Source: Quadrisphaera granulorum
GTDB lineage: Bacteria > Actinomycetota > Actinomycetes > Actinomycetales > Quadrisphaeraceae
Assembly (NCBI RefSeq): GCF_003149145.1
Contig: NZ_QGDQ01000020.1
Span: 1-64,000 of the forward strand
Length of the DNA stretch: 64,000 bases
Direction: 5' to 3'
A program made the position numbers and the translations under genes. The notes under the pieces are model-generated. The model was not told where the DNA came from. It made no database searches and saw only the letters and a list, made by a program, of their open reading frames with translations. Numbering within the stretch: position 1 is the stretch's first letter; each line of letters starts with the position of its first letter. Below, piece after piece: positions 1-64,000 of this stretch.

Positions 1-56
1 CCATCGTCGCTGCGGCGCTGGTGGTGCTGCACCTGGAGCACCACCACACCGTGTGA
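1..56 (+). CDS. C-terminal end of an unidentified protein (partial)
   Basis: A reading frame entering from the left edge (codons from position 3) runs 17 codons to a TGA at 54-56. The visible residues, IVAAALVVLHLEHHHTV, are a short hydrophobic stretch followed by a His-rich tail, as at the end of a membrane protein. Too little is present to name a family, and a chance open frame of this length in GC-rich DNA is quite possible. Confidence 0.3.
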   Translation, partial: IVAAALVVLHLEHHHTV

Positions 57-397
57 CGCAGCGTCACCACTCAAAGTCCTAGTGGCAAAGGCTCATTGAG
101 CTCGCGAACAAGGCCGCAGTTAGTCCTGCGACAATAATTGTCTTTACCCGCACTATGCGTCGCCTCCACGAAGAAGTAGTGGTGCCCAAGCTGGGCACCA
201 CTCATCTCAGCAGCGTGACACCAGTCATGTCCATACGGCAACGGACGGATGCGCCTCGTACCAGGGGTGGATCCTTGGCCACCGTCAGCCAGTCCCTCGT
301 CTGCTCTGCAAGGAAACCCGCCCCGACGCTGACAGCTTGTGGTAATAGACTGGCGCCGCGCGCAAGGCCAAGGCTCTCGCGCTAGCGATACGTTCGC
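57..397. other. Intergenic stretch without a convincing gene
   Basis: About 340 bases with lower GC and no actinobacterial codon bias in any frame. Short open frames exist on both strands, but they lack a good ribosome site and a GC-rich third position. The only clear structure is the hairpin at 178-202. The lower GC and the nearby insertion sequence suggest accessory DNA. Confidence 0.5.
178..202. repeat. Perfect 11-bp inverted repeat (hairpin)
   Basis: AGTGGTGCCCA and its exact reverse complement are separated by the three bases AGC. No T-run follows on either strand, so it could be a factor-independent terminator of the GC-rich actinobacterial type for the hypothetical gene reading leftward (398-844), or an operator. 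The role is inferred from structure only. Confidence 0.5.
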
Positions 398-844
398 CTA
401 AATTGTCCGCTGTTCCCGAACTGGCAGGTCCGGGCGCTCGTGGTGCCAATAGCGCACCTCGATGTCCCAGAGCTGATTCTGCAACTCCAGCGCGAGCTGC
501 TGTCCCTGTCGGTGGACGGCCTCCAGCTCTCCAGGTGCGAGCGACTCCGCTCCGTCTGCGCGGCGCAGCACATGTAGCGACCAGTCCGCGGCCCAGGCTT
601 TGAGGCGTTCGGCCAGGTCTTGGTCGGCGCCGAGTGCTACCAGCTCGGGCACCGTGTAGTAGTGGCTGACAGTGCCGTCGACAGGTTCTGGCCGATCCCA
701 CACGGCGGTCTCCGCCATGTGTTCCAGCATGACGGTGAGGATACGAGGTCGTGGCGTCTCGCCTGCACCGCTACTGTCTGGTAGTTGGTGGTCCCTGGAC
801 AAAGTGGCCTCCGTCGAGTCAGCGATCTTTAGCCACCCGATCAT
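398..844 (-). CDS. Hypothetical protein, 148 aa
   Basis: I do not recognise a family. The start is taken at the ATG at 844 (MIGWLKIADSTEATL) because a GAGGG ribosome site lies 8 bases upstream; a second in-frame ATG at 730 (MLEHMAETAVW) is the alternative. The product is acidic and soluble, with no signal peptide or membrane segment. It is rich in Trp and Glu and probably helical towards the C-terminus (EAVHRQGQQLALELQNQLWD). Its GC and codon bias are weaker than those of the core genes to the right, in keeping with an accessory gene beside an insertion sequence. It is divergent from the promoter at 905-933. Confidence 0.55.
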   Translation of the reverse strand: MIGWLKIADSTEATLSRDHQLPDSSGAGETPRPRILTVMLEHMAETAVWDRPEPVDGTVSHYYTVPELVALGADQDLAERLKAWAADWSLHVLRRADGAESLAPGELEAVHRQGQQLALELQNQLWDIEVRYWHHERPDLPVREQRTI

Positions 845-904
845 CGCATGAGCCCTCGGGAGCGCGTCTCGCCGTACGCTTAAATCGACAGTGCGCGAGC
901 AGTG

Positions 905-933
905 TTGACGCGGTACGGCCAACTCGCCATTAT
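905..933 (+). promoter_or_regulatory. Candidate sigma-70-type promoter
   Basis: TTGACG (905-910) and CATTAT (928-933) are separated by 17 bases, a good match to a housekeeping promoter in a genome where such boxes are rarely this clear. It points at the ATG at 978, whose Shine-Dalgarno-like AAGGAG is at 961-966. The reading frame behind it is broken by the insertion sequence, so this promoter probably belonged to the interrupted gene. Confidence 0.5.
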
Positions 934-977
934 GAATGCGGATTACCAACGTTTCGACCCAAGGAGCACGGACTCGT

Positions 978-1006
978 ATGGCCACCAAGACCATCACCAC
1001 CTACAC
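978..1006 (+). pseudogene. 5' stub of a gene cut by the insertion sequence
   Basis: An ATG with an upstream AAGGAG and a promoter-like pair opens a frame reading MATKTITTYT. At 1007 it runs straight into the left inverted repeat of the IS element. Several Lsr2-type nucleoid proteins begin with a similar MA-x-K-x-T pattern, but ten residues cannot prove this. No matching 3' part is recognisable after the right end of the element (2804 onward), so the remainder has been deleted or lies elsewhere. Confidence 0.4.
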
Positions 1007-1041
1007 CACTGCCGTAAAGAATGGTGATCGTTTGGTGTGTT
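1007..1041 (+). repeat. Left terminal inverted repeat of the IS element
   Basis: It begins CACTGCCGTAAAG and contains the fully conserved core GGTGATCGTTT (1023-1033). The right end carries the same core in reverse complement. Confidence 0.85.
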
Positions 1042-1129
1042 GTGGCTGGTCACAGCAGGGCGGCGGCGGGTGGTCACCAGATGCAGCGGTGCTCTGGGGC
1101 GGGGCGTGAGAGCCAATAGCCAAATGTAG

Positions 1130-1185
1130 CGAAGCTCCTGGTAGGACGGAAGTTCTCACACGAACCGTCTTCCCCAGGAGCTTCG
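1130..1185 (+). promoter_or_regulatory. Hairpin sequestering the transposase ribosome site
   Basis: Bases 1130-1141 pair perfectly with 1174-1185 (12 bp). The interior can also pair (GACGG with CCGTC, GTTC with GAAC). The 3' arm contains both the AGGAG Shine-Dalgarno (1176-1180) and the first base of the GTG start. A transcript reading into the element from outside would fold and hide the start. This is a known strategy in some insertion sequences to stop read-through mRNA from producing transposase; its use here is inferred. Confidence 0.55.
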
Positions 1186-2778
1186 TGAGCCACTCTGCCA
1201 CGCCCACTTCCCCTGCGCCGCCGCCGCAGCCGCCGTCATCGTGGCGGCAGGTCCCAGTCCGCGGCCCGCAGGGTCTGCTGCACCCAGAAGGCCCCAGGCA
1301 GGTTCCCGACGGCATCGACGGTGCTGGCGACCTGGGCTGGGGCGAGCAGGTCCTCGCCACCGGTGGCCTGGGCGTACTGACCCCGAAGATGCTCACGGCG
1401 GCCTGCCAGGCCGGTGGCTACCAGGAGGTGTGCCGGCGGGTGCTGACCAGAGCGGTCACCACGCTGATGACGGTAGGGCTGTACCTGTTCGCCGGCGTGG
1501 GCTACGCCGGGGTGCTGGCGCGGATGTGGCAGGTAGCCACCGGGGTGCACCCGGTGCTGGCAGGCACGGCGATGGTCACCGCGCAGGCGTTCTCCACCGC
1601 CCGGGTCCGCGTGGGCTCGGGCCCGCTGGCGAGCTTGTTCACCGCCCACGCCGCCGCAGTGTGGACCCGGATCCACGCCCACGCCCACGGTGTCGCCACC
1701 AGCAACGCCACCAGCAATGACGTCGATGCTGGTGGGGGTGCTGGTGATGCGGGGGTGCTGTTCGGGTTGGTCACCGTAGCGGTGGACGGCACCGCCTTGG
1801 ACGCCCCCGACACGCCCTATCCCGCCCCCGCCGAAGGGCTGTACCCCCAGCTGAGGCTGGTGACGTTGGTGCACACCGCCACCCGCGCCTGCCTGGCCGC
1901 GGTCATCGAGGCGATCACCACCAGTGAGCAGGCGCTGTGGGACCGCCTGGTGGTCGGTGGGCACCTCAAGGCCGGGATGCTCGTCCTGGCGGACAGGAAC
2001 TTCTTCTCCTTCACCCGCTGGTGCGCAGCTGCAAAGACCGGCGCTGAGCTGGCCTGGAGGGTCAAGAACGGCGCCAGGTCCCTACCCGCCCGCATCATCG
2101 AGACCTTGCCCGACGGGTCCCATCTGGTGAGGCTCCACGAGAACGACCAGGCCCTGCGTCGGCGCCGTGTCGCCACCGGTGACCCCAGGGCCCCGCGCGC
2201 GGAGCCGGTCACCGCTCGACTGGTGGAGTTCACTGTCATCAGTCGCGACGAGTACGGCGCGACCACCACCAGCAGGTTCAGGGTCCTGACCACCCTGACC
2301 GACCCCGCCGTGGCCCCCGCCGCGCAGGTGGCGGCGGGGTACGCGCGCCGGTGGGCGGTGGAGGTCACCTACAAGATCTTGAAGTCGGTGGTGCGGGGTG
2401 GACCGGTCAGGCTGCGGGCCCAGCGTCCCGACACCGTCGTCCAGGAGGTGTGGGCGCTGCTGGTGGCGTTCAACATCCTCATCGAGCACGCCGCCGCAGT
2501 AGCTGACGACCTGGGCATCGAGGTTGCGCAGGTCTCGGTGGTTGCGGTGCTGCGGGCGTTGCGGGACCACCTGGCTGCGGGGGTGCGAGCACTGTGGGCT
2601 GGCGCCCAGCCTGGGTCGGCTGCTGGCGGGGATTGCCGCCGCACCGGCGGTGGCGGTTGCCAGGGTCAGGACCGCCTCACGGGGCTCACCGACCGCCCGG
2701 CGCCGGGGCGCCACCCGCAAGGTCACCCACAGCATCATCATCGAGGGAACGGAGCTGCTACCAGCACAAACACCCTAA
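1185..2778 (+). pseudogene. IS4-family transposase, frameshifted near its C-terminus
   Basis: DDE transposase of the IS4 family. The GTG at 1185 has AGGAG five bases upstream. Visible motifs are the first catalytic Asp region (VDGTALDAPDT), the second (VLADRNFFSF) and the C-terminal signature YARRWAVEVTYKILK, which fits Y-x2-R-x3-E-x6-K exactly. The frame then fails at the G5 run 2579-2583. After it, the family-like tail (LGRLLAGIAAAP ... TRKVTHSIIIEGTELLPAQTP) lies in the +1 frame and ends at 2776-2778 inside the right repeat. Without the shift the first frame runs far beyond the element. One extra G explains this; sequencing error or +1 frameshifting are alternatives. Confidence 0.8.
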
Positions 2779-2803
2779 ACGATCACCGAACTTTATGGCA
2801 GTG
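2769..2803 (-). repeat. Right terminal inverted repeat of the IS element
   Basis: Read on the minus strand it begins CACTGCCATAAAG and contains GGTGATCGTTT. It differs from the left end at six of 35 positions. It overlaps the transposase stop codon (2776-2778). Confidence 0.85.
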
Positions 2804-2844
2804 CGTCAAGGATGCTGTGTCCTTCGACAACTGTTGGCCCGAGC

Positions 2845-2880
2845 ACGGGGGCCTCTCGCTGACGCGCGGGAGGCCCCCGT
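2845..2880 (+). terminator. Strong hairpin just right of the IS element
   Basis: ACGGGGGCCTC (2845-2855) pairs perfectly with GAGGCCCCCGT (2870-2880) around a 14-base loop. No U-tract follows, as is common in actinobacteria. It lies between the insertion sequence and the phosphatase gene, and may originally have terminated the gene now reduced to the stub at 978. Confidence 0.6.
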
Positions 2881-2925
2881 CGCCGTGTCTGCCGCCGTGC
2901 ACCTCGGGCCCTTATCGTCGTCGTC

Positions 2926-3732
2926 GTGATCGTGGACATCGACCGCATCGTCCACGACATCCACGATGCCGCCGCCACCTTCCTGCGGCCGCGTTTCCGA
3001 TCGCTCGAGGTCGGGCACGTCCGGGAGAAGGCTCCGGGCGAGCTCGTGACCGTCGCGGACGAGGAGTGCGAGGCGCACCTCGGTCCAGCCCTGCTGGCGG
3101 CATGCCCCGGGAGTGTCCTCGTCGGGGAGGAGGAAGCCTCGCGAGACAGCTCCGCCCTCGCGCTGCTCACCGGTGACAGCCCGGTGTGGCTGCTGGACCC
3201 GCTGGACGGGACGGCAGCGTTCGCGGCCGGCACCCCGGACTACGCCGTCATGGCTGCCCTCGTGGTCAGGGGTGAGAGCGTCCTGTCCGTGATCCACCAG
3301 CCCGAGTACGGGTGCACCTTCGTGGCGGAACGCGGCTCGGGCGCCTACGAGCTCTCCTCCGGCGCGCGCCTGCGCCCCGGCCCAGCCGGGGCGGGCGCGC
3401 AGCTCCGCGGAGCGGTCATGCGTCGCTTCCTCCCACCCGACGTCGCGGCAGTCATCGAGAGGAACGCGAGCAGGTTTCCCACCCTGGAGCCCGTCACGAA
3501 GACGGCGGGAGTCGAATACCCCGCGATCGCCAGCGGCCACCGAGACTTCATGCTCTACTGGCGCACCCTGCCCTGGGACCACGTCCCCGGGGGCTTGCTC
3601 ATCGCTGAGGCCGGCGGCAGAGCGGCGCACCTCGACGGCGGGCGCTACCGGCTCCAGGAGCGGCGCGAGGGTCTGCTCGTGGCCGGTTCTCCTGATCGGT
3701 GGGAGCGTGCACGCGAGGAACTCGGCGTCTGA
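2926..3732 (+). CDS. Inositol monophosphatase-family phosphatase
   Basis: 268 aa, GTG start. This is a Mg2+-dependent sugar or inositol phosphate phosphatase of the IMPase/FBPase/CysQ superfamily. The metal-binding motifs are present: VGEEE (about 66-70), LLDPLDGT (89-96) and WDHVPG (217-222), the last in place of the usual WDxAAG. The second metal Asp is kept in DPLDGT. No signal peptide, so cytoplasmic. The substrate cannot be read from the sequence; myo-inositol phosphate (relevant to mycothiol and phosphatidylinositol), histidinol phosphate or PAP are possible. It stands alone after the hairpin at 2845-2880. Confidence 0.85.
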   Translation: MIVDIDRIVHDIHDAAATFLRPRFRSLEVGHVREKAPGELVTVADEECEAHLGPALLAACPGSVLVGEEEASRDSSALALLTGDSPVWLLDPLDGTAAFAAGTPDYAVMAALVVRGESVLSVIHQPEYGCTFVAERGSGAYELSSGARLRPGPAGAGAQLRGAVMRRFLPPDVAAVIERNASRFPTLEPVTKTAGVEYPAIASGHRDFMLYWRTLPWDHVPGGLLIAEAGGRAAHLDGGRYRLQERREGLLVAGSPDRWERAREELGV

Positions 3733-3928
3733 GGCGCCACTCCGGCGCACGAGTACGGGTGGGTCCCCGCGCACGCGGTGCTCCTCGCGGCATTCAGGTG
3801 TCCAGCAGCCCACGTTCATGCGGACGACACAGGAACAGTGGGACCCTCCCTTCGGAACGAGTGCTCACAGCAACTCATCGGGTGCTACTCATCGAGGCAC
3901 GACCGGGACGACGGGTCAGGTGGCGGTC

Positions 3929-5494
3929 ATGGCAGTGGCAGACCTGCGGATGCACGAGGGCGACGAGGCCCTCGGCGCTGACGCCGAGAAGAGCAAGCTC
4001 CAGAAGCACTTCGGCAGAGCCGACATCTTCTTCTTCCTCGTGTGCACGCTCGTCGGCATCGACGGACTGGGCACGCTGGCCACGCAGGGCGGGCAGGGCT
4101 TCACCTGGCTCGTCGTCTGCGTCCTCCTCTTCGCGGTGCCGTCGGCGGCGCTGCTGGCGGAGCTCGGGGCCGCCTTCCCCGACGAGGGTGGCCCCTACGT
4201 GTGGGTGCGGATGGCCTTCGGGCGGCTGGTCGGCGCCATCAACAACGTCTTCTACTGGGTCACCAACCCCGTGTGGATGGGCGGCACCCTGGTGGGGACG
4301 GCCCTCGGCGGCCTCATGACCTTCTTCCACCACGGCGAGGCCTTCTCCACGACGTTCCAGTACGTCTTCGCGTTCGCGTTCATCTGGGCGGGCGTGCTGT
4401 TCGCCGTCCTGAGCTTCCGCGTAGGCAAGTGGATCGCGACCATCGGAGCCCTGGCCCGCTTCGCGCTGCTGGGCCTGTTCAGCGTGCTGGTGGTCGCCTA
4501 CGGCTTCGTGCACGGCTTCCACGGCCCCTCGGCGGGCAGCTACGCACCCAGCTTCTCGGGCTTCGTGATGCTGGTGCCGCTCATCCTGTTCAGCCTGGTG
4601 GGCTTCGAGCTGCCCAGCGCCGCCGGTGAGGAGATGGAGGACGCCACGCGCGACGTGCCCTCGGGCATCGCCAAGTCCGTCATCGCCACCGGGCTGCTGT
4701 ACGGGCTGCCCGTCCTCGGCATCCTCCTGGTGCTCCCCGAGCAGCAGGCCAGCGGCCTGGCGGGCTTCCCCGACGCCGTGCGGCAGGCCCTGACGGTCTT
4801 CGGTGGCACCGTCACCACCGCCGCCGACGGGACCACCGCGGTGACGCTCACCGCCTTCTCCACGGCGGTCGGCTGGGTGCTGGGGATCCTCGTGGTGGTC
4901 GTGGCCTTCACCTCGGGGCTGACCTGGATCATGGGCTCGGACCGCACCCTGGCGGTCTCCTGCTACGACGGCGCCGGTCCGCGCGCCCTGGGCCGCTTCT
5001 CGGAGCGGTTCGGCACCCCGCTGCGCGTCAACGTGCTCTCCGGGGTCATCTCCACGCTGGTCTTCGTGGCGGCCAACACCATCACCTCCGGCGACGCCGG
5101 CAAGTTCTTCACCGTGGCGCTGGCGCTGGCCGTGTCCACCACGCTCATCAGCTACCTGGGCATCTTCCCCGCGGCGTGGGTGCTGCGTCGGCGCCTCCCC
5201 GACGCGCCGCGGCCCTACCGCGCCCCGGCCATCGGCCTGCTGACGGTTGTCTCGACGGCCTGGATCGTCTTCTGCACCGTGCAGATCCTCTTCCCGGGTC
5301 TGGGCGCCGGGTGGTTCACCAAGGAGTTCCGCGCCGACGGGTGGGCCTTCTCCGAGCGGTGGACCTACCTGTTCGTCGAGCTGGTGCCGCTGCTGGCCTT
5401 CACGGCCCTCGCGGTGGCCTTCTGGGCCGTCGGGCGTCGTGAGCTGCGCGGCGCGGCAGCCGGGGCTCCACCCCAGCCCCAGCACGCCGGCTGA
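3929..5494 (+). CDS. APC-superfamily amino acid permease
   Basis: 521 aa with about 12 hydrophobic segments, so an integral inner-membrane transporter of the amino acid-polyamine-organocation type. It starts with a short polar N-terminus, then FFFLVCTLVGIDGLGTLATQ, the glycine-rich first helix that shapes the substrate site in the family; ELGAAFPDEGGPYVW fits the second conserved region. The ATG at 3929 is chosen because AGGTGG lies five bases upstream; the open frame continues further upstream without support. Substrate unknown: amino acid or amine uptake or exchange. The stop codon is the first TGA of the terminator element 5493-5547. Confidence 0.85.
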   Translation: MAVADLRMHEGDEALGADAEKSKLQKHFGRADIFFFLVCTLVGIDGLGTLATQGGQGFTWLVVCVLLFAVPSAALLAELGAAFPDEGGPYVWVRMAFGRLVGAINNVFYWVTNPVWMGGTLVGTALGGLMTFFHHGEAFSTTFQYVFAFAFIWAGVLFAVLSFRVGKWIATIGALARFALLGLFSVLVVAYGFVHGFHGPSAGSYAPSFSGFVMLVPLILFSLVGFELPSAAGEEMEDATRDVPSGIAKSVIATGLLYGLPVLGILLVLPEQQASGLAGFPDAVRQALTVFGGTVTTAADGTTAVTLTAFSTAVGWVLGILVVVVAFTSGLTWIMGSDRTLAVSCYDGAGPRALGRFSERFGTPLRVNVLSGVISTLVFVAANTITSGDAGKFFTVALALAVSTTLISYLGIFPAAWVLRRRLPDAPRPYRAPAIGLLTVVSTAWIVFCTVQILFPGLGAGWFTKEFRADGWAFSERWTYLFVELVPLLAFTALAVAFWAVGRRELRGAAAGAPPQPQHAG

Positions 5495-5547
5495 TCATGC
5501 AGAAGACCCGCACTCGAGGCTCTCGGGTGCGGGTCTTCTGCATGATC
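5493..5547. terminator. 21-bp palindromic bidirectional terminator with TGATCATG ends
   Basis: Bases 5493-5513 and 5527-5547 are exact reverse complements, and most of the intervening bases can pair too. It separates the converging permease and asd genes. The permease stop codon TGA (5492-5494) overlaps its first bases. Its ends are shared with the elements at 15082 and 20339. Confidence 0.85.
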
Positions 5548-5555
5548 GTGACGGG

Positions 5556-6658
5556 TCAGCGGCCGGTGAGCTCCGCTGCCACGAGCTCGGCGATCTGCGC
5601 CGTGTTCAGCGCGGCGCCCTTGCGGAGGTTGTCGCCGCAGACGAACAGGTCGAGGGTGTGCGGGAAGTCCAGCGCCTGGCGGATGCGCCCCACCCAGGTC
5701 GGGTCGGAGCCCACCACGTCGGCGGGCGTGGGGAAGTCACCGTTGGCCGGGTCGTCCAGGACGACGACGCTGGGCGCCTCGACCAGCGCCTGGCGCGCCG
5801 CCTCCACCTTGATGGGCTTCTGGAACGTCGCGTGCACGGCCAGGGAGTGCGTGGTGACCACGGGCACGCGCACGCACGTCGCGGAGACCTTGAGGTCGGG
5901 GATGCCGAGGATCTTGCGACTCTCGGCGCGCACCTTGAGCTCCTCGCTGGACCAGCCGTCGTCCTTGAGGGAGCCCGCCCACGGCACCACGTTGAGCGCC
6001 AGCGGAGCGGGGAACGGCGACGGCTCGTCACCGAGGCGGTCGGCGATGGCGGCGCGCACGTCACCGGAGCGGGTGCCCAGCGTCGGATCTCCGGAGACGG
6101 CCTCGAGCTCGGCGTGGAGCCGGTCGATGCCGGGCTGCCCCGCGCCGGAGGCGGCCTGGTAGGAGGCCACGACGAGCTCGGTGAGCCCCCACTGACGGTG
6201 CAGGGCGCCCAGGGCGTCCATCATCGTCAGCGTCGTGCAGTTGGGGTTGGAGATGATCCCCTTGGGCCGGTTGCGGATGGCCGCCGGGTTGACCTCAGGC
6301 ACCACGAGCGGCACGTCCGGGTCCATCCGGAACGCTCCGGAGTTGTCGACGACGACGGCGCCGCGGGCAGCCGCCACGGGCCCCCACTGCGCGCTGACCT
6401 CGTCGGGCACGTCGAACATGGCGACGTCGACGCCGTCGAAGACCTCGGGCGCGAGGGCCTGCACCACGACGTCCTCGCCACGCACCCGCAGCACCTTGCC
6501 GGCGGAGCGGGCCGAGGCGACGAGGCGGATCTCGCCCCAGACGTCCTCGCGGGTGGACAGGATGCCGAGCATCACGGTGCCGACGGCGCCGGTGGCGCCG
6601 ACGACGGCGAGGACGGGCTTGCGCCCCTGGCCGCTCTGCTGCGCGTTGCCCACGGCGC

Positions 6659-6662
<4 letters not shown>
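5556..6662 (-). CDS. asd: Aspartate-semialdehyde dehydrogenase
   Basis: 368 aa. It reduces L-aspartyl-4-phosphate with NADPH to aspartate 4-semialdehyde, the branch intermediate to lysine/diaminopimelate, threonine and methionine. Seen: the nucleotide-binding GATGAVG (22-28), the catalytic cysteine in SNPNCTT (C142), and the base histidine in [10 protein letters not shown] (H272). The GTG start at 6662 overlaps the lysC stop in a GTGA, so the two are translationally coupled. A second GTG nine bases further in (6653) is a weaker alternative. Cytoplasmic. lysC-asd is the usual actinobacterial operon. Confidence 0.95.
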
Positions 6663-7933
<1,271 letters not shown>

Positions 7934-8058
7934 CGGGGGCACCTCCTGCACGTTCCTCCGTGCGATCTCCGCGCAGGCGCGCGGGCACGGACCGGCACAG
8001 GACTCTACCGGCGGAAGCAGGGGAGCCTGACCGGCCGAGGTTGGGGGAGGATCGGGGC

Positions 8059-9426
8059 ATGGCGCCGCTGCAGATCACCGCCCTCACCGCCGAGCGGTCG
8101 GCGCTGGCACTGCCCGACCTGCCCTGGGACGCTCCACTGAGCCGCTGGCCGGCCGAGCACCTCGCCGCGCTCCCCCGCGGTATCTCCCGGCACGTCGTGA
8201 GGTTCGTCCGTCTGGCCGACAGCGTGGTGGCGGTCAAGGAGAACACCGAGGAGCTCGTCCGTCGCGAGTACGGGCTGCTGCGCATGCTGCGGCGCCTCGA
8301 CGTGCCCTGCGTCGTCCCCGTCGCGGTCGTCACCGGGCGCGCCGACCCGGATGGCGAGCCGCTCGACCCGGCCCTGGTCACCCAGCACCTGCAGTTCTCG
8401 CTGCCGTACCGCGCGCTGTTCAGCCAGTCGCTGCGCCCCGACACAGCCACCCGCCTGGTCGACGCCCTCGCAGTGCTGCTCGTGCGCCTGCACCTGGCGG
8501 GCTTCTACTGGGGCGACGTGTCGCTGTCGAACACCCTGTTCCGCCGTGACGCGGGCGAGTTCGCCGCCTACCTCGTCGACGCCGAGACCGGCGAGCTGCA
8601 CCAGGAGCTGTCCGACGGGCAGCGCGAGAACGACGTCGAGGTCGCCCGGATCAACATCGCCGGCGAGCTCATGGACCTCGAGGCCGCCGAGTACCTCGAC
8701 GAGAGCGTCGACCCGATCGAGGTGGCCAACAGCATCGTCGATCGCTACCACACGCTGTGGGAGGAGCTCACGGGCCAGGAGTCGTTCGAGCAGGGCGAGC
8801 GGTGGCGGGTGCAGGCCCGCATCGAGCGCCTCAACGAGCTCGGCTTCGACGTCGGCGAGCTGTCGATCAGCACCGACGTCGGCGGAGCCATGGTCCAGAT
8901 CCAGCCGAAGGTCGTCGACGCCGGGCACCACTCCCGCCGCCTGCTGCGCCTGACGGGCATCGACGCCGAGAACAACCAGGCGCGGCGCCTGCTCAACGAC
9001 ATGGACAGCTTCATCGCCGCCAGCGACCGCCAGAACGACGACGAGGAGATCGTCGCCCACGACTGGCTCGCGCAGGTCTTCGACCCGGTGGTGCGTGCCA
9101 TCCCCCGCAAGATGCGGCGCAAGCTGGAGCCCGCGGAGGTCTTCCACGAGGTGCTCGAGCACCGCTGGTACCGCTCCGAGCAGGCGGGGCGCGACATCCC
9201 GCTGCTGGAGGCCGCGCGTTCCTACGTCGAGGAGGTGCTCGCGCAGCGCCCCGACGAGCAGGCGCTCATCCTGCAGACCGGTCTCATGGACACCGGTCAG
9301 ATGAAGGCGGTGGGCATGGACCGCGACGAAGCCCCGCTGCTGGGGTCAACCGGGCCGGACGGCTCCGACGATGCTGACGACCCGGAGTCCGACCGCATCG
9401 ACGGCTGGCTCTCCAGCCACGGCTGA
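8059..9426 (+). CDS. DUF4032 protein with a lipopolysaccharide-kinase-like fold
   Basis: 455 aa, ATG with GGAGG eight bases upstream. The N-terminal half looks like an atypical small-molecule or protein kinase of the Kdo/WaaP type: a candidate ATP lysine in [10 protein letters not shown] (K60), a catalytic-loop-like [17 protein letters not shown] (D153, N158) and a metal-binding-like VDAETGE (D174). The second half matches the DUF4032 region found only in actinobacteria. No membrane segment. Its substrate is unknown. It is transcribed divergently from lysC. Its last 130 bases are also coding on the opposite strand (9297-10571), and its TGATCA-embedded stop precedes the 15-bp repeats. Confidence 0.8.
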
Positions 9427-10571
9427 TCAGGGCCGCTCTGTTCAGGGCTGCTCTGTTCAGGGCTGCTCTGTTCAGGGCTGCTCTGTTCAGGGCCGTTCAT
9501 CTGTGGGCTGCGGCGCTCACCCTCGCGCTGGTCGACGACGTCCTCGGGAGTCCACACCCTCGTGCGGCCGCGCCCTGCGCGCTTGGCGACGTAGAGCGCC
9601 TGGTCGGCGCGGCGCATCGCGCTGTCGACGTCGTCGGCGGTGCCCAGGCCCGTGACACCGGCGGTGCAACTGCGACCGGCGGGCAGAGCCTCGCGCAGGG
9701 CGTCGACGAGTTGTCCCGCCGCGACAGGCTCCAGCCGCGCCAGCATCACGAACTCGTCACCACCCCATCGGCCGAGCACGGCTGAGGGGGGCAGGATCGC
9801 CCACCATGCGGTGGCTGCGGCACGGAGCAGTTCGTCACCGGCGGCGTGGCCGAGGGAGTCGTTGACCTGCTTGAAGTGGTCGAGGTCGATGATCGCCAAT
9901 GAGAGCGGAGCCCCGGCGCGGTGACCGGCCAGAGCCGTCAGGAGGCGGCTCTGGGTGCCGCGGCGATTGGGCAGGGCGGTGAGCACATCGACCTCGGCGG
10001 CCAGCACCGCACTCGCGGTGAGGCGCGAGAGCGCACCGACGATGCCCCCCACGACCAGGTTGCCGCAGACCATGATGAGGATGTCTCCGGTGGCCACGCC
10101 TGGAACTGACCCCAGGGCCAGCACGAGCAGCGCGGTGTTCACCACAACGTGGATCCCGGCCGTCGTCCAGGGGAAGAAGAAGAACGCCAGCGCGGCGAGC
10201 ACCAGGTACAGCGAGGCATCGGCGACGCTGGCGGTGCCCCCTCCGTCGAGGTGGATCCCCAGCGCCGCCGCGAGGCCGGTCGCAGGCTGGAGGAAGTGGT
10301 AGTACCACTTGCGGTAGTAGCGGCGCCCCAGAAAGATCACCGCTCCACCGAGGCAAGCGGCGACTCCCACCCAGAACGGAGGTCCCGGGGCGGTGAAACC
10401 GGTCCGCAGCAACGAGGCCACCGCGATGTAGGCGCCACAGGCCAGCATCACCAGGCTGGTGGTCCACACCATGGCCGTCAGGCTGGCCACAGGTTGGGCG
10501 CGGGACAGCTCGAGGATGAGGGTGTGCCACCGCGTGCGGCGCAGGCGGTGGCCTGATGTCGGTGCGCTCAC
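9297..10571 (-). CDS. Membrane diguanylate cyclase (GGDEF)
   Basis: 424 aa. It makes c-di-GMP from two GTP. The N-terminal half has about five membrane segments ending in a conserved-looking LAFFFFPW (128-135). The GGDEF domain (about 195-345) is intact: IIDLDHFKQVND (227-238) and GRWGGDEF with the signature at 270-274. No RxxD inhibitory site lies five residues before it, so product inhibition by that route is not expected. The tail (359-385) consists of PEQSS repeats, and the frame only ends at 9297, 130 bases inside the opposite gene. The GTG start overlaps the stop of the upstream EAL gene (GTGA). The two share a similar membrane region. Confidence 0.88.
   Translation of the reverse strand: MSAPTSGHRLRRTRWHTLILELSRAQPVASLTAMVWTTSLVMLACGAYIAVASLLRTGFTAPGPPFWVGVAACLGGAVIFLGRRYYRKWYYHFLQPATGLAAALGIHLDGGGTASVADASLYLVLAALAFFFFPWTTAGIHVVVNTALLVLALGSVPGVATGDILIMVCGNLVVGGIVGALSRLTASAVLAAEVDVLTALPNRRGTQSRLLTALAGHRAGAPLSLAIIDLDHFKQVNDSLGHAAGDELLRAAATAWWAILPPSAVLGRWGGDEFVMLARLEPVAAGQLVDALREALPAGRSCTAGVTGLGTADDVDSAMRRADQALYVAKRAGRGRTRVWTPEDVVDQREGERRSPQMNGPEQSSPEQSSPEQSSPEQSGPDQPWLESQPSMRSDSGSSASSEPSGPVDPSSGASSRSMPTAFI
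9430..9489. repeat. Four tandem 15-bp repeats between convergent genes
   Basis: Four units of the form GGGCTGCTCTGTTCA start at 9430, 9445, 9460 and 9475, the first differing at one base. A degenerate fifth follows. Read on the minus strand they encode Pro-Glu-Gln-Ser-Ser pentapeptides in the tail of the GGDEF protein; on the plus strand they lie just after the DUF4032 stop. Because the unit is 15 bp, gain or loss of copies keeps the minus-strand frame. Confidence 0.9.
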
Positions 10572-12358
10572 GCGCCGGCCCCGAGCCGGGAGGCCTCGCT
10601 GAGCAGGCGCTTCGCGAACGCCCCGGTGGGGAGGGCGGGCGCCCACAGCCAGCCCTGTCCCTCCTCGCACCCGTGCTCACCGAGCCAGGAGGCCTGGTGC
10701 GGCGTCTCGACGCCTTCGGCGACGATCGTGAGGTCGAGGGCATGGGCGAGAGCGATGACGCCCGCGCACAGCGGCGCCTCGTGCCCCTCCTCGACGGCGG
10801 TGACGAAGCTGCGGTCTACCTTGAGGACGTCGAGCGGCAGCGAGCTCAGGCGGGCCAGACCCGACCAGCCGGTGCCGAAGTCGTCGACGGCGATCCGGAC
10901 CCCCGCCGCGCGCAGGGCGTGCAAGTTGTCCACCACCGCGGGCGAGTGCTCGTCGAGCTGCCCCTCCAGCACCTCGACCACAAGCCGCCGCGAGGGGAGC
11001 CCGGCTCGGTGGAGCGCGGCCACCACCCAGGCGGCGTAGTCCGGCTCTTCCAGCTCGGGCCCGGAGGCGTTGACCGCCACGGTGAGCGGCACGCCGTCCG
11101 CGGGGACGGGCCAGGAGGCCGCGTCGATGCAGGCACGCTGGAGCACGTGGCGTCCCAGCTGGACCACCGCCCCGCTGGCCTCGGCCTGCGGCAGGAAGTC
11201 GCCCGGGGGCACGTAGCTGTCGCCGCGACGCCAGCGGACCAGCGCCTCAGCGCCCGTGGTGCGACCGTCGAGGAGCCGGACGACAGGCTGGTAGTGGACC
11301 TCGACGGAACCGTCCTCGAGGGCGGCGTACAGGCCGCGGACCGTCGGCAGTCCCGGCGTCCACAGGTGGCTCGAGCCGCGCTGGTGGCGCTTGGCGGCAG
11401 CGAGGGCGCCTTCAGCCCTGTCGACCAGGTCGCGCACCTCGTCACCGACCTCCGCGATGACGACACCGCTGCTGGCGCTGTGACCCTCGGGGACGGCGGC
11501 GTGCAGCTGCGCGACGAGCTGGCGGGCGGCTCCGGCCTCGGCGCGCACCAGCAGCGCGTACTGGTCGCCGCCCCAGCGCCCCAGCACCGCGCCGCGCGGC
11601 AGCAGCCCGCGCCAGGCGACGGCGGTGGCACGCAGGAGGGCGTCACCGGCGGCGTGGCCCGCGCGCTGGTTGGTGCTCTGCAGGTGGTCGACGCCGAAGA
11701 GCGCCAGCACGAGCGGAGGCCCACCGCGCTGTGCGGCCTCGAGTGCCCGTTCGAGGCGCTCGGTGGTGGTGGTGCGGTCAGGCAGAAGGGTGAGCGGATC
11801 GATGCCGGACACCTCGGCAGCCCGCGCCAGGGCGCGGACGGCGACGGCGAGCGCCACGACCACGCTGGCCACCATGGCCACGCCGCCGGGCTCCAGAGAG
11901 CCGGAGGACCCCAGGGCAAGGCTGAGTCCGGCGACGATCAGCGCCACGTGGGCCGCTGCTACCGCCGCGGGGAAGAAGAAGACCGCCTCCACCGCAACCA
12001 ACGCGAAGATCCACGCGTCCGCCCACCCGTCGGGCCCCGCGGAGCTGACACCGACGGTGATCACGATCACGCCGCTGAGGTGGGTGAGGTGGTAGTGCCA
12101 CACGCGCATCCGGCGTCGCAGCGCGTGCACCCCGGCCGCGGCCAGGACGCATCCGCCGATGAACGCGGGCGCGAGTTCCCCGTGCGTCAGGCCGGGGCGC
12201 AGCAGGTACCCGACGAGCACGACGCCCGCCCCCGAGAGGTACAGCGCCACCGTCGTGCGGTTCATGACCGCGGCGGTGACCCCGGGACGGCTGGCGGTGG
12301 CAAGACCTCGCAGGCCGCGCGCCGCGGCGCCGACCGCCGCCGCTGCGCGCTGTCTCAC
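10568..12358 (-). CDS. Membrane GGDEF-EAL protein, probable c-di-GMP phosphodiesterase
   Basis: 596 aa if the GTG at 12358 is used; an internal ATG at residue 32 (MNRTTVALYLSG) may be the true start. About five membrane segments precede a degenerate GGDEF domain: GGDQY (263-267), and FGVDHLQSTN where the first metal Asp is replaced. It is unlikely to make c-di-GMP but may bind GTP. The EAL domain is intact in the motifs I can check: GAEALVRW (E371), VNASGPEL, DDFGTGWSG, LKVDRSF, VAEGVET and the Gln in EGQGWLW. It should hydrolyse c-di-GMP to pGpG. It is the first gene of an overlapping pair with the cyclase. Confidence 0.88.
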   Translation of the reverse strand: MRQRAAAAVGAAARGLRGLATASRPGVTAAVMNRTTVALYLSGAGVVLVGYLLRPGLTHGELAPAFIGGCVLAAAGVHALRRRMRVWHYHLTHLSGVIVITVGVSSAGPDGWADAWIFALVAVEAVFFFPAAVAAAHVALIVAGLSLALGSSGSLEPGGVAMVASVVVALAVAVRALARAAEVSGIDPLTLLPDRTTTTERLERALEAAQRGGPPLVLALFGVDHLQSTNQRAGHAAGDALLRATAVAWRGLLPRGAVLGRWGGDQYALLVRAEAGAARQLVAQLHAAVPEGHSASSGVVIAEVGDEVRDLVDRAEGALAAAKRHQRGSSHLWTPGLPTVRGLYAALEDGSVEVHYQPVVRLLDGRTTGAEALVRWRRGDSYVPPGDFLPQAEASGAVVQLGRHVLQRACIDAASWPVPADGVPLTVAVNASGPELEEPDYAAWVVAALHRAGLPSRRLVVEVLEGQLDEHSPAVVDNLHALRAAGVRIAVDDFGTGWSGLARLSSLPLDVLKVDRSFVTAVEEGHEAPLCAGVIALAHALDLTIVAEGVETPHQASWLGEHGCEEGQGWLWAPALPTGAFAKRLLSEASRLGAGA

Positions 12359-12416
12359 GAATGGACCTTCGGAGCCGGCCGGGTGGGTCTTGACGAGGCA
12401 TCACCCGAACGAACCG

Positions 12417-13475
12417 TCACAGGCGCGCTGATGCTCCCGCAGCTGCCCGGGCGCGGGCCACCTCGTAGAGGGCGATGCTGCACGCGATCCCGGCGTTGAG
12501 GGACTCCACCGAGCCCGCCATGGGGATCGACGCCACGAGGTCGCAGGTCTCGCGGACCAGACGCGACAGCCCGCGGCCCTCCGACCCGACCACCACGGCG
12601 ACGGGTCCCTCGGCGATCCGGGCGACCTCGACCGAGCCGATCGGGGCGTCGGCATCGGCATCGAGTCCGATGACGAAGCAGCCGGCGGCCTTGGCGGCCT
12701 CCAGCGCACGGGTGAGGTTGGTCTCCCGGGCAACCGGCAGGCGCGCGGCGGCGCCCGCGGAGGTCTTCCACGCGCTGGCGGTCATGCCCGCCGAGCGGCG
12801 CTCAGGCACGAGCACGCACGAGGCGCCGAACGCGGCCGCCGTGCGGACCACAGCCCCGAGGTTGCGCGGGTCGGTGACGCCGTCGAGGGCGACGATGAGC
12901 GGCGCGCGCCCTGCGGAGGTGTCGGCGTCGAGGACGTCGGCCAGGGAGACGTACTGGTAGGGCGGCACCGTCAGCACGAGACCCTGGTGCACCGCCCCAT
13001 CCGACATCCTGTCGAGTTCGGGGCGCCCCACCTCGAGCACCGGCAGACCGCGGTCAGCGGCCAGACGCAGCGCCTCACGCACCCGGTCGTCAGTTTCGAT
13101 GCGGGTGGCCACGTGCAGGGCGGTGGCGGGGACATGGGTGCGCAGCGCCTCCACCACGGGGTTGCGCCCGGCCACCGCCTCGTTGCCCGCGCGGCTGGTG
13201 GTGGTGCGTCCGGTGGGCCGCTGGGCACGCGGGCCGTCGTCGGCTGCCCGGGTCGACCGCGAAGACCCACCGGCAACGGCAGGCGCGCCCTCGCCGGCAC
13301 GGCGCGCCGCAGCGGCGGCGCGGCGGGCGGCCGGGTGGCCGGTGCGCTCCTCGGCGGGCGGCGTGGGGCCGCGGCCCTCGAGGGCGCGGCGGTTCTTGCC
13401 GCCGGTGCCGACGGTCGGTGTCTTCTTGGAGCCGGCCTTGCGCACGGCGCCGCGCCGGGACGAGTTGCCGGCCAT
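12417..13475 (-). CDS. rlmB: 23S rRNA (guanosine-2'-O-)-methyltransferase RlmB/TrmH family
   Basis: 352 aa. A SpoU/TrmH-family enzyme using S-adenosylmethionine to methylate a ribose 2'-OH, in RlmB at G2251 of 23S rRNA. Residues 1-100 are a basic, low-complexity extension typical of actinobacterial homologues. A substrate-binding domain starts at [10 protein letters not shown], then the SPOUT domain with the knot motifs [31 protein letters not shown] and [15 protein letters not shown]. Motif order and length are normal. It lies downstream of cysS on the same strand, the conserved actinobacterial order cysS-rlmB. Confidence 0.93.
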
Positions 13476-13550
13476 GGGTGCTCCTGTCGGGTGTGATGCT
13501 TCTGCGCTCTACGGGGCAGCGCACGTGGGGGTGCTGCTGGGTGGTGCGGG

Positions 13551-13598
13551 GTCAGGCGAGTGCGAGGTCAGGCGAGTGCGAGGTGAGGCGAGTGCGGC
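13551..13598. repeat. Three tandem 16-bp repeats after the cysS stop
   Basis: GTCAGGCGAGTGCGAG at 13551 and 13567, and a variant at 13583, directly follow (on the minus strand) the cysS stop at 13600-13602. On that strand the two perfect units each carry TGA. This is one of several stop-codon-adjacent duplications in the window. Confidence 0.9.
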
Positions 13599-13599
13599 G

Positions 13600-15027
13600 T
13601 CAGCCGAGCGACCAGCGGGCGCCGTCGGCGGAGTCCTGGACCACCACGCCGGCGCGACCCAGCAGGTCGCGGATGGCGTCGGCTGCGGCGAAGTCCTTGG
13701 AGGCGCGGGCCTGCGCCCGCGCCTCCAGCTGGGCCTGCACCAGGACGTCGAGCGCCGCCGCCTGAGCGCTGGCGGCGGTGCTCGCGGCGCCGGTCCAGTG
13801 CGGGTCGAGCGGGTCGATGCCGAGGGTGCGGACGATGGCGTTGACGTCGTTGGCGGCAGCCACGGCGAACTGCTCGTGCCCGCCGTCGAGTGCGGCGTTG
13901 CCGGCGCGGACGGTGTCGTGGAGCACGGCGAGGGCGCCGGGCACGTTGAGGTCGTCGTTCATCGCGGCGGCGAAGTCCGGGGGGATGCGCGGCGCAGGGG
14001 CAGCAGCGCCGATGCGGGAGGCGAGCACCGGCTGCACGCGCCGCAGGAAGGTCTCGACCCGCCCGATGGCGGTCTCGGCCTCGGCCAGGGACGTGGGCGA
14101 GTACTCCAGCGCCGACCGGTAGTGCGCCGAGCCGAGGTAGTAGCGCAGCGCCAGCGGACTGGTGTGCTTCAGCACGGTCGAGACCTGCAGGGAGTTGCCG
14201 AGCGACTTGCTCATCTTCTCCCCGCCCTGCGTGACCCAGCCGTTGTGCAGCCAGTACGAGGCGAAGCCGAGGCCGGCCGCGCGGCTCTGCGCCTGCTCGT
14301 TCTCGTGGTGGGGGAAACGCAGGTCGAGGCCGCCGGCGTGGATGTCGAACGCGTCGCCGAGGTAGCGCCGCGCCATGGCCGAGCACTCCAGGTGCCAGCC
14401 GGGACGGCCGCGACCGAAGGGCGTGGGCCAGGAGGCGGTGGCCGGCTCGGTGGGCTTGGAGCCCTTCCACAGGGCGAAGTCGCGGGGGTCGCGCTTGCCG
14501 CGCGGGTCGGCGTCCTCGGCGGGGGCGACGTCGTCGAGGGAGACGTGCGTCAGCGCCCCGTACTCGGGGAAGGAGCGGACGTCGAAGTAGACGTCTCCGG
14601 AGCCGTCTGCTGCGGGGTAGGCGTGGCCGCGCTCGACGAGCAGCTCCATGAGCTCGACCATCTCGGGCACGTGGCCGGTGGCGCGGGGCTCGTAGGTGGG
14701 ACGGCGCACGCCGACGGCGTCGTACGCGGCGGTGAAGGCCTGCTCGTGGGTGTAGGCCCATGCCCACCAGGGGCGGCCCGCCTCGGCGGCCTTGGCGAGG
14801 ATCTTGTCGTCGATGTCGGTGACGTTGCGCACGAAGGTGACGTCGAGGCCGTGGCCGACCTCGAGCCAGCGGGCGAGCACGTCGAAGGCGACGCCGGAGC
14901 GCAGGTGCCCGATGTGCGGCGGGGCCTGCACGGTGGCGCCGCAGAGGTAGATGGAGGCCGCTCCGGGGGTCAGGGGCGCGAAGTCGCGCACGGCGGCGGC
15001 CTCGGTGTCGTACAGGCGGAGTGGCAC
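13600..15027 (-). CDS. cysS: Cysteinyl-tRNA synthetase
   Basis: 475 aa class I synthetase that charges tRNA-Cys. Visible: the zinc-binding region beginning IYLCGATVQ, the HIGH motif [15 protein letters not shown], the zinc-site histidines in [11 protein letters not shown], and KMSKSLGN. The C-terminal DALR/anticodon part is present, so it is full length. It is cysS rather than its paralogue mshC (mycothiol ligase): the context is cysS-rlmB and the C-terminal domain is full length, whereas MshC is shorter, around 410 aa. The start is the GTG at 15027. Confidence 0.93.
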
Positions 15028-15081
15028 CCCACCAGGCTATCGGCGACGCGGACCGCTCTCCGCCGCCGCGACCCCTCGGCC

Positions 15082-15109
15082 GTGATCATGGGCGCTGGCC
15101 ACCCCAGGG
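15082..15109. repeat. Single arm of the TGATCATG element
   Basis: GTGATCATGGGCG here is identical to the first 13 bases of the palindrome at 20339, and the following GCCACCC also matches with a small offset. No complementary right arm follows. The minus-strand stop codon of the aminopeptidase gene (15086-15088) lies inside its TGATCA. It is probably a decayed or half copy of the terminator family. Confidence 0.6.
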
Positions 15110-16060
15110 CGGCGGGAATGCTGACCGACGGTCTCCTCGGGGGTCGTGCTCACGCAGGAAGCGACCGACGACCTCGAGGAACGCCTCGTGCTCCTCGACG
15201 TGCGGCATGTGGCTGGACTCGGGAAACACGTGGCTGCGTACGTCGCGGATGCGCTCGGCGAATGGCGCCCAGCACGCCGGGGTGGCTTCGTCGTGGGCCC
15301 CGGCCACCACGAGGGTCGAAGCGGTGATTCCGGAGAGGCGGTCCTCGACAGTCCAGGTGAGGTTGGAGCCGGTGATCGTGAACTCGCTGGGCCCGTTCAT
15401 GGCGTGGTACACGGTCGGATCGGCGTCGATCTGCGCGAAGGTCGCGGCGACTTCCGCCGGCAGCGGCTGCACCCGGCAGACGTGGCGGGCGTAGAAGACG
15501 TCGCTGGCGGCCTTGTAGTCGGGGTCGTCGTAGGCGCCCAACGCCTCCAGCCGGAGGAGGTTCGAGCGGTGCGGCTCCGGGAGGGCGTCGATGAGCTCCT
15601 CGGCGGCCTCCCGCCACGTGGCCATGGCGGCTGGGGAGTCGCAGATCGTCAGCGACTGCACGCGCTCGGGGTGGGCGAGGGCGAACTCCGGGCCGAGCAT
15701 GCCGCCCCACGACTGGCCGACCACGTGCACACGCGCCAGGCGGAGGTGGTCGAGCAGCGAAGCCAGCTCGGCTACGAACAGCTCGACGGTCCACCAGGAC
15801 ACGTCTGCGTCGGGCAGGTGGGTGCTGCGGCCGCAGCCGAGCTGGTCGTAGTGGACGACGGCACGTCCGCCGGTGGCGAGGTTCGCCATCGACAGCGTGT
15901 AGTCGTGGGCTGCGCCTGGTCCCCCGTGGAGGACGACGACGGGCAGCGGGGCGCCTGCATCGTCAGGGCCGGGCAGGTGACCGGTGATCCGATACCAGGT
16001 CTCGTGACCGCGGAAGGGCGCTCGGCCCTCGCGGTCGGCCGGCGGGATGGCGTAGGGCAC
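15086..16060 (-). CDS. Alpha/beta-hydrolase, proline iminopeptidase type
   Basis: 324 aa serine hydrolase of peptidase family S33. Seen: the oxyanion-hole motif HGGPG near residue 45, the nucleophile elbow GQSWGG, the acid Asp in VVAGAHDEATP and the catalytic His in SSHMPHVE. These match proline iminopeptidases, which release N-terminal proline or other residues from short peptides; related members act on lactones or amides, so the exact substrate is open. No signal peptide, so cytoplasmic. It is divergent from mscR, and a palindrome lies between them. Confidence 0.82.
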   Translation of the reverse strand: MPYAIPPADREGRAPFRGHETWYRITGHLPGPDDAGAPLPVVVLHGGPGAAHDYTLSMANLATGGRAVVHYDQLGCGRSTHLPDADVSWWTVELFVAELASLLDHLRLARVHVVGQSWGGMLGPEFALAHPERVQSLTICDSPAAMATWREAAEELIDALPEPHRSNLLRLEALGAYDDPDYKAASDVFYARHVCRVQPLPAEVAATFAQIDADPTVYHAMNGPSEFTITGSNLTWTVEDRLSGITASTLVVAGAHDEATPACWAPFAERIRDVRSHVFPESSHMPHVEEHEAFLEVVGRFLREHDPRGDRRSAFPPPWGGQRP

Positions 16061-16168
16061 TCGCGCTCTCCGTGGTGCTCGCAGGAGCCGCAGACGGTGG
16101 TCGTCGCTGCGGGTGCCCGGAATCTAGGGCGCCCTGGCACAGCGCGGACGCTTCCACCTGCCCCCATC

Positions 16169-16182
16169 ACTGATGCATCAGT
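16169..16182. promoter_or_regulatory. 14-bp perfect palindrome between divergent genes
   Basis: ACTGATGCATCAGT is a complete palindrome located between the divergent aminopeptidase (starts 16060) and mscR (starts 16242). Its size and place suit an operator for a dimeric regulator such as the GntR-family protein encoded two genes downstream (17982). That pairing is inference. Confidence 0.45.
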
Positions 16183-16241
16183 TGTCTCGACCTGGGCTCC
16201 CGCTGCTGGTGCACGTCCGGGCCGGTCGATAGCGTCGGACC

Positions 16242-17327
16242 ATGCCTCACACCGTCAAGGGCGTCGTCGCCCTCAGCAAGGGAGCTCCCGTGGAGCTCGT
16301 CGACGTCGTCGTCCCCGACCCCGGCCCCTTCGAGGCCGTGGTCGACGTCCAGGCCTGCGGCGTGTGTCACACGGACCTGCACTACCGCGAGGGCGGCATC
16401 TCCGACGACTACCCCTTCCTGCTCGGCCACGAGGCGGCCGGCGTGGTCTCCGCCGTCGGTGAGGCCGTCACCGACGTCGCCGTGGGCGACTACGTCGTCC
16501 TCAACTGGCGCGCTGTCTGCGGGTCCTGCCGCGCCTGCCGCCGCGGACGGCCCTGGTACTGCTTCGCCACGCACAACGCCGAGCAGAAGATGACCCTGGC
16601 CGACGGCACACCGCTGTCCCCGGCCCTCGGCATCGGCGCCTTCGCCGAGAAGACGCTCGTGCACGCCGGCCAGTGCACCAAGGTCGACCCGGCCCTGCCG
16701 GCCGCCGCGGCGGGTCTGCTCGGCTGCGGGATCATGGCCGGCTTTGGTGCAGCCGTGAACACCGGAGCGGTGACCCGCGGAGACTCCGTGGCCGTCATCG
16801 GCTGCGGCGGTGTGGGCGACGCCGCCATCGCCGGCGCGGTGCTCGCCGGCGCCACCACGGTCATCGCCGTCGACGTCGACGACCGCAAGCTCGACGTCGC
16901 GAAGAAGTTCGGCGCCACGCACACCGTCAACAGCCGCCAGACCGACGCCGTGGAGGCCATCCAGGCGCTGACCGGCGGCAACGGCGCCGACGTCGTCGTG
17001 GAGGCGGTGGGTCGCCCCGAGACCTACAAGCAGGCGTTCTACGCCCGCGACCTGGCCGGCACCGTCGTCCTCGTGGGCGTGCCGACGCCGCAGATGACGC
17101 TCGAGCTGCCCCTGCTCGACGTCTTCGGCCGCGGCGGCGCCCTGAAGTCCAGCTGGTACGGCGACTGCCTGCCCGAGCGCGACTTCCCGATGCTCGCCGC
17201 CCTGGCGCTGCAGGGCCGCTTCCCGCTGCAGGACTTCGTCACCGAGACCGTGGGCCTGGGCGACGTCGAGGCCGCGTTCTCTGCCATGGGCCGCGGCGAC
17301 GTGCTGCGGTCGGTGGTGGTGCTGTGA
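16242..17327 (+). CDS. mscR: S-(hydroxymethyl)mycothiol dehydrogenase
   Basis: 361 aa zinc-dependent medium-chain dehydrogenase. It oxidises the formaldehyde-mycothiol adduct to S-formylmycothiol with NAD+, and members also reduce S-nitrosomycothiol. Seen: catalytic-zinc residues in [12 protein letters not shown] and GHEAAG, structural-zinc cysteines in [15 protein letters not shown], and the Rossmann glycines [11 protein letters not shown]. High similarity across the length to mycobacterial MscR supports the specific name over a generic alcohol dehydrogenase, as does mycothiol synthesis elsewhere in the window. Its stop overlaps the next gene start in a GTGA. Cytoplasmic. Confidence 0.9.
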
Positions 17328-17980
17328 GCGCCGCCGGCACCTCCAAGAAGGGCGCGCTGCGTCTCGACCGCAGCACCTCCGAGGGCACGTTCAGCCTCGA
17401 CGGGCAGACCTTCGACGTCGAGAACAACGTCCTCGTGCTCGGCGACGACACCGAGTGCCTCGTCATCGACGCCCCGCACGACCTCGGCGCCATCGCCGAG
17501 GTCGTCGGAGACCGGCGTGTGGTGGCCGTGGTGTGCACCCACGCCCACGACGACCACGTGCGCCTGGCGCCCGCTGCCGGCGAGCGGTTCGCTGCGCCGG
17601 TGCTGCTGCACCGCGACGACCTCGCCCTGTGGACGCTGACGCACCCCGCGGCGGCGCCCACAGAGCTCCTCGAGGACGGGCAGGTCATCACGGTGGCCGG
17701 CACCGAGGTGCACGTGCTGCACACCCCGGGCCACTCCCCCGGCTCGGTGTGCCTCTACGTGCCGGCGCTGGAGACGGTCATCACCGGCGACACGCTGTTC
17801 GCCGGCGGCCCGGGCGCCACCGGCCGCTCGTTCAGCGACTTCCCCACGATCATTACCTCGATCCGCGAGCGCATCTTCGCGCTGCCTCCGGCCACCACCG
17901 TGGTGCCGGGCCACGGGGGGACGACGACGGTCGGCGACGAGGCCCCCCACCTGCAGGAGTGGATCGACAGGGGTCACTGA
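17324..17980 (+). CDS. Metallo-beta-lactamase-fold hydrolase coupled to mscR
   Basis: 218 aa. A glyoxalase II-type metallohydrolase: the HxHxDH site reads THAHDDH, with the downstream ligands in [18 protein letters not shown] and PGHGG. The GTG start overlaps the mscR stop by four bases, so the two are made together. In mycobacteria mscR is likewise followed by an MBL gene proposed to hydrolyse S-formylmycothiol to formate and mycothiol. That role is plausible here but rests on context; no direct sequence feature defines the substrate. Confidence 0.88.
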
Positions 17981-17981
17981 C

Positions 17982-18374
17982 GTGACTCTCGACGGCCCCC
18001 TGGTCGTGCACCTCGACCGCGCCGCCGGGGCCCCGGCGCCGTGGCAGCAGGTGCACGACCAGGTGGTCGCCGCGGTCGACGACGGGCGCCTGGTCCCCGG
18101 CGATCGGCTGCCCACGGTGCGGGCCCTGGCCCAGCAGCTGGGTGTGGCCGCCGGCACCGTGGCCCGCGCGTACCGGGCGCTGGAGGCCTCCGACGTCGTG
18201 AGCACCGCCAGTCGCGCCGGCACCGTGGTGCGCGACCGGACCGCGGCGCGCGGTGATGCGGCGGCTCGCGCGGCTGCGGCGTCACTGGCGCGTGAGGCCG
18301 TGGCCGCGGGCCTCGACGACGACGCGGCGCTGTCGCTGCTGCGCGGCGCGCTGGCGGCCGCCCGAGGCCGTTGA
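17982..18374 (+). CDS. GntR-family transcriptional regulator (YtrA-like)
   Basis: 130 aa, GTG start one base after the MBL stop. The N-terminal winged helix-turn-helix shows the GntR pattern: PAPWQQVHDQVVAAVDDG, then LPTVRALAQQLGVAAGTVARAYRALE. Only a short helical tail follows instead of a large ligand domain, as in the YtrA subfamily. It is the third gene of mscR-MBL-gntR, so it may regulate that operon through the palindrome at 16169-16182. The ligand is unknown. Confidence 0.85.
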   Translation: MTLDGPLVVHLDRAAGAPAPWQQVHDQVVAAVDDGRLVPGDRLPTVRALAQQLGVAAGTVARAYRALEASDVVSTASRAGTVVRDRTAARGDAAARAAAASLAREAVAAGLDDDAALSLLRGALAAARGR

Positions 18375-18378
18375 GGCG

Positions 18379-18415
18379 GCCCCCCGGTCCGGACCTGGTG
18401 CCCGGACCGGGGGGC
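18379..18415. terminator. 14-bp GC hairpin, bidirectional
   Basis: Bases 18379-18392 pair perfectly with 18402-18415 around a nine-base loop. It sits between the converging gntR and ferritin-like genes and has no U-tract. Confidence 0.8.
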
Positions 18416-18426
18416 CCGCCCGGTGC

Positions 18427-19380
18427 TCAGGTGGTCGTGAGGCGGGAGTCCTCGTTGTTCGTGCCGGCCGGGAAGAAGCCGCCGGAGCGCACGCCCTGCG
18501 CCGGGTTGAGGTAGGCGATGTTGTGCACCTGCTGCGGGGTGCGGCCGAAGGCGATGGCGTTGCCGTCGACGGGGGTGACGTTGATGCGGCCGCCCGCCTG
18601 CGAGACGCCCTGGTCGTCGTCGCTCTTCCCGTCGAGGGAGTCGCGGGCGTCGGAGATCTTGTTCGCGGCGTCGGCCAGCCCCTCGGTGTAGATGACGGTC
18701 CGCACCGCCCCCGCGTGGTAGGCCTCCACGGCGAGGATGCCCGCGGCGGCGTCGAGGTAGGTCTTGCTGCTGATGAGCGGCGCACCGCCCTTGTAGGCGG
18801 TGACGCCGACGTCCTCGAAGAGGAAGGCGCCCAGCAGGAAACTCGTGTCGTCCGCGAAGGCGTCGAAGGTCTGCCCGTCCTTGATGAGGCCCGCGGCCTT
18901 CGCCGCGGCGTTGAAGGCGCCGGTGAAGTCGATGGCCGGGCGTGCGACGGCAGCGCCGCCGAGGGCCCCGCGCAGGAACTTCACGTGGGCGATCTCGTCG
19001 TTGGCGATCTCCTCGGCGATGCCGCGGACCAGCTTGCTCTTGAACGGCACCTTGCGGCCGCCGTTGACGTCTCCGCGGTTCAGCTTGCCGGTGGTGAGGC
19101 CGTCGTCGAGGCCGCGGCCGTAGAACGCGCGCGAGTAGAACTCCGCCTCGAGGTACTCGAGGTTGAGGGCGAAGTTGAGGATGGCGCCATCACTGATGCC
19201 ACCGCCGCCTCCCCCGCCCCCGCCGCCCTTCTTCTCGTGGGCCTGGGCCGGAGCGGCCACCGCGGTGGCGCCGATGACGCCCAGGCCGGCCACCCCCGCG
19301 GTGCGCAGGAAGGCGCGGCGGTCGGCGCCGCTCTCCGCGCTGCGGGAGATCATGTCCGTGACGAGCTGCTTGCCGAACAT
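18427..19380 (-). CDS. Tat-exported ferritin-like protein
   Basis: 317 aa, ATG with GAGAGGA eight bases upstream. The N-terminus carries a twin-arginine signal ([10 protein letters not shown], hydrophobic core, then APAQA before the likely cleavage), so it is exported folded. A run of ten glycines follows at once, then a ferritin-like helical domain ([17 protein letters not shown] ... [16 protein letters not shown]) with Glu/His residues placed as in the DUF4439/desiccation-related family. Members occur in bacteria and plants; the activity is unproven. It is divergent from sodA, which hints at oxidative or drying stress. Confidence 0.82.
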
Positions 19381-19697
19381 CCGGTCAGTCCTCTCGAGAG
19401 GCGGCGGGGCCGCCGTCGGCCTCACCCGCCACCCGTTCGGAGCAGCGGGGAGCCCGGATGGGAGCAGAACCGGACAAACCGCCCCCCTTCCGGCAGACCC
19501 CGGCAGACCCCGGCAGACCGGGCGCGCACCAGGACCCGGTCGCCGGTGGCCACCCCGGTGTTGCCCGCCGGGAAGGGGCGCGGAATGCTCGGAGGGTCGG
19601 CGCGCCCGGTCCCGCTGCAGGTGGGACGGCGCGGCGTACTGAACGGGCCGCCCGGCGCCTCGCTCCGGGCGGCGAGGAGACACGAGGAGGAGATCCC
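19381..19697. other. Divergent promoter region of the ferritin-like and sod genes, with 10-bp repeats
   Basis: About 317 bases without a gene. Three tandem copies of CGGCAGACCC (the last ending in G) lie at 19491-19520. They are placed between the two divergent genes, so they could be binding sites, but no regulator can be named. No clear -10/-35 pair or riboswitch was seen. Confidence 0.55.
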
Positions 19698-20324
19698 GTG
19701 GCGGTGTACACCCTGCCCGACCTGCCCTACGACTACAGCGCTCTCGAGCCGCACATCAGCGGCGCGATCATGCAGCTGCACCACGACAAGCACCACGCCA
19801 CCTACGTGGCCGGCGCCAACACGGCCCTGGAGCAGATGGCGGAGGCGCGCGAGAAGGACAGCTTCGGCTCGATCACCGGGCTGGAGAAGAACCTCGCCTT
19901 CAACCTCGGCGGGCACATCAACCACTCGATCTTCTGGCCGAGCCTGTCCCCGGACGGCGGCGACAAGCCCGTCGGTGACCTCGCCGCCGCGATCGACGAG
20001 TTCTTCGGCTCCTTCGACGGCTTCCGCGCGCACTTCACCGCCAACGCCCTCGGCATCCAGGGCTCCGGTTGGTCGATCCTCGCGTGGGACTCCGTCGGCC
20101 AGCGCCTCGTCATCGTGCAGCTGTACGACCAGCAGGCCAACGTGCCGGTGACGCTGATCCCCGTGCTCATGCTCGACATGTGGGAGCACGCGTTCTACCT
20201 GGACTACAAGAACGTCAAGCCTGACTACGTCAAGGCCTGGTGGAACATCGTCAACTGGGCCGACGTCGCGGCGCGCTTCGAGGCCGCCCGCACCAAGACC
20301 GCGGGTCTCGTCGTCCCGCTCTGA
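19698..20324 (+). CDS. sodA: Superoxide dismutase, Fe/Mn family
   Basis: 208 aa. It dismutates superoxide to oxygen and peroxide. Metal ligands are visible: His in [12 protein letters not shown], His in [10 protein letters not shown], and Asp and His in [12 protein letters not shown]. No signal peptide, so cytoplasmic. The GTG at 19698 is chosen because AGGAGG lies seven bases upstream; the frame is open further up without support. Whether Mn or Fe is used cannot be told safely from sequence, so the symbol is provisional. It ends before the 50-base palindrome at 20339. Confidence 0.93.
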
Positions 20325-20338
20325 CCCACCCCTCATCC

Positions 20339-20388
20339 GTGATCATGGGCGTCCGCCACCCTCGAGGGTGGCGGACGCCCATGATCAC
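20339..20388. terminator. 50-base perfect palindrome, bidirectional terminator
   Basis: GTGATCATGGGCG at the left end is mirrored exactly through the centre CTCGAG, giving 25 bp per arm with no unpaired base. It separates the converging sodA and ispF genes, and the ispF stop codon (20385-20387) lies in its right-end TGATCA. In DNA it could also extrude as a cruciform. Confidence 0.9.
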
Positions 20389-20930
20389 GCCGGGGAGTGT
20401 GGGGCGGGCAGGACGGCGACGACGAGGGCAGTGGCGATCGCCGCCACACCCTCTCCGCGCCCCGTGAGACCAAGGGCGTCCGTCGTGGTGCCCGAAACCG
20501 CCACGGGGGCCCCGCAGGCCGCTGAGAGTGCCTCCTGGGCCTCAGCGCGGCGCTTGCCGATCTTGGGGCGGTTGCCGATCACCTGGACAGCGACGTTGCC
20601 GATCTCGTAGCCCGCCTCGCGCACACGGCGCGCAGCCTCTGCCAGGAGCACGACTCCCGCGGCCCCCGCCCACTGCGGTTCCGCGGTGCCGAAGTGGGCG
20701 CCCAGGTCTCCGATGCCCGCGGCGGAGAAGAGTGCGTCGCAGGCGGCATGGGCGGCGACGTCGGCGTCGGAGTGGCCGGCGAGGCCGCGCTCCCCGGGCC
20801 AGTCCAGACCTGCCACGCGCAGCGGGCGCTCCGACCCTTCAGGGGCGAATGCGTGGACATCGACGCCGACACCCACCCGCGGTAGCCCGCTGATGCCTGA
20901 CACACCGGTCACGCCGGGCTCTCCGCTCAC
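20385..20930 (-). CDS. ispF: 2-C-methyl-D-erythritol 2,4-cyclodiphosphate synthase
   Basis: 181 aa. Fifth enzyme of the MEP isoprenoid pathway; it cyclises CDP-methylerythritol 2-phosphate with loss of CMP. Seen: the metal site GVDVHAF, then [19 protein letters not shown] and [25 protein letters not shown] near the end is the family C-terminal signature. The GTG start overlaps the ispD stop (GTGA). The N-terminus is about 15 residues longer than usual, so a start slightly downstream is possible. Operon carD-ispD-ispF. Confidence 0.94.
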
Positions 20931-21658
20931 ACCGAGCTCCCCGCGCCGACCCGCTCCTGTTCGAGCACGGCATTCGCCAGGGCGAGGTCCAGAGGTCGCG
21001 TGATCTTGAATGCCTCGTCGCGGCCCGGGACCACGGTCACCGGGGTCCCCAGCACCTCCACCAGCGACGCGTCGTCGGTGGCGGCGAGCGCCTCAGGCAG
21101 GCCCTGCGAGGCGGCGGCGTCATGAGCGCGCTGCAGCACGTCGCGACGGAAGCCCTGCGGGGTCTGCACCAGACGGAGAGCGGCCCTGTCGAGGGGACCT
21201 CCACGGGGCACGCCCGCGACGTCGACCGCGCGGACGGTGTCACTGACAGCGACCCCCGGCACCACCGCGGGTGCGCCGGCCCGCACGGCCGCAGCCACGT
21301 CGATCACCTGCTGGGGTGGGGTGAGGCAACGGGCGGCGTCGTGGACGAGCACCACGTCGACGTCGTCGTCGAGGGCCGCGAGACCCGCCGCCACGGACGA
21401 GCGCCGATCGACCCCGCCGACGACGGCTGACAGCGCGACGCCCTCGGCCCCGGCCAGGCCGGAGACGAGGGCGATCGACTCCTGCTGGCGCCCATGAGGC
21501 ACCACCAGGACCAGCTGTTCACAGGCGCCGGATCCCAGAACACGCTCTGCAGCGTGGACCAGGAGGGGGCGTCCTCCGAGGAGGACGAACGCCTTCGGTG
21601 ATCCTGCCGCCAGCCGGGTGCCAGATCCGGCGGCGACGAGGATGCAGGCCGTGCTCAG
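20927..21658 (-). CDS. ispD: 2-C-methyl-D-erythritol 4-phosphate cytidylyltransferase, apparent CTG start
   Basis: 243 aa from the proposed start. It couples MEP to CTP. The family N-terminus ([22 protein letters not shown], with the CTP-binding glycines) lies upstream of any ATG or GTG in frame. The only suitable codon is the CTG at 21658-21656, which overlaps the carD stop as CTGA, the same geometry as the GTGA junctions elsewhere here. The first ATG/GTG-type start, at 21505, would remove the nucleotide site. Downstream motifs [13 protein letters not shown] and TDDASLVE are intact. A GAGG lies about ten bases before the CTG. Confidence 0.88.
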
Positions 21659-22137
21659 CTCGCGAGAACCTCGTCGAGCAGGGCCTCCGCGCGAGACTCC
21701 TCGGTCTTCTCCGCGAGCGCGAGCTCGGAGACGAGGATCTGGCGCGCCTTGGCCAGCATGCGCTTCTCACCGGCGGACAGGCCGCGGTCCTGGTCGCGAC
21801 GGTAGAGGTCACGCACGACCTCGGCCACCTTGATGACGTCACCCGAAGCGAGCTTCTCCAGGTTGGCCTTGTAGCGGCGCGACCAGTTGGTCGGCTCTTC
21901 GGTGTAGGGCTGGCGCAGCACCCCGAAGACCCTGTCGACACCGGCGCGATCGACAACGTCGCGCACACCCACGAGGTCGCAGTTCTCGGCCGGGACCTCG
22001 ATGGTCAGGTCTCCCTGGGCGACCTTGAGGCGGAGGTACAGCTTCTCCTCGCCGCGGATCGTGCGGTTCTTGATCTCTTCGATGAGGGCGGCCCCGTGGT
22101 GGGGGTAGACGACAGTCTCGCCGACCTTGAATACCAT
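21655..22137 (-). CDS. carD: CarD-family RNA polymerase-binding transcription factor
   Basis: 160 aa. CarD binds the RNA polymerase beta subunit and stabilises open complexes at rRNA and other promoters. The N-terminal RNAP-interaction domain starts [17 protein letters not shown]. The C-terminal helical DNA-contact part includes [19 protein letters not shown], with the tryptophan that wedges the upstream fork in mycobacterial CarD. Length is typical (Mycobacterium 162 aa). It heads carD-ispD-ispF, the last codon overlapping the unusual ispD start. Confidence 0.95.
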
Positions 22138-22331
22138 CAGCAGATCCCCTTTCGCGGCCTTGAGCCTACCACGGCGTGCGCGTGGTCCGGCAGCTCAGGA
22201 ACGCCGTTCCCGCAGGTCAGGGACGTGCGACTCCCCGAACGGCTGCGAAGCGTTCCCCGCCTGCAGGCTTGACACGGCCGCTACGGCGTGCTGCCCCGGG
22301 TGTCGGGGCTCCTCCCGGTAGGCTCCGCGGC

Positions 22332-23027
22332 GTGCACCTCCCACGACGCGCCCTGGCCGCGAGCGCGCTGGCGCTGGCTTCCCTGACCACCGCTACCGGC
22401 TGCACTGCCACCAATGCCCAGCAGACGGCGGAGGTGTACAACCCGGGGGCCGCTGCGGCGGCCACGCTCGGCACGGTGCACGTCGCCGGCCTGTTCGTGG
22501 CCACCGACGGCGAGGGTCCCGCCTCGCTGGTGGCCCGCATCGTCAACTCCGGCACCGAGGCCGTGAGCGTGGCGATCGCCGACGCCTCCGGCTCGACGGG
22601 GCTCACGGGGACCTTCACCGTCGACCCGGCGAGCACCTACGACGTCGGCCCCTCCGGGGATGACTCGGTGACCGTGCCGTCGCTCGACGCACTGCCCGGA
22701 CAGGTGGTGACGATGAAGGTGACGGCCGGCAGCGAATCCACCGAGCTGGCGGTGCCGGTGCTCGACGGCACCCTGGAGCAGTACGCCCAGTACGTGCCGA
22801 CGGCCACCCCCACCCAGACCGTCGCGCCGTCGCCCACGCAGGAGCCCTCCGCGAGCCAGTCGCCGACCACACGGGTGACCGGTTCACCGTCGGCCACCGG
22901 TCCGCGCACCGGCTCGCCGGCGCCGTCGAGCTCGGCGCCTCGTACCGCCTCGCCCAGCCCCACCGAGAGCGCGGCCCCGGCAGCGACCGAGACCGCCACG
23001 TCGACGCCCACCCCCAGCGAGAGCTGA
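22332..23027 (+). CDS. Putative lipoprotein with a Ser/Thr/Pro-rich tail
   Basis: 231 aa from a GTG. A signal peptide (HLPRRALAASALALASLTT) ends at a plausible but weak lipobox, ATGC. A beta-rich domain of about 120 residues follows (TLGTVHVAGLFVATDGEG and on, compatible with an Ig-like or DUF461-type copper-chaperone-like fold, which I cannot confirm). The last 75 residues are low complexity, rich in Ser, Thr and Pro. Probably anchored outside the membrane. It lies between carD and regX3, divergent from the first and convergent with the second. Function unknown. Confidence 0.7.
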   Translation: MHLPRRALAASALALASLTTATGCTATNAQQTAEVYNPGAAAAATLGTVHVAGLFVATDGEGPASLVARIVNSGTEAVSVAIADASGSTGLTGTFTVDPASTYDVGPSGDDSVTVPSLDALPGQVVTMKVTAGSESTELAVPVLDGTLEQYAQYVPTATPTQTVAPSPTQEPSASQSPTTRVTGSPSATGPRTGSPAPSSSAPRTASPSPTESAAPAATETATSTPTPSES

Positions 23028-23058
23028 GACTCGAAACCACCAGCACGCTCGAGGCCGG

Positions 23059-23088
23059 GGCCCCGGGAGCCGTCAGGCTCCCGGGGCC
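23059..23088. terminator. 13-bp hairpin at the 3' end of regX3
   Basis: Bases 23059-23071 pair perfectly with 23076-23088 around the tetraloop GTCA. The hairpin overlaps the last codons and stop of regX3 (minus) and follows the lipoprotein gene (plus), so it can serve both. Confidence 0.8.
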
Positions 23089-23762
23089 TCGACCTTGTAG
23101 CCCAGGCCGCGCACCGTCACGAGGAAGCGCGGGTCGGAAGGGTCTTCCTCGACCTTGGCGCGCAGCCGCTTGACGTGGACGTCGAGGGTCTTGGTGTCGC
23201 CGACGTAGTCCGAACCCCAGACCCTGTCGATGAGCTGACCGCGGGTGAGCACCCGGCCGGCGTTGCGCAGCAGGAGTTCGAGCAGCTCGAACTCCTTGAG
23301 CGGCAGCCGGACGGCCTCGCCGCGCACGGTGACCACGTGCCTGTCGACGTCCATCCGCACCGGCCCGACCTCCACCGCCGAGGGCAGTAGGTCTTCCGGT
23401 TCGCTGCGGCGGCGCAGTACCGCCCGCACGCGCGCCAGGAGCTCGCGCGCCGAGTACGGCTTGGTGACGTAGTCGTCGGCGCCGAGTTCCAGGCCCACGA
23501 CGACGTCGACCTCGGAGTCCTTGGCCGTCAGCATGATCACCGGGACGGCGCTGCGGACGCGCAGCTGCCGGCACACCTCGGTACCGGGAACGCCCGGCAG
23601 CATGAGGTCCAGCAGCACCAGGTCGGCGCCGCTCCTGTCGAAGGCGGCCAGCGCCGACGGACCGTCGGCAGCCACCTCGACCTCGTACCCCTCCCGCTGG
23701 AGCAGGTACGACAGCGGGTCGCTGAACGATTCCTCGTCCTCGACCAGCAGCACCCTCGTCAT
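23073..23762 (-). CDS. regX3: Phosphate-responsive response regulator RegX3/PhoP
   Basis: 229 aa OmpR/PhoB-type regulator. The receiver has the acidic pair in VEDEE, the phosphorylated Asp in LVLLDLMLPG (D52) and the conserved Lys in YVTKPYSA. The C-terminal winged helix ends RGLGYKVE. It is named for its partnership with senX3 (ATGA overlap, senX3 upstream) and the divergent phoU, the standard actinobacterial arrangement. It is expected to bind PHO boxes such as the one at 25027-25059. Confidence 0.95.
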   Translation of the reverse strand: MTRVLLVEDEESFSDPLSYLLQREGYEVEVAADGPSALAAFDRSGADLVLLDLMLPGVPGTEVCRQLRVRSAVPVIMLTAKDSEVDVVVGLELGADDYVTKPYSARELLARVRAVLRRRSEPEDLLPSAVEVGPVRMDVDRHVVTVRGEAVRLPLKEFELLELLLRNAGRVLTRGQLIDRVWGSDYVGDTKTLDVHVKRLRAKVEEDPSDPRFLVTVRGLGYKVEAPGA

Positions 23763-24943
23763 CCTGAGTACTCCTCCTGCTCACTGTCGGCTGCGTCGGC
23801 GCCCGCGCGAACGGGCTGCCGCGGGGGTGCCTGCGGCACCCTCAGCGTGAACGTGGAGCCCTGACCTTCCTGGCTCCACAACTGCACCTCGCCGCCGTGC
23901 CCGGCGACGACGTGCTTGACGATGCTCAGCCCCAGCCCGGTGCCGCCGGTCATCCGCGATCGGGCCGGGTCGACCCGGTAGAACCGCTCGAAGATGCGCT
24001 CCCGGTCGGCCGGCCCGATGCCGATGCCCTGGTCGGTCACCGAGACCTCCACGACGTCGGCGGCCTCGTCCACTCGGACCCCCACGGCCACGCGGGTGCC
24101 CGTGTCGGAGTAGCGGATGGCGTTGTCCACCAGGTTGCGGATCGCCGTGGTGAGCAGCTCGGCGTCACCGATGACCTGGGCGCCCGTGTCGGGGCCGATC
24201 TCCAGCCCGATACCCCGAGAGCCCGCCGTCGTGCTGCACCTGTCGACGGCCTCGGCGACGACGGTGTCGACGTCGACGCGCACGGCGGCGGCCAGCGGCT
24301 CGCCGTCCTGCAGCCGGGACAGCTCGACGACGTCGTGGACGAGCACCGCCAGGCGGCGCGCCTCCACGGCCATCCGAGCCGAGAACCGGCGGACGGCCTC
24401 CGGGTCGTCCGCAGCGTCGGCCATCGCCTCGGCGAGCACCGACATGGCGCCCACCGGCGTCTTCAGCTCGTGCCCGACGTTGACGACGAAGTCGCGGCGG
24501 ACCGCCTCCAGGCGACGCGCCTCGGTGCGGTCGCTGCCCAGCACGACGACGTGGAGCAGGCCGAGCGGCGCGACCCGCACGGACAGGGCGCGGCGTGCTC
24601 CGCCGACATCCGCGGCACGCAGGTCGACGTCGACCTCGCGCACCTCGCCGTCGGCGCGCACGGCGCGCACGGCCGCGAGCACGTCGGGGTCGGTGATCGA
24701 GTCGCGGCGCACCAGGCCCACCGCGTGCGCCGCGGGCGAGGCACGCACCACGACATCGGAGACGTCGAGGACGACGGCGGGCCCGCCGAGCACGGCCAGC
24801 AGCTCGGGGACGCCGGCCGGGAGGTCGCCAGTGCCGGGCGGTGGCGCCTGGACCACCCTGACGTCGTCGCGGCGGACGGCGAGGGCGACCAGGCAGCCCA
24901 CGACCAGCCCTAGCAGGGCGGCCGCCACGACGGAGGCCTGCAC
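23759..24943 (-). CDS. senX3: Phosphate-sensing histidine kinase SenX3/PhoR
   Basis: 394 aa. One clear N-terminal membrane segment (VVAAALLGLVVGCLVALAV), a PAS-like region, then the H-box VNVGHELKTPVG (H158) and a HATPase domain with the N-box IRNLVDNAIRYSD, DQGIGIGPADRERIFERFYR and GGTGLGLSIVKHV. It phosphorylates RegX3 when phosphate is low; PhoU normally restrains it. The GTG at 24943 gives a length near mycobacterial SenX3 (410). The frame stays open upstream to 25081 but would overlap the PHO box. Confidence 0.94.
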   Translation of the reverse strand: MQASVVAAALLGLVVGCLVALAVRRDDVRVVQAPPPGTGDLPAGVPELLAVLGGPAVVLDVSDVVVRASPAAHAVGLVRRDSITDPDVLAAVRAVRADGEVREVDVDLRAADVGGARRALSVRVAPLGLLHVVVLGSDRTEARRLEAVRRDFVVNVGHELKTPVGAMSVLAEAMADAADDPEAVRRFSARMAVEARRLAVLVHDVVELSRLQDGEPLAAAVRVDVDTVVAEAVDRCSTTAGSRGIGLEIGPDTGAQVIGDAELLTTAIRNLVDNAIRYSDTGTRVAVGVRVDEAADVVEVSVTDQGIGIGPADRERIFERFYRVDPARSRMTGGTGLGLSIVKHVVAGHGGEVQLWSQEGQGSTFTLRVPQAPPRQPVRAGADAADSEQEEYSG

Positions 24944-25026
24944 ATCACCCAGCGTAGGCCCGGGCCGAGCGCGGTCCTGGCCGTCCCAGCCCTTCGAGGG
25001 CCGACAGGGTGGCTGGTTGGTCCGCT

Positions 25027-25059
25027 GTTCACCGGACCACCTGGCGCCGTTCACCGTGC
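25027..25059 (+). promoter_or_regulatory. PHO box between senX3 and phoU
   Basis: GTTCACCGGAC, CACCTGGCGCC and GTTCACCGTGC follow each other without gap as three 11-base units. The first and third match the GTTCAYC direct-repeat unit known for Streptomyces PhoP, and the middle one is degenerate. Position, between senX3 and phoU, is that of the classical PHO box. Confidence 0.75.
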
Positions 25060-25129
25060 CGCGCCAGGCTCGTCGGGTCACGCCCCGAGCACCCGCACCG
25101 GGGCGTCCCCACCGTCAGGAGAGAACCCC

Positions 25130-25798
25130 GTGCGCGACCTCTTCCACTCCGAGCTGGACCAGCTCGCCGAGCGCCTGCAGGAGATGTGCGGCCTGGTCGG
25201 CGCGGCCATGGGCAGCGCCACGCGCGCACTGCTCGCCGCCGACCTGCGCCTGGCCGAGAGCGTCATCGCCGCCGACGTCCAGATCGACGAGGCGCAGCGC
25301 GAGCTGGACGAGCGCGCCGTCGCCATCCTCGCTCGCCAGGCCCCCGTGGCGACCGACCTGCGCGTCGTCGTGGCGTCGCTGCGCATGAGCTCCAGCCTCG
25401 AGCGCATGGGCGACCTCGCCCGTCACGTCGCCCTGCTGGCCCGCCTGCGCTACCCCCACAAGGCCGTGCCGGGCGAGCTGGAGCTCGTCTTCGCGGAGAT
25501 GGGCGCCACGGCGCAGCGCATCGCCTCCAAGGCCGGCCGGGTCATCGCCACCCGCGACCTCGCACTCGCGGCCGAGCTGGCCAAGGACGACGACGCCCTC
25601 GACGACCTGCACCGCCAGGTCTTCGCCGCGGTCTCCGGCGAGGGGTGGAGCGCCTCCCCCGAGACCACCGCGGACATCACCCTGGCGAGCCGCTTCTACG
25701 AGCGCTACGGAGACCACGCCGTCTCCCTCGCCAAGCGCATCAGCTACCTGGTCACCGGAGACCTCGACGGCATCGGCGAGCCCGCCCCCACGGTCTAA
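25130..25798 (+). CDS. phoU: Phosphate signalling protein PhoU
   Basis: 222 aa, all helical, two PhoU repeats. It links phosphate transport to the kinase by holding SenX3 inactive when phosphate is plentiful. Metal-cluster motifs are visible: DLRVVVASLRMSSSLERMGDLARHVA in the first repeat and ITLASRFYERYGDHAVSLAKR in the second, each with the E/D-x-x-x-D-H/R pattern. Starts with GTG after a GGAG site. Divergent from senX3-regX3, with the PHO box between, so probably induced by low phosphate. The hairpin at 25828 terminates it. Confidence 0.95.
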   Translation: MRDLFHSELDQLAERLQEMCGLVGAAMGSATRALLAADLRLAESVIAADVQIDEAQRELDERAVAILARQAPVATDLRVVVASLRMSSSLERMGDLARHVALLARLRYPHKAVPGELELVFAEMGATAQRIASKAGRVIATRDLALAAELAKDDDALDDLHRQVFAAVSGEGWSASPETTADITLASRFYERYGDHAVSLAKRISYLVTGDLDGIGEPAPTV

Positions 25799-25827
25799 TC
25801 ACCGGCTGACGTCCCACCCATCACGCG

Positions 25828-25862
25828 ACGAGACCCCCGGCCGGTGCGGCAGGGGGTCTCGT
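25828..25862. terminator. 11-bp hairpin between phoU and gpmA
   Basis: ACGAGACCCCC (25828-25838) pairs perfectly with GGGGGTCTCGT (25852-25862). It lies between the converging phoU and gpmA genes and can act in both directions. Confidence 0.8.
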
Positions 25863-25872
25863 GCGTCGGGCG

Positions 25873-25917
25873 GTGGTTCAGCGATCAGTGGTTCATCGAT
25901 CAGTGGTGCTGTGGTCA
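25873..25917. repeat. Three tandem 15-bp repeats carrying the gpmA stop codon
   Basis: GTGGTTCAGCGATCA at 25873, GTGGTTCATCGATCA at 25888 and a more diverged unit at 25903. Read on the minus strand, each unit begins with TGA in the frame of gpmA, giving three consecutive in-frame stop codons. The first of these is the actual gpmA stop at 25915-25917. Confidence 0.85.
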
Positions 25918-26655
25918 GCGGCCCTGGTTGGCGACGGCGGCAGCGGCCGTCGCGGCGGCCTCCGGGTCGAGGTAGCGGCCACCGGGGGTGGTGGGGCGCA
26001 GGTCCTCGTCGAGGTCGTAGAGCAGCGGGATACCGGTGGGGATGTTGAGGCCGGCGATGTCGGCGTCGGAGATGCCGTCGAGGTGCTTGACCAGCGCGCG
26101 CAGCGAGTTGCCGTGCGCGGCCAGCAGCACCGTCTTGCCGGCCCGCAGGTCGGGCACCACGGACTCGTGCCAGTACGGCAGCATCCGGTCGACGACGTCG
26201 GCCAGGCACTCCGTGAGCGGGGCGTCCTCACCGAGGTCGGCGTAGCGGGGGTCGGCGTCCTGGCTGAACTCGCTGCCGCGCTCGATGGGCGGCGGCGGCA
26301 CGTCGTAGGAGCGGCGCCAGGTCATGAACTGCTCCTCACCGAACTCGGCGAGGGTCTGCTTCTTGTCCTTGCCCTGCAGGGCCCCGTAGTGGCGCTCGTT
26401 GAGGCGCCAGCTGCGGCGCACGGGGATCCAGTGGCGGTCGGCGGCGTCGAGGGCCAGGTGCGCGGTGGTGATGGCGCGCCGCAGCAGGGACGTGTGGACG
26501 ACGTCGGGCAGCAGGCCCGACTCGGCCAGCAGCTCACCGCCGCGCGCGGCTTCGGCGCGGCCCTTCTCCGAGAGCGGAACGTCGACCCACCCGGTGAAGA
26601 GGTTCAGGGCGTTCCACTCGCTCTCGCCGTGGCGCAGCAGCAGCAGGGTGCTCAT
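25915..26655 (-). CDS. gpmA: 2,3-bisphosphoglycerate-dependent phosphoglycerate mutase
   Basis: 246 aa. Glycolytic interconversion of 3- and 2-phosphoglycerate. Histidine phosphatase fold with the catalytic [19 protein letters not shown] at the N-terminus, RRAITTAHL, the Glu in [14 protein letters not shown] and the second catalytic His in [13 protein letters not shown]. Length and motifs match the dPGM family. The ATG at 26655 with AGGG about eight bases before is preferred to an extended open frame. The C-terminal tail is alanine-rich. Its stop lies in the repeats at 25873-25917. Confidence 0.95.
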
Positions 26656-26736
26656 GGGCGCGACCCTAGCCGGGCGCCCTGCGCCCCACTCTCCCCCTTC
26701 CCGCACTTTCCGCGGCAAGTGCGGGAAGTGTGGGGC

Positions 26737-28116
26737 TCAGGCGCTGACGCGGCGGCGCCCGTCGAGCGCAGCGGCGTAGCTGCGCAGCACCCCGTCGGCG
26801 CTGGCGCCCCATCCGAAGCCCTCGGCGTGACGGCGGGCGCCGGAAGCCAGGCGCTCCCGCTCGGCGGGGTCGGCGGCGAGTCGTTGCAGGGCCGCGGCCC
26901 AGGCACGCGGGTCGTGTCCGTCGACGAGGACGCCGGAGATCCCGTCCGACACGGCCGTGGCCAGCCCGCCCACCCGGGCGGCGACCACGGGGGTGCCGCA
27001 GGCCTGCGCCTCCAGCGCCACGAGACCGAACGACTCGTTGTAGCTGGGGACGGCCACGAGGTCCGCGGCGCGGAACCACTGGGGCAGCACGTCACGCGAG
27101 GCCGGAGGCTCGAACCTCACGACGTCGTTCACCCCGGGCACCCCCGCCAACCCGAGGTGCGCCGCCAGGCCCTCGAGGTCCTGCGCGTGCCCGCCGACAC
27201 CCGAGCGCCCGCCCACCACGGCCACCACGAGCCGGCGGCGCAGGGCCGCGCCCTCGCGCCGCAGGAGCTCTGCCGCAGCGCGCAGGAGCACGTCCGGGGC
27301 CTTGAGTGGCTGCACCCGCCCCGCGAAGACGAGCACGAGAGCGTCCGGCGGCAGATCCAGCGCCCGGCGGGCGGCGGCACGGCCTCGGTCGGCGCCGGCA
27401 CCCGGGGAGAAGCGGCGCAGGTCGACCCCGGGGGGCACCACGTCGACGCGCTCGGGAGCGGCGCCGTACCTGTCGACGAGGTCGCGGGCCTCGTCGGCGG
27501 TGTTGGCGAGCAGCCGGTCAGCGGCCGCCACCACCTGCTCCTCCCCCAGGATGCGCGCCGCCGGCTCCGGCGCGTCTCCAGCGGCCAGGTGGGCGTTCTT
27601 GACCTTGGCGAGGGTGTGGGAGGAGTGCACCAGGGGAACGCCCCAGCGGTCGGCGGCGAGGTCGGCCACCTGCCCCGACAGCCAGTAGTGGGAGTGCACG
27701 AGGTCGTACCAGCCGGCGTCGCGGCGCGCCTCGGCGCGCAGCACCCCGGCAGCGAAGGTGCACATCTGCGCGGGCAGGTCCTCCTTGGCGAGCCCCTCGT
27801 AGGGCCCGGCCGCCACGTGGCGCACGAGCACCCCGGGCGCCAGCTCCACCTCGGGCGGGGCCGCCGAGGACCGCGCGCGAGTGAACACCTCCACCTCGGT
27901 GCCGCGCCGGGCAAGCTCCCGGGCCAGCTCGACGACATAGACGTTGAGGCCGCCCGCATCGCCCGTGCCGGGCTGGTCGAGCGGCGAGGTGTGCATGCTC
28001 ACCATCGCCACGCGGCGCGGCGGATCGCCGGCGTGGTGGCGATGGCGGGAGCGGCGGAACGGCACGGGCGCGACGGTACCCACGCTCGGCCCCTCCTCCC
28101 AGCCGGCTGGCACCAT
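26737..28116 (-). CDS. mshA: D-inositol-3-phosphate glycosyltransferase (mycothiol synthesis)
   Basis: 459 aa from the outermost start; the conserved part begins at [23 protein letters not shown], so the first 35 residues may not be translated. GT4-family enzyme transferring GlcNAc from UDP-GlcNAc to 1L-inositol 3-phosphate, the first committed step to mycothiol. Seen: [21 protein letters not shown] (acceptor side), [22 protein letters not shown], and the C-terminal nucleotide-sugar motif [19 protein letters not shown]. Head-to-head with the methyltransferase gene, with only eight bases between the proposed starts. Confidence 0.93.
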
Positions 28117-28124
28117 GCGGGTGC

Positions 28125-28967
28125 GTGCCCGCCTCCCGCCCGCCCCAGCGCCCAGCTGGACGACCCGTGGGCCGGCCCACCCGCGGCACGACGGGCACCA
28201 ACCGCCTGCGGCGCCTCGACCGCTGGCTCACCGGCCCCGCGGCGGCGCTGCTGCGCGCCACGGACGACCCGCTCGTCGTCGACCTGGGCTACGGCGCCTC
28301 CCACACGACGACGGCGGAGCTCGCCGCCCGCCTGCGGGTGGTGCGGCCCGACGTCGAGGTGGTGGGCCTGGAGATTGACCCCGAGCGGGTGCGGCTGGCC
28401 ACCGAGGGCCTGACCCGGGCAGGGGTTGAGGCCAGCGGGGTGCGCTTCGCGCTCGGCGGGTTCGAGCTGGGGGCGCCCGACGTCCTGGGCGGCCGGCGGC
28501 CGGTGGTGGTGCGTGCGGCCAACGTGCTTCGCCAGTACCCCGTCGAGGAGGTGGAACCCGCCTGGCGGCTCGTGGCGCAGCGGCTGGCTCCCGGCGGGGT
28601 GCTCCTGGACGCGACGTGCGACGAGATCGGTCGCCGAGCCGCCTGGATCGTCGTCGACGACGACGGCGCGCCGCGCTCGCTGGTGATCTCACTGCGCCAG
28701 GCGGGGCTGGAGCGGCCCGGTGTCGTCGCGGAGCGGCTGCCCAAGGTGCTCATCGAGAGGAACGTGCCAGGCGAGCCCGTGCACGCATGGCTGGCAGCGC
28801 TGGACGACGCGTGGGCCCGCGAGGCGCCGCTGGCCGTGTTCGGGGCGCGGCAGCGGTTCGCCGCGGCGTGCGCCCGCGTCCGGGAGGACGGGTGGCCCGT
28901 GCTCGGCAGACCCGCGCGGTGGCGGCTCGGCGAGGTGACCGTGGCCGCCTCGGCGGTGGGGCTCTAG
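28125..28967 (+). CDS. Class I SAM-dependent methyltransferase-like protein
   Basis: 280 aa, GTG start. A Rossmann-type methyltransferase core: [20 protein letters not shown] corresponds to motif I with the usual glycines partly replaced, and [11 protein letters not shown] has the acidic ribose-binding residue. Then [21 protein letters not shown] and [18 protein letters not shown]. The substrate is not known. The same gene sits beside mshA in other actinobacteria, which suggests but does not show a shared role. No membrane segments. Confidence 0.8.
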
Positions 28968-28979
28968 CTCAGCAGCGGG

Positions 28980-29306
28980 TCACCAGCCGCCATACGGGCC
29001 TCCGGAGGTGCGGCCGCCCGGCCCCTGCACCGACCGCAGTGCCGGGCGCACGCTCGTGAGGAAGATCGCCGCGATCGCCACGGCGATGACGGACAGGAAG
29101 TTCAGCGGGTTGAACACGAGCACGAACCCGAGTGCCGCGGCGGCCGCGGTGAGCGCCACCCACAGCACCTTGGTCTGCTTGCCGGCCGCGGTGTACGCGT
29201 CCTTGCGGAACCGCGCGGCTTCGATGAGCGCCCAGACCTCCAGGCCCAGCGCCGCGACGCCCAGCACCGTCAGCACGAAGCCCTGGCCGATCCCGATGAG
29301 GTTCAC
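28980..29306 (-). CDS. DUF2516 membrane protein
   Basis: 108 aa with three predicted membrane helices: GFVLTVLGVAALGLEVWALIE, VLWVALTAAAAALGFVLVF and a third around FLSVIAVAIAAIFL. A short Gly/Arg-rich cytoplasmic tail follows. The family is restricted to actinobacteria and its role is unknown. Convergent with the methyltransferase gene, with only 12 bases between the two stops. The ATG has a GGTG-type site upstream. Confidence 0.8.
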   Translation of the reverse strand: MNLIGIGQGFVLTVLGVAALGLEVWALIEAARFRKDAYTAAGKQTKVLWVALTAAAAALGFVLVFNPLNFLSVIAVAIAAIFLTSVRPALRSVQGPGGRTSGGPYGGW

Positions 29307-29350
29307 CCCGCGATGGTAGGCGGAGGGACCGACCGGTCGCCCCGGACGGA

Positions 29351-29788
29351 CTAACCCGGCGAGCGCGTGTCGAGCAGGATCGTCAGCGGACCGTCGTTGA
29401 CGAGCTCCACCGCCATGTCCGCGCCGAACACCCCGGTACCCACCCGCAGGCCCCGCTCCCGAAGGCCCTCGACGACGGCGGCCACCAGCGGCTCCGCGAC
29501 GTCACCGCGGGCTGCGCCGGCCCACGTCGGCCGCCGACCCTTGCGCGTGTCGGCCAGCAGCGTGAACTGGCTGACCACGATGACCGGGGCGCCGACGTCG
29601 ACGGCGGACAGCTCCCCGCGCAGCACGCGCAGGTCGGCCACCTTCCGCGCCACCTGGGCGGCGTCGTCGGGGCCGTCGTCGACGGAGACACCGACGAGGA
29701 CCACCAGGCCCGGGCCGTCCAGGGACGCCACCACCTCGCCGTCCACCACCACGCGGCCGGAGGAGGCGCGCTGCACCACAGCCCTCAT
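29351..29788 (-). CDS. dtd: D-aminoacyl-tRNA deacylase
   Basis: 145 aa. It removes D-amino acids (and glycine from tRNA-Ala) mistakenly attached to tRNA. It begins [20 protein letters not shown], as DTD proteins do; [17 protein letters not shown] and [12 protein letters not shown] are the two cross-subunit motifs (S-Q-x-T-L and N-x-G-P-x-T). Length is normal. The ATG at 29788 is preferred to an open extension of 14 residues. It follows the asparaginase gene by 16 bases on the same strand, so the pair may be an operon. Confidence 0.94.
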
Positions 29789-29804
29789 CGCGCGCTCCCC
29801 GGCG

Positions 29805-30863
29805 TCACAGCAGCCCGTCCGGCAGGGCACGCGCTGGCGGCGACGGGGCCGCGGGAAGCACCTGCGGGAGCACCGCCCTCACCGCGCCCACGGGACGGCC
29901 GTGGCCGAGCACCGGGACCCGGCCGACCTCGTCGAGAACGGCAGCCTCGACGCCGAGGGCGCGCAGCACCGCCGCCAGCACCACGGGACGCGGCCGGTCA
30001 CCACCGTCGAGCACCTTGAGCGCCACGCCCCGCCCGTCCGGCAGACCGGCCGCGTAGACGCCCTCCGCGCCGTCCTTGGCGACCAGACCGGGGACGCCGG
30101 CCATGAGCGCGGTGACGTCCCGGCCGGTGCCACCGACCATCTCGGGGTGGGTGCTCATGGCCCGGGCGACGGCGGCTTCCGGGCTGCCGGGGGCCTGCTC
30201 CGGGGCTGCGGCGATCCGCCCGAAGGCACGCGCCAGCCCCGACAGCGGCAGCGAGTGCAGCGGCGCCCCGCAACCGTCGACGGTGGTCAGGTTGTGGGCG
30301 CTCGACCCCAGGTCCGCGACGGTCGCCCGGACCTGACGCTGGAGCGGGTGACCGACGTCGAGGTAGGTGCCGGTGTCCCAGCCGGCCGCCACGCACGCCG
30401 CGAGCATCGCCGCGTGCTTGCCGGAGCAGTTCTGCGCCAGCGGCTGCGGGCCGTTCCCGGCCGCGCGCCAGGCCGCGGCGGCCTGCGCCCCATAGGGGAG
30501 GTCAGGGGTGTTCCGCAGTGACGACGGGCCTAGGCCGGCCGCGGCGAGCAACTCCAGCACGCCGTCGAGGTGCCGCTGCTCGCCACTGTGGCTCGCGCAG
30601 GCCAGCGCCAGCAGACGGCGGGAGCGGTCGTCGTCGTCGGAGAGATCGAGACCGGCCTGCAGCGCCGCGACGGCCTGCAGCGGCTTGAGGCTGGAGCGCG
30701 GCCAGACGCGCACGTGAGGGTCGCCCAGGCCCGAGACGGCCTCGCCGTCGGGACCGGTGATCACGAGGTGCCCCAGGTGCACGGACTCCACGAGGGGCCC
30801 TCGGACGACGGCGGCCAGCGGTGCGGCGAGCCCGGCGAGGGAGAGGTCGAGCGGCTGCGTCAC
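29805..30863 (-). CDS. L-asparaginase, Rhizobium etli (ReAII/PF06089) type
   Basis: 352 aa. It hydrolyses asparagine to aspartate and ammonia. It belongs to the structurally separate ReAII class rather than the bacterial AnsA/B fold: [10 protein letters not shown] holds the Ser-Lys dyad, [15 protein letters not shown] the Cys/Lys zinc site, and [11 protein letters not shown] the second cysteine. THPEMVGG is also conserved. No signal peptide, so cytoplasmic. The same gene is adjacent to dtd or ygfZ in many actinobacteria. Confidence 0.88.
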
Positions 30864-30929
30864 CGCGGCAGCATCGCGGATCCGGGTCGCGGCGCTGCCA
30901 GCGGGCCGCTGGTGCGGGAGAGTCAGAGG

Positions 30930-33254
30930 GTGGCGCGCGCAGGACGGAGACTGGCGACGGTCCGTGACGTCGCCGCTGCCGTCGGTATGGCCGTCGCGCT
31001 CGCGGCGGCCGTCGCCGTCGTCGTCCTCCTCACGATCGTGGTCGCGCTGCAGCCACCGGCGACCGCGGTGCGGGTGCTCGGAGCGGTGCAGGTCGTCGGG
31101 GTGCTCGGCGTGCTCGCGGGGGTGCTGTGGAACCGGCCGGCCCGCCCCCTGGTCTGGTGGGTGCTGCTGGCGGTGTCGGTGCTCTACGGCGCGGCGTGGT
31201 GGGGAGTCGTGCTCGACGCCACCAGCGTCTACGTGGGGCTGGCGTGCACGGGGGTCTTCGTGGGCCTCGGTCGCGTCGTCGTGATCGCGGGCCGTCTGTC
31301 AGAGCGGGACGCCGCCATCGACGCCGTCGACGTGTCCCTGCTGGCGGTGGCCGCCGCGTCCTCATCGCTGACGCTGCTGGCCGTGCTCCACATCTCCCCG
31401 GGCGCGTCCCCGCAGTCGTGGGGGCCCATGAGCACCGCGGAGGTGTGGCTCGCCGCCCAGGCATCCGGGACCGTGGTGGTGGCGGCTGCCGGTGCCTGGG
31501 CGGTGGCCACCGGGCGGCTGCGCTCGGCTTCGGTGCAGCTGCTCGTGATCGTGGCCGGGTCGCTGCTCGTGTGGCACGTGGCGACCATCGCCGAGGCCCT
31601 CACGCGCGGGTACGTCCCCGGCACCATCGCCGACGCTGCGCTCGTGCCCGCGTGGTCGGCGTTCGCGGCCGCGGCCTGGCACCCGTCGATGAGGGCGCTG
31701 GGCCGCCCCGTCGCCCCGTCCGGCCGTCGGTTCCCCGCCACCCTGGCCGTGCTGGGCGCAGGGGTGACCCTCGTGCTGCTGCCCGGCCTCAGCCGGTGGA
31801 CGGACGCCGCCGAGCCGACACCGCTGCTCGTCGCGGCCTCGGCGCTCACCGTCGCCCTGCTCGTCCTGCGGCAATGGCTGACGACGCGGCGCGCTCGCCG
31901 CAGCGGCGGGGTCGACCCGCTCACTGGCCTGGGCACCCGACGTACGCTGCTCGAAGCCCTCGCCGCGCGCCTGGCTGACCCGTCCAGCCCCGCAGCGCTG
32001 CTGTGCGTCGTCGACCTGGAGGCCTTCGCCGACGTCAACGCCACCCGCGGCCACGCCGCCGGTGACAGCGCCCTGGCTGTCGTGGCGGAGCGGCTGGAGC
32101 GCGCCGGTCCACCCGGGTCACGCACGTACCGCACCAGCGGCGACGGGTTCGCGGTGCTCGCCCCGGACGACGGCACCGGGGGCTCCCCGACGAGCGAGGG
32201 CGGGGCCGAGCCCTCCGCCACGGCCCGCCGCCTGCTGGAGGCCCTCGAGCCCGCCGTCGAGGTCCCGGGCGGCCACGTGCGCCTGCGTGGCCGCGTCGCG
32301 GAGGTACGCCTGCCCGGGCGTCCCAGTGACGACCCGGACGACGCCGAGGCCGTGGCCCGCGGGGCAAACGCCCAGCTCGGAGACGCCGAGCTGGCCCTCG
32401 TCGAGGCCGTCCGCCGCCGGGCGCCGCTGATGCGCGCCACGCCCCAGCTGCTGGCCACCCGCCACGACGAGCGGGTGCTCGCCTCCCGACTGCCCACGGC
32501 GGTCGCCAGCGGCGAGATCGTCGCGCACTACCAGCCGATCGTCAGGCTCGGCGCCTCGTTCCCCGATGACCGCGTCTCCGGGCACGAGGCGCTGGCCCGC
32601 TGGCACCACCCGGAGCGGGGGGTGCTGGGCGCCGAGTCGCTGGTGCCCCTCGCCGAACGCCTCGGGGTGGTGCGGGACGTCGACGAGGCGGTGCTGCGCG
32701 CCGCTCTGCGCGACTGCGCGGCCTGGCGCGCGGGCGGTGCAGCGGACCTGACCGTCTCGGTCAACGCCTCCGCGAGCACCCTGCTGCGCCCGGACCTGCC
32801 CGCGGTGGTGCTCCGGGCGCTCGAGCACGAGCAGCTGCCGGGCACCGCGCTCGTCCTGGAGATCACCGAAGGCTCCTGGCTCACCGACCGGCAGCGCATC
32901 GCCGAGCGGCTGCACGTGCTGCGCGAGCACGGGGTGCGGGTGGCCGTCGACGACTTCGGCACCGGCTACGCCTCGCTGGACTACCTCGTGAGCTTCCCCG
33001 TCGACTCGCTCAAGGTGGACAGGTCGCTGGTCCGCCGGATCGTGGAACCGGCGTGCTGCCGCCTCCTGGCGCGCGTCGTGGAGATCGCCAACGACCTCAG
33101 CATCCTGCCCCTCGCGGAGGGCGTGGACACGGCCGAGCAGGTGGAGCTGGCCAGAAGCCTGGGCTTCCGGGCGGTGCAGGGGTACGCCGTCGGCACGGCC
33201 GTCCCGGCGCCCGGGACGACCAGCGAGCCACCGCTGGCGGAGGCGACGTCCTGA
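30930..33254 (+). CDS. Membrane GGDEF-EAL protein, probable c-di-GMP phosphodiesterase
   Basis: 774 aa. About eight membrane segments (residues 15-315), then a GGDEF domain whose signature is SGDGF (403-407), probably inactive as a cyclase, then an EAL domain. The EAL domain keeps GHEALARW (E553), VNASAST, LEITEG, DDFGTGYASLDYL and LKVDRSL. AEGVET reads AEGVDT, and the Gly-Gln-Gly segment near the end reads VQGYAVGTAVP. Hydrolysis of c-di-GMP is likely but could be weakened. The GTG start has only a distant GGGAG. It converges on rsiG with 12 bases between the stops. Confidence 0.85.
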   Translation: MARAGRRLATVRDVAAAVGMAVALAAAVAVVVLLTIVVALQPPATAVRVLGAVQVVGVLGVLAGVLWNRPARPLVWWVLLAVSVLYGAAWWGVVLDATSVYVGLACTGVFVGLGRVVVIAGRLSERDAAIDAVDVSLLAVAAASSSLTLLAVLHISPGASPQSWGPMSTAEVWLAAQASGTVVVAAAGAWAVATGRLRSASVQLLVIVAGSLLVWHVATIAEALTRGYVPGTIADAALVPAWSAFAAAAWHPSMRALGRPVAPSGRRFPATLAVLGAGVTLVLLPGLSRWTDAAEPTPLLVAASALTVALLVLRQWLTTRRARRSGGVDPLTGLGTRRTLLEALAARLADPSSPAALLCVVDLEAFADVNATRGHAAGDSALAVVAERLERAGPPGSRTYRTSGDGFAVLAPDDGTGGSPTSEGGAEPSATARRLLEALEPAVEVPGGHVRLRGRVAEVRLPGRPSDDPDDAEAVARGANAQLGDAELALVEAVRRRAPLMRATPQLLATRHDERVLASRLPTAVASGEIVAHYQPIVRLGASFPDDRVSGHEALARWHHPERGVLGAESLVPLAERLGVVRDVDEAVLRAALRDCAAWRAGGAADLTVSVNASASTLLRPDLPAVVLRALEHEQLPGTALVLEITEGSWLTDRQRIAERLHVLREHGVRVAVDDFGTGYASLDYLVSFPVDSLKVDRSLVRRIVEPACCRLLARVVEIANDLSILPLAEGVDTAEQVELARSLGFRAVQGYAVGTAVPAPGTTSEPPLAEATS

Positions 33255-33266
33255 TGTGACGGTGCG

Positions 33267-33812
33267 TCAGCCGACGCGGAGGCGACGGCCGAGCTCCTCG
33301 GTGAGCTGGCTCTCCACCTGCTGCACGCGGCGCCGCGTGGTGGAGAGGCGCTGCTCGATACCCCGCAGGTGGTCGATGATCTCGGTGAGCTCGGCGTCCG
33401 ACAGCTCCCCCGGTGCGGAGGTGCGCACGTCGGCCACGGCGAGCTCGGCCTCACGGCGGTGCTCGCCGATGCGGCTCGGCTCCACCGAGAGGAACCTGCC
33501 GATGCCCCGGGTGGTTCGCGTCTCGTCGGCGAGGATGCGGGAGAGGGCCTGCGCCAGCTCCGCATCGCTGCGAGCGGCCCCGCGGCCGGGAGCCGGCAGC
33601 TCCCCGCTGCGGTGCGCCCGCTCGGCGTCCAGGAGGTCGAGGCGGCCCTGGAGCAGGCGGCGGACGTAGGAGAGGTCGGCCTCTTCCTGCTGCGCATCGT
33701 CGCGCCGGGCCCGGAGAACCTGGTCGTCCAGAGACGAGAGGTCGTCGGAGAAGGCGGGGTCGAGCACGTGGTCGAGCCGTCGCCGCCCACCGGGCCGGTA
33801 GTCCAGCGTCAT
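33267..33812 (-). CDS. rsiG: RsiG-like c-di-GMP-dependent anti-sigma factor
   Basis: 181 aa, mostly helical. Residues 44-59 (EADLSYVRRLLQGRLD) fit the signature E(x)3S(x)2R(x)3Q(x)3D of Streptomyces RsiG exactly. There this helix binds c-di-GMP, and the RsiG-c-di-GMP complex captures the sigma factor WhiG. A second copy at 153-168 (EQRLSTTRRRVQQVES) matches four of five positions, with Ser for the final Asp. Streptomyces RsiG has two such motifs, Rubrobacter one. Such genes are often labelled aerial mycelium formation protein. The ATG at 33812 is preferred; the frame is open beyond. No WhiG/FliA gene is in the window. Confidence 0.85.
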   Translation of the reverse strand: MTLDYRPGGRRRLDHVLDPAFSDDLSSLDDQVLRARRDDAQQEEADLSYVRRLLQGRLDLLDAERAHRSGELPAPGRGAARSDAELAQALSRILADETRTTRGIGRFLSVEPSRIGEHRREAELAVADVRTSAPGELSDAELTEIIDHLRGIEQRLSTTRRRVQQVESQLTEELGRRLRVG

Positions 33813-33948
33813 GACCCGAGGGTAGCCGCGCGGAGCCGCCGGGGTGGGCTCCTTGGAAGGGCGAGCCTCCGGCGTGCCGTCGCAGGCACGCCGAACGCCT
33901 CCGCCGGTGCGGGCGTGGCGTCGCCTGGCACGTGCGTGTCGCCCACGG

Positions 33949-34230
33949 GTGACGCACCATTCCCGGGTGACACCGTGGCAGCGTGGCCCCGGAAGTGAAC
34001 CGGGTGACCTCTTTCTCGATCCTTCCCTTCCCGACCCCGAGCGCGTCGTGGTCTCGTGCGGCACGTGGACCGCTGAGGCGACCCACGTGTGGACCGGCCG
34101 GGGGTGGTCGCGCCTTCTCACCTGCCCGGTGCGTCTGGTGCCCGGCGCCACGGCGCCTGACCACGCCGGCCCCTTCGCCGAGGACCCCGGTCAAGGCGTG
34201 CTGCTGGAACTCCCCCGCCTGGCCTCCTGA
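33949..34230 (+). CDS. Hypothetical protein, about 93 aa
   Basis: A GC-biased frame starting at GTG 33949 or GTG 33967, without a strong ribosome site. The central part (GDLFLDPSLPDPERVVVSCG and on) is rich in beta-forming residues, with three Trp and two Cys, and does not match a family I know. No membrane segment. It lies divergent from rsiG and convergent with the nitrobindin gene. Its stop codon is repeated in the 10-bp duplications at 34221-34250. Confidence 0.45.
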   Translation: MTHHSRVTPWQRGPGSEPGDLFLDPSLPDPERVVVSCGTWTAEATHVWTGRGWSRLLTCPVRLVPGATAPDHAGPFAEDPGQGVLLELPRLAS

Positions 34231-34250
34231 GGCCTCCTGAGGACTCCTGG
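34221..34250. repeat. Three tandem 10-bp repeats carrying the stop codon
   Basis: GGCCTCCTGA occurs at 34221 and 34231, and a variant at 34241. The stop of the hypothetical gene (34228-34230) is the TGA of the first unit, and the second unit repeats it. Confidence 0.8.
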
Positions 34251-34276
34251 GCGACTGCAGACCCGGTGGCGCCGCG

Positions 34277-34798
34277 TCAGCCGACGCGGCGCAACCGGGC
34301 TGACAGGCGCGGGTGCAGCGGCTCGGTGGAGCTGGCCACGTCGAGCACCCAGAGGAGGTCTCCCTCGACCTGCCCGAACGTGCGCTTGGCGGCGGTGTAG
34401 TCGCTCGCCCCCGCCGTGCGGACCACCGCGTCGGTGACCATCTCGACGCGGGTGCCGAGCACGCGCCCGACGAACACCTCGACGATGCCCGTGGGGTGGG
34501 CCAGCAGCAGCTCCACGTCGACCCCCGGCTTGCCCGGGGAGGACTGCTCGGCAGAGGTCCGCCAGTAGCCGGTCTCGGTGTCGAGCGGCTCGGTGCGCCG
34601 CCCCTCCGCATCGAGCCGCCACACGCGGGAACTCCAGCTCAGGAAGCCGCGCTCGTCAGCGATGACGTCGACCTCCTGCCCGACCTGGGACTCACCGGCC
34701 TCCGGGGAGGCGATGACCCCCGCGCCGGCCCAGCGGCCCACGAGCCAGCTGAGCGGGACGAGGGAGGCCGGCAGCGATGCGTCGATCTCCAGGGGCAT
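34277..34798 (-). CDS. Nitrobindin-type heme protein (FABP/DUF1794 family)
   Basis: 173 aa. A ten-strand beta-barrel family; mycobacterial and human nitrobindins bind heme b and isomerise peroxynitrite to nitrate. Seen: the N-terminal PLSWLVGRWAGAGVI (G-x-W-x-G-x-G motif) and, near the end, STEPLHPRLSARLRRV with the proximal histidine. No signal peptide. A cytoplasmic role against nitrosative stress is known for the family and inferred here. The ygfZ gene on the same strand nearby is a common neighbour. Confidence 0.87.
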   Translation of the reverse strand: MPLEIDASLPASLVPLSWLVGRWAGAGVIASPEAGESQVGQEVDVIADERGFLSWSSRVWRLDAEGRRTEPLDTETGYWRTSAEQSSPGKPGVDVELLLAHPTGIVEVFVGRVLGTRVEMVTDAVVRTAGASDYTAAKRTFGQVEGDLLWVLDVASSTEPLHPRLSARLRRVG

Positions 34799-34801
34799 GG
34801 G

Positions 34802-34915
34802 TCAGCGCTGGCCCTTGAACAGCCTCAGGACGACGTAGAACGAGAACCACATGATGACGACGCTGCTCAGCACGAGCAGGCACAGATAAAAGGTCTCCAG
34901 GGCCTGGATGCTCAC
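34802..34915 (-). CDS. Small single-pass membrane protein, 37 aa
   Basis: From the GTG at 34915 the product is SIQALETFYLCLLVLSSVV, then IMWFSFYVVLRLFKGQR: one long hydrophobic helix with a basic C-terminal end, so probably N-out, C-in. It stops three bases before the nitrobindin start on the same strand, so the two are likely one transcript. Short proteins of this kind precede nitrobindin genes in other actinobacteria in my recollection. Function unknown. Confidence 0.65.
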   Translation of the reverse strand: MSIQALETFYLCLLVLSSVVIMWFSFYVVLRLFKGQR

Positions 34916-35030
34916 CCCCGGCAGACTACCGGCGCGCGACCGGGCCGCCCGCCGCAACAGGGCCCGGCGAGCCGTCCCCAGGTGCGATCTGCGACACGTC
35001 CGAGGCCCTGCTCCCAACGTCCCCCGCATT

Positions 35031-35050
35031 CGGTAACTGAGCGATTACCG
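35031..35050. promoter_or_regulatory. Inverted repeat CGGTAA-N8-TTACCG
   Basis: A 6-bp perfect inverted repeat with an eight-base spacer in the AT-richer gap between the two divergent small membrane-protein genes. Position and symmetry suit an operator. No regulator can be assigned. Confidence 0.4.
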
Positions 35051-35130
35051 TGAGCGATGTCTACAGGTCCGGGCGTCGTCGCCCGGGATGACGGGGATTC
35101 GCAGACGAGGCTCGAAGGACGGTGGCGGAC

Positions 35131-35307
35131 ATGGAGCTCCTGCTGGTGGCCATCTCGTGGGTGGTCGGCTCTGTCGTGGTGGGCCTCGTGGTGTGCGGGG
35201 TCGTCGCACGGGCCGATCGCGCGGCAGCCCGAGCCGTCGGGCCGCGCGGCGCGGCGGCGCTGCCCGCCGCCGTCCTCGCCCTCCTGCCTGCCGACTCGAC
35301 CCGCTGA
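35131..35307 (+). CDS. Small membrane protein, 58 aa
   Basis: Starts at ATG 35131 with GGTGG five bases upstream (a GTG at 35122 is the alternative). One hydrophobic segment (ELLLVAISWVVGSVVVGLVVCGVV) is followed by a basic, alanine-rich region and a short tail. No family recognised. Divergent from the 37-aa protein and convergent with ygfZ. Confidence 0.55.
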   Translation: MELLLVAISWVVGSVVVGLVVCGVVARADRAAARAVGPRGAAALPAAVLALLPADSTR

Positions 35308-35324
35308 GCTCGCGCCGGCCGTCC

Positions 35325-36437
35325 TCAGACGGTCGGACGGCGCGGCGCGGCCACCTGCGGCCGGGCGTGCGCCGGAGCCACGTCGGGGTCGACGACGACC
35401 TCCTGCGCGGCAGCCACCCCGTCGACGACGAGGCGCGCGTCCACCGGCGTCGTCCGCTTGACCAGGGCCAGCGCGACGGGCCCCAGCTCGTGGTGGCGGA
35501 CCGAGCTCGTGAGGTGGCCGACAGCGCGGCCACGCTCAACATCGATCACCTCGGCCCCCGGCGGGGGCAGCGCGGCACCGGAGCCGTCGAGGTGCAGCAC
35601 CACGAGCCGACGGGGCGGGCGTCCCAGGTTGTGAACCTTCGCCACCGTCTCCTGCCCCCGGTAGCAGCCCTTGGACAGGTGCACGCCCGTGCGGAGCCAG
35701 TCGACCTCGTGAGGGATGGTCCGCTCGTCCGTCTCCGCCCCCAGGCGCGGGCGCCACGCGGCCACGCGCAGCGCCTCCGAGGCCCACGTCCCGGCCAGCG
35801 GCCGGTCGCCCACGGCAGCGACGAGCTCCCCGCGGGGCACGAGCAGCTCGCGCCACGGCCGGTCGGCGCCGGGGTGCTCGTCGTCGGAGGGGCCGTAGCG
35901 GGTGGACGACGGCGAGGTGCGCGGCCACGGGTCGACCCACGCCAGCGGCTCACCCGGCAGCGACTCCCGGCCGACGGGCTCGCCGAGCACCGCCCACTCG
36001 TCGGTGACGTCGGCCACGTCCACCCGCAGCATGAAGCGCATCGAGTCGAGCCACGCGGCGGCCGGGGCGCCCTCCCCGGGCTCGAGCACCAGCCAGGTGG
36101 CCTCGCCGTCGTCGACGACGTGCAGCGCATGCTCCACGCGGCCCTCAGGGCTCAACAGCAGCGACTCCACCGACGTCCGCGGCGGCAGGTCGAGCAGCCG
36201 CTGGCTCGTGAGGGAGTCGAGCCAGCGCAGGCGGTCCGGTCCCGAGACGCGCACGACGCTGCGATGGGACAGGTCGACGACGGCGAGCCCCTGCTCGAGC
36301 AGCCGCTGCTCGCGCACCGGGTCTCCGTAGTGCCAGGCCACGCCGGCGTCGAGACCCCCTCCGTCAGCGCCAGCCTCGACAGCTCCGGGACGGTCCAGCA
36401 GCGGGCTGCGCCGCTTCCTGCTCTCGGGGGTGCTCAC
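35325..36437 (-). CDS. ygfZ: Folate-binding YgfZ/CAF17-like protein
   Basis: 370 aa. YgfZ proteins resemble the aminomethyltransferase GcvT, bind tetrahydrofolate and help maintain Fe-S enzymes. Diagnostic: KGCYRGQETVAKVHNLG with the conserved cysteine of the K-G-C-Y-x-G-Q-E motif, and VVDLSHRSVVRVSGPDRLRWLDSL in the first domain. Length agrees with actinobacterial members. Cytoplasmic. It lies between aceB upstream and the small membrane-protein gene. Confidence 0.9.
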   Translation of the reverse strand: MSTPESRKRRSPLLDRPGAVEAGADGGGLDAGVAWHYGDPVREQRLLEQGLAVVDLSHRSVVRVSGPDRLRWLDSLTSQRLLDLPPRTSVESLLLSPEGRVEHALHVVDDGEATWLVLEPGEGAPAAAWLDSMRFMLRVDVADVTDEWAVLGEPVGRESLPGEPLAWVDPWPRTSPSSTRYGPSDDEHPGADRPWRELLVPRGELVAAVGDRPLAGTWASEALRVAAWRPRLGAETDERTIPHEVDWLRTGVHLSKGCYRGQETVAKVHNLGRPPRRLVVLHLDGSGAALPPPGAEVIDVERGRAVGHLTSSVRHHELGPVALALVKRTTPVDARLVVDGVAAAQEVVVDPDVAPAHARPQVAAPRRPTV

Positions 36438-36506
36438 GCCGGGTGCAGCGCCGGACGGGGGCCGCAGCTTCCCGTCGTCGTCGTCCTGTTCTCCGACGTC
36501 GTCTCC

Positions 36507-36542
36507 AGCGTCTTCTGCAGCGTCTTCTCCAGCGTCACGGGC
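36507..36542. repeat. Three tandem 12-bp repeats at the aceB stop
   Basis: AGCGTCTTCTGC (36507), AGCGTCTTCTCC (36519) and AGCGTCACGGGC (36531). The aceB stop codon lies in the last unit at 36535-36537, and the other units follow it on the minus strand. Confidence 0.7.
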
Positions 36543-38196
36543 CGACGTCCACCGCGGTGGTGAGGAACGGGGGGAAGTCGTCGGCGAGGGCTACCCGCTC
36601 GAACAGCTCCCCCGCCTCGCGGGCACGCGCCGCCGCGGCGGCATCGTCACCGGCGGCAGCGACGAGCCCGTCGACGACCTCCGTCAGCAGCGCCCTCACG
36701 CGCTCGGCGGTCACCGGCTCGCCGTCCTCGGTGGTAGCGCCGGCGCGCACCCACTGCCAGACCTGGGAGCGGCTGATCTCGGCGGTGGCGGCGTCCTCCA
36801 TGAGGCCGTCGATGGCGACGGCGCCGCGCCCACCCAGCCACGCCGCGAGATAGCGCACACCGACGCTGACGTTGGTGGCCAGGCCGGCGCCGGTGACGCG
36901 GCCCGCGGCGGGCGGCAGGTCGAGAAGGAGGTCGGCGCTGACGGCGGGGCGCTCGTCGGCGTGGGCGGCGAGCTGGTTCGGTGCCTCGCCGAGCACCGCG
37001 TCGAAGGCGGCGCGGCCGGTGGCCACGAGGTCGGGGTGGGCCACCCACGAACCGTCGAAGCCGTTGCCGGCCTCGCGCTCCTTGTCCGCGGCGACGGCGG
37101 CCAGGGCGCGGGCCGCGGCCTCGGCGTCCTTGCGGCTCGGCACGGCTGCGGCCATGCCGCCGATGGCGTGCGCGCCGCGGCGATGGCAGGTGCGGACGAG
37201 GGCTCGGGCGTAGGCGCGCATGAACGGCGTGGTCATCGTCAGGGCCGACCTGTCGGGGAGCACGAACGCGGCGCCGGCGTCGCGGAAGGTCTTGATGGTG
37301 CTGAACAGGTAGTCCCAGCGGCCGGCATTGAGGCCCGTCGCGTACGGGGCCAGCGCGTGCAGCACCTCCTCCATCTCGAAGGCGGCGGTGATGGTCTCGA
37401 TGAGTACCGTGACGCGCACGGTGCCCTCGGGCAGCCCGAGGTGCGCCTCGGCGTCGGCCAGGACGTCGTGCCACAGGGCCGCCTCGGAGGCGTGCTCGAG
37501 CTTGGGCAGGTACAGGTAGGGGCCCGAACCACGGGCGATGAGCTCGGCGGCGTTGCCGTCGAGGAACAGCGCCGCGTCGACCAGCGCTCCGGCGACGACC
37601 TCACCATCGACGAGCACGTGCGCCTCGTCCATGTGCCACCCGCGGGGCCTGACGACCAGGGTGGCGAGACGGCCCTGCGTGGGCAGCGACCATGCGGTGC
37701 CGTCGCCCGTGGTTCCCGACAGTGTGCGCCGCACGACGTCGCGCAGCACCGCCTGAGCCCCGACGACGTTGCGCCAGTGCGGCGTGGAGGAGTCCTCCAG
37801 GTCGGCCATCCACACGAGCGCCCCGGAGGTCAGGGCGTTGTACGCCATCCGCGGTTCGGCCGGCCCGGTGATCTCCACGCGCCGGTCTGCGAGGTCCGCG
37901 GGGGCCGGGGGCAACTGCCAGTCACCGTCGCGCACGGACGCCGTCTCGGGGGATGGCGCCAGCGTGCCGGCACCGGAGGCTGCGCGCCGGAGATCCTCAC
38001 GTTGGGCCAGCAGCTCGCTGCGGCGGGCGCCGTGGCGGCGGTGGAGGAGGGCCACGAGGGCCAGCGCGGACGGGGTCAGCACCTCCTCCGCGCGCGGCGG
38101 CACCGGGCCGCCGTGCTCGACGACCACGCCGTCGGGCGGGCCGCCGGGCAGGTCGAAGGGGGCGCTGGAGCTGTCGGAGGGCCCAGGTGTCACCAC
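36535..38196 (-). CDS. aceB: Malate synthase A
   Basis: 553 aa. Condenses glyoxylate and acetyl-CoA to malate in the glyoxylate shunt. Visible: MADLEDSSTPHWRNVVGAQ, VVRPRGWHMDE (catalytic Arg region), VTVLIETITAAFEMEEVLHAL, GLNAGRWDYLFS, and DGSWVAHPDL. The size is that of the A form (about 530), not the 720-aa G form of mycobacteria. No isocitrate lyase is nearby, so the shunt partner must be elsewhere. The start is the first GTG/ATG-type codon in frame; the N-terminal 35 residues are low complexity. Confidence 0.93.
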   Translation of the reverse strand: MVTPGPSDSSSAPFDLPGGPPDGVVVEHGGPVPPRAEEVLTPSALALVALLHRRHGARRSELLAQREDLRRAASGAGTLAPSPETASVRDGDWQLPPAPADLADRRVEITGPAEPRMAYNALTSGALVWMADLEDSSTPHWRNVVGAQAVLRDVVRRTLSGTTGDGTAWSLPTQGRLATLVVRPRGWHMDEAHVLVDGEVVAGALVDAALFLDGNAAELIARGSGPYLYLPKLEHASEAALWHDVLADAEAHLGLPEGTVRVTVLIETITAAFEMEEVLHALAPYATGLNAGRWDYLFSTIKTFRDAGAAFVLPDRSALTMTTPFMRAYARALVRTCHRRGAHAIGGMAAAVPSRKDAEAAARALAAVAADKEREAGNGFDGSWVAHPDLVATGRAAFDAVLGEAPNQLAAHADERPAVSADLLLDLPPAAGRVTGAGLATNVSVGVRYLAAWLGGRGAVAIDGLMEDAATAEISRSQVWQWVRAGATTEDGEPVTAERVRALLTEVVDGLVAAAGDDAAAAARAREAGELFERVALADDFPPFLTTAVDVGP

Positions 38197-38254
38197 CGGC
38201 CGGACGCTACCGCCATCCCGCGCGACGCGGACCGGCAGAGCGGTCAGCAGACGG

Positions 38255-38404
38255 TCAACGAGCGGCTTGACCCCGACGTTCCAGGCGCTGCACCGCAGCG
38301 GCGCTGGCGGCGTTCTGCCGCGCCGACGGCACGAGGGCCAGCTGCACCAGCCGGATGACGACGAAGGCCGCTAGCACCACCAGCAGGAGAGGCAGGACGT
38401 CCAC
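38255..38404 (-). CDS. Small membrane protein, about 49 aa
   Basis: From GTG 38404 the product has one hydrophobic helix (LPLLLVVLAAFVVIRLVQLAL) followed by a charged helical tail (SARQNAASAAAVQRLERRG). The GAGGG before the GTG is very close, and the frame is open further up to an ATG at 38500, so the start is uncertain. No known family. It precedes aceB on the same strand by about 60 bases. Confidence 0.5.
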   Translation of the reverse strand: MDVLPLLLVVLAAFVVIRLVQLALVPSARQNAASAAAVQRLERRGQAAR

Positions 38405-38508
38405 CCCTCGACGGTGACAGAGCACCTGCCCGGGGGCCTGGCGACACGCCGTCACAGCACCCGGCGGACCACGACGTTCACCGGAGCGGCCGATCTTCAC
38501 AGGCGCCG

Positions 38509-38562
38509 TCAGAGCAGCCGTCAGAGCAGCGTGGGCTCAGAGCAGCGTGGGCTCAGAGCAGG
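38509..38562. repeat. Tandem 16-bp repeats carrying a stop codon
   Basis: TCAGAGCAGCGTGGGC at 38521 and 38537, with partial copies at 38509 and 38553. On the minus strand each copy supplies a TGA. The stop of the 280-aa membrane protein is the one at 38553-38555. Confidence 0.8.
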
Positions 38563-39395
38563 AGGGGACCGAGGAGCCCGACCACCGCGCCGCAGGCGGC
38601 CACGGGCGCGGCGGCCCGGCCGAGGGAGGGCAGCGCCCGCGAGGCGGGCGCGAGCGGAGCGAGCACCATCGCCACGAGGACGACGACGGCCGCCGCCACG
38701 CCTCCGAGGAGAGCTCCGCCGCCGGCGGCCGCTCCGGCCAGCATCGAGCCGCCGGCACCGGCACTGGCGCCGACCGCGAGGGCCACGAGCGCCGTCACCG
38801 GGCGGGGTCCGGGCAGGGCGCACGCCAGCGAGGCCGTGGCGACGGCCGCCGCCACAGCGCTCGTCGCTGCAGGAGCCGAGGGGGACGCGGCCGCGGCGAT
38901 CCATCCGCTCGCGAGGCCCGCGAGGAGCAGGCCGGTGACCGCTCCACCGAGCCCGTCGACCACGCGGGGGCGCAGATCGCGTCGGAGCATCTGGTGGGTG
39001 AAGGCCCCGAGAACCGCCACCGCCAGCACCGCGGGCAGGGCGCGCAGCGGTTCGCGCCCACCGTCCAGCGCGGCGGTGACCCCCGTGGCCAGGGCGGCGA
39101 GCGCGCCGGCGCCCCCCACCACGGCGGCGCTGCCGCGGGGGCTCGGGAGCAGCAACAGGCCCGGCCACCCCAGAGCCAAGCTGGCGGACACGAGGACGAC
39201 GGCGGCGGTAGCCGGTGCAAGGCCCGCCAGCCCCGCCAGGGCCAACAGCCCGGCCAGACCCGCGGCGACGAGCGCCGAGCGGACCGAGGGGGTAGCTCGT
39301 CTCGCGGGGGTCACCCCGGGATCGTCCCACCGTTGGGGGGTCGCTCCTCTCAGGGCCGAGTGGGCTGGGTGATGGCGCTGGAGCACTCCTGTCAC
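38553..39395 (-). CDS. Hypothetical polytopic membrane protein
   Basis: 280 aa, possibly 40 shorter if a GTG near 39314 ([11 protein letters not shown]) is used. About eight hydrophobic helices of alanine, leucine, valine and glycine, joined by very short loops. The only sizeable polar loop contains [15 protein letters not shown]. No transporter signature. It stands divergent from glnR, a place where other actinobacteria also carry a membrane protein. Function unknown. Confidence 0.65.
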
Positions 39396-39477
39396 CTATC
39401 GTTCATCTCGTCGTAGCGACGTCGCACCGGCGCGGCGCTTCGTCGCGGCGAGTGCTACCCGTTCTCCGGAGGACGCC

Positions 39478-40224
39478 GTGGCCCAGCTCCTGCTGTTGAC
39501 GAACGCGCTCGCCCCCTCGGCTGAGGTGCTACCCGCACTCGGACTGCTCGCGCACTCCGTGCGTGTGCTGCCCGCCGAGCCGGCAGCGCTGGTCGACGCC
39601 CCACCCGCCGATGCGGTCCTCATCGATGCGCGCCGCGAACTGGCCTCGGCCCGTTCGCTGTCCCGCCTGCTGCGCACCACGGGTGTCAGCTGTCCGCTGT
39701 TCGTGGTGCTCACCGAGGGTGGTCTCGCCGCTGTGGCGGCGGACTGGGGCGCTGACGATGTGCTGCTCGACACCGCCGGCCCCGCAGAGGTCGAGGCGCG
39801 GCTGCGTCTGGCCGTGGGTCGCGCGGCCCTCGCCGAGTCCGACGACGACGCCCCGGAGGAGATCCGCGCGGGAGACGTCGTCATCGACGAGTCGACCTAC
39901 ACCGCGAAGGTCCGTGGTCGCTCCCTCGACCTGACGTACAAGGAGTTCGAGCTCCTCAAGTACCTCGCGCAGCACCCTGGCCGGGTCTTCAGCCGCGCCC
40001 AGCTGCTGCAGGAGGTGTGGGGGTACGACTACTTCGGCGGCACCCGCACCGTCGACGTCCACGTCCGTCGGCTGCGCGCCAAGCTCGGCCCCGAGCACGA
40101 GCAGCTCATCGGCACCGTGCGCAACGTCGGCTACCGCTTCGTGCCTGCCAACCGGGAACGCCGCGAACTCGACCTGCGCTCCGGTGCGGTGCTCGCCGAG
40201 GACGACGCCGTCGCCGACCACTGA
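39478..40224 (+). CDS. glnR: Nitrogen regulator GlnR (atypical OmpR-type)
   Basis: 248 aa. Orphan response regulator controlling nitrogen assimilation genes in actinobacteria. The receiver starts [19 protein letters not shown] and retains the aspartate of VLIDARRE (D50), but lacks the usual acidic cluster, as in Streptomyces GlnR, which works without phosphorylation. The winged helix ([20 protein letters not shown] ... [19 protein letters not shown] ... NVGYRFV) is nearly identical to Streptomyces. The GTG has GGAGGAC just upstream. Followed by 13-bp stop-bearing repeats and a hairpin; glnR-mshD-ppk order is conserved. Confidence 0.95.
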
Positions 40225-40263
40225 GGCCGACCACTGAGGCCGACCACTGAGGCCGACCACTGA
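40216..40263. repeat. 13-bp tandem repeats, each with a TGA stop, at the end of glnR
   Basis: GACCACTGAGGCC begins at 40216, 40229 and 40242, and a fourth partial copy (GACCACTGA) ends at 40263. The first contains the glnR stop (40222-40224). Because 13 is not a multiple of three, the later copies put TGA in the other frames too. Confidence 0.9.
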
Positions 40264-40312
40264 CAGCGTCAGGCACCCCCGCAGGCCTAGCCTGCGGGGG
40301 TGCCTGACGCTG
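40264..40312 (+). terminator. 23-bp perfect hairpin spanning the mshD start
   Basis: Bases 40264-40286 and 40290-40312 are exact reverse complements around the loop CTA. It is placed as the glnR terminator, but the right arm contains the proposed mshD GTG start (40300) and its G-rich ribosome site. It could also act as an attenuator or translational block. A start further in, at GTG 40339, would avoid the conflict. Confidence 0.75.
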
Positions 40313-41292
40313 CTCGTGACGCCGGGGGCCTGCGCCCCCGGGTGCTGACGTCCCTCGCCGACGGCGAGGCCGCCGCCGTAGAGGCCCTGGTGGAACGCGC
40401 CGCGGACGCCGACGGCGGGCACCCGCTGTCCGAGGCGTCGCGGCTCGCCCTGCGCGACCCGGCGTCCGGCGCGCACCACGTGCTCATCGCTGCGCTCGAC
40501 ACTCCCGCCGACGTCGTCGGATACGCCCAGCTGCCCCGCGAGGGCGGGGCCGAGCTGCTGGTGGATCCCGCGGCGCGGCGCCGCGGTCTCGGCAGCTCCC
40601 TGGCCGAGGTGCTGGAAGCCCTCGCCGACAGTGCAACCAGCAGTGCAACCAGCAGCGCAACCAGCAGTGCGACCGGGGGCGAGCTGGCGGTCTGGGCCCA
40701 CGGCGGGTCCCCCGCGGCAGCCGCCCTCGCGCGACGCCGGGGCTATCTGCCGGTCCGGGAGCTGCAGCACCGCACGCGCCTGCTGGGCCCGCAGGCGCCG
40801 TTGCCGCCCGTGGAGGTTCCCGACGGCGTCGTCCTGCGCTGCTTCGAGGTCGGCCGCGACGAGGGAGCGTGGCTCGCCCTCAACGCGCGGGCCTTCGCGG
40901 ACCACCCCGAGCAGGGCCGCTGGACCGACGCCGACCTCGCCGCCCGCCTCGCGGAGCCCTGGTTCGACCCGCGCGGGCTGGTGCTCGCCGTCGATGTCCG
41001 GGACGGGAGGCTGCTCGCCTCGCACTGGACGAAGGCGGAGGGACAGGCCGGCGAGGTCTACGTCGTCGCCGTGGACCCTGCTGCGCAGGGCAGGGGCCTG
41101 GGCCGCGTCGTGGTGCTCGCGGGGCTGCACCACCTGGACGCCACGGGCTGCGCCTCCGCCGAGCTGTACGTCGAGGGCGACAACGCTCCCGCGCTGCGGC
41201 TCTACGAGCGCCTCGGGTTCACCCTTGACAGCACCGACGTGCTGTACCGGCGCGGCGGGGCCCAGCCCGGGCTGGTGCCGGCCGCGGGCTGA
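40300..41292 (+). CDS. mshD: Mycothiol synthase (acetyltransferase MshD)
   Basis: 330 aa. Last step of mycothiol synthesis: acetylates the cysteine of Cys-GlcN-Ins. Two GNAT domains; the C-terminal one carries the acetyl-CoA loop VDPAAQGRGLGRVVVLAGL and ends ELYVEGDNAPALRLYERLGF. AFADHPEQGRWT and EPWFDPRGLVLA match mycobacterial MshD. A 12-bp repeat encodes ATSS units at about residues 111-125 in the interdomain loop. The start may be GTG 40339 rather than 40300 because the latter is inside a hairpin. Together with mshA and mscR it shows that mycothiol is made. Confidence 0.9.
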   Translation: MPDAARDAGGLRPRVLTSLADGEAAAVEALVERAADADGGHPLSEASRLALRDPASGAHHVLIAALDTPADVVGYAQLPREGGAELLVDPAARRRGLGSSLAEVLEALADSATSSATSSATSSATGGELAVWAHGGSPAAAALARRRGYLPVRELQHRTRLLGPQAPLPPVEVPDGVVLRCFEVGRDEGAWLALNARAFADHPEQGRWTDADLAARLAEPWFDPRGLVLAVDVRDGRLLASHWTKAEGQAGEVYVVAVDPAAQGRGLGRVVVLAGLHHLDATGCASAELYVEGDNAPALRLYERLGFTLDSTDVLYRRGGAQPGLVPAAG

Positions 41293-41304
41293 GAGGATGG
41301 CGCC

Positions 41305-43641
41305 ATGGCGAGCACCACGAGCGAGCAGCCGGTGACGGGCTCGGACCCCTCCACCGGAGCGACACCAGCTGGCGAGGGCGCGGAGCCGCAGGCGGCGAGC
41401 GCCCCGTCCTCGAACGCGTCGGCCCCGGGTGACGCGACCATCGACCTCGAGGAGGCGCTCACCGAGCACCTCGCCGCCGAGGACGACGAGACCGAGGAGC
41501 ACACCGGTGCCGTCGAGGTGGCCGAGGAGCCGGCCGAGCCGCAGCCGCTCCCCGCAGACCGGTTCCTCGATCGTGAGCTGAGCTGGCTGTCGTTCAACCA
41601 GCGCGTCCTCGAGCTCGCGGAAGACCCGTCCGTGCCGCTGCTGGAGCGTGCACGGTTCCTGGCGATCTTCGCGAGCAACCTCGACGAGTTCTTCATGGTG
41701 CGGGTGGCGGGCCTCAAGCGCCGCATCGCGACGGGTCTGGCGGTGACCGCCGCGAGCGGCCTCGAGCCGCGGCAGGTGCTCGCTGCCATCAGTGAGCGCG
41801 CCCACGAGCTCGTGGAGCGCCACGCGCGCGCCTTCACCGACCAGGTGCGGCCGGCGCTGGCCGCCGAGGGCGTCCGGATCGTCAGGTGGGACGAGCTGGA
41901 GCCCACCGAACAGGACCGCCTCCACGAGTTCTTCCGGGCGTCGGTGTTCCCGGTGCTCACCCCGCTCGCCGTCGACCCGGCCCACCCCTTCCCGTACATC
42001 TCGGGCCTGTCGCTCAACCTCGCCGTGGTGGTGCGCAACCCCACCACGGAGAAGGAGCACTTCGCGCGCGTCAAGGTGCCGCCGCTGCTGCCGCGCCTGG
42101 TGCGGGTCGAGCAGGGCAAGGGGACGGCAGCCGCCAAGACGGCGCGCTTCGTGCCACTCGAGGACGTCATCGCCGAGCACCTCGACCAGCTCTTCCCGGG
42201 CATGGACGTGGTGGCACACCACACCTTCCGCGTCACCCGCAACGAAGACCTGGAGGTGGAGGAGGACGACGCCGAGAACCTCCTCCAGGCCCTCGAGAAG
42301 GAGCTGCTGCGGCGCCGCTTCGGGCCTCCGGTGCGCCTGGAGATCACCGAGGAAGCCGACGGGCACGTCCGCGACCTGCTGGTCCGTGAGCTCGGTGTCG
42401 ACGAGTCCGAGACGTACGTGCTGCCGGCTCCGCTCGACCTGCGCGGCCTCAACGCCGTCGCCGACCTCGAGCGGCACGAGCTGAGCTTCCCGACCTTCGT
42501 GCCCAAGACCCACCGCCACCTCACCGACGGTCGCGAGTCGAGCCAGCCGCGCAGCATCTTCGCCGCGGTGCGTGCGCGCGACGTGCTGCTGCACCACCCG
42601 TACGACTCGTTCTCGACATCGGTGCAGGCCTTCCTGGAGCAGGCCGCCGCCGACCCGAAGGTGCTGGCGATCAAGCAGACGCTGTACCGGACGTCGGGAG
42701 ACTCGCCCATCGTCGACGCCCTCATCGACGCGGCCGACGCCGGCAAGCAGGTGCTCGCCCTGGTCGAGATCAAGGCCCGCTTCGACGAGCAGAACAACAT
42801 CACGTGGGCGCGCAAGCTCGAGCAGGCCGGCGTGCACGTGGTCTACGGCATCGTCGGTCTCAAGACGCACTCCAAGCTGTGCCTGGTGGTGCGCCAGGAG
42901 GGTGACCGGCTGCGCCGCTACTGCCACGTGGGCACCGGCAACTACAACCCCAAGACCGCGCGGCTCTACGAAGACCTGGGCCTGCTGACCTGCGACGACG
43001 AGGTCGGCGAGGACCTCACCAAGCTGTTCAACCAGCTGTCCGGGTTTGCACCGCGCACGCGGTACTCGCGCCTGCTCGTGGCGCCGCGCTCGTTGCGGCG
43101 CGGCCTGGTGCAGCGCATCGAGCGGGAGGCTGAGCACCACCGCGCGGGCCGCCCGGCCCACATCCGCATCAAGGTCAACTCCATGGTCGACGAGGCCATC
43201 ATCGACGCGCTGTACCGGGCGTCGCGGGTGGGCGTGCCGATCGACGTCGTCGTCCGGGGTATCTGCGCCCTGCGTCCGGGGGTACCCGGGCTCTCGGAGA
43301 CCATCCGGGTGCGGTCGGTGCTCGGGCGCTTCCTCGAGCACAGCCGGATCTTCGCCTTCGAGGGCGGCGGTGACTCCGAGGTCTACATCGGCAGCGCCGA
43401 CATGATGCACCGCAACCTCGACCGCCGCGTCGAGGCGCTGGTGCGGATCCGCGACGTCGAGCACCAGCGGGCCCTGGTGGACCTGATCGACCTCGCCGCC
43501 GACGCAGGGACTGCCAGCTGGCACCTCGGCCCCGAGGGCACCTGGCAGCGGGCCGCTGTCGACAGCGAAGGAGACCCGCTGCTCGACCTCCAGGATTTCC
43601 TCATCGCCGCGCGCAGCAACCGTCGCGCCCGCCGGCGCTGA
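41305..43641 (+). CDS. ppk: Polyphosphate kinase 1
   Basis: 778 aa. Reversibly polymerises the ATP gamma-phosphate into polyphosphate. An acidic, disordered extension of about 85 residues precedes the conserved start [21 protein letters not shown]. The domains follow in the usual order. The autophosphorylated histidine region is [15 protein letters not shown], and the second catalytic histidine is in [28 protein letters not shown] and [14 protein letters not shown] are also conserved. It lies 12 bases after mshD and ten bases before the Nudix gene, so a likely operon. No PHO box can fit in the gap. Confidence 0.95.
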
Positions 43642-43651
43642 GGGGGCCGTC

Positions 43652-44788
43652 ATGGCCCCCCACGTCGCGGCGGCTGCCCACCCCGAGCCGCCCGAGCAAC
43701 CCGAGGAGCCGCCCTTCACGGCGCTGCCCTCCGCCGTGCACCACGCCCGCTTCCCCGGGCCTCCTCATCGCGAGCCGGACCGTCGCGAACTGGACTTCGG
43801 GGGGCACGACGACGGCGAGACGCCCCAGCAACCCGACGCCCGCGGCCAGAACCCGCCGCTGCCGCTGGTGCGGGCGGCGGGGGCTCTGTGCTGGCATCGC
43901 GCACCGGACGGGAGCCTGCGGCTGCTGCTGGTGCACCGCCCGCGCTACCGCGACTGGTCGTGGCCCAAGGGCAAGCTGGAGGGGGCGGAGCTGCCGCCGG
44001 CCGCTGCCGTGCGAGAGGTGGCCGAGGAGACCGGCCTGAGGGTGAGGCTCGGCCGAGCACTGCCGAGCGCCCGGTACGCGCTGGGCGCCGACGCCACCAA
44101 GGAGGTCTCGTACTGGGCGGCGCACGTGGCCGATGCCCGCCACCCCGCGCCGCCGCGCCCCGCCGAGGTCGACAGGACCGAGTGGGTCACCGCCGAGGTA
44201 GCAGACGCCCGGCTCACCCGCCGGGGCGACCGCGTGCAGCTCCGGGCCCTCCTGGCGGCCGACCGTGCCGGGGCCCTGGACACGTGGCCCCTCGTGGTGG
44301 TCCGGCACGGCCACGCCCACCCCAAGACTGCCTGGGGTCGCAGTGACGACGAGCGGCCCCTGGCCGCCCCCGGGCGACGTCAGGCCGAGCGGCTGCCCGA
44401 GCTACTCACCGCGTGGCAGCCGAAGCGCGTGGTCTCGAGCCCGTGGCGGCGCTGCACCGACACGGTGGAGCCCTACCTCGAGGCCACCGGCGCGAAGCTC
44501 AAGACACGCGGCCGCCTCACCGAGGACGCACACCGCCGCGACCCGTCACGCACGGCCAAGCTCGTGCGGAAGTTGCTCGGCAAGCAGCGGACGGTGCTCC
44601 TCTGCACCCATCGCCCGGTGCTCTCGACGGTGTTCGGTGAGCTCGCCGAGCACGCCGCCGACGACGTCGCCGCGCTCGTACCGCAGCACGACCCGTACCT
44701 CGGCCCCGGCGAGGTGCTCGTGGCCCACGTCTCGCGCACCACCGGGCTGGTGGTGGCCGTAGAACGCCACCCGATCCCAGCGGGCTGA
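43652..44788 (+). CDS. Nudix hydrolase fused to a histidine phosphatase (MutT1 type)
   Basis: 378 aa. The N-terminal 70 residues are low complexity. The Nudix box is exact: GKLEGAELPPAAAVREVAEETGL (G-x5-E-x7-R-E-U-x-E-E-x-G-U). The second half is a phosphoglycerate-mutase-like phosphatase with VVRHGHAHPK, SSPWRRCTDT and LLCTHRPVL. Mycobacterial MutT1 has this layout and degrades 8-oxo-GTP/dGTP and diadenosine polyphosphates; that activity is inferred here. Directly follows ppk, as in Streptomyces and mycobacteria. Confidence 0.9.
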   Translation: MAPHVAAAAHPEPPEQPEEPPFTALPSAVHHARFPGPPHREPDRRELDFGGHDDGETPQQPDARGQNPPLPLVRAAGALCWHRAPDGSLRLLLVHRPRYRDWSWPKGKLEGAELPPAAAVREVAEETGLRVRLGRALPSARYALGADATKEVSYWAAHVADARHPAPPRPAEVDRTEWVTAEVADARLTRRGDRVQLRALLAADRAGALDTWPLVVVRHGHAHPKTAWGRSDDERPLAAPGRRQAERLPELLTAWQPKRVVSSPWRRCTDTVEPYLEATGAKLKTRGRLTEDAHRRDPSRTAKLVRKLLGKQRTVLLCTHRPVLSTVFGELAEHAADDVAALVPQHDPYLGPGEVLVAHVSRTTGLVVAVERHPIPAG

Positions 44789-44911
44789 CACGAGTCACCC
44801 GCCGCGGTCACCGCGCCCTGCTCGCCGCTGGGCGCTCACGAGCAGCCGCTGCGCACCGGTGCCATCAGCAGGCCTGCAGGCACGCTGACGGAGCAGGCAC
44901 CCGTCCGGGAG

Positions 44912-44953
44912 GCGTCAGAAGCACCGGTCGAACCCGTCAGGAGACCGTCAGGA
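44912..44953 (+). promoter_or_regulatory. 11-bp-phased direct repeats upstream of the kdp operon
   Basis: CCGTCAGGA occurs at 44934 and 44945, 11 bases apart, and a related GCGTCAGAA starts at 44912, exactly 22 bases before the first. OmpR-family regulators bind such direct repeats with 10-11 bp spacing. KdpE, encoded at the end of the operon, is the natural candidate. This is an inference from spacing and place. Confidence 0.45.
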
Positions 44954-44992
44954 CCGCCGTCGGCCCCCTCCGGCGGTGGCTGGATATGCGCC

Positions 44993-45088
44993 GTGCCTGA
45001 TCTCGTCTTCGTCGCGCTGACCGTGGTGGTCTTCGCCGTCCTGGCCCTGCTCGTGAGCGGCCTCGAGCGGCTCGGGGGCCAGCGGTGA
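44993..45088 (+). CDS. 31-aa membrane mini-protein leading the kdp operon
   Basis: GTG 44993 opens PDLVFVALTVVVFAVLALLV followed by SGLERLGGQR: one membrane helix and a basic end. Its TGA (45086-45088) overlaps the kdpF GTG in a GTGA, so it is coupled to the operon. It looks like a second KdpF-type peptide. I recall similar short peptides before kdpF in other actinobacteria, without assigned function. Confidence 0.65.
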   Translation: MPDLVFVALTVVVFAVLALLVSGLERLGGQR

Positions 45089-45174
45089 GCATCGCCAGCG
45101 TCGTCCTGCTGCTTCTCGTGGTCGCCCTGGCCGGCTATCTGCTGACCGCGCTGCTGGACCCGGAGCGGTTCTGA
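45085..45174 (+). CDS. kdpF: Potassium-transporting ATPase subunit KdpF
   Basis: 29 aa: one hydrophobic helix (SIASVVLLLLVVALAGYLL) ending ALLDPERF, the typical KdpF end. KdpF stabilises the KdpABC complex in the membrane and lies at the KdpA-KdpB interface. The GTG overlaps the stop of the mini-protein before it, and its TGA shares one base with the kdpA ATG. Confidence 0.9.
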   Translation: MSIASVVLLLLVVALAGYLLTALLDPERF

Positions 45175-46843
45175 TGAGCGCCCTGTCCGACTCCGCGGCG
45201 GGTTTCCTGACCATCGCCGTCCTCGTGGTGGCCCTGGCCGCCGTCCACGCTCCCCTGGGCGACTTCATGGCCCGCGTGTACACGTCCACCCGGCACCTCC
45301 GCGTGGAGCGCTTCCTGTACCGCGTCGCCGGCATCGACCCCGATGCGGAGCAGCGCTGGCCGGTCTACGCCCGCGCCGTCCTCGGGTTCTCGTTCGTGTC
45401 GGTCCTGTTCCTCTACGCCTTCCAGCGCCTGCAGGCGTGGCTGCCGCTCTCGCTGGGCTTCGCCGGCGTCGCCCCCGCCACCGCGTGGAACACGGCGATC
45501 AGCTTCGTCACCAACACGAACTGGCAGTCGTACTCCGGTGAGTCGACCATGGGTCACCTGGTGCAGGCGGCCGGCCTGGCGGTGCAGAACTTCACGTCGG
45601 CGGCGGTCGGCATGGCCGTGGCCGTCGCCCTGGTCCGCGGGTTTACGCGCAGCCGCACCGAGCGCATCGGCAGCTTCTGGGTGGACCTGGTCCGCACCTG
45701 CGTGCGGATCCTGCTGCCGCTGTCCGTGGTCGCCGCCGTCGTCATGCTCCTCGGGGGCGTGGTGCAGAACCTTGCCGGGCCGACCGCCTACACGACCATC
45801 GCCGGCGGCACGCAGACGATCACGGGCGGCCCGATCGCCTCGCAGGAGGCCATCAAGGAGCTGGGCACCAACGGCGGCGGCTTCTTCAACGCCAACTCCG
45901 CGCACCCCTTCGAGGGGCCGACGGCGTGGGTCAGCCTCTTCCAGGTCTTCCTCATGCTGGCCATCCCCTTCTCCCTACCGCGCACGTTCGGCCGCCTCGT
46001 CGGCGACAAGCGCCACGGCTACGCCGTCCTCGGGGTGATGGGGGCGCTGTGGCTGGCCGCGGTGAGCCTCACCGTGTGGGCGGAGGTCACCGGCGCCGGC
46101 GCCGCTCCGCAGGCCGCGGGCGGTGCGATGGAGGGCAAGGAGGTGCGCTTCGGAGAGGTCCTCACGGCCCTCTTCGGGGCCTCGACCACCTCAACATCGA
46201 CCGGCGCCATCAACGGCGCCCACGACTCGCTGACCGCCGCGGGCGGAGGCGTGGCGATGCTGAACATGATGTTGGGCGAGGTCTCCCCCGGCGGCACCGG
46301 CTCCGGCCTGTACGGCCTGCTGGTCCTCGCGGTCATCGCCGTGTTCCTCGCCGGCCTCATGGTGGGCCGCACCCCCGAGCTGCTCGGCAAGAAGATCGGC
46401 AAGGGCGAGGTCACCCTCGTGGCCCTCTACGTGCTCGCCACGCCCACGCTGCTGCTCGTCGGCGCCGCACTCACCGCCGGGATCCCGAGCTTGCGCGACG
46501 CCTCCCTCCAGGACGACGGCGCGCACGGACTCTCGGAGGTGCTCTACGCCTACGCCTCCGCGTCCAACAACAACGGCTCGGCGTTCGCGGGCTTCGGCGC
46601 CGCCACCGACTACCAGAACGTCGCGCTGGCGCTGTGCATGGTCTTCGGGCGCTTCGTCCCGATGCTGCTGGTCATCGCCCTCGCCGGCCGCCTCGCCTCG
46701 CAGGCGCCCGTCCCGGTCACCGCGGGCACGCTGCCCACCCACACCCCCCTGTTCGCGAGTCTCGTCACCGTCGTCGTCATCGTCGTCGCCGGTCTGACGT
46801 ACTTCCCCGCGCTCGCCCTCGCTCCGATCGCTGAGGCCCTCTC

Positions 46844-46847
<4 letters not shown>
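45174..46847 (+). CDS. kdpA: Potassium-transporting ATPase subunit KdpA
   Basis: 557 aa, the same length as E. coli KdpA. Ten membrane helices with four selectivity-filter-type loops related to K+ channels; [19 protein letters not shown] and [13 protein letters not shown] are clear examples. It takes up K+ and passes it to KdpB. High-affinity K+ import under K+ limitation or osmotic stress. Overlaps kdpF by one base and kdpB by four (ATGA). Confidence 0.97.
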
Positions 46848-48982
<2,135 letters not shown>

Positions 48983-48993
48983 AAGGCACCGCC

Positions 48994-49611
48994 GTGTCCC
49001 GCGTGCTCGACCTCACCCGCCAGTCCGCCGCAGGCCTGCGCCTGCTCGTGGCTCTCACCGTGCTCCTCGGCCTGGTCTACCCCGCCGTGCTGCTGGGCGT
49101 CGGCCAGCTCGTCCCCGGCCGCGCGAACGGCTCGCTGATCACCCTCGACGGGCGCACCACCGGCTCCTCCCTCATCGGCCAGCAGTTCGGCACCGACGAC
49201 GACCCGGCCTCGCAGCTCCCGTGGTTCCAGCCGCGGCCCTCGGCGGCCGGCACGGGCTACGACCCGCAGTCCTCCGGCGCCTCCAACCTCGGCCCGAACA
49301 ACGCCGACCTGGTGAAGACCATCGAGGACCGGCGCGCCGCCGTGGCCTCCCGCGAGGGCGTGGAGCCGTCCGCCGTCCCCGCCGACGCCGTCACCGCCTC
49401 CGGCTCCGGCCTGGACCCCGACATCTCCCCCGCCTACGCGCAGCTGCAGGTGGCGCGCGTGGCCCGCGAGCGCGGTCTGCCGGTGGCGCAGGTGGAGCAG
49501 CTGGTGGAGCAGAACACGCACGGCCGTGACCTCGGCTTCATCGGGGAGCCCAGCGTCGACGTCGTCACCCTCAACGCCGACCTGGCCCGTCTGGGTAGCC
49601 CCCAGGGGTGA
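48994..49611 (+). CDS. kdpC: Potassium-transporting ATPase subunit KdpC
   Basis: 205 aa, GTG start with GAAAGG upstream, 11 bases after kdpB. One N-terminal membrane helix (LRLLVALTVLLGLVYPAVLLG) and an extracytoplasmic domain containing QQFGTDDDPASQLPWFQPRPSAAG, SGASNLGPNN and DISPAYAQLQVARVARERG, all typical of KdpC. It assembles with KdpA and KdpB. Its stop overlaps the kdpD GTG. Confidence 0.96.
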   Translation: MSRVLDLTRQSAAGLRLLVALTVLLGLVYPAVLLGVGQLVPGRANGSLITLDGRTTGSSLIGQQFGTDDDPASQLPWFQPRPSAAGTGYDPQSSGASNLGPNNADLVKTIEDRRAAVASREGVEPSAVPADAVTASGSGLDPDISPAYAQLQVARVARERGLPVAQVEQLVEQNTHGRDLGFIGEPSVDVVTLNADLARLGSPQG

Positions 49612-52306
49612 GCGCAGCGAGCGTGGAGCTGCCGCCGGAGGAAGATGAGCCGGTGGACGGCGGGACCGGAGTGGGAGGTGGCAGGCGAGGCAAGCTCCGC
49701 GTCTACCTCGGTGCGGCGCCCGGTGTCGGCAAGACGGTGGCGATGGTCAGCGAGGGCCGTCGGCGGGTCGAGCGCGGGCAGGACGTCGTCGTCGCGTTCG
49801 TCGAGACCCACGGGCGCACGCACACCGCCGCCGCGCTGGACGGGCTGGAGCAGGTGCCCCGCCGCCGTGTGGTCTACCCCACCTCGCCGGGGGCCGTGCC
49901 GACGACGCTGGAGGAGATGGACGTCGACGCCGTCCTGGCCCGCGCACCTCGGCATGCCCTGGTCGACGAGCTGGCCCACACCAACGCTCCAGGTTCGCGC
50001 AACGCCAAGCGGTGGGAAGACGTCGAGGAGCTGCTGGCGGCGGGTATCGACGTCATCACCACCGTCAACGTGCAGCACCTGGAGTCGCTCAACGACGTCG
50101 TCGCGCAGATCACGGGGGTGCGCCAGCGCGAGACGGTCCCTGACGACGTCGTGAGGTCTGCCGACGCCATCGAGCTGGTGGACATGAGCCCGCAGGCGCT
50201 GCGCCGCCGCCTGGCACACGGCAACGTCTACGCCGCCGAGCGGGTCGACGCGGCGCTGGCCAACTACTTCCGCGTCGGCAACCTCACGGCGCTACGCGAA
50301 CTGGCGCTGCTGTGGACGGCAGACCGCGTGGACGCCGCGCTGGCCCTCTACCGCGCAGAGCAGGGCATCGCGGCGCCGTGGGGTGCTCGCGAGCGCGTCG
50401 TCGTGACCCTGACCGGCGGTCCGGAAGGTGATGCGCTGGTGCGCCGCGCCGCACGCATCACCCAGCGGGCTGCGGGTGGAGAGCTGCTCGCGCTGCACGT
50501 CTCGCGCTCGGACGGGCTGACCGGTGCCGCCCCGGACGCGCTGGCCCGCCAGCGGCTGCTGGCAGAGAGCCTGGGCGGCAGTTGGCACTCGGTGGTCGGC
50601 GAGGACGTCGCCACCGCCATCCTCGACTTCGCTCGCGGCGTCAACGCCACGCACATCGTGGTCGGCGCGAGCCGTCGCAGTCGGCTCGCTGCGGCCCTCT
50701 CCCCGGGCGTGGGGCAGCGGGTGATCGACGGGTCGGGCGACATCGACGTCCACGTGGTCACCCACGCCTCGGCCCGTGGCCGGCACGGGCGGCTGGAGCG
50801 CCGGTCGGCGCTCTCCGCGCTGCCGGTGCGACGCCGAGCCGCCGGCTGGGCTCTGGCGACGGGCGGGCCGGTGGCTCTCACGGGTCTGCTGCACCTCACC
50901 CGCGTCAACCACGAGCTACCCAGCGAGCTGCTGCTCTTCCTCGCGCTGGTGGTGGGCGTGGCACTGGTCGGCGGCATGTGGCCGGCGCTGCTGGCCGCGG
51001 TGCTGTCGGGGCTACTGGCCAACTGGTACTTCACCCCGCCCTACGGCACGCTCACCATCGCCTCACCGGCCAACGCCGTGGCGCTGTTCGTGCTGGTCAG
51101 CGTCGGTGCCGCGGTGGCTGCCGTGGTCGACACGGCCGCGCGGCGCGCCCGCGAGGCAGCCCGCGCCCGTGCGGAGGCCGACGTGCTGGCCACGCTCGCG
51201 GGCAGCGTGCTGCGCGGTGCCGAGGCGGTGCCTGCGCTGCTGGACCGGCTGGTGGAGACCTTCGGGCTGCGGGGCGCCGCGCTGTTGGAGCGCACCCAGG
51301 ACTCCCCTGGCACCGCCCACGACCTGTGGCGCGTGGTGGCCTCGCAGGGGTGCCCGCCCCCGTCCTCCCCCGACGCCGCGGACGCGGCGCTGCCCGTGGA
51401 CGAGCACCTCAGCATCGCCATCACCAGCCAGGGCGACGACCACCGCGGCAGATCGCCGCTGTCGGCCTCGGACCTGCGGGTTCTGACGGCCGTGGCCACG
51501 CAGGCCGGCTCGTTGCTGGAGCGAGACCGGCTGCGCGAGGCCGCCCGCGCCGCGCGCCGCGAGGAGGAGCGCACCGCCACCCGCACGGCGCTGCTCGCCG
51601 CCGTGTCCCACGACCTGCGCACGCCCCTGGCCAGCGTCAAGGCGTCGGCGTCCACGCTGCGGGCTTTCGGCGCCGAGCTCGACGCGGCTGACCGCGACGT
51701 GCTGCTGGCCGATGTGGAGACCTCCGCGGACCGGCTGCAGGCGCTGGTCGACAACCTGCTGGACATGAGCCGGCTCGACGCCGGCGCCGTGCGCGCACGC
51801 GTCGAGGCGGTGGCCCTGGACGAGGTGGTGCCGCGGGCGCTAGCCGGCCTCACCCCGGAGCAGGCCGCCGCGGTGGTGCTGGACGTCCCGGAGGACCTGC
51901 CGCTGGTCGACGCCGACGCCGGGCTGCTGGAGCGAGCGCTGGGCAATGTGGTGGAGAACGCGCTGCGCCACGCCGTGCCGCACGCGCCGGGCCAGCCGGT
52001 CGAGATCTCCGCCGGCCTCGTGGAGGACTCCGCCGCGCCGGGTGGGCGCGGCGGCCGGCGCGTGGTGGTGCGGGTGGTCGACAGAGGCCCCGGCATCCCC
52101 GACGAGCGCAAGGCCGCGGCGTTCTCCGCGTTCCAGCGCCTCGGTGACGCCCCCGGCGGGCTGGGCGTGGGGCTCGGTCTGGCGGTGGCTCGCGGTCTGG
52201 TGGAGGCCAGCGGTGGCACGGTGGAGGCCGACGACACCCCCGGTGGCGGCCTCACCGTGGTCTTTTCGCTCCCCGCGGCGGTCGTCAGTGCCCAGGAGGT
52301 GACCGC

Positions 52307-52310
<4 letters not shown>
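49608..52310 (+). CDS. kdpD: Sensor histidine kinase KdpD
   Basis: 900 aa. N-terminal KdpD domain with Walker A GAAPGVGKTVAMV and a Walker B-like region ALVDELAHTNAPGSRNAKRW. A USP-like domain then binds second messengers in other species (c-di-AMP in firmicutes). Four close membrane helices lie around 405-500. A GAF-like region follows, then the kinase core with the H-box AVSHDLRTPLASVKAS and an ATPase with VENALRHA and DRGPGIPDERK. It controls KdpE. GTG start in a four-base overlap with kdpC. Confidence 0.95.
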
Positions 52311-53032
<722 letters not shown>

Positions 53033-53081
53033 CCGACGCATGCGGACCACTGCTCGCCACCGAGACACGCGGCACCGCGGA

Positions 53082-53114
53082 GTTCATCCAGCAGACGCTC
53101 GATGGTCAACCGTG
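53082..53114 (+). promoter_or_regulatory. Possible PHO box before phoD
   Basis: GTTCATCCAGC (53082-53092), an unrelated 11-mer, then GGTCAACCGTG (53104-53114): two PHO-like units at a 22-base distance, the same spacing as before phoU but with a weaker second unit. It lies 29 bases before the phosphatase start, within the kdpE-phoD gap. Confidence 0.35.
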
Positions 53115-53142
53115 ATCCGCCGAACGCGGTCACCATCCCGTC

Positions 53143-54960
53143 GTGCACGACTCCGCTGTCCCCCGTCGCGCGCTCCTGCGTGGTGGTGTCGCAGCCGCGG
53201 CCTCCCTCGGAGCCGCCGCTCTCACACCGCAGCAGGCGCTGGCCTCGGTCGCTGAGGCCACGCGCGCCGGGGTCTTCGGTTTCGGGGTGGCCAGTGGTGA
53301 CGCCACCGCCACCGAGGTGCTCCTGTGGACCCGTGTGACGCCGTCGCCCGACGCTGTCCCCGGCAGCGGCCTGGGCCCCTCCAGCCGTGTGGAGTGGGAG
53401 GTAGCCGCCGACCAGGGGTTCCGCAGGGTGGTCAAGCGCGGCAGCACCACCACCGACGCCCGGCGCGACCACACGGTGAAGGTCGTGGTCACGGGCCTGG
53501 CCCCGTACACGCGGTACTGGTACCGGTTCCGCACCCGTGGCGTCACCTCGCCGATCGGCCGCACCCAGACCAGCCCGGACGAACCGGGGCGCACCCACGC
53601 ACTGCGCCTCGCGTTCGTCTCCTGCAGCAACTACACCGGTGGCTACTTCACCGCCTACCGCGGTATCGCTGCACGGGACGACCTCGACCTCGTGCTACAC
53701 CTCGGTGACTACGTCTACGAGTACGGCAACACCCCCGGTGTGCCTGGCGTGCCCGGCTCCGGTGACCGGTACGGCCCGGTGGCGCTCGTGGGCAAGCGCG
53801 ACCACCAGCCGCCGGTGGAGATGGTCTCGCTGCAGGACTACCGGGTGCGGCACGCCCTCTACAAGACCGACCCAGACCTGCAGGCAGCTCACGCCCGGTT
53901 CCCGTGGGTGGTCATCTTCGACGACCACGAGATCACCAACGACGCGTACGCGACCGGCGCGGAGAACCACGAGCAGCAGGACGACCCCGACACCCCCTAC
54001 ACCGGCCCCGGGGAGCCTGCGGGCGTACGCGCCGAGGGCGACTTCCTCGCGCGGCGCGCCCGCGCCTTCCAGGCCTACCGGGAGTGGATGCCGATCCGCG
54101 AGCCCAGCACGTGGCAGCCCCGCCCCCACCGCGGCGAGCAGTTCTTCCGCCGCTTCCGCTTCGGTGACCTCGCCGACCTGTCGGTCATCGAGACGCGGCA
54201 GAACCGCAGCCAGCAGGTACCCACGACCGTTACCGGCCCCGGTGGCGCGCCGGTGGTCAATCCGGCGCTGGCAGACCGCTCCCGTCACCTGCCCGAGCCC
54301 GAGCAGCTGGCGTGGCTTGTCGACGGCGTCCTGCGCAGCCGACGTCCCTGGCACCTCGTGGGCAACCAGACCGTGCTCGCGCGGGTGTACGCGGTACCCC
54401 GCGACGGGGTGGGCGTGCTTCCGGGGCAGGTCTTCAACGCCGACCAGTGGGACGGCTACCAAGCAGACCAGGCGGCGCTGCTGGCGGCCATGGGGCGGGC
54501 GAGCACGGACCCGGTGGTGCTCACCGGAGACATCCACTCCTCCTGGGCCAACGAGCTGCCCGAGCGGCCCGACGCCACCTACCCATCGGCAGGGCGCTCC
54601 GTGGGTGTCGAGTTCGTGTGCCCCTCGGTCACGAGCGACGGTTTCAAGGAGGTCCTCGGGACGGCGGCCGCCGCGCAGGCGACCACCGCCGCGGTGCAGG
54701 CCGCCAACCCGTGGGTGCGTTACCTCGACGGCATCGGGCACGGCTACGCCGTGGTCGACGTGACCCCGCAACGCGTCCAGACCGACTTCTTCTTCATCCG
54801 CAGCGGCGGAGACAAGGGCCTGGCCCTCGACCCCCGCGGGGACCCGCAGGCGCAGGCAACGTGGGAGAGCTCGTGGCAGACGGTCAAAGGTTCCCACCGG
54901 GTGAGCGGACCGGTCGCTCAGCTGGGCCCGCGCAGCGACTCCCCGAGGACGGCGCGATGA
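53143..54960 (+). CDS. phoD: PhoD-like alkaline phosphatase/phosphodiesterase, Tat-exported
   Basis: 605 aa, GTG start. A twin-arginine signal opens the protein (PRRALLRGGVAAAASLGAAAL); cleavage probably follows ALASVAEA. An N-terminal Ig-like domain (TATEVLLWTRVTP ... YTRYWYRFRTRG) precedes the metallophosphatase domain with LAFVSCSNYTGGYFTAYRG, HLGDYVYEYG, IFDDHEITNDAY and LTGDIHSSWANEL. These are the Fe/Ca-binding motifs of PhoD. It would release phosphate from phosphomono- and diesters such as teichoic acids. A candidate PHO box lies upstream. Its last bases overlap the next gene (ATGA). Confidence 0.9.
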   Translation: MHDSAVPRRALLRGGVAAAASLGAAALTPQQALASVAEATRAGVFGFGVASGDATATEVLLWTRVTPSPDAVPGSGLGPSSRVEWEVAADQGFRRVVKRGSTTTDARRDHTVKVVVTGLAPYTRYWYRFRTRGVTSPIGRTQTSPDEPGRTHALRLAFVSCSNYTGGYFTAYRGIAARDDLDLVLHLGDYVYEYGNTPGVPGVPGSGDRYGPVALVGKRDHQPPVEMVSLQDYRVRHALYKTDPDLQAAHARFPWVVIFDDHEITNDAYATGAENHEQQDDPDTPYTGPGEPAGVRAEGDFLARRARAFQAYREWMPIREPSTWQPRPHRGEQFFRRFRFGDLADLSVIETRQNRSQQVPTTVTGPGGAPVVNPALADRSRHLPEPEQLAWLVDGVLRSRRPWHLVGNQTVLARVYAVPRDGVGVLPGQVFNADQWDGYQADQAALLAAMGRASTDPVVLTGDIHSSWANELPERPDATYPSAGRSVGVEFVCPSVTSDGFKEVLGTAAAAQATTAAVQAANPWVRYLDGIGHGYAVVDVTPQRVQTDFFFIRSGGDKGLALDPRGDPQAQATWESSWQTVKGSHRVSGPVAQLGPRSDSPRTAR

Positions 54961-56336
54961 GCGAGCAGCAGCCGCAGCAGAAGCCCGAACAGCAGCCGGG
55001 ACGGCGGGCCCTGCTGCGGGCAGCCACGGCCGGAGGCGCCGCGGTGCTCACGGGCACAGCGGCGCAACCTGCGGCCGCGGCGTCGGCGTCGGCCTCCGGG
55101 TCGGCCTCCGCGTCGGTGAGCGTCTCGCCGTCGTCGTCCTCATCGTCACGGCTGCGCGTGTACGTGCTCGTCGTCGACGGGTGCAACCCGACCGAGTTCG
55201 CCTCGGTCTCCCAGCCGCGCCTGGCGGCGCTGCGCGCCCAGGGCACCCTCTACCCGGCAGCGCGCTCGCTGCCGATCATGGAGACCGTCCCTAACCACGT
55301 GATGATGATGAGCGGGGTGCGTCCCGACAGGTCCGGCGTGCCCGCCAACGCCATCTACGACCGCGGCGAGCGTGTGGTGCGCACCCTCGACCGGCCCACC
55401 GACCTGCGTGCTTCCACCCTGTTGGAGAGGCTTCCGCAGCGCGGCTTCGTCACCGCCAGCGTGCCCAGCAAGGACTACCTCGTCGGCATCTTCGGTACCC
55501 GGGCCACCCACCGCTGGGTGCCCCCGGCCTATCTGCCCGTCACCGGCCACGTGCCCGACGCGACCACCGTGCCGGCACTCGTCGACATCGTCGACCGGCA
55601 CGACCCCGACCTGGTCTTCTGCAACCTCGGTGACATCGACAGGGTCGGCCACAGCGACCCCACCGGGCCGCGGCTGCCGTTCCCGGCGCTGCGCACCGCT
55701 GACCTCACGGCCACCGACACGCTGATCGGCGGCTTCACCGACCACCTCGCTGCCACGGGCAAGTGGGCCTCCAGCGTGCTCGTGGTGCTCGCTGATCACG
55801 GTATGGACTTCTCCGTGCCGACCAACCTCATCTCGGTCAAGCAGCAGGCCCTGGCCAGCCGCCCGGACCTGCAGGCGTCGGTGACCATCGCCCAGAACGG
55901 TGGCGCCGACAGCATCACCTGGACCGGTCCCGCCGGTCGGCGCCGCCAGGGCCTCGCCGAGGTTGCCCGGCTCGTGGCAGCCCACCCCGGGGTGCTGTCG
56001 GTGAAGCTGCCGTCACAGCTGCGGTTGGGACCAGAAGCGGGAGACCTCGTCGCCTACGCCCGCCCCGGGTGGCGCTTCAGCGACCCGCAGGTCACGTCCA
56101 ACCCCATCCCCGGCAACCACGGCCACCCCGTCACGGAACCGATCCCTTTCCTCATCACCGGTGGACACCCCGGACTGCGCCGCGGCGCCACCTCGTCGGC
56201 GCCGGTGCGCACCGTGGACGTGGCGCCCACGGTGGCGGCACTGTTCGGCCTCAGCGCCCCGCGCGGCGGATGGGACGGCACCGCCCGCCTCGACGCCTTC
56301 ACCAGGACACCGCGCGCCGCCTCCGCTACGTGGTGA
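54957..56336 (+). CDS. Tat-exported type I phosphodiesterase/nucleotide pyrophosphatase
   Basis: 459 aa. N-terminal Gln/Pro-rich stretch, Tat motif GRRALLRAATAGG, then a Ser/Ala linker and an alkaline-phosphatase-superfamily domain. The metal and nucleophile region reads VLVVDGCNPTEF (first Asp) and SLPIMETVPNHVMMMSG, where a Thr is the likely nucleophile. VVLADHGMDF and NPIPGNHGH supply further Asp/His ligands. Translated in overlap with phoD, so the pair likely works together on extracellular phosphate esters. Confidence 0.87.
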   Translation: MSEQQPQQKPEQQPGRRALLRAATAGGAAVLTGTAAQPAAAASASASGSASASVSVSPSSSSSSRLRVYVLVVDGCNPTEFASVSQPRLAALRAQGTLYPAARSLPIMETVPNHVMMMSGVRPDRSGVPANAIYDRGERVVRTLDRPTDLRASTLLERLPQRGFVTASVPSKDYLVGIFGTRATHRWVPPAYLPVTGHVPDATTVPALVDIVDRHDPDLVFCNLGDIDRVGHSDPTGPRLPFPALRTADLTATDTLIGGFTDHLAATGKWASSVLVVLADHGMDFSVPTNLISVKQQALASRPDLQASVTIAQNGGADSITWTGPAGRRRQGLAEVARLVAAHPGVLSVKLPSQLRLGPEAGDLVAYARPGWRFSDPQVTSNPIPGNHGHPVTEPIPFLITGGHPGLRRGATSSAPVRTVDVAPTVAALFGLSAPRGGWDGTARLDAFTRTPRAASATW

Positions 56337-56802
56337 GCGCGATGGCGAAGGCAGTGAGCATCCCCGCGGCGATCAGGAGCATCAGCGCCGCCAGCAGCGC
56401 AGCAGATGCTTCCGACCACCGCGCACACGCCTCAGGAACAGCCACCGAGAGCGATGGCTTCTCGATCGGTGAGCTTGCCCGCTCCGACGGTGATGACGGT
56501 CCGAGCGCTTCCCCGACAGCCGGTGGTGCGGTGTCTGTCGTCACCAGGTCGGCGGTCCGGTGAGTGCGCCGAGCGGCGTCGGATGTCACGAGCGTCGGAG
56601 CATCTCGTGGGCTGATCGGTGAGGAGATGACCTCGAGAACAGCGGTCTCGACGAAAACGTTCTGATACGCGATGCCGAGGTGAGCCGGCGGCATCCGCCG
56701 GGTGCGCAGCTCGGCATCCATAGCGTCGTCGGCCGGTGGCCGAGGGCCGGGAGTGGCGAAAGCCAACGCTCGGGACCACCTCCAGGTCGGGGTGCCCGTC
56801 AT
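56326..56802 (-). CDS. Hypothetical protein with a C-terminal membrane anchor
   Basis: About 158 aa from the ATG at 56802 (MTGTPTWRWSRALAF). A Pro/Ser/Thr-rich soluble part without recognised domain ends in one hydrophobic helix (AALLAALMLLIAAGML) at the very C-terminus, as in tail-anchored proteins. Its stop lies 11 bases inside the opposite phosphodiesterase gene. Codon bias is weaker than that of its neighbours, and the region contains the decayed pit gene, so it may itself be a remnant or chance frame. Confidence 0.4.
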   Translation of the reverse strand: MTGTPTWRWSRALAFATPGPRPPADDAMDAELRTRRMPPAHLGIAYQNVFVETAVLEVISSPISPRDAPTLVTSDAARRTHRTADLVTTDTAPPAVGEALGPSSPSERASSPIEKPSLSVAVPEACARWSEASAALLAALMLLIAAGMLTAFAIALTT

Positions 56803-56984
56803 GCTCCGGACACCTCGTAGATGTCGAAGGTTAATCGACGGTGTGCTCTCCGTTGGGGACGCGAACACCGTGAGTGACGGCGAGTCGGGACCAGCGCGCA
56901 GTGACCCTCAGCGGGCGCCGGCGAGCGGCCAGCCGCCCGCCGCGAGGTGCGCGGACACCCTGGCGACATCGGAGGGGCGGCCTC

Positions 56985-57290
56985 ATCGAGGTTGGACCCT
57001 CGATGAGCCTCTCGATGTCGGCGGTGGTGATGAGCTCGCCCTGGCGGGGGTGCGCCGTTCTTGTTCTGGATCTTGACGACGGCGTTGGTCACGGTCAGGG
57101 CCACCTCGACGGAGAGGACCGCTCCCACGAGGTTGAGGAGGCCGGACAGCAGCACGGCGGTCTTCGGCTTCAGCGCGCCGGTGGCGATGGAGGTCGCCAG
57201 AGCGTTGGCGGTGTCGCGGAAGCCGTTCGTGAAGTCGAACGACAGGGCTACCACGACCAGCAGCACCAGGATGGCGATGACAGTGGTCAC
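56985..57290 (-). pseudogene. Remnant of a PiT-family phosphate transporter
   Basis: A GTG at 57290 opens about 80 residues that are clearly the N-terminus of a low-affinity phosphate permease: LVVVALSFDFTNGFRDTANA, then ATSIATGALKPKTAVLLSG and VTNAVVKIQNKNGAP. At a C5 run the frame breaks; the family sequence goes on one frame over (QGELITTADIERLIEGPT) and then similarity ends near 56990. The remaining three quarters of the normal length are missing. In Streptomyces a pit gene sits close to the ppk/Nudix locus, so this is probably its decayed descendant. Confidence 0.85.
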
Positions 57291-57419
57291 GAGCCCCCTG
57301 TGTCCTCCTGAAGAGGGTCACCCACCAGGGTCAGTTCGGTGCTTTCGGCCACTGTTCAACGAGTGGTCGGCGCGTCGCGACCGCTCTTGACCGTCTCCTG
57401 ACCGAGGCTGCTGTCGGAC

Positions 57420-58223
57420 TCAGCGCGTCGACGCAGCTCCTGACATGCGGGCAACGGCTCCAGCGAGGATCCGCGTACGTAGCGGGCGCGGCGCCGTCGC
57501 GAGGGACAGGGTGAGCAGTCGCGAGCCTCCGCCCCCCGACACCACCGGGACCCGGCCCCCGAGAGCTGCGAAGGTCGAGGCGACGACGACGGCGGGATCG
57601 TCTGCCCGCCCCATGGTCATGCCGGCGCGGTCGGCGAAGCCGGTGCGGACAGGCCCGGGAGCGCACGCCACGACATCGACCCCAGCGGGACGCAGCTCTG
57701 CATGAAGCCCTTCCGCCAGCACCTGCGCCCACGCCTTGGTGGCGGCGTACGACGATGCACCCGGCACGCCCTGCCGTCCGAGGATCGACCCGAACAGGAC
57801 GATTCCGCCCCGCCGCCTGGCGGTCATCTGTTGCGCCGCCGCACGGGTGAACTGCAACGCCGCTGTGCAGTTGACGGTGATCATGCCTAGCTCCTCCTCG
57901 AGGTCGGAGCCGGCCAGTGGGCCGGTGGTGCCAAACCCGGCCGCTGCGACGAGTAGCCCGACCTCGTGCTCTCGCACGAAGGACTCCACCAGGGCTCGCC
58001 CTTCGGGCGTTGCGAGGTCGGCGGGGAGCAGGTGCGCCCTGCGTCCGCGCTCCCGCACCCGCACGGCGACCTCCTCCAGCCGGCCGGCGGACCTCGCGAC
58101 CAGTGCTGTGTTGAGGCCGAGCTCGGCGGCGCGCAGGGCAGCCGCGCAGCCCAGCCCAGAGGAGGCGCCGGTCACGACGGCCAGCGGGCCGTACCTGTCC
58201 TGGAAGCTCGCGGTCCTGCTCAT
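57420..58223 (-). CDS. Short-chain dehydrogenase/reductase
   Basis: 267 aa classical SDR with NAD(P)-binding VVTGASSGLGCAAALRAAELG, structural AAAGFGTTG, catalytic Ser in VLFGSILGRQG and the Y-x3-K pair in SSYAATKAWAQ. An arginine after the first strand (LVARSAGRLEE) suggests NADP(H). The substrate is unknown; the last 60 residues resemble those of membrane-associated members. GGAGG lies about eight bases before the ATG. Divergent from a TetR gene, with inverted repeats between, so probably repressed by it. Confidence 0.88.
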   Translation of the reverse strand: MSRTASFQDRYGPLAVVTGASSGLGCAAALRAAELGLNTALVARSAGRLEEVAVRVRERGRRAHLLPADLATPEGRALVESFVREHEVGLLVAAAGFGTTGPLAGSDLEEELGMITVNCTAALQFTRAAAQQMTARRRGGIVLFGSILGRQGVPGASSYAATKAWAQVLAEGLHAELRPAGVDVVACAPGPVRTGFADRAGMTMGRADDPAVVVASTFAALGGRVPVVSGGGGSRLLTLSLATAPRPLRTRILAGAVARMSGAASTR

Positions 58224-58258
58224 GGTGGGGGCCTCCGTCGGTGATCAATGGTGACGGC

Positions 58259-58301
58259 GACACTCTGACAGATGATGTTCACAGTGTCCACATGACATCA
58301 T
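58259..58301. promoter_or_regulatory. Overlapping inverted repeats, likely TetR operator
   Basis: GACACT (58259-58264) is mirrored by AGTGTC (58283-58288), and ATGATGT (58272-58278) by ACATCAT (58295-58301). They sit in the 84-base gap between the divergent SDR and TetR genes, just before the TetR start. Confidence 0.5.
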
Positions 58302-58307
58302 GCGGAC

Positions 58308-58961
58308 ATGCCCGCCCCCACCAAGCGCCCCAGCTATCACCACGGCGACCTGACCACCGCCCTGGTGCGGGAGGGAGTGGCGATGGCCCGCGACGGCGGC
58401 CCGGGGGCCGTCGTGCTGCGGGAGGCCACGAGGCGCGCCGGCGTCTCGCCCAATGCCGCGTACCGGCACTTTGCCGACCGAGACCAGCTCCTGGGTGCTG
58501 TGCGCGTCGAGGCCGAGCAGGCGCTCGCCCAGGCCATGCAGGCCGAGGTGGAGGCCGTCGAGGCGGGCACCAGAGGGTCACCCGCCGAGCTGGCCGCCGC
58601 CCGCCTGAGGGCGACCGGGGCCGGCTACCTGCGCTTCGCCCGCAGCGAGCCCGGCCTGTTTCGCACCGTGTTCGCCGAGGGCGCGCACCGCACCGCCCCG
58701 GGGGCGGTCGCTCCGAGCGAATCGGTGGCTTCAGCGCCACTGCGGGTGCTCTCCACGGTGGTCGCGGAGGGCACCGCAGCGGGTTTGCTGCCACCGATCC
58801 AGGACGGCGATGTCGACGTCGTCGCGTGGTCGGCCGTGCACGGTCTGGCCTCGCTCATACTCGACGGTCCTCTCGGGGGACTCCCCGACGACGCTACGGA
58901 CCGGGTGGCGAACCTGCTCCTCGCCGTCGTCGTCACGGGCCTGGCCCACCTGCCTCGGTGA
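58308..58961 (+). CDS. TetR/AcrR-family repressor
   Basis: 217 aa. N-terminal helix-turn-helix: HHGDLTTALVREGVAMARDG ... LREATRRAGVSPNAAYRHFADRDQLLGAV. The C-terminal part (LRFARSEPGLFRTVFAEGAH, AWSAVHGLASLILDGPLG) belongs to the TetR_C_33/WHG-type ligand domain, the WSAVHG stretch being its mark. Likely controls itself and the divergent SDR gene. The ligand is unknown. Confidence 0.9.
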   Translation: MPAPTKRPSYHHGDLTTALVREGVAMARDGGPGAVVLREATRRAGVSPNAAYRHFADRDQLLGAVRVEAEQALAQAMQAEVEAVEAGTRGSPAELAAARLRATGAGYLRFARSEPGLFRTVFAEGAHRTAPGAVAPSESVASAPLRVLSTVVAEGTAAGLLPPIQDGDVDVVAWSAVHGLASLILDGPLGGLPDDATDRVANLLLAVVVTGLAHLPR

Positions 58962-58964
58962 GGC

Positions 58965-59954
58965 TCACTGCAGGACGGCGGTCCGACGCTGCAGGTCGTC
59001 GACGGTCGCCGCGATGCCCTGCTCGTAGGGCGTGGCCTTCAGACCGAGCGCTGCGGTGAGCCGGGCCCCGCTGACGAGGAACGGCTCCTCGAACTCGTAG
59101 GCCATCTCCGCGACCTCGGCCATCGTCCTGTTCACCAGCCCGAGCGCCTTCAGCGCCCACGTCGGGGTGGTGCGCAGCTGCGCCGACGCGTCCCCGAGGT
59201 GGCGCGCGGCGAGGTCGAGGACCTGGCGCGTGCTGAGCGGGCGGGGATCGTTCGGGACGTGCCACACGCCGGCGGTCCCGGCGGTGGTGCCGAGCAGGGC
59301 CATCGCCCGCGCGACGTCGGGCACGTACGTGTAGGTGTGGGGCTGGTCGGGGTCGCCGAGCACCCAGGCGGGGCGCCCCTCGGCCAGGGGGGCGAGCACG
59401 CGGTCTCCGATGGCCGACTGATCCCCGGCGCCGGGGCCATAGAAGTCCGAGGCGCGCACCTGGACGACGTCGAGCTCTCCGTCCTCCCGCAGCACCTCGA
59501 GCTGCTCGGCCATGCGCTGGCGCACCCGACCCTTGCGGGCGTGCGGCCGGTGGGGGGAGTCTTCGGTGAGGGTGCGCCCGGCGGGACGCCCGTAGAGGTA
59601 GACGTTCTCCAGGCTGACCAGCCGCGCCCCCGCGGCGCGGGCCGCCTGGACGGCACCGGCCTGCAGGGGCGGGAAGTCCTGCTCCCACCGGTGGTAGGCG
59701 GGGTTGAGCACCTGGTGGACGACGGCGGCACCACGTGCCGCGGCGACCACCGCCGCGGGGTCGGCCGCGTCAGCGTGCACCAGCTCGACGCCGCCGGGCA
59801 GCTGGGGCCGGGAGCTGCGACTGACCACACGCACCCGGGCGCCCAGAGCGGCCAGCTCGACCGCCAGCCGGGTTCCGACGGCGCCGGCGCCCAGCACCAC
59901 ATGCAAGCCTCCAGTGCTGTTCGGCTCGACGACGCCGCGCGACGCGGCGCTCAT
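58965..59954 (-). CDS. NAD-dependent epimerase/dehydratase-family protein
   Basis: 329 aa extended SDR. HVVLGAGAVGTRLAVELAALG is the nucleotide-binding motif, in the GxGxxG form rather than TGxxGxxG. The usual catalytic Tyr region appears as SLENVYLYGRPAG. VPDVARAMALLG and WHVPNDPRPLSTRQVLDLAA are family-like. Substrate unknown. The ATG overlaps the stop of the upstream membrane-protein gene (ATGA), so they form one operon under the divergent TetR at 60669. The stop lies three bases from that of the first TetR gene. Confidence 0.85.
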   Translation of the reverse strand: MSAASRGVVEPNSTGGLHVVLGAGAVGTRLAVELAALGARVRVVSRSSRPQLPGGVELVHADAADPAAVVAAARGAAVVHQVLNPAYHRWEQDFPPLQAGAVQAARAAGARLVSLENVYLYGRPAGRTLTEDSPHRPHARKGRVRQRMAEQLEVLREDGELDVVQVRASDFYGPGAGDQSAIGDRVLAPLAEGRPAWVLGDPDQPHTYTYVPDVARAMALLGTTAGTAGVWHVPNDPRPLSTRQVLDLAARHLGDASAQLRTTPTWALKALGLVNRTMAEVAEMAYEFEEPFLVSGARLTAALGLKATPYEQGIAATVDDLQRRTAVLQ

Positions 59955-60550
59955 CGGGCGTTCCGCTCGACCTCGGCGGTGCTCGTGCCGGCGGGCAGGG
60001 TCTGGACGAGCAGACCCGTCAGCGCCGTCGCGACCAGCGCACCGGTGGCCCCGAAGGTCGTGTACTGCCGCTCCACGTCGATGCCGAACAGCGTGGTCAC
60101 CGTCCAGCCCGCCGCGAAGATGCCGGAGGTGGCCACCGGCCACGCCAGGCGCCTCCAGCCTGGCAGCCGGCCCCCCAGCGCCACCGCCTGCGCCGCTCCC
60201 GTCACCACGCCAGTGATCGCCCCCATGGTGGCGAGCTCACCCAGGCTCGTGCCGTACCCGACGGCGGCGGAGCCCGCCGCCAGGCCCGCCGACACCCCGG
60301 CCGCCGTCGCCGCGGCCCACGGCAGGAGCGGCAGGCGTGGCGAGAGCGCTCCTTGCGCCGTCCCGATGACGGCGCCCGTCACCAGGCCGCCGATCAGGGC
60401 CGGACCGACGCCGTCCACGGGGCCCGACAGCGCTCTTCCCGCCAGCCCCGCGACCGGGAAGGCGAGTGTGCCTGCCATCCACGCCGCCCACTGCTTGCCG
60501 CTGGTGCGGCCCGCTCCCACGGGAACTGGCTTCTTCTGCTCGGTCTCCAC
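59951..60550 (-). CDS. Hypothetical membrane protein, 199 aa
   Basis: From the GTG at 60550, chosen because AGGGAG stands about seven bases upstream; another GTG at 60574 and an open frame into the operator are less likely. About six glycine/alanine-rich membrane helices (WAAWMAGTLAFPVAGLAG, GPALIGGLVTGAVIGTAQG and so on). The regular repetition of G-x3-G helices suggests an internal duplication. No family name. Operon with the epimerase-like gene. Confidence 0.72.
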   Translation of the reverse strand: METEQKKPVPVGAGRTSGKQWAAWMAGTLAFPVAGLAGRALSGPVDGVGPALIGGLVTGAVIGTAQGALSPRLPLLPWAAATAAGVSAGLAAGSAAVGYGTSLGELATMGAITGVVTGAAQAVALGGRLPGWRRLAWPVATSGIFAAGWTVTTLFGIDVERQYTTFGATGALVATALTGLLVQTLPAGTSTAEVERNAR

Positions 60551-60582
60551 AGCTGTCTCCCTCGTGCTCGCCACACCCTGAC

Positions 60583-60599
60583 CGAGAACACTGTTCTCG
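60583..60599. promoter_or_regulatory. TetR operator candidate: CGAGAACA-C-TGTTCTCG
   Basis: A perfect 8-1-8 palindrome. A partial second copy (CAGTGTTCTCGA) follows at about 60622-60633. Both lie between the membrane-protein gene (minus) and the TetR gene at 60669 (plus), the expected place for a shared operator. Confidence 0.65.
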
Positions 60600-60668
60600 A
60601 TCCACAGCGAGAAGTCAAGAGCAGTGTTCTCGAAGTGAGCGATGCTCTCGTTGTTGTAGAGTCCGGGC

Positions 60669-61382
60669 ATGGCGACACTTCGCGCCCAGCGCCGGGCCGA
60701 GCTGACCGACCGGATCCTGGACGCCGCACAGGCGCAGCTCCTCGAGGTCGGCCCCGCGGCGCTGTCCCTGCGGGCCGTCGCGCGTGACGTCGGAGTGACC
60801 GTCTCGGGCCTCTACCGCTACTACGCCGGCCGGGACGACCTGCTCACCGCCCTGCTCGTGCGCGCCTTCGACGACCACGCCGACGCCGTGCAGGACGCCG
60901 TCGAGGGCGCCGAGCCTGACCTCTCGGGCCAAGACGACGACGGCGACCGGCTGGCCCCCGTGCGCGCTGGACTCCTCGCCTACCGGCGCTGGGGTCTGGA
61001 GAACCCGACGCCGTTCGGCCTTGCGTACGGCACGCCCGTGCCGGGGTACGCCGCGCCCGCCGACGAGACCGTGCGCGCGGGCGCGCGCTGCGGCGACCTC
61101 CTCGTGGCTGCCGTGGCCAGGGGGCGCGCCCGCAGCGGCGCAGCCGCGGGACACGACGGCGGTGACGACCTCGACCCGGCTCGCCGGGCGCACCTGAAGG
61201 CCCTCGCCTCACGCCGCGGCTACGACCTCCCGCCGGGCGTCCTGGCGCGGACCGTCGACCTCTTCGTCGTCGTCCACGGGTTCGTGGTCATGGACGTCTT
61301 CGGGCAGCTGCGGCCTTTGTCCGACAACCCCGACCGGGACTTCGCCGCCCTCGTCGACCGCGGGCTGGACACCCTGCGCTGA
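60669..61382 (+). CDS. TetR/AcrR-family repressor
   Basis: 237 aa. Helix-turn-helix: RAELTDRILDAAQAQLLEVG then LSLRAVARDVGVTVSGLYRYYAGRDDLLTALL. The C-terminal ligand domain is of the TetR_C_13/WHG-like type (YRRWGLENPTPFGLAYGTPVPGY). Divergent from the membrane-protein/epimerase operon with a palindrome between, so most likely its repressor. The ligand is unknown. Confidence 0.9.
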   Translation: MATLRAQRRAELTDRILDAAQAQLLEVGPAALSLRAVARDVGVTVSGLYRYYAGRDDLLTALLVRAFDDHADAVQDAVEGAEPDLSGQDDDGDRLAPVRAGLLAYRRWGLENPTPFGLAYGTPVPGYAAPADETVRAGARCGDLLVAAVARGRARSGAAAGHDGGDDLDPARRAHLKALASRRGYDLPPGVLARTVDLFVVVHGFVVMDVFGQLRPLSDNPDRDFAALVDRGLDTLR

Positions 61383-61440
61383 CTGCTCGGCACCAGGCGG
61401 AGGGCGACACCAGCTGCGAGTTCGCCCGCTGCCCTGAAGC

Positions 61441-62931
61441 TCATCCCAACGTCGGTCCCAGCGCGGAAGGGTGCGCACTCGCGGCCAGGCCGGCGGCCGC
61501 GGACCTCAGGCGTCGGACGCCCTCGGCCAGTTCTGCGTCCGAGGGTGCGCCGTAGCCGATGGCCAGGTGAGGCCGGCAGTGCCCCAGGACCGTCAGAGAG
61601 GACCCGGCCGAGACGACGACGCCCCAGCGGCGCGCTGCGGCCGCCACCTCCTCGTCGTCGACACCGTCCGGCAGCTCCACCCACAGGTGCAGGCCGCCGG
61701 TGCCTCCGTCCACCCGCCAGCCACGCTCGGCTTCGAGCAGCCGGACGGCCAGCTCGCGGCGCCGCCGGTAGCGGGCCCACTGAGCTCTGAGGTGACGCTG
61801 ATACCGACCGCTCCGCACCAGCAGTGCGAAAGCGACCTGGTCGAAGACGGGGTTGCCGTGGTCAGCCGCGAGCTTCTCGGCCCGAAAGGCCACGGCCAAC
61901 GGACCTGAGGGCACGGCCCAGCCCAGCCGGACGCCGGGGGCGAGGGTCTTGCTCGCCGACCCGAGGTAGGTGACCCGGTCTGCTGACCCGTGCTGCAGGG
62001 CGGGCAGGCGGTCCTCCGCGAGCTGGAACTCGGCGGCGTAGTCGTCTTCGACGATCTGGCCGTCGACGTCCCGAGCCCATGCGAGCAGCGCCGCGCGCCG
62101 CCGAGCTGTCATCGTCACGCCCGTCGGGTACTGGTGCGCCGCTGTCACGACCACGGCGCGAGCCCCCGAGCGTGCGAGGGCGTCGACGTCGATGCCCTCG
62201 CGGTCCACGGGCACGGCCACCAGTGGCAGACCGCCCTGGGCGAGCAGCCGCCGCAGGGTGGCGTTGAGAGGGTCTTCGACCGCGAGACGCGTGTGCCCGG
62301 AGGCGGTCAGGGCCCGAATGGCGAGGTGCTGTCCCTGCACGACCCCGTGCGTGGCCACCACCGTGTCCGAGGTCGCTGCCACCCCGCGGGTGCGCCGCAG
62401 GTGCGCAGCCACCACCTCACGGAACAGCGGCAGACCCGCTGGGTCGAGGTAGCCCAGATCGCGCGTGGCGGTCTGGGTCACCGCGTCCACCAGCGCGGCG
62501 CGCCACAGCGAGCGGGGGAACCCCCGCAGGTCAGGGAGCCCCGGCCGGAGGTCGATGAGGTCCGCCATGGGCGGTCGCCGGTCCTCGCCAGCTGGTGACG
62601 CCCCCTGGTTCCCGACAGCGACGCGCGTCTCGGATCCACGCTTGGCCGTGAACCACCCCTCAGCGCTGAGCTGCGCGTAAGCCTCGACCACCGTGCTGCG
62701 TGCCAGTCCGAGCTCGTCGGCGAGCACCCGTGTCGAGGGCAGCACGTCACCCGGGCGCAGCACCTCCTGCTCGACCGCCCCGACGAGCGACTCGCGCAGC
62801 TGCACCCACAGGGGACGGTCGGAGCTCCGGTCGACACCGAGGTGGAGGGCGAGGCTCGCCGCGCGCGCCTCCCTGCCGATGCGGCTCCCGGCGTCCGGGG
62901 TGGTCGCGCGATCGATGGCGGGGTCGGCCAT
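61441..62931 (-). CDS. MocR/PdxR-family regulator with aminotransferase domain
   Basis: 496 aa. N-terminal GntR winged helix (RPLWVQLRESLVGAVEQEVL ... LPSTRVLADELGLARSTVVEAY) joined by a linker to a fold-type I aminotransferase domain: VVATHGVVQGQHLAIRAL, HQYPTGVTMTARRRAALL, VEDDYAAEFQ and the PLP lysine in YLGSASKTLAPGVRLGW. Such proteins sense PLP or amino compounds and regulate vitamin B6, GABA or taurine genes. No pdxST or such target lies next to it, so the name PdxR is not justified. Confidence 0.9.
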   Translation of the reverse strand: MADPAIDRATTPDAGSRIGREARAASLALHLGVDRSSDRPLWVQLRESLVGAVEQEVLRPGDVLPSTRVLADELGLARSTVVEAYAQLSAEGWFTAKRGSETRVAVGNQGASPAGEDRRPPMADLIDLRPGLPDLRGFPRSLWRAALVDAVTQTATRDLGYLDPAGLPLFREVVAAHLRRTRGVAATSDTVVATHGVVQGQHLAIRALTASGHTRLAVEDPLNATLRRLLAQGGLPLVAVPVDREGIDVDALARSGARAVVVTAAHQYPTGVTMTARRRAALLAWARDVDGQIVEDDYAAEFQLAEDRLPALQHGSADRVTYLGSASKTLAPGVRLGWAVPSGPLAVAFRAEKLAADHGNPVFDQVAFALLVRSGRYQRHLRAQWARYRRRRELAVRLLEAERGWRVDGGTGGLHLWVELPDGVDDEEVAAAARRWGVVVSAGSSLTVLGHCRPHLAIGYGAPSDAELAEGVRRLRSAAAGLAASAHPSALGPTLG

Positions 62932-63015
62932 GACTCATGGTGCCGACCACTGCCGTCACGGCGGTGAGGACGGGGCGTGGAGGTCATCCACCGTTCACCG
63001 AGGAGCGCGCCGGGG

Positions 63016-63351
63016 TTACTCCTCGACCGTGCGTTCCCGCACGTGGACGACCTCGCACGAATACTCCTCAAAGCCCCCGAGGACTCCGGCGAAGCGGCGT
63101 GAGAGGGCGCGGAAGGCTGCGCTCTGCTGCATCGCCGCCAGCGCTTCCGGGCTGTCCCACTGCAGGTAGTTGAAGACCCGACGTCCGTCCACGCTGGCGT
63201 GCGTGCTGGCGGACCGGAAGCCCGGCGACGACGCGGCGACGTCGTCGCTGATGGCGACGAGGATCTCGATCACACGGGCCTGGTGGGCGGGGTCGGTGTG
63301 GAAGACGTTGACGAACGTGGCGTACCCGCCACCCTCCACGATGCTGGGCAC
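63016..63351 (-). CDS. Antibiotic biosynthesis monooxygenase (ABM)-domain protein
   Basis: 111 aa from the GTG at 63351, which has GGAGG six bases upstream. Dimeric alpha-beta barrel of the ABM type: YATFVNVFHTDPAHQARVIEIL, FRSASTHASVDGRRVFNYLQWDSPEALAAM. These are found in quinone-forming monooxygenases, heme-degrading enzymes and proteins of unknown function. Heme-binding residues typical of IsdG are not evident. Same strand as the MocR gene, 84 bases before it. Confidence 0.8.
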   Translation of the reverse strand: MPSIVEGGGYATFVNVFHTDPAHQARVIEILVAISDDVAASSPGFRSASTHASVDGRRVFNYLQWDSPEALAAMQQSAAFRALSRRFAGVLGGFEEYSCEVVHVRERTVEE

Positions 63352-63472
63352 TGGAGACCTCCAAGAGTGTGCCGTGGGCCTTGCTCCGTGCTGCTGAGCG
63401 TCTCCTCGGTGGTGACCGGGGCCAAGACCAATCAGACGGCGGAACGGCCGACCAGTCGTGAGCACGCGCGAT

Positions 63473-63631
63473 TCAGCGGACGAGGACAGGCACCTCCGCC
63501 GTCGTCACGAGCACTCGGGCGCCTGCGCTCGCCGAGGAACCGGCGTCGGCGGTGGGTGGCGCGCAGGCGGCGAGCGGGACGAGCAGGGCCCCGGCGGTCA
63601 GCAGGGCGGCCAGGCGGGCGGAGGGACGCAT
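63473..63631 (-). CDS. Small putative lipoprotein, 52 aa
   Basis: ATG 63631 with AGAGG five bases upstream. A signal sequence (MRPSARLAALLTAGALLVP) ends in a good lipobox LAAC, cysteine 23, so a lipid-anchored product is likely. Only 30 residues follow (to ARVLVTTAEVPVLVR), far shorter than common lipoproteins; it may be a truncated gene or a genuine small surface peptide. No family recognised. Confidence 0.55.
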   Translation of the reverse strand: MRPSARLAALLTAGALLVPLAACAPPTADAGSSASAGARVLVTTAEVPVLVR

Positions 63632-63833
63632 GGGACCTCTTTCGAGGGTGACGAGCAGGAGTGACGGCCGCGTGGCGCGGCCGCCCGGCAGAAGATGGGC
63701 CGGTCCGGCGGACTTCAGGCAGCGGTGCGCCAAAGGGCACGTGAACAGTCCGGGACGGGGGGCCTGTCGCGCGGCGGCGCGCGTGCGGCCCTCCGGGCGG
63801 ACCGATAGTCAAGAGGCGTTCTCGCCACGCCGC

Positions 63834-63855
63834 GTTCACCTGACGTTCGCCGTGA
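63834..63855 (+). promoter_or_regulatory. PHO box before the right-edge gene
   Basis: GTTCACCTGAC followed directly by GTTCGCCGTGA: two adjacent 11-base units in the form bound by Streptomyces PhoP, 28 bases before the ATG at 63884. It is the best two-unit match in the window. Confidence 0.65.
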
Positions 63856-63883
63856 ACGAGCCGCCCAGCGGTATCACCGGGAC

Positions 63884-64000
63884 ATGACCCAGACGACCAC
63901 TCCCTCTCCCACATCACCGCTCGACGACTCCGACCTGGAGGAGGGGCCCTCCGGGCCGCTCGGGCAGCACCTCGACGGCCTGCGGGTGGAGGTCGATCCC
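63884..64000 (+). CDS. N-terminus of an unidentified protein (partial), PHO-box-controlled
   Basis: The first 39 residues are visible: a Thr/Ser/Pro-rich start (TQTTTPSPTSPLDDS), an acidic part, then LGQHLDGLRVEVDP. There is no signal peptide or membrane segment in this portion. Such a disordered start occurs in many actinobacterial cytoplasmic or membrane proteins, so no family can be given. The preceding PHO box suggests membership of the phosphate-starvation regulon. Confidence 0.6.
   Translation, partial: MTQTTTPSPTSPLDDSDLEEGPSGPLGQHLDGLRVEVDP

Follow-up and report, generated by a model that had tools for sequence, protein, structure and literature searches.

A putative c-di-GMP-responsive RsiG orthologue with one altered motif, adjoining a GGDEF-EAL gene in a Quadrisphaera-type bacterium

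In the 64-kb stretch of DNA analysed here (64,000 nucleotides, referred to as the window), a gene for a homologue of the anti-sigma factor RsiG lies tail-to-tail with a gene for a membrane protein of GGDEF-EAL type, named PDE-A. The gene order is dtd-like, asparaginase-like, PDE-A, rsiG, THAP4-like. "Named loci" below are the best 80 of 125 confirmed.

29351..29830, minus strand: gene taken to be dtd-like (D-aminoacyl-tRNA deacylase); near rsiG in 25 of the 80 named loci (best 80 of 125)
29805..30863, minus strand: gene taken to be asparaginase-like; near rsiG in 51 of the 80 named loci (best 80 of 125) and in 11 of 30 Streptomyces-type loci
30987..33254, plus strand: membrane protein with a degenerate GGDEF site and an EAL domain whose residues are in place (PDE-A), convergent with rsiG; start uncertain, ATG 30987 or GTG 30930
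33267..33812, minus strand: rsiG homologue, 181 aa, assigned by PF22802, phmmer and fold
33309..33356, minus strand: motif 2, E-S-R-Q intact, Asp replaced by Ser168 and preceded by Glu167, from pattern match and survey
33636..33683, minus strand: motif 1, E-S-R-Q-D intact, from pattern match
34277..34798, minus strand: THAP4-like gene for a haem-binding beta-barrel; found close to rsiG in 24 of the 80 named loci (best 80 of 125) and in 0 of 30 Streptomyces-type loci

Elsewhere in the window, a GlnR-type response regulator is encoded at 39478-40224, and potassium-transport genes of the kdp type (P-type ATPase, KdpC, KdpD and a response regulator) occupy 46844-53032.

The rsiG reading frame runs on the minus strand from an ATG at 33812 to a stop codon at 33267-33269. 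Its product is matched in two stretches by the PF22802 RsiG profile (E 6.1e-21, 74.3 bits against a curated cut-off of 27), and phmmer aligns residues 6-181 with S. venezuelae RsiG, 6pfj (E 1.2e-14), and also finds the RsiGs of 7lq2-7lq4 (E 6e-5 to 1.6e-4), the first of which is named 'RR RsiG'. Because of these profile and phmmer matches, the homology is independent of the motif. Searches of NCBIfam and PADLOC assigned no family. The match is the single one to PF22802 in the 4.88-Mb genome, and one RsiG match per genome is likewise found in all 13 genomes of the window's family (f1), which comprises four genera (g1 to g4, g1 being that of the window). Among the best 80 of 125 confirmed named loci, two RsiGs come closest, one from Quadrisphaera sp. 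INWT6 (86% over residues 1-181) and the other from a record with the title Streptomyces sp. NP160 (88% over 1-173). The latter record (L091, NZ_VDMJ01000057), with an RsiG 88% identical to that of the window and the same gene order, is probably mislabelled.

The AlphaFold model, computed with 41 aligned sequences and no templates (mean pLDDT 80.7), contains two long helices, 30-69 and 139-180, carrying motifs 1 and 2, respectively, and a linker whose residues 96-107 fall below a pLDDT of 50. A Foldseek search of the PDB returned four matches at E <= 0.001, all of them S. venezuelae RsiG (E 3.5e-5 to 4.7e-4, TM 0.61-0.74), and the antiparallel coiled coil of RsiG is thus recovered by AlphaFold and Foldseek together. 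Gene order points in the same direction. The dtd-like gene is a synteny anchor, being present in 30 of 30 Streptomyces-type rsiG loci (1.5-kb flanks); since the dtd-like and asparaginase-like neighbours are shared, the order seen in the window is partly old and supports orthology with Streptomyces rsiG. The term Streptomyces-type denotes genus f34/g101, which we infer to be Streptomyces from the 232.7-bit match of one of its RsiGs (L170) to 6pfj. Judged by sequence and predicted fold, the window encodes the RsiG orthologue of its host, a bacterium of Quadrisphaera type. The initial annotation had called it RsiG-like, which profile, phmmer and predicted fold bear out, and had placed it outside the classical Streptomyces setting; such settings do exist but are already published, in the form of 130 twin-motif RsiGs, many of them in Geodermatophilaceae and Pseudonocardiaceae (PMC8325347).

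Both motifs are found as first described. Motif 1, residues 44-59 (EADLSYVRRLLQGRLD), matches E(x)3S(x)2R(x)3Q(x)3D at five of five positions, and motif 2, residues 153-168 (EQRLSTTRRRVQQVES), at four of five, with Ser168 in place of Asp and Glu167 directly before it. When the residues of the protein are shuffled, a five-of-five match arises in 108 of 100,000 trials, and such a match together with a second of at least four of five in 2 of 100,000. The five motif-1 residues lie on one predicted helix (30-69) and fall within an 80-degree arc of an ideal helix. On a 3.5-residue coiled-coil wheel, the position of Glu167 is in register with the motif Glu and Arg. A canonical twin-motif RsiG carries the complete pattern E(x)3S(x)2R(x)3[Q/H](x)3D on both helices; the motif-2 Asp is missing here, and the protein is therefore filed as a variant.

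The distribution of this variant was followed in a motif survey of 222 matches. Eight were left out, one as truncated (L140) and seven as falling below 80 bits (L048, L271, L273, L274, L275, L276, L277), and the remaining 214 collapse to 162 distinct RsiGs by identity of the last 100 residues; among the rows left out, L271 and L273-L275 retain the motif-2 Asp. The 80 named loci (best 80 of 125), found via two peptide patterns taken from close relatives, lean to intact motifs, a bias from which the PF22802 searches, whose hits were fetched in part, are free. Two intact motifs, with Gln or His allowed at the fourth place, occur in 133 of the 162 proteins, and the motif-2 Asp is present in 147. 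Thirteen of the 15 exceptions belong to family f1, where the replacing residue is Ser (3), Gly (3), Ala (1), Gln (2) or Arg (4); the other two, L136 (Leu) and L195 (Streptomyces-type, Asn), have no Glu before the altered place. Five further RsiGs (L106, L111, L121, L132 and L265) have lost the Asp of motif 1 (Ala or Ser) and carry His at the Gln place; two of them come from records titled Candidatus Nanopelagicales.

Within f1, the nine genomes of g1, g3 and g4 behave uniformly. All nine have S, G, A or Q at the motif-2 Asp place, preceded by a Glu that occurs in 0 of the 153 other distinct RsiGs, and all retain the E, S, R and Q of motif 2 and an intact motif 1 (Gln or His fourth); in the window's genus, nine of the ten motif residues are thus kept in 6/6 genomes. 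In the order-level sample, both motifs are intact in the neighbouring families f5, f13 and f14 and in records named Kineosporia and Kineococcus, the exception being family f17 (L018, L020, L037), in which the motif-2 Glu and Ser are lost and Arg, Gln and Asp retained. The nine RsiGs form one clade with support 95 in a 41-row tree from which the motif columns were excluded, and in an unrooted 82-row tree g1, g3 and g4 stand together across a branch of support 81, with the long row L049 also outside. As they form a single clade, the loss of Asp accompanied by Glu167 probably happened once. The surrounding families mostly have two intact motifs, and for this reason the loss is derived.

The fourth genus, g2, has gone further: motif 1 reads E-A-R-D-A and motif 2 E-T-R-L-R in 4/4 genomes. 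Pairwise dN/dS values of rsiG (0.12-0.33 in g2, 0.07-0.23 in g1) suggest that the g2 gene is still under constraint despite the erosion of both motifs. In the free tree the g2 RsiGs form a long branch apart from the rest of f1, and a single clade is not rejected (p-AU 0.169); they are treated as the same gene because each f1 genome holds one RsiG match and because the g2 loci contain PDE-A and the THAP4-like gene.

Two side observations arose from the survey. Several metagenome-assembled records that hold an RsiG (titled Bifidobacterium breve, Spirochaetaceae and Alphaproteobacteria) appear mislabelled or mixed. A second compact RsiG-like family ('SYWRR' type) is encoded alongside classical RsiG at L276 (G286:C11:173736), L277 (G258:C41:151768) and L048 (G001:C1:228231); several PF22802 places per genome occur in the class, where this family is perhaps widespread, and in L276 and L277 the second helix reads by eye D/E-S-R-H-D, so that they may be small twin-motif paralogues.

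As for the partner sigma factor, a sigma of the WhiG/FliA type is present in the window's genome, namely the WhiG L002, at 279.2 bits against a curated cut-off of 189.6 and with the block VKYVAGR. WhiG exceeds this cut-off in 12/13 f1 genomes, including 3/4 of g2, the exception being G111, an assembly of about 580 contigs. A second, weaker FliA-type sigma (156.7-172.1 bits) occurs in 10/13 f1 genomes, and its contig always carries a flagellin-domain match no more than about 2.5 kb away; in G040:C3, for example, the sigma gene spans 234857-235534 and flagellin begins at 235985, and on contig G000:C2 of the window's genome the sigma gene spans 3175-3819, with a flagellin-domain match at 6015. 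Flagellin-domain genes are found in 12/13 f1 genomes. In S. venezuelae, K57, G61 and R62 of WhiG contact c-di-GMP (PMC8325347), and by our own reading these would correspond to K, G and R in the sequence VKYVAGR. This block, as VKYVAGR or VKFVAGR, is kept in 11 of 12 f1 WhiG copies, g2 included. The remaining copy, L070 (G125:C1:589382), is unreadable there, its profile match starting only at position 20, perhaps owing to a frameshift or an error in sequencing. The sigma of the flagellar cluster reads VGYQVxE or VGHVVRE at this place in 10/10 aligned sequences, and the K/G/R contacts are absent. Because WhiG keeps the contact residues and the flagellar-cluster sigma is without them, WhiG is the likely partner of the window RsiG, and the flagellar FliA is not predicted to be one. 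A consensus scan for WhiG-type promoters with a fixed spacer of 15 yielded no convincing candidate in the 64-kb window (3 matches at 3 mismatches, 2.5 expected); across the whole genome it gave 18 matches, compared with 8 for the reversed pattern.

The convergent neighbour ends at 33254, leaving the 12-base gap to the rsiG stop at 33267 that the initial annotation had described. PDE-A has about seven hydrophobic segments (Kyte-Doolittle). Its GGDEF site is degenerate, reading SGDGF, and the EAL, N, E, DD, K, E and Q residues, which we take as the catalytic set of the EAL domain, are in place in the alignment, so that by this residue test PDE-A is predicted to be an EAL phosphodiesterase. The membrane-bound proteins of this kind from g1, g4 (G248) and g2 form one clade with support 99, and in ten aligned members the GGDEF site is degenerate throughout (SGDGF, AGDTF, GPQTL or GPQTV) and the EAL residues are in place (10/10). 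PDE-A lies near rsiG in 6/6 genomes of g1, 1/2 of g4 and 3/4 of g2; when any GGDEF/EAL gene is counted, g3 is added with 1/1, the other three genera being unchanged. The arrangement itself varies. In g2, PDE-A precedes rsiG and has the same orientation; G125 and G139 have an additional GGDEF-EAL gene, its GGDEF site intact, that lies between the two and overlaps the rsiG 3' end by 38 bases; and in g3 a relative of this second gene (PDE-B), whose EAL Gln is changed to Met, stands alone beside rsiG. G153 has no GGDEF/EAL gene near rsiG, and in G111 the DNA upstream of rsiG differs from that of G040. The overlapping second gene was located at L084:4544-6013 and in L083, both from Quadrisphaera-group genomes.

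A GGDEF/EAL gene is found within 2.5 kb of rsiG in 9/10 fetched f1 loci and in the window, compared with 1/62 loci elsewhere. The corresponding Fisher p for 10/11 vs 1/62 is 1.9e-10, a value that ignores relatedness and derives from queries that were f1's own GGDEF-EAL proteins. The count covers the 72 of 163 distinct loci with 2.5 kb on both sides; the 91 left out include all 30 of Streptomyces type (3.2 kb). Given the f1 queries and the absence of Streptomyces-type loci from the count, these figures may exaggerate the difference between f1 and other families. The sole linked locus outside f1, L244, encodes a GAF-GGDEF protein, intact by eye, that is also convergent with rsiG. A single adjacency has an estimated chance of about 2% (52 x 2 / ~4600 genes, the gene number being assumed), as the window's genome has 27 EAL matches and 52 matches to the GGDEF-EAL query. 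The stronger point is that the linkage is kept through changed gene order, although within four related genera only it may be inherited synteny. The cyclase/phosphodiesterase pair that the initial annotation had placed 20 kb away was also recovered, at a distance of about 21 kb from rsiG; it consists of a GGDEF gene, with its match at 9567-10211, and a GGDEF-EAL gene at 10568-12358. The two adjoin each other on the minus strand at 9297-12358.

Among known systems, S. venezuelae RsiG (6pfj/6pfv), the twin-motif anti-sigma factor of WhiG, is the closest in homology over the whole length, in predicted fold, in the five identical key residues of motif 1, in the presence of WhiG in the genome and in the dtd-like gene near Streptomyces-type rsiG. 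It differs in that the window protein has Ser for the motif-2 Asp with a Glu one residue earlier, and in that the window gene adjoins a degenerate-GGDEF-EAL gene in a host with flagellar genes. The Rubrobacter radiotolerans RsiG, a single-motif homodimer (PMC8325347), has a motif helix homologous to that of the window; the window protein, unlike it, contains both helices and should be monomeric, and its incomplete motif is best read as a loss, not as an ancestral single motif. In Streptomyces, the GGDEF-EAL protein RmdB, listed as a 6TM-GGDEF-EAL protein (PMC6205966), binds WhiG via its GGDEF domain and displaces RsiG (2026; PMC13232838). PDE-A resembles RmdB in membrane-GGDEF-EAL architecture, in its EAL residues and in its association, as a c-di-GMP enzyme, with RsiG-WhiG, which in the window is one of gene linkage alone. 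It is not an RmdB orthologue, however: its best matches in three Streptomyces-type genomes are L278-L280, in which GGDEF is intact, and the reciprocal search with L279 returned another gene of the window's genome, C16:66647, as best (over 25-728) and PDE-A as 15th of 52. L278-L280 are called RmdB-type from hydrophobic N-terminal segments and the lack of a PAS-like region, nine loci having been read of 19 matches in the three genomes.

Taken together, the locus is best explained, with a probability of roughly 0.6, by a c-di-GMP-armed anti-WhiG factor that has one remodelled site and a local phosphodiesterase. At high c-di-GMP, RsiG would bind a c-di-GMP dimer as a monomeric antiparallel coiled coil and sequester WhiG; as c-di-GMP falls, WhiG would be freed to act. 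Each motif of the Rubrobacter complex uses its Asp to read an outer guanine at the Watson-Crick face (PMC8325347). Without this Asp in motif 2, one end of the dimer should be held less strongly or less tightly, and Glu167, with a longer acidic side chain one position earlier, might replace it, as the geometry of the coiled-coil wheel would allow; the remodelled site would then have a lower affinity or recognise the guanine in another way. PDE-A could deplete c-di-GMP around the complex and thereby promote the release of WhiG, acting as a local off-switch for sequestration. Nucleotide binding and the monomeric state of RsiG, WhiG as partner and the regulon of the pair, the role of Glu167, and the phosphodiesterase activity and regulatory role of PDE-A are all predictions. 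The altered site could also simply be dying, given that both motifs are eroded in the sister genus g2.

A rival account sees an RsiG of the usual c-di-GMP-armed kind that can do without the second Asp; Glu167 would be neutral, and the c-di-GMP dimer would be bound as in Streptomyces but at slightly lower affinity. We regard it as a tentative but quite possible alternative. It is favoured by the unequal Asp contacts of the Rubrobacter complex (2.9-3.0 vs 3.6-3.9 A; PMC8325347), one of which may be expendable, by the losses in L136 and L195 without a preceding Glu and in the five proteins altered in motif 1, and by the drift of residue 168 within the g1/g3/g4 clade. That Glu167 stays invariant (9/9) while residue 168 drifts is unexpected for a neutral passenger, yet one clade amounts to one event. 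The loss of c-di-GMP control in the family, complete or under way, would make RsiG a nucleotide-independent anti-sigma factor, regulated through its abundance or through the linked membrane GGDEF-EAL protein. Such a course fits g2, with its eroded motifs, constrained rsiG, WhiG in 3/4 genomes and PDE-A near in 3/4, but it is improbable, as g1 keeps nine of its ten motif residues in every genome and WhiG retains the nucleotide contacts, even in g2.

Still less probable is an action of RsiG on the flagellar FliA, by which motility would be gated. The initial annotation had expected a flagellar target, and flagellin-domain genes with a FliA-like sigma nearby are indeed common in the family, WhiG and flagellar sigmas having a common promoter specificity (PMC8325347). 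The family has two such sigmas, however, and only WhiG, which lies outside the flagellar cluster, keeps the K/G/R contacts (11/12 vs 0/10); WhiG itself might act on some flagellar genes. The proposal that the protein is an evolutionary intermediate between single- and twin-motif RsiG, suggested by one perfect and one imperfect motif, has next to no probability and is rejected from the motif survey and the unrooted tree: twin-intact RsiGs prevail overall and in most neighbouring families (f17 excepted), and the Asp loss with Glu is limited to one clade of this sample and is secondary. The initial observation is thus confirmed, and its interpretation is partly supported.

As of 2021, RsiG-WhiG was the only known sigma-anti-sigma pair targeted by c-di-GMP, and its motifs were described as 'strikingly well conserved' (PMC8325347). 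Quadrisphaera and Kineococcus are not mentioned in the text of that paper, whose supplementary list of 135 homologues may include the group, and the passages of PMC13232838 on neighbouring genes do not mention a linkage to rsiG. Searches of the open-access literature on RsiG, WhiG and c-di-GMP returned no description of the Asp loss or of a linkage between rsiG and a GGDEF/EAL gene.

The remodelled clade, the eroded g2 proteins and the linked phosphodiesterase-like family constitute a natural series for probing each nucleotide contact. The series bears on whether the anti-sigma factor functions without ligand, and on whether local phosphodiesterase control like that of RmdB (PMC13232838) arose elsewhere via another enzyme. 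A more far-reaching and, at present, doubtful idea is that the Quadrisphaera family is in the course of reshaping its c-di-GMP-armed RsiG-WhiG switch, the acid having shifted from Asp168 to Glu167 and g2 having then become nucleotide-free under the control of the membrane GGDEF-EAL protein. If this were true, the shift would alter affinity or ligand preference, control in g2 would have passed to the GGDEF-EAL protein near rsiG, and one family would hold nucleotide-armed and nucleotide-free forms of the same anti-sigma factor.
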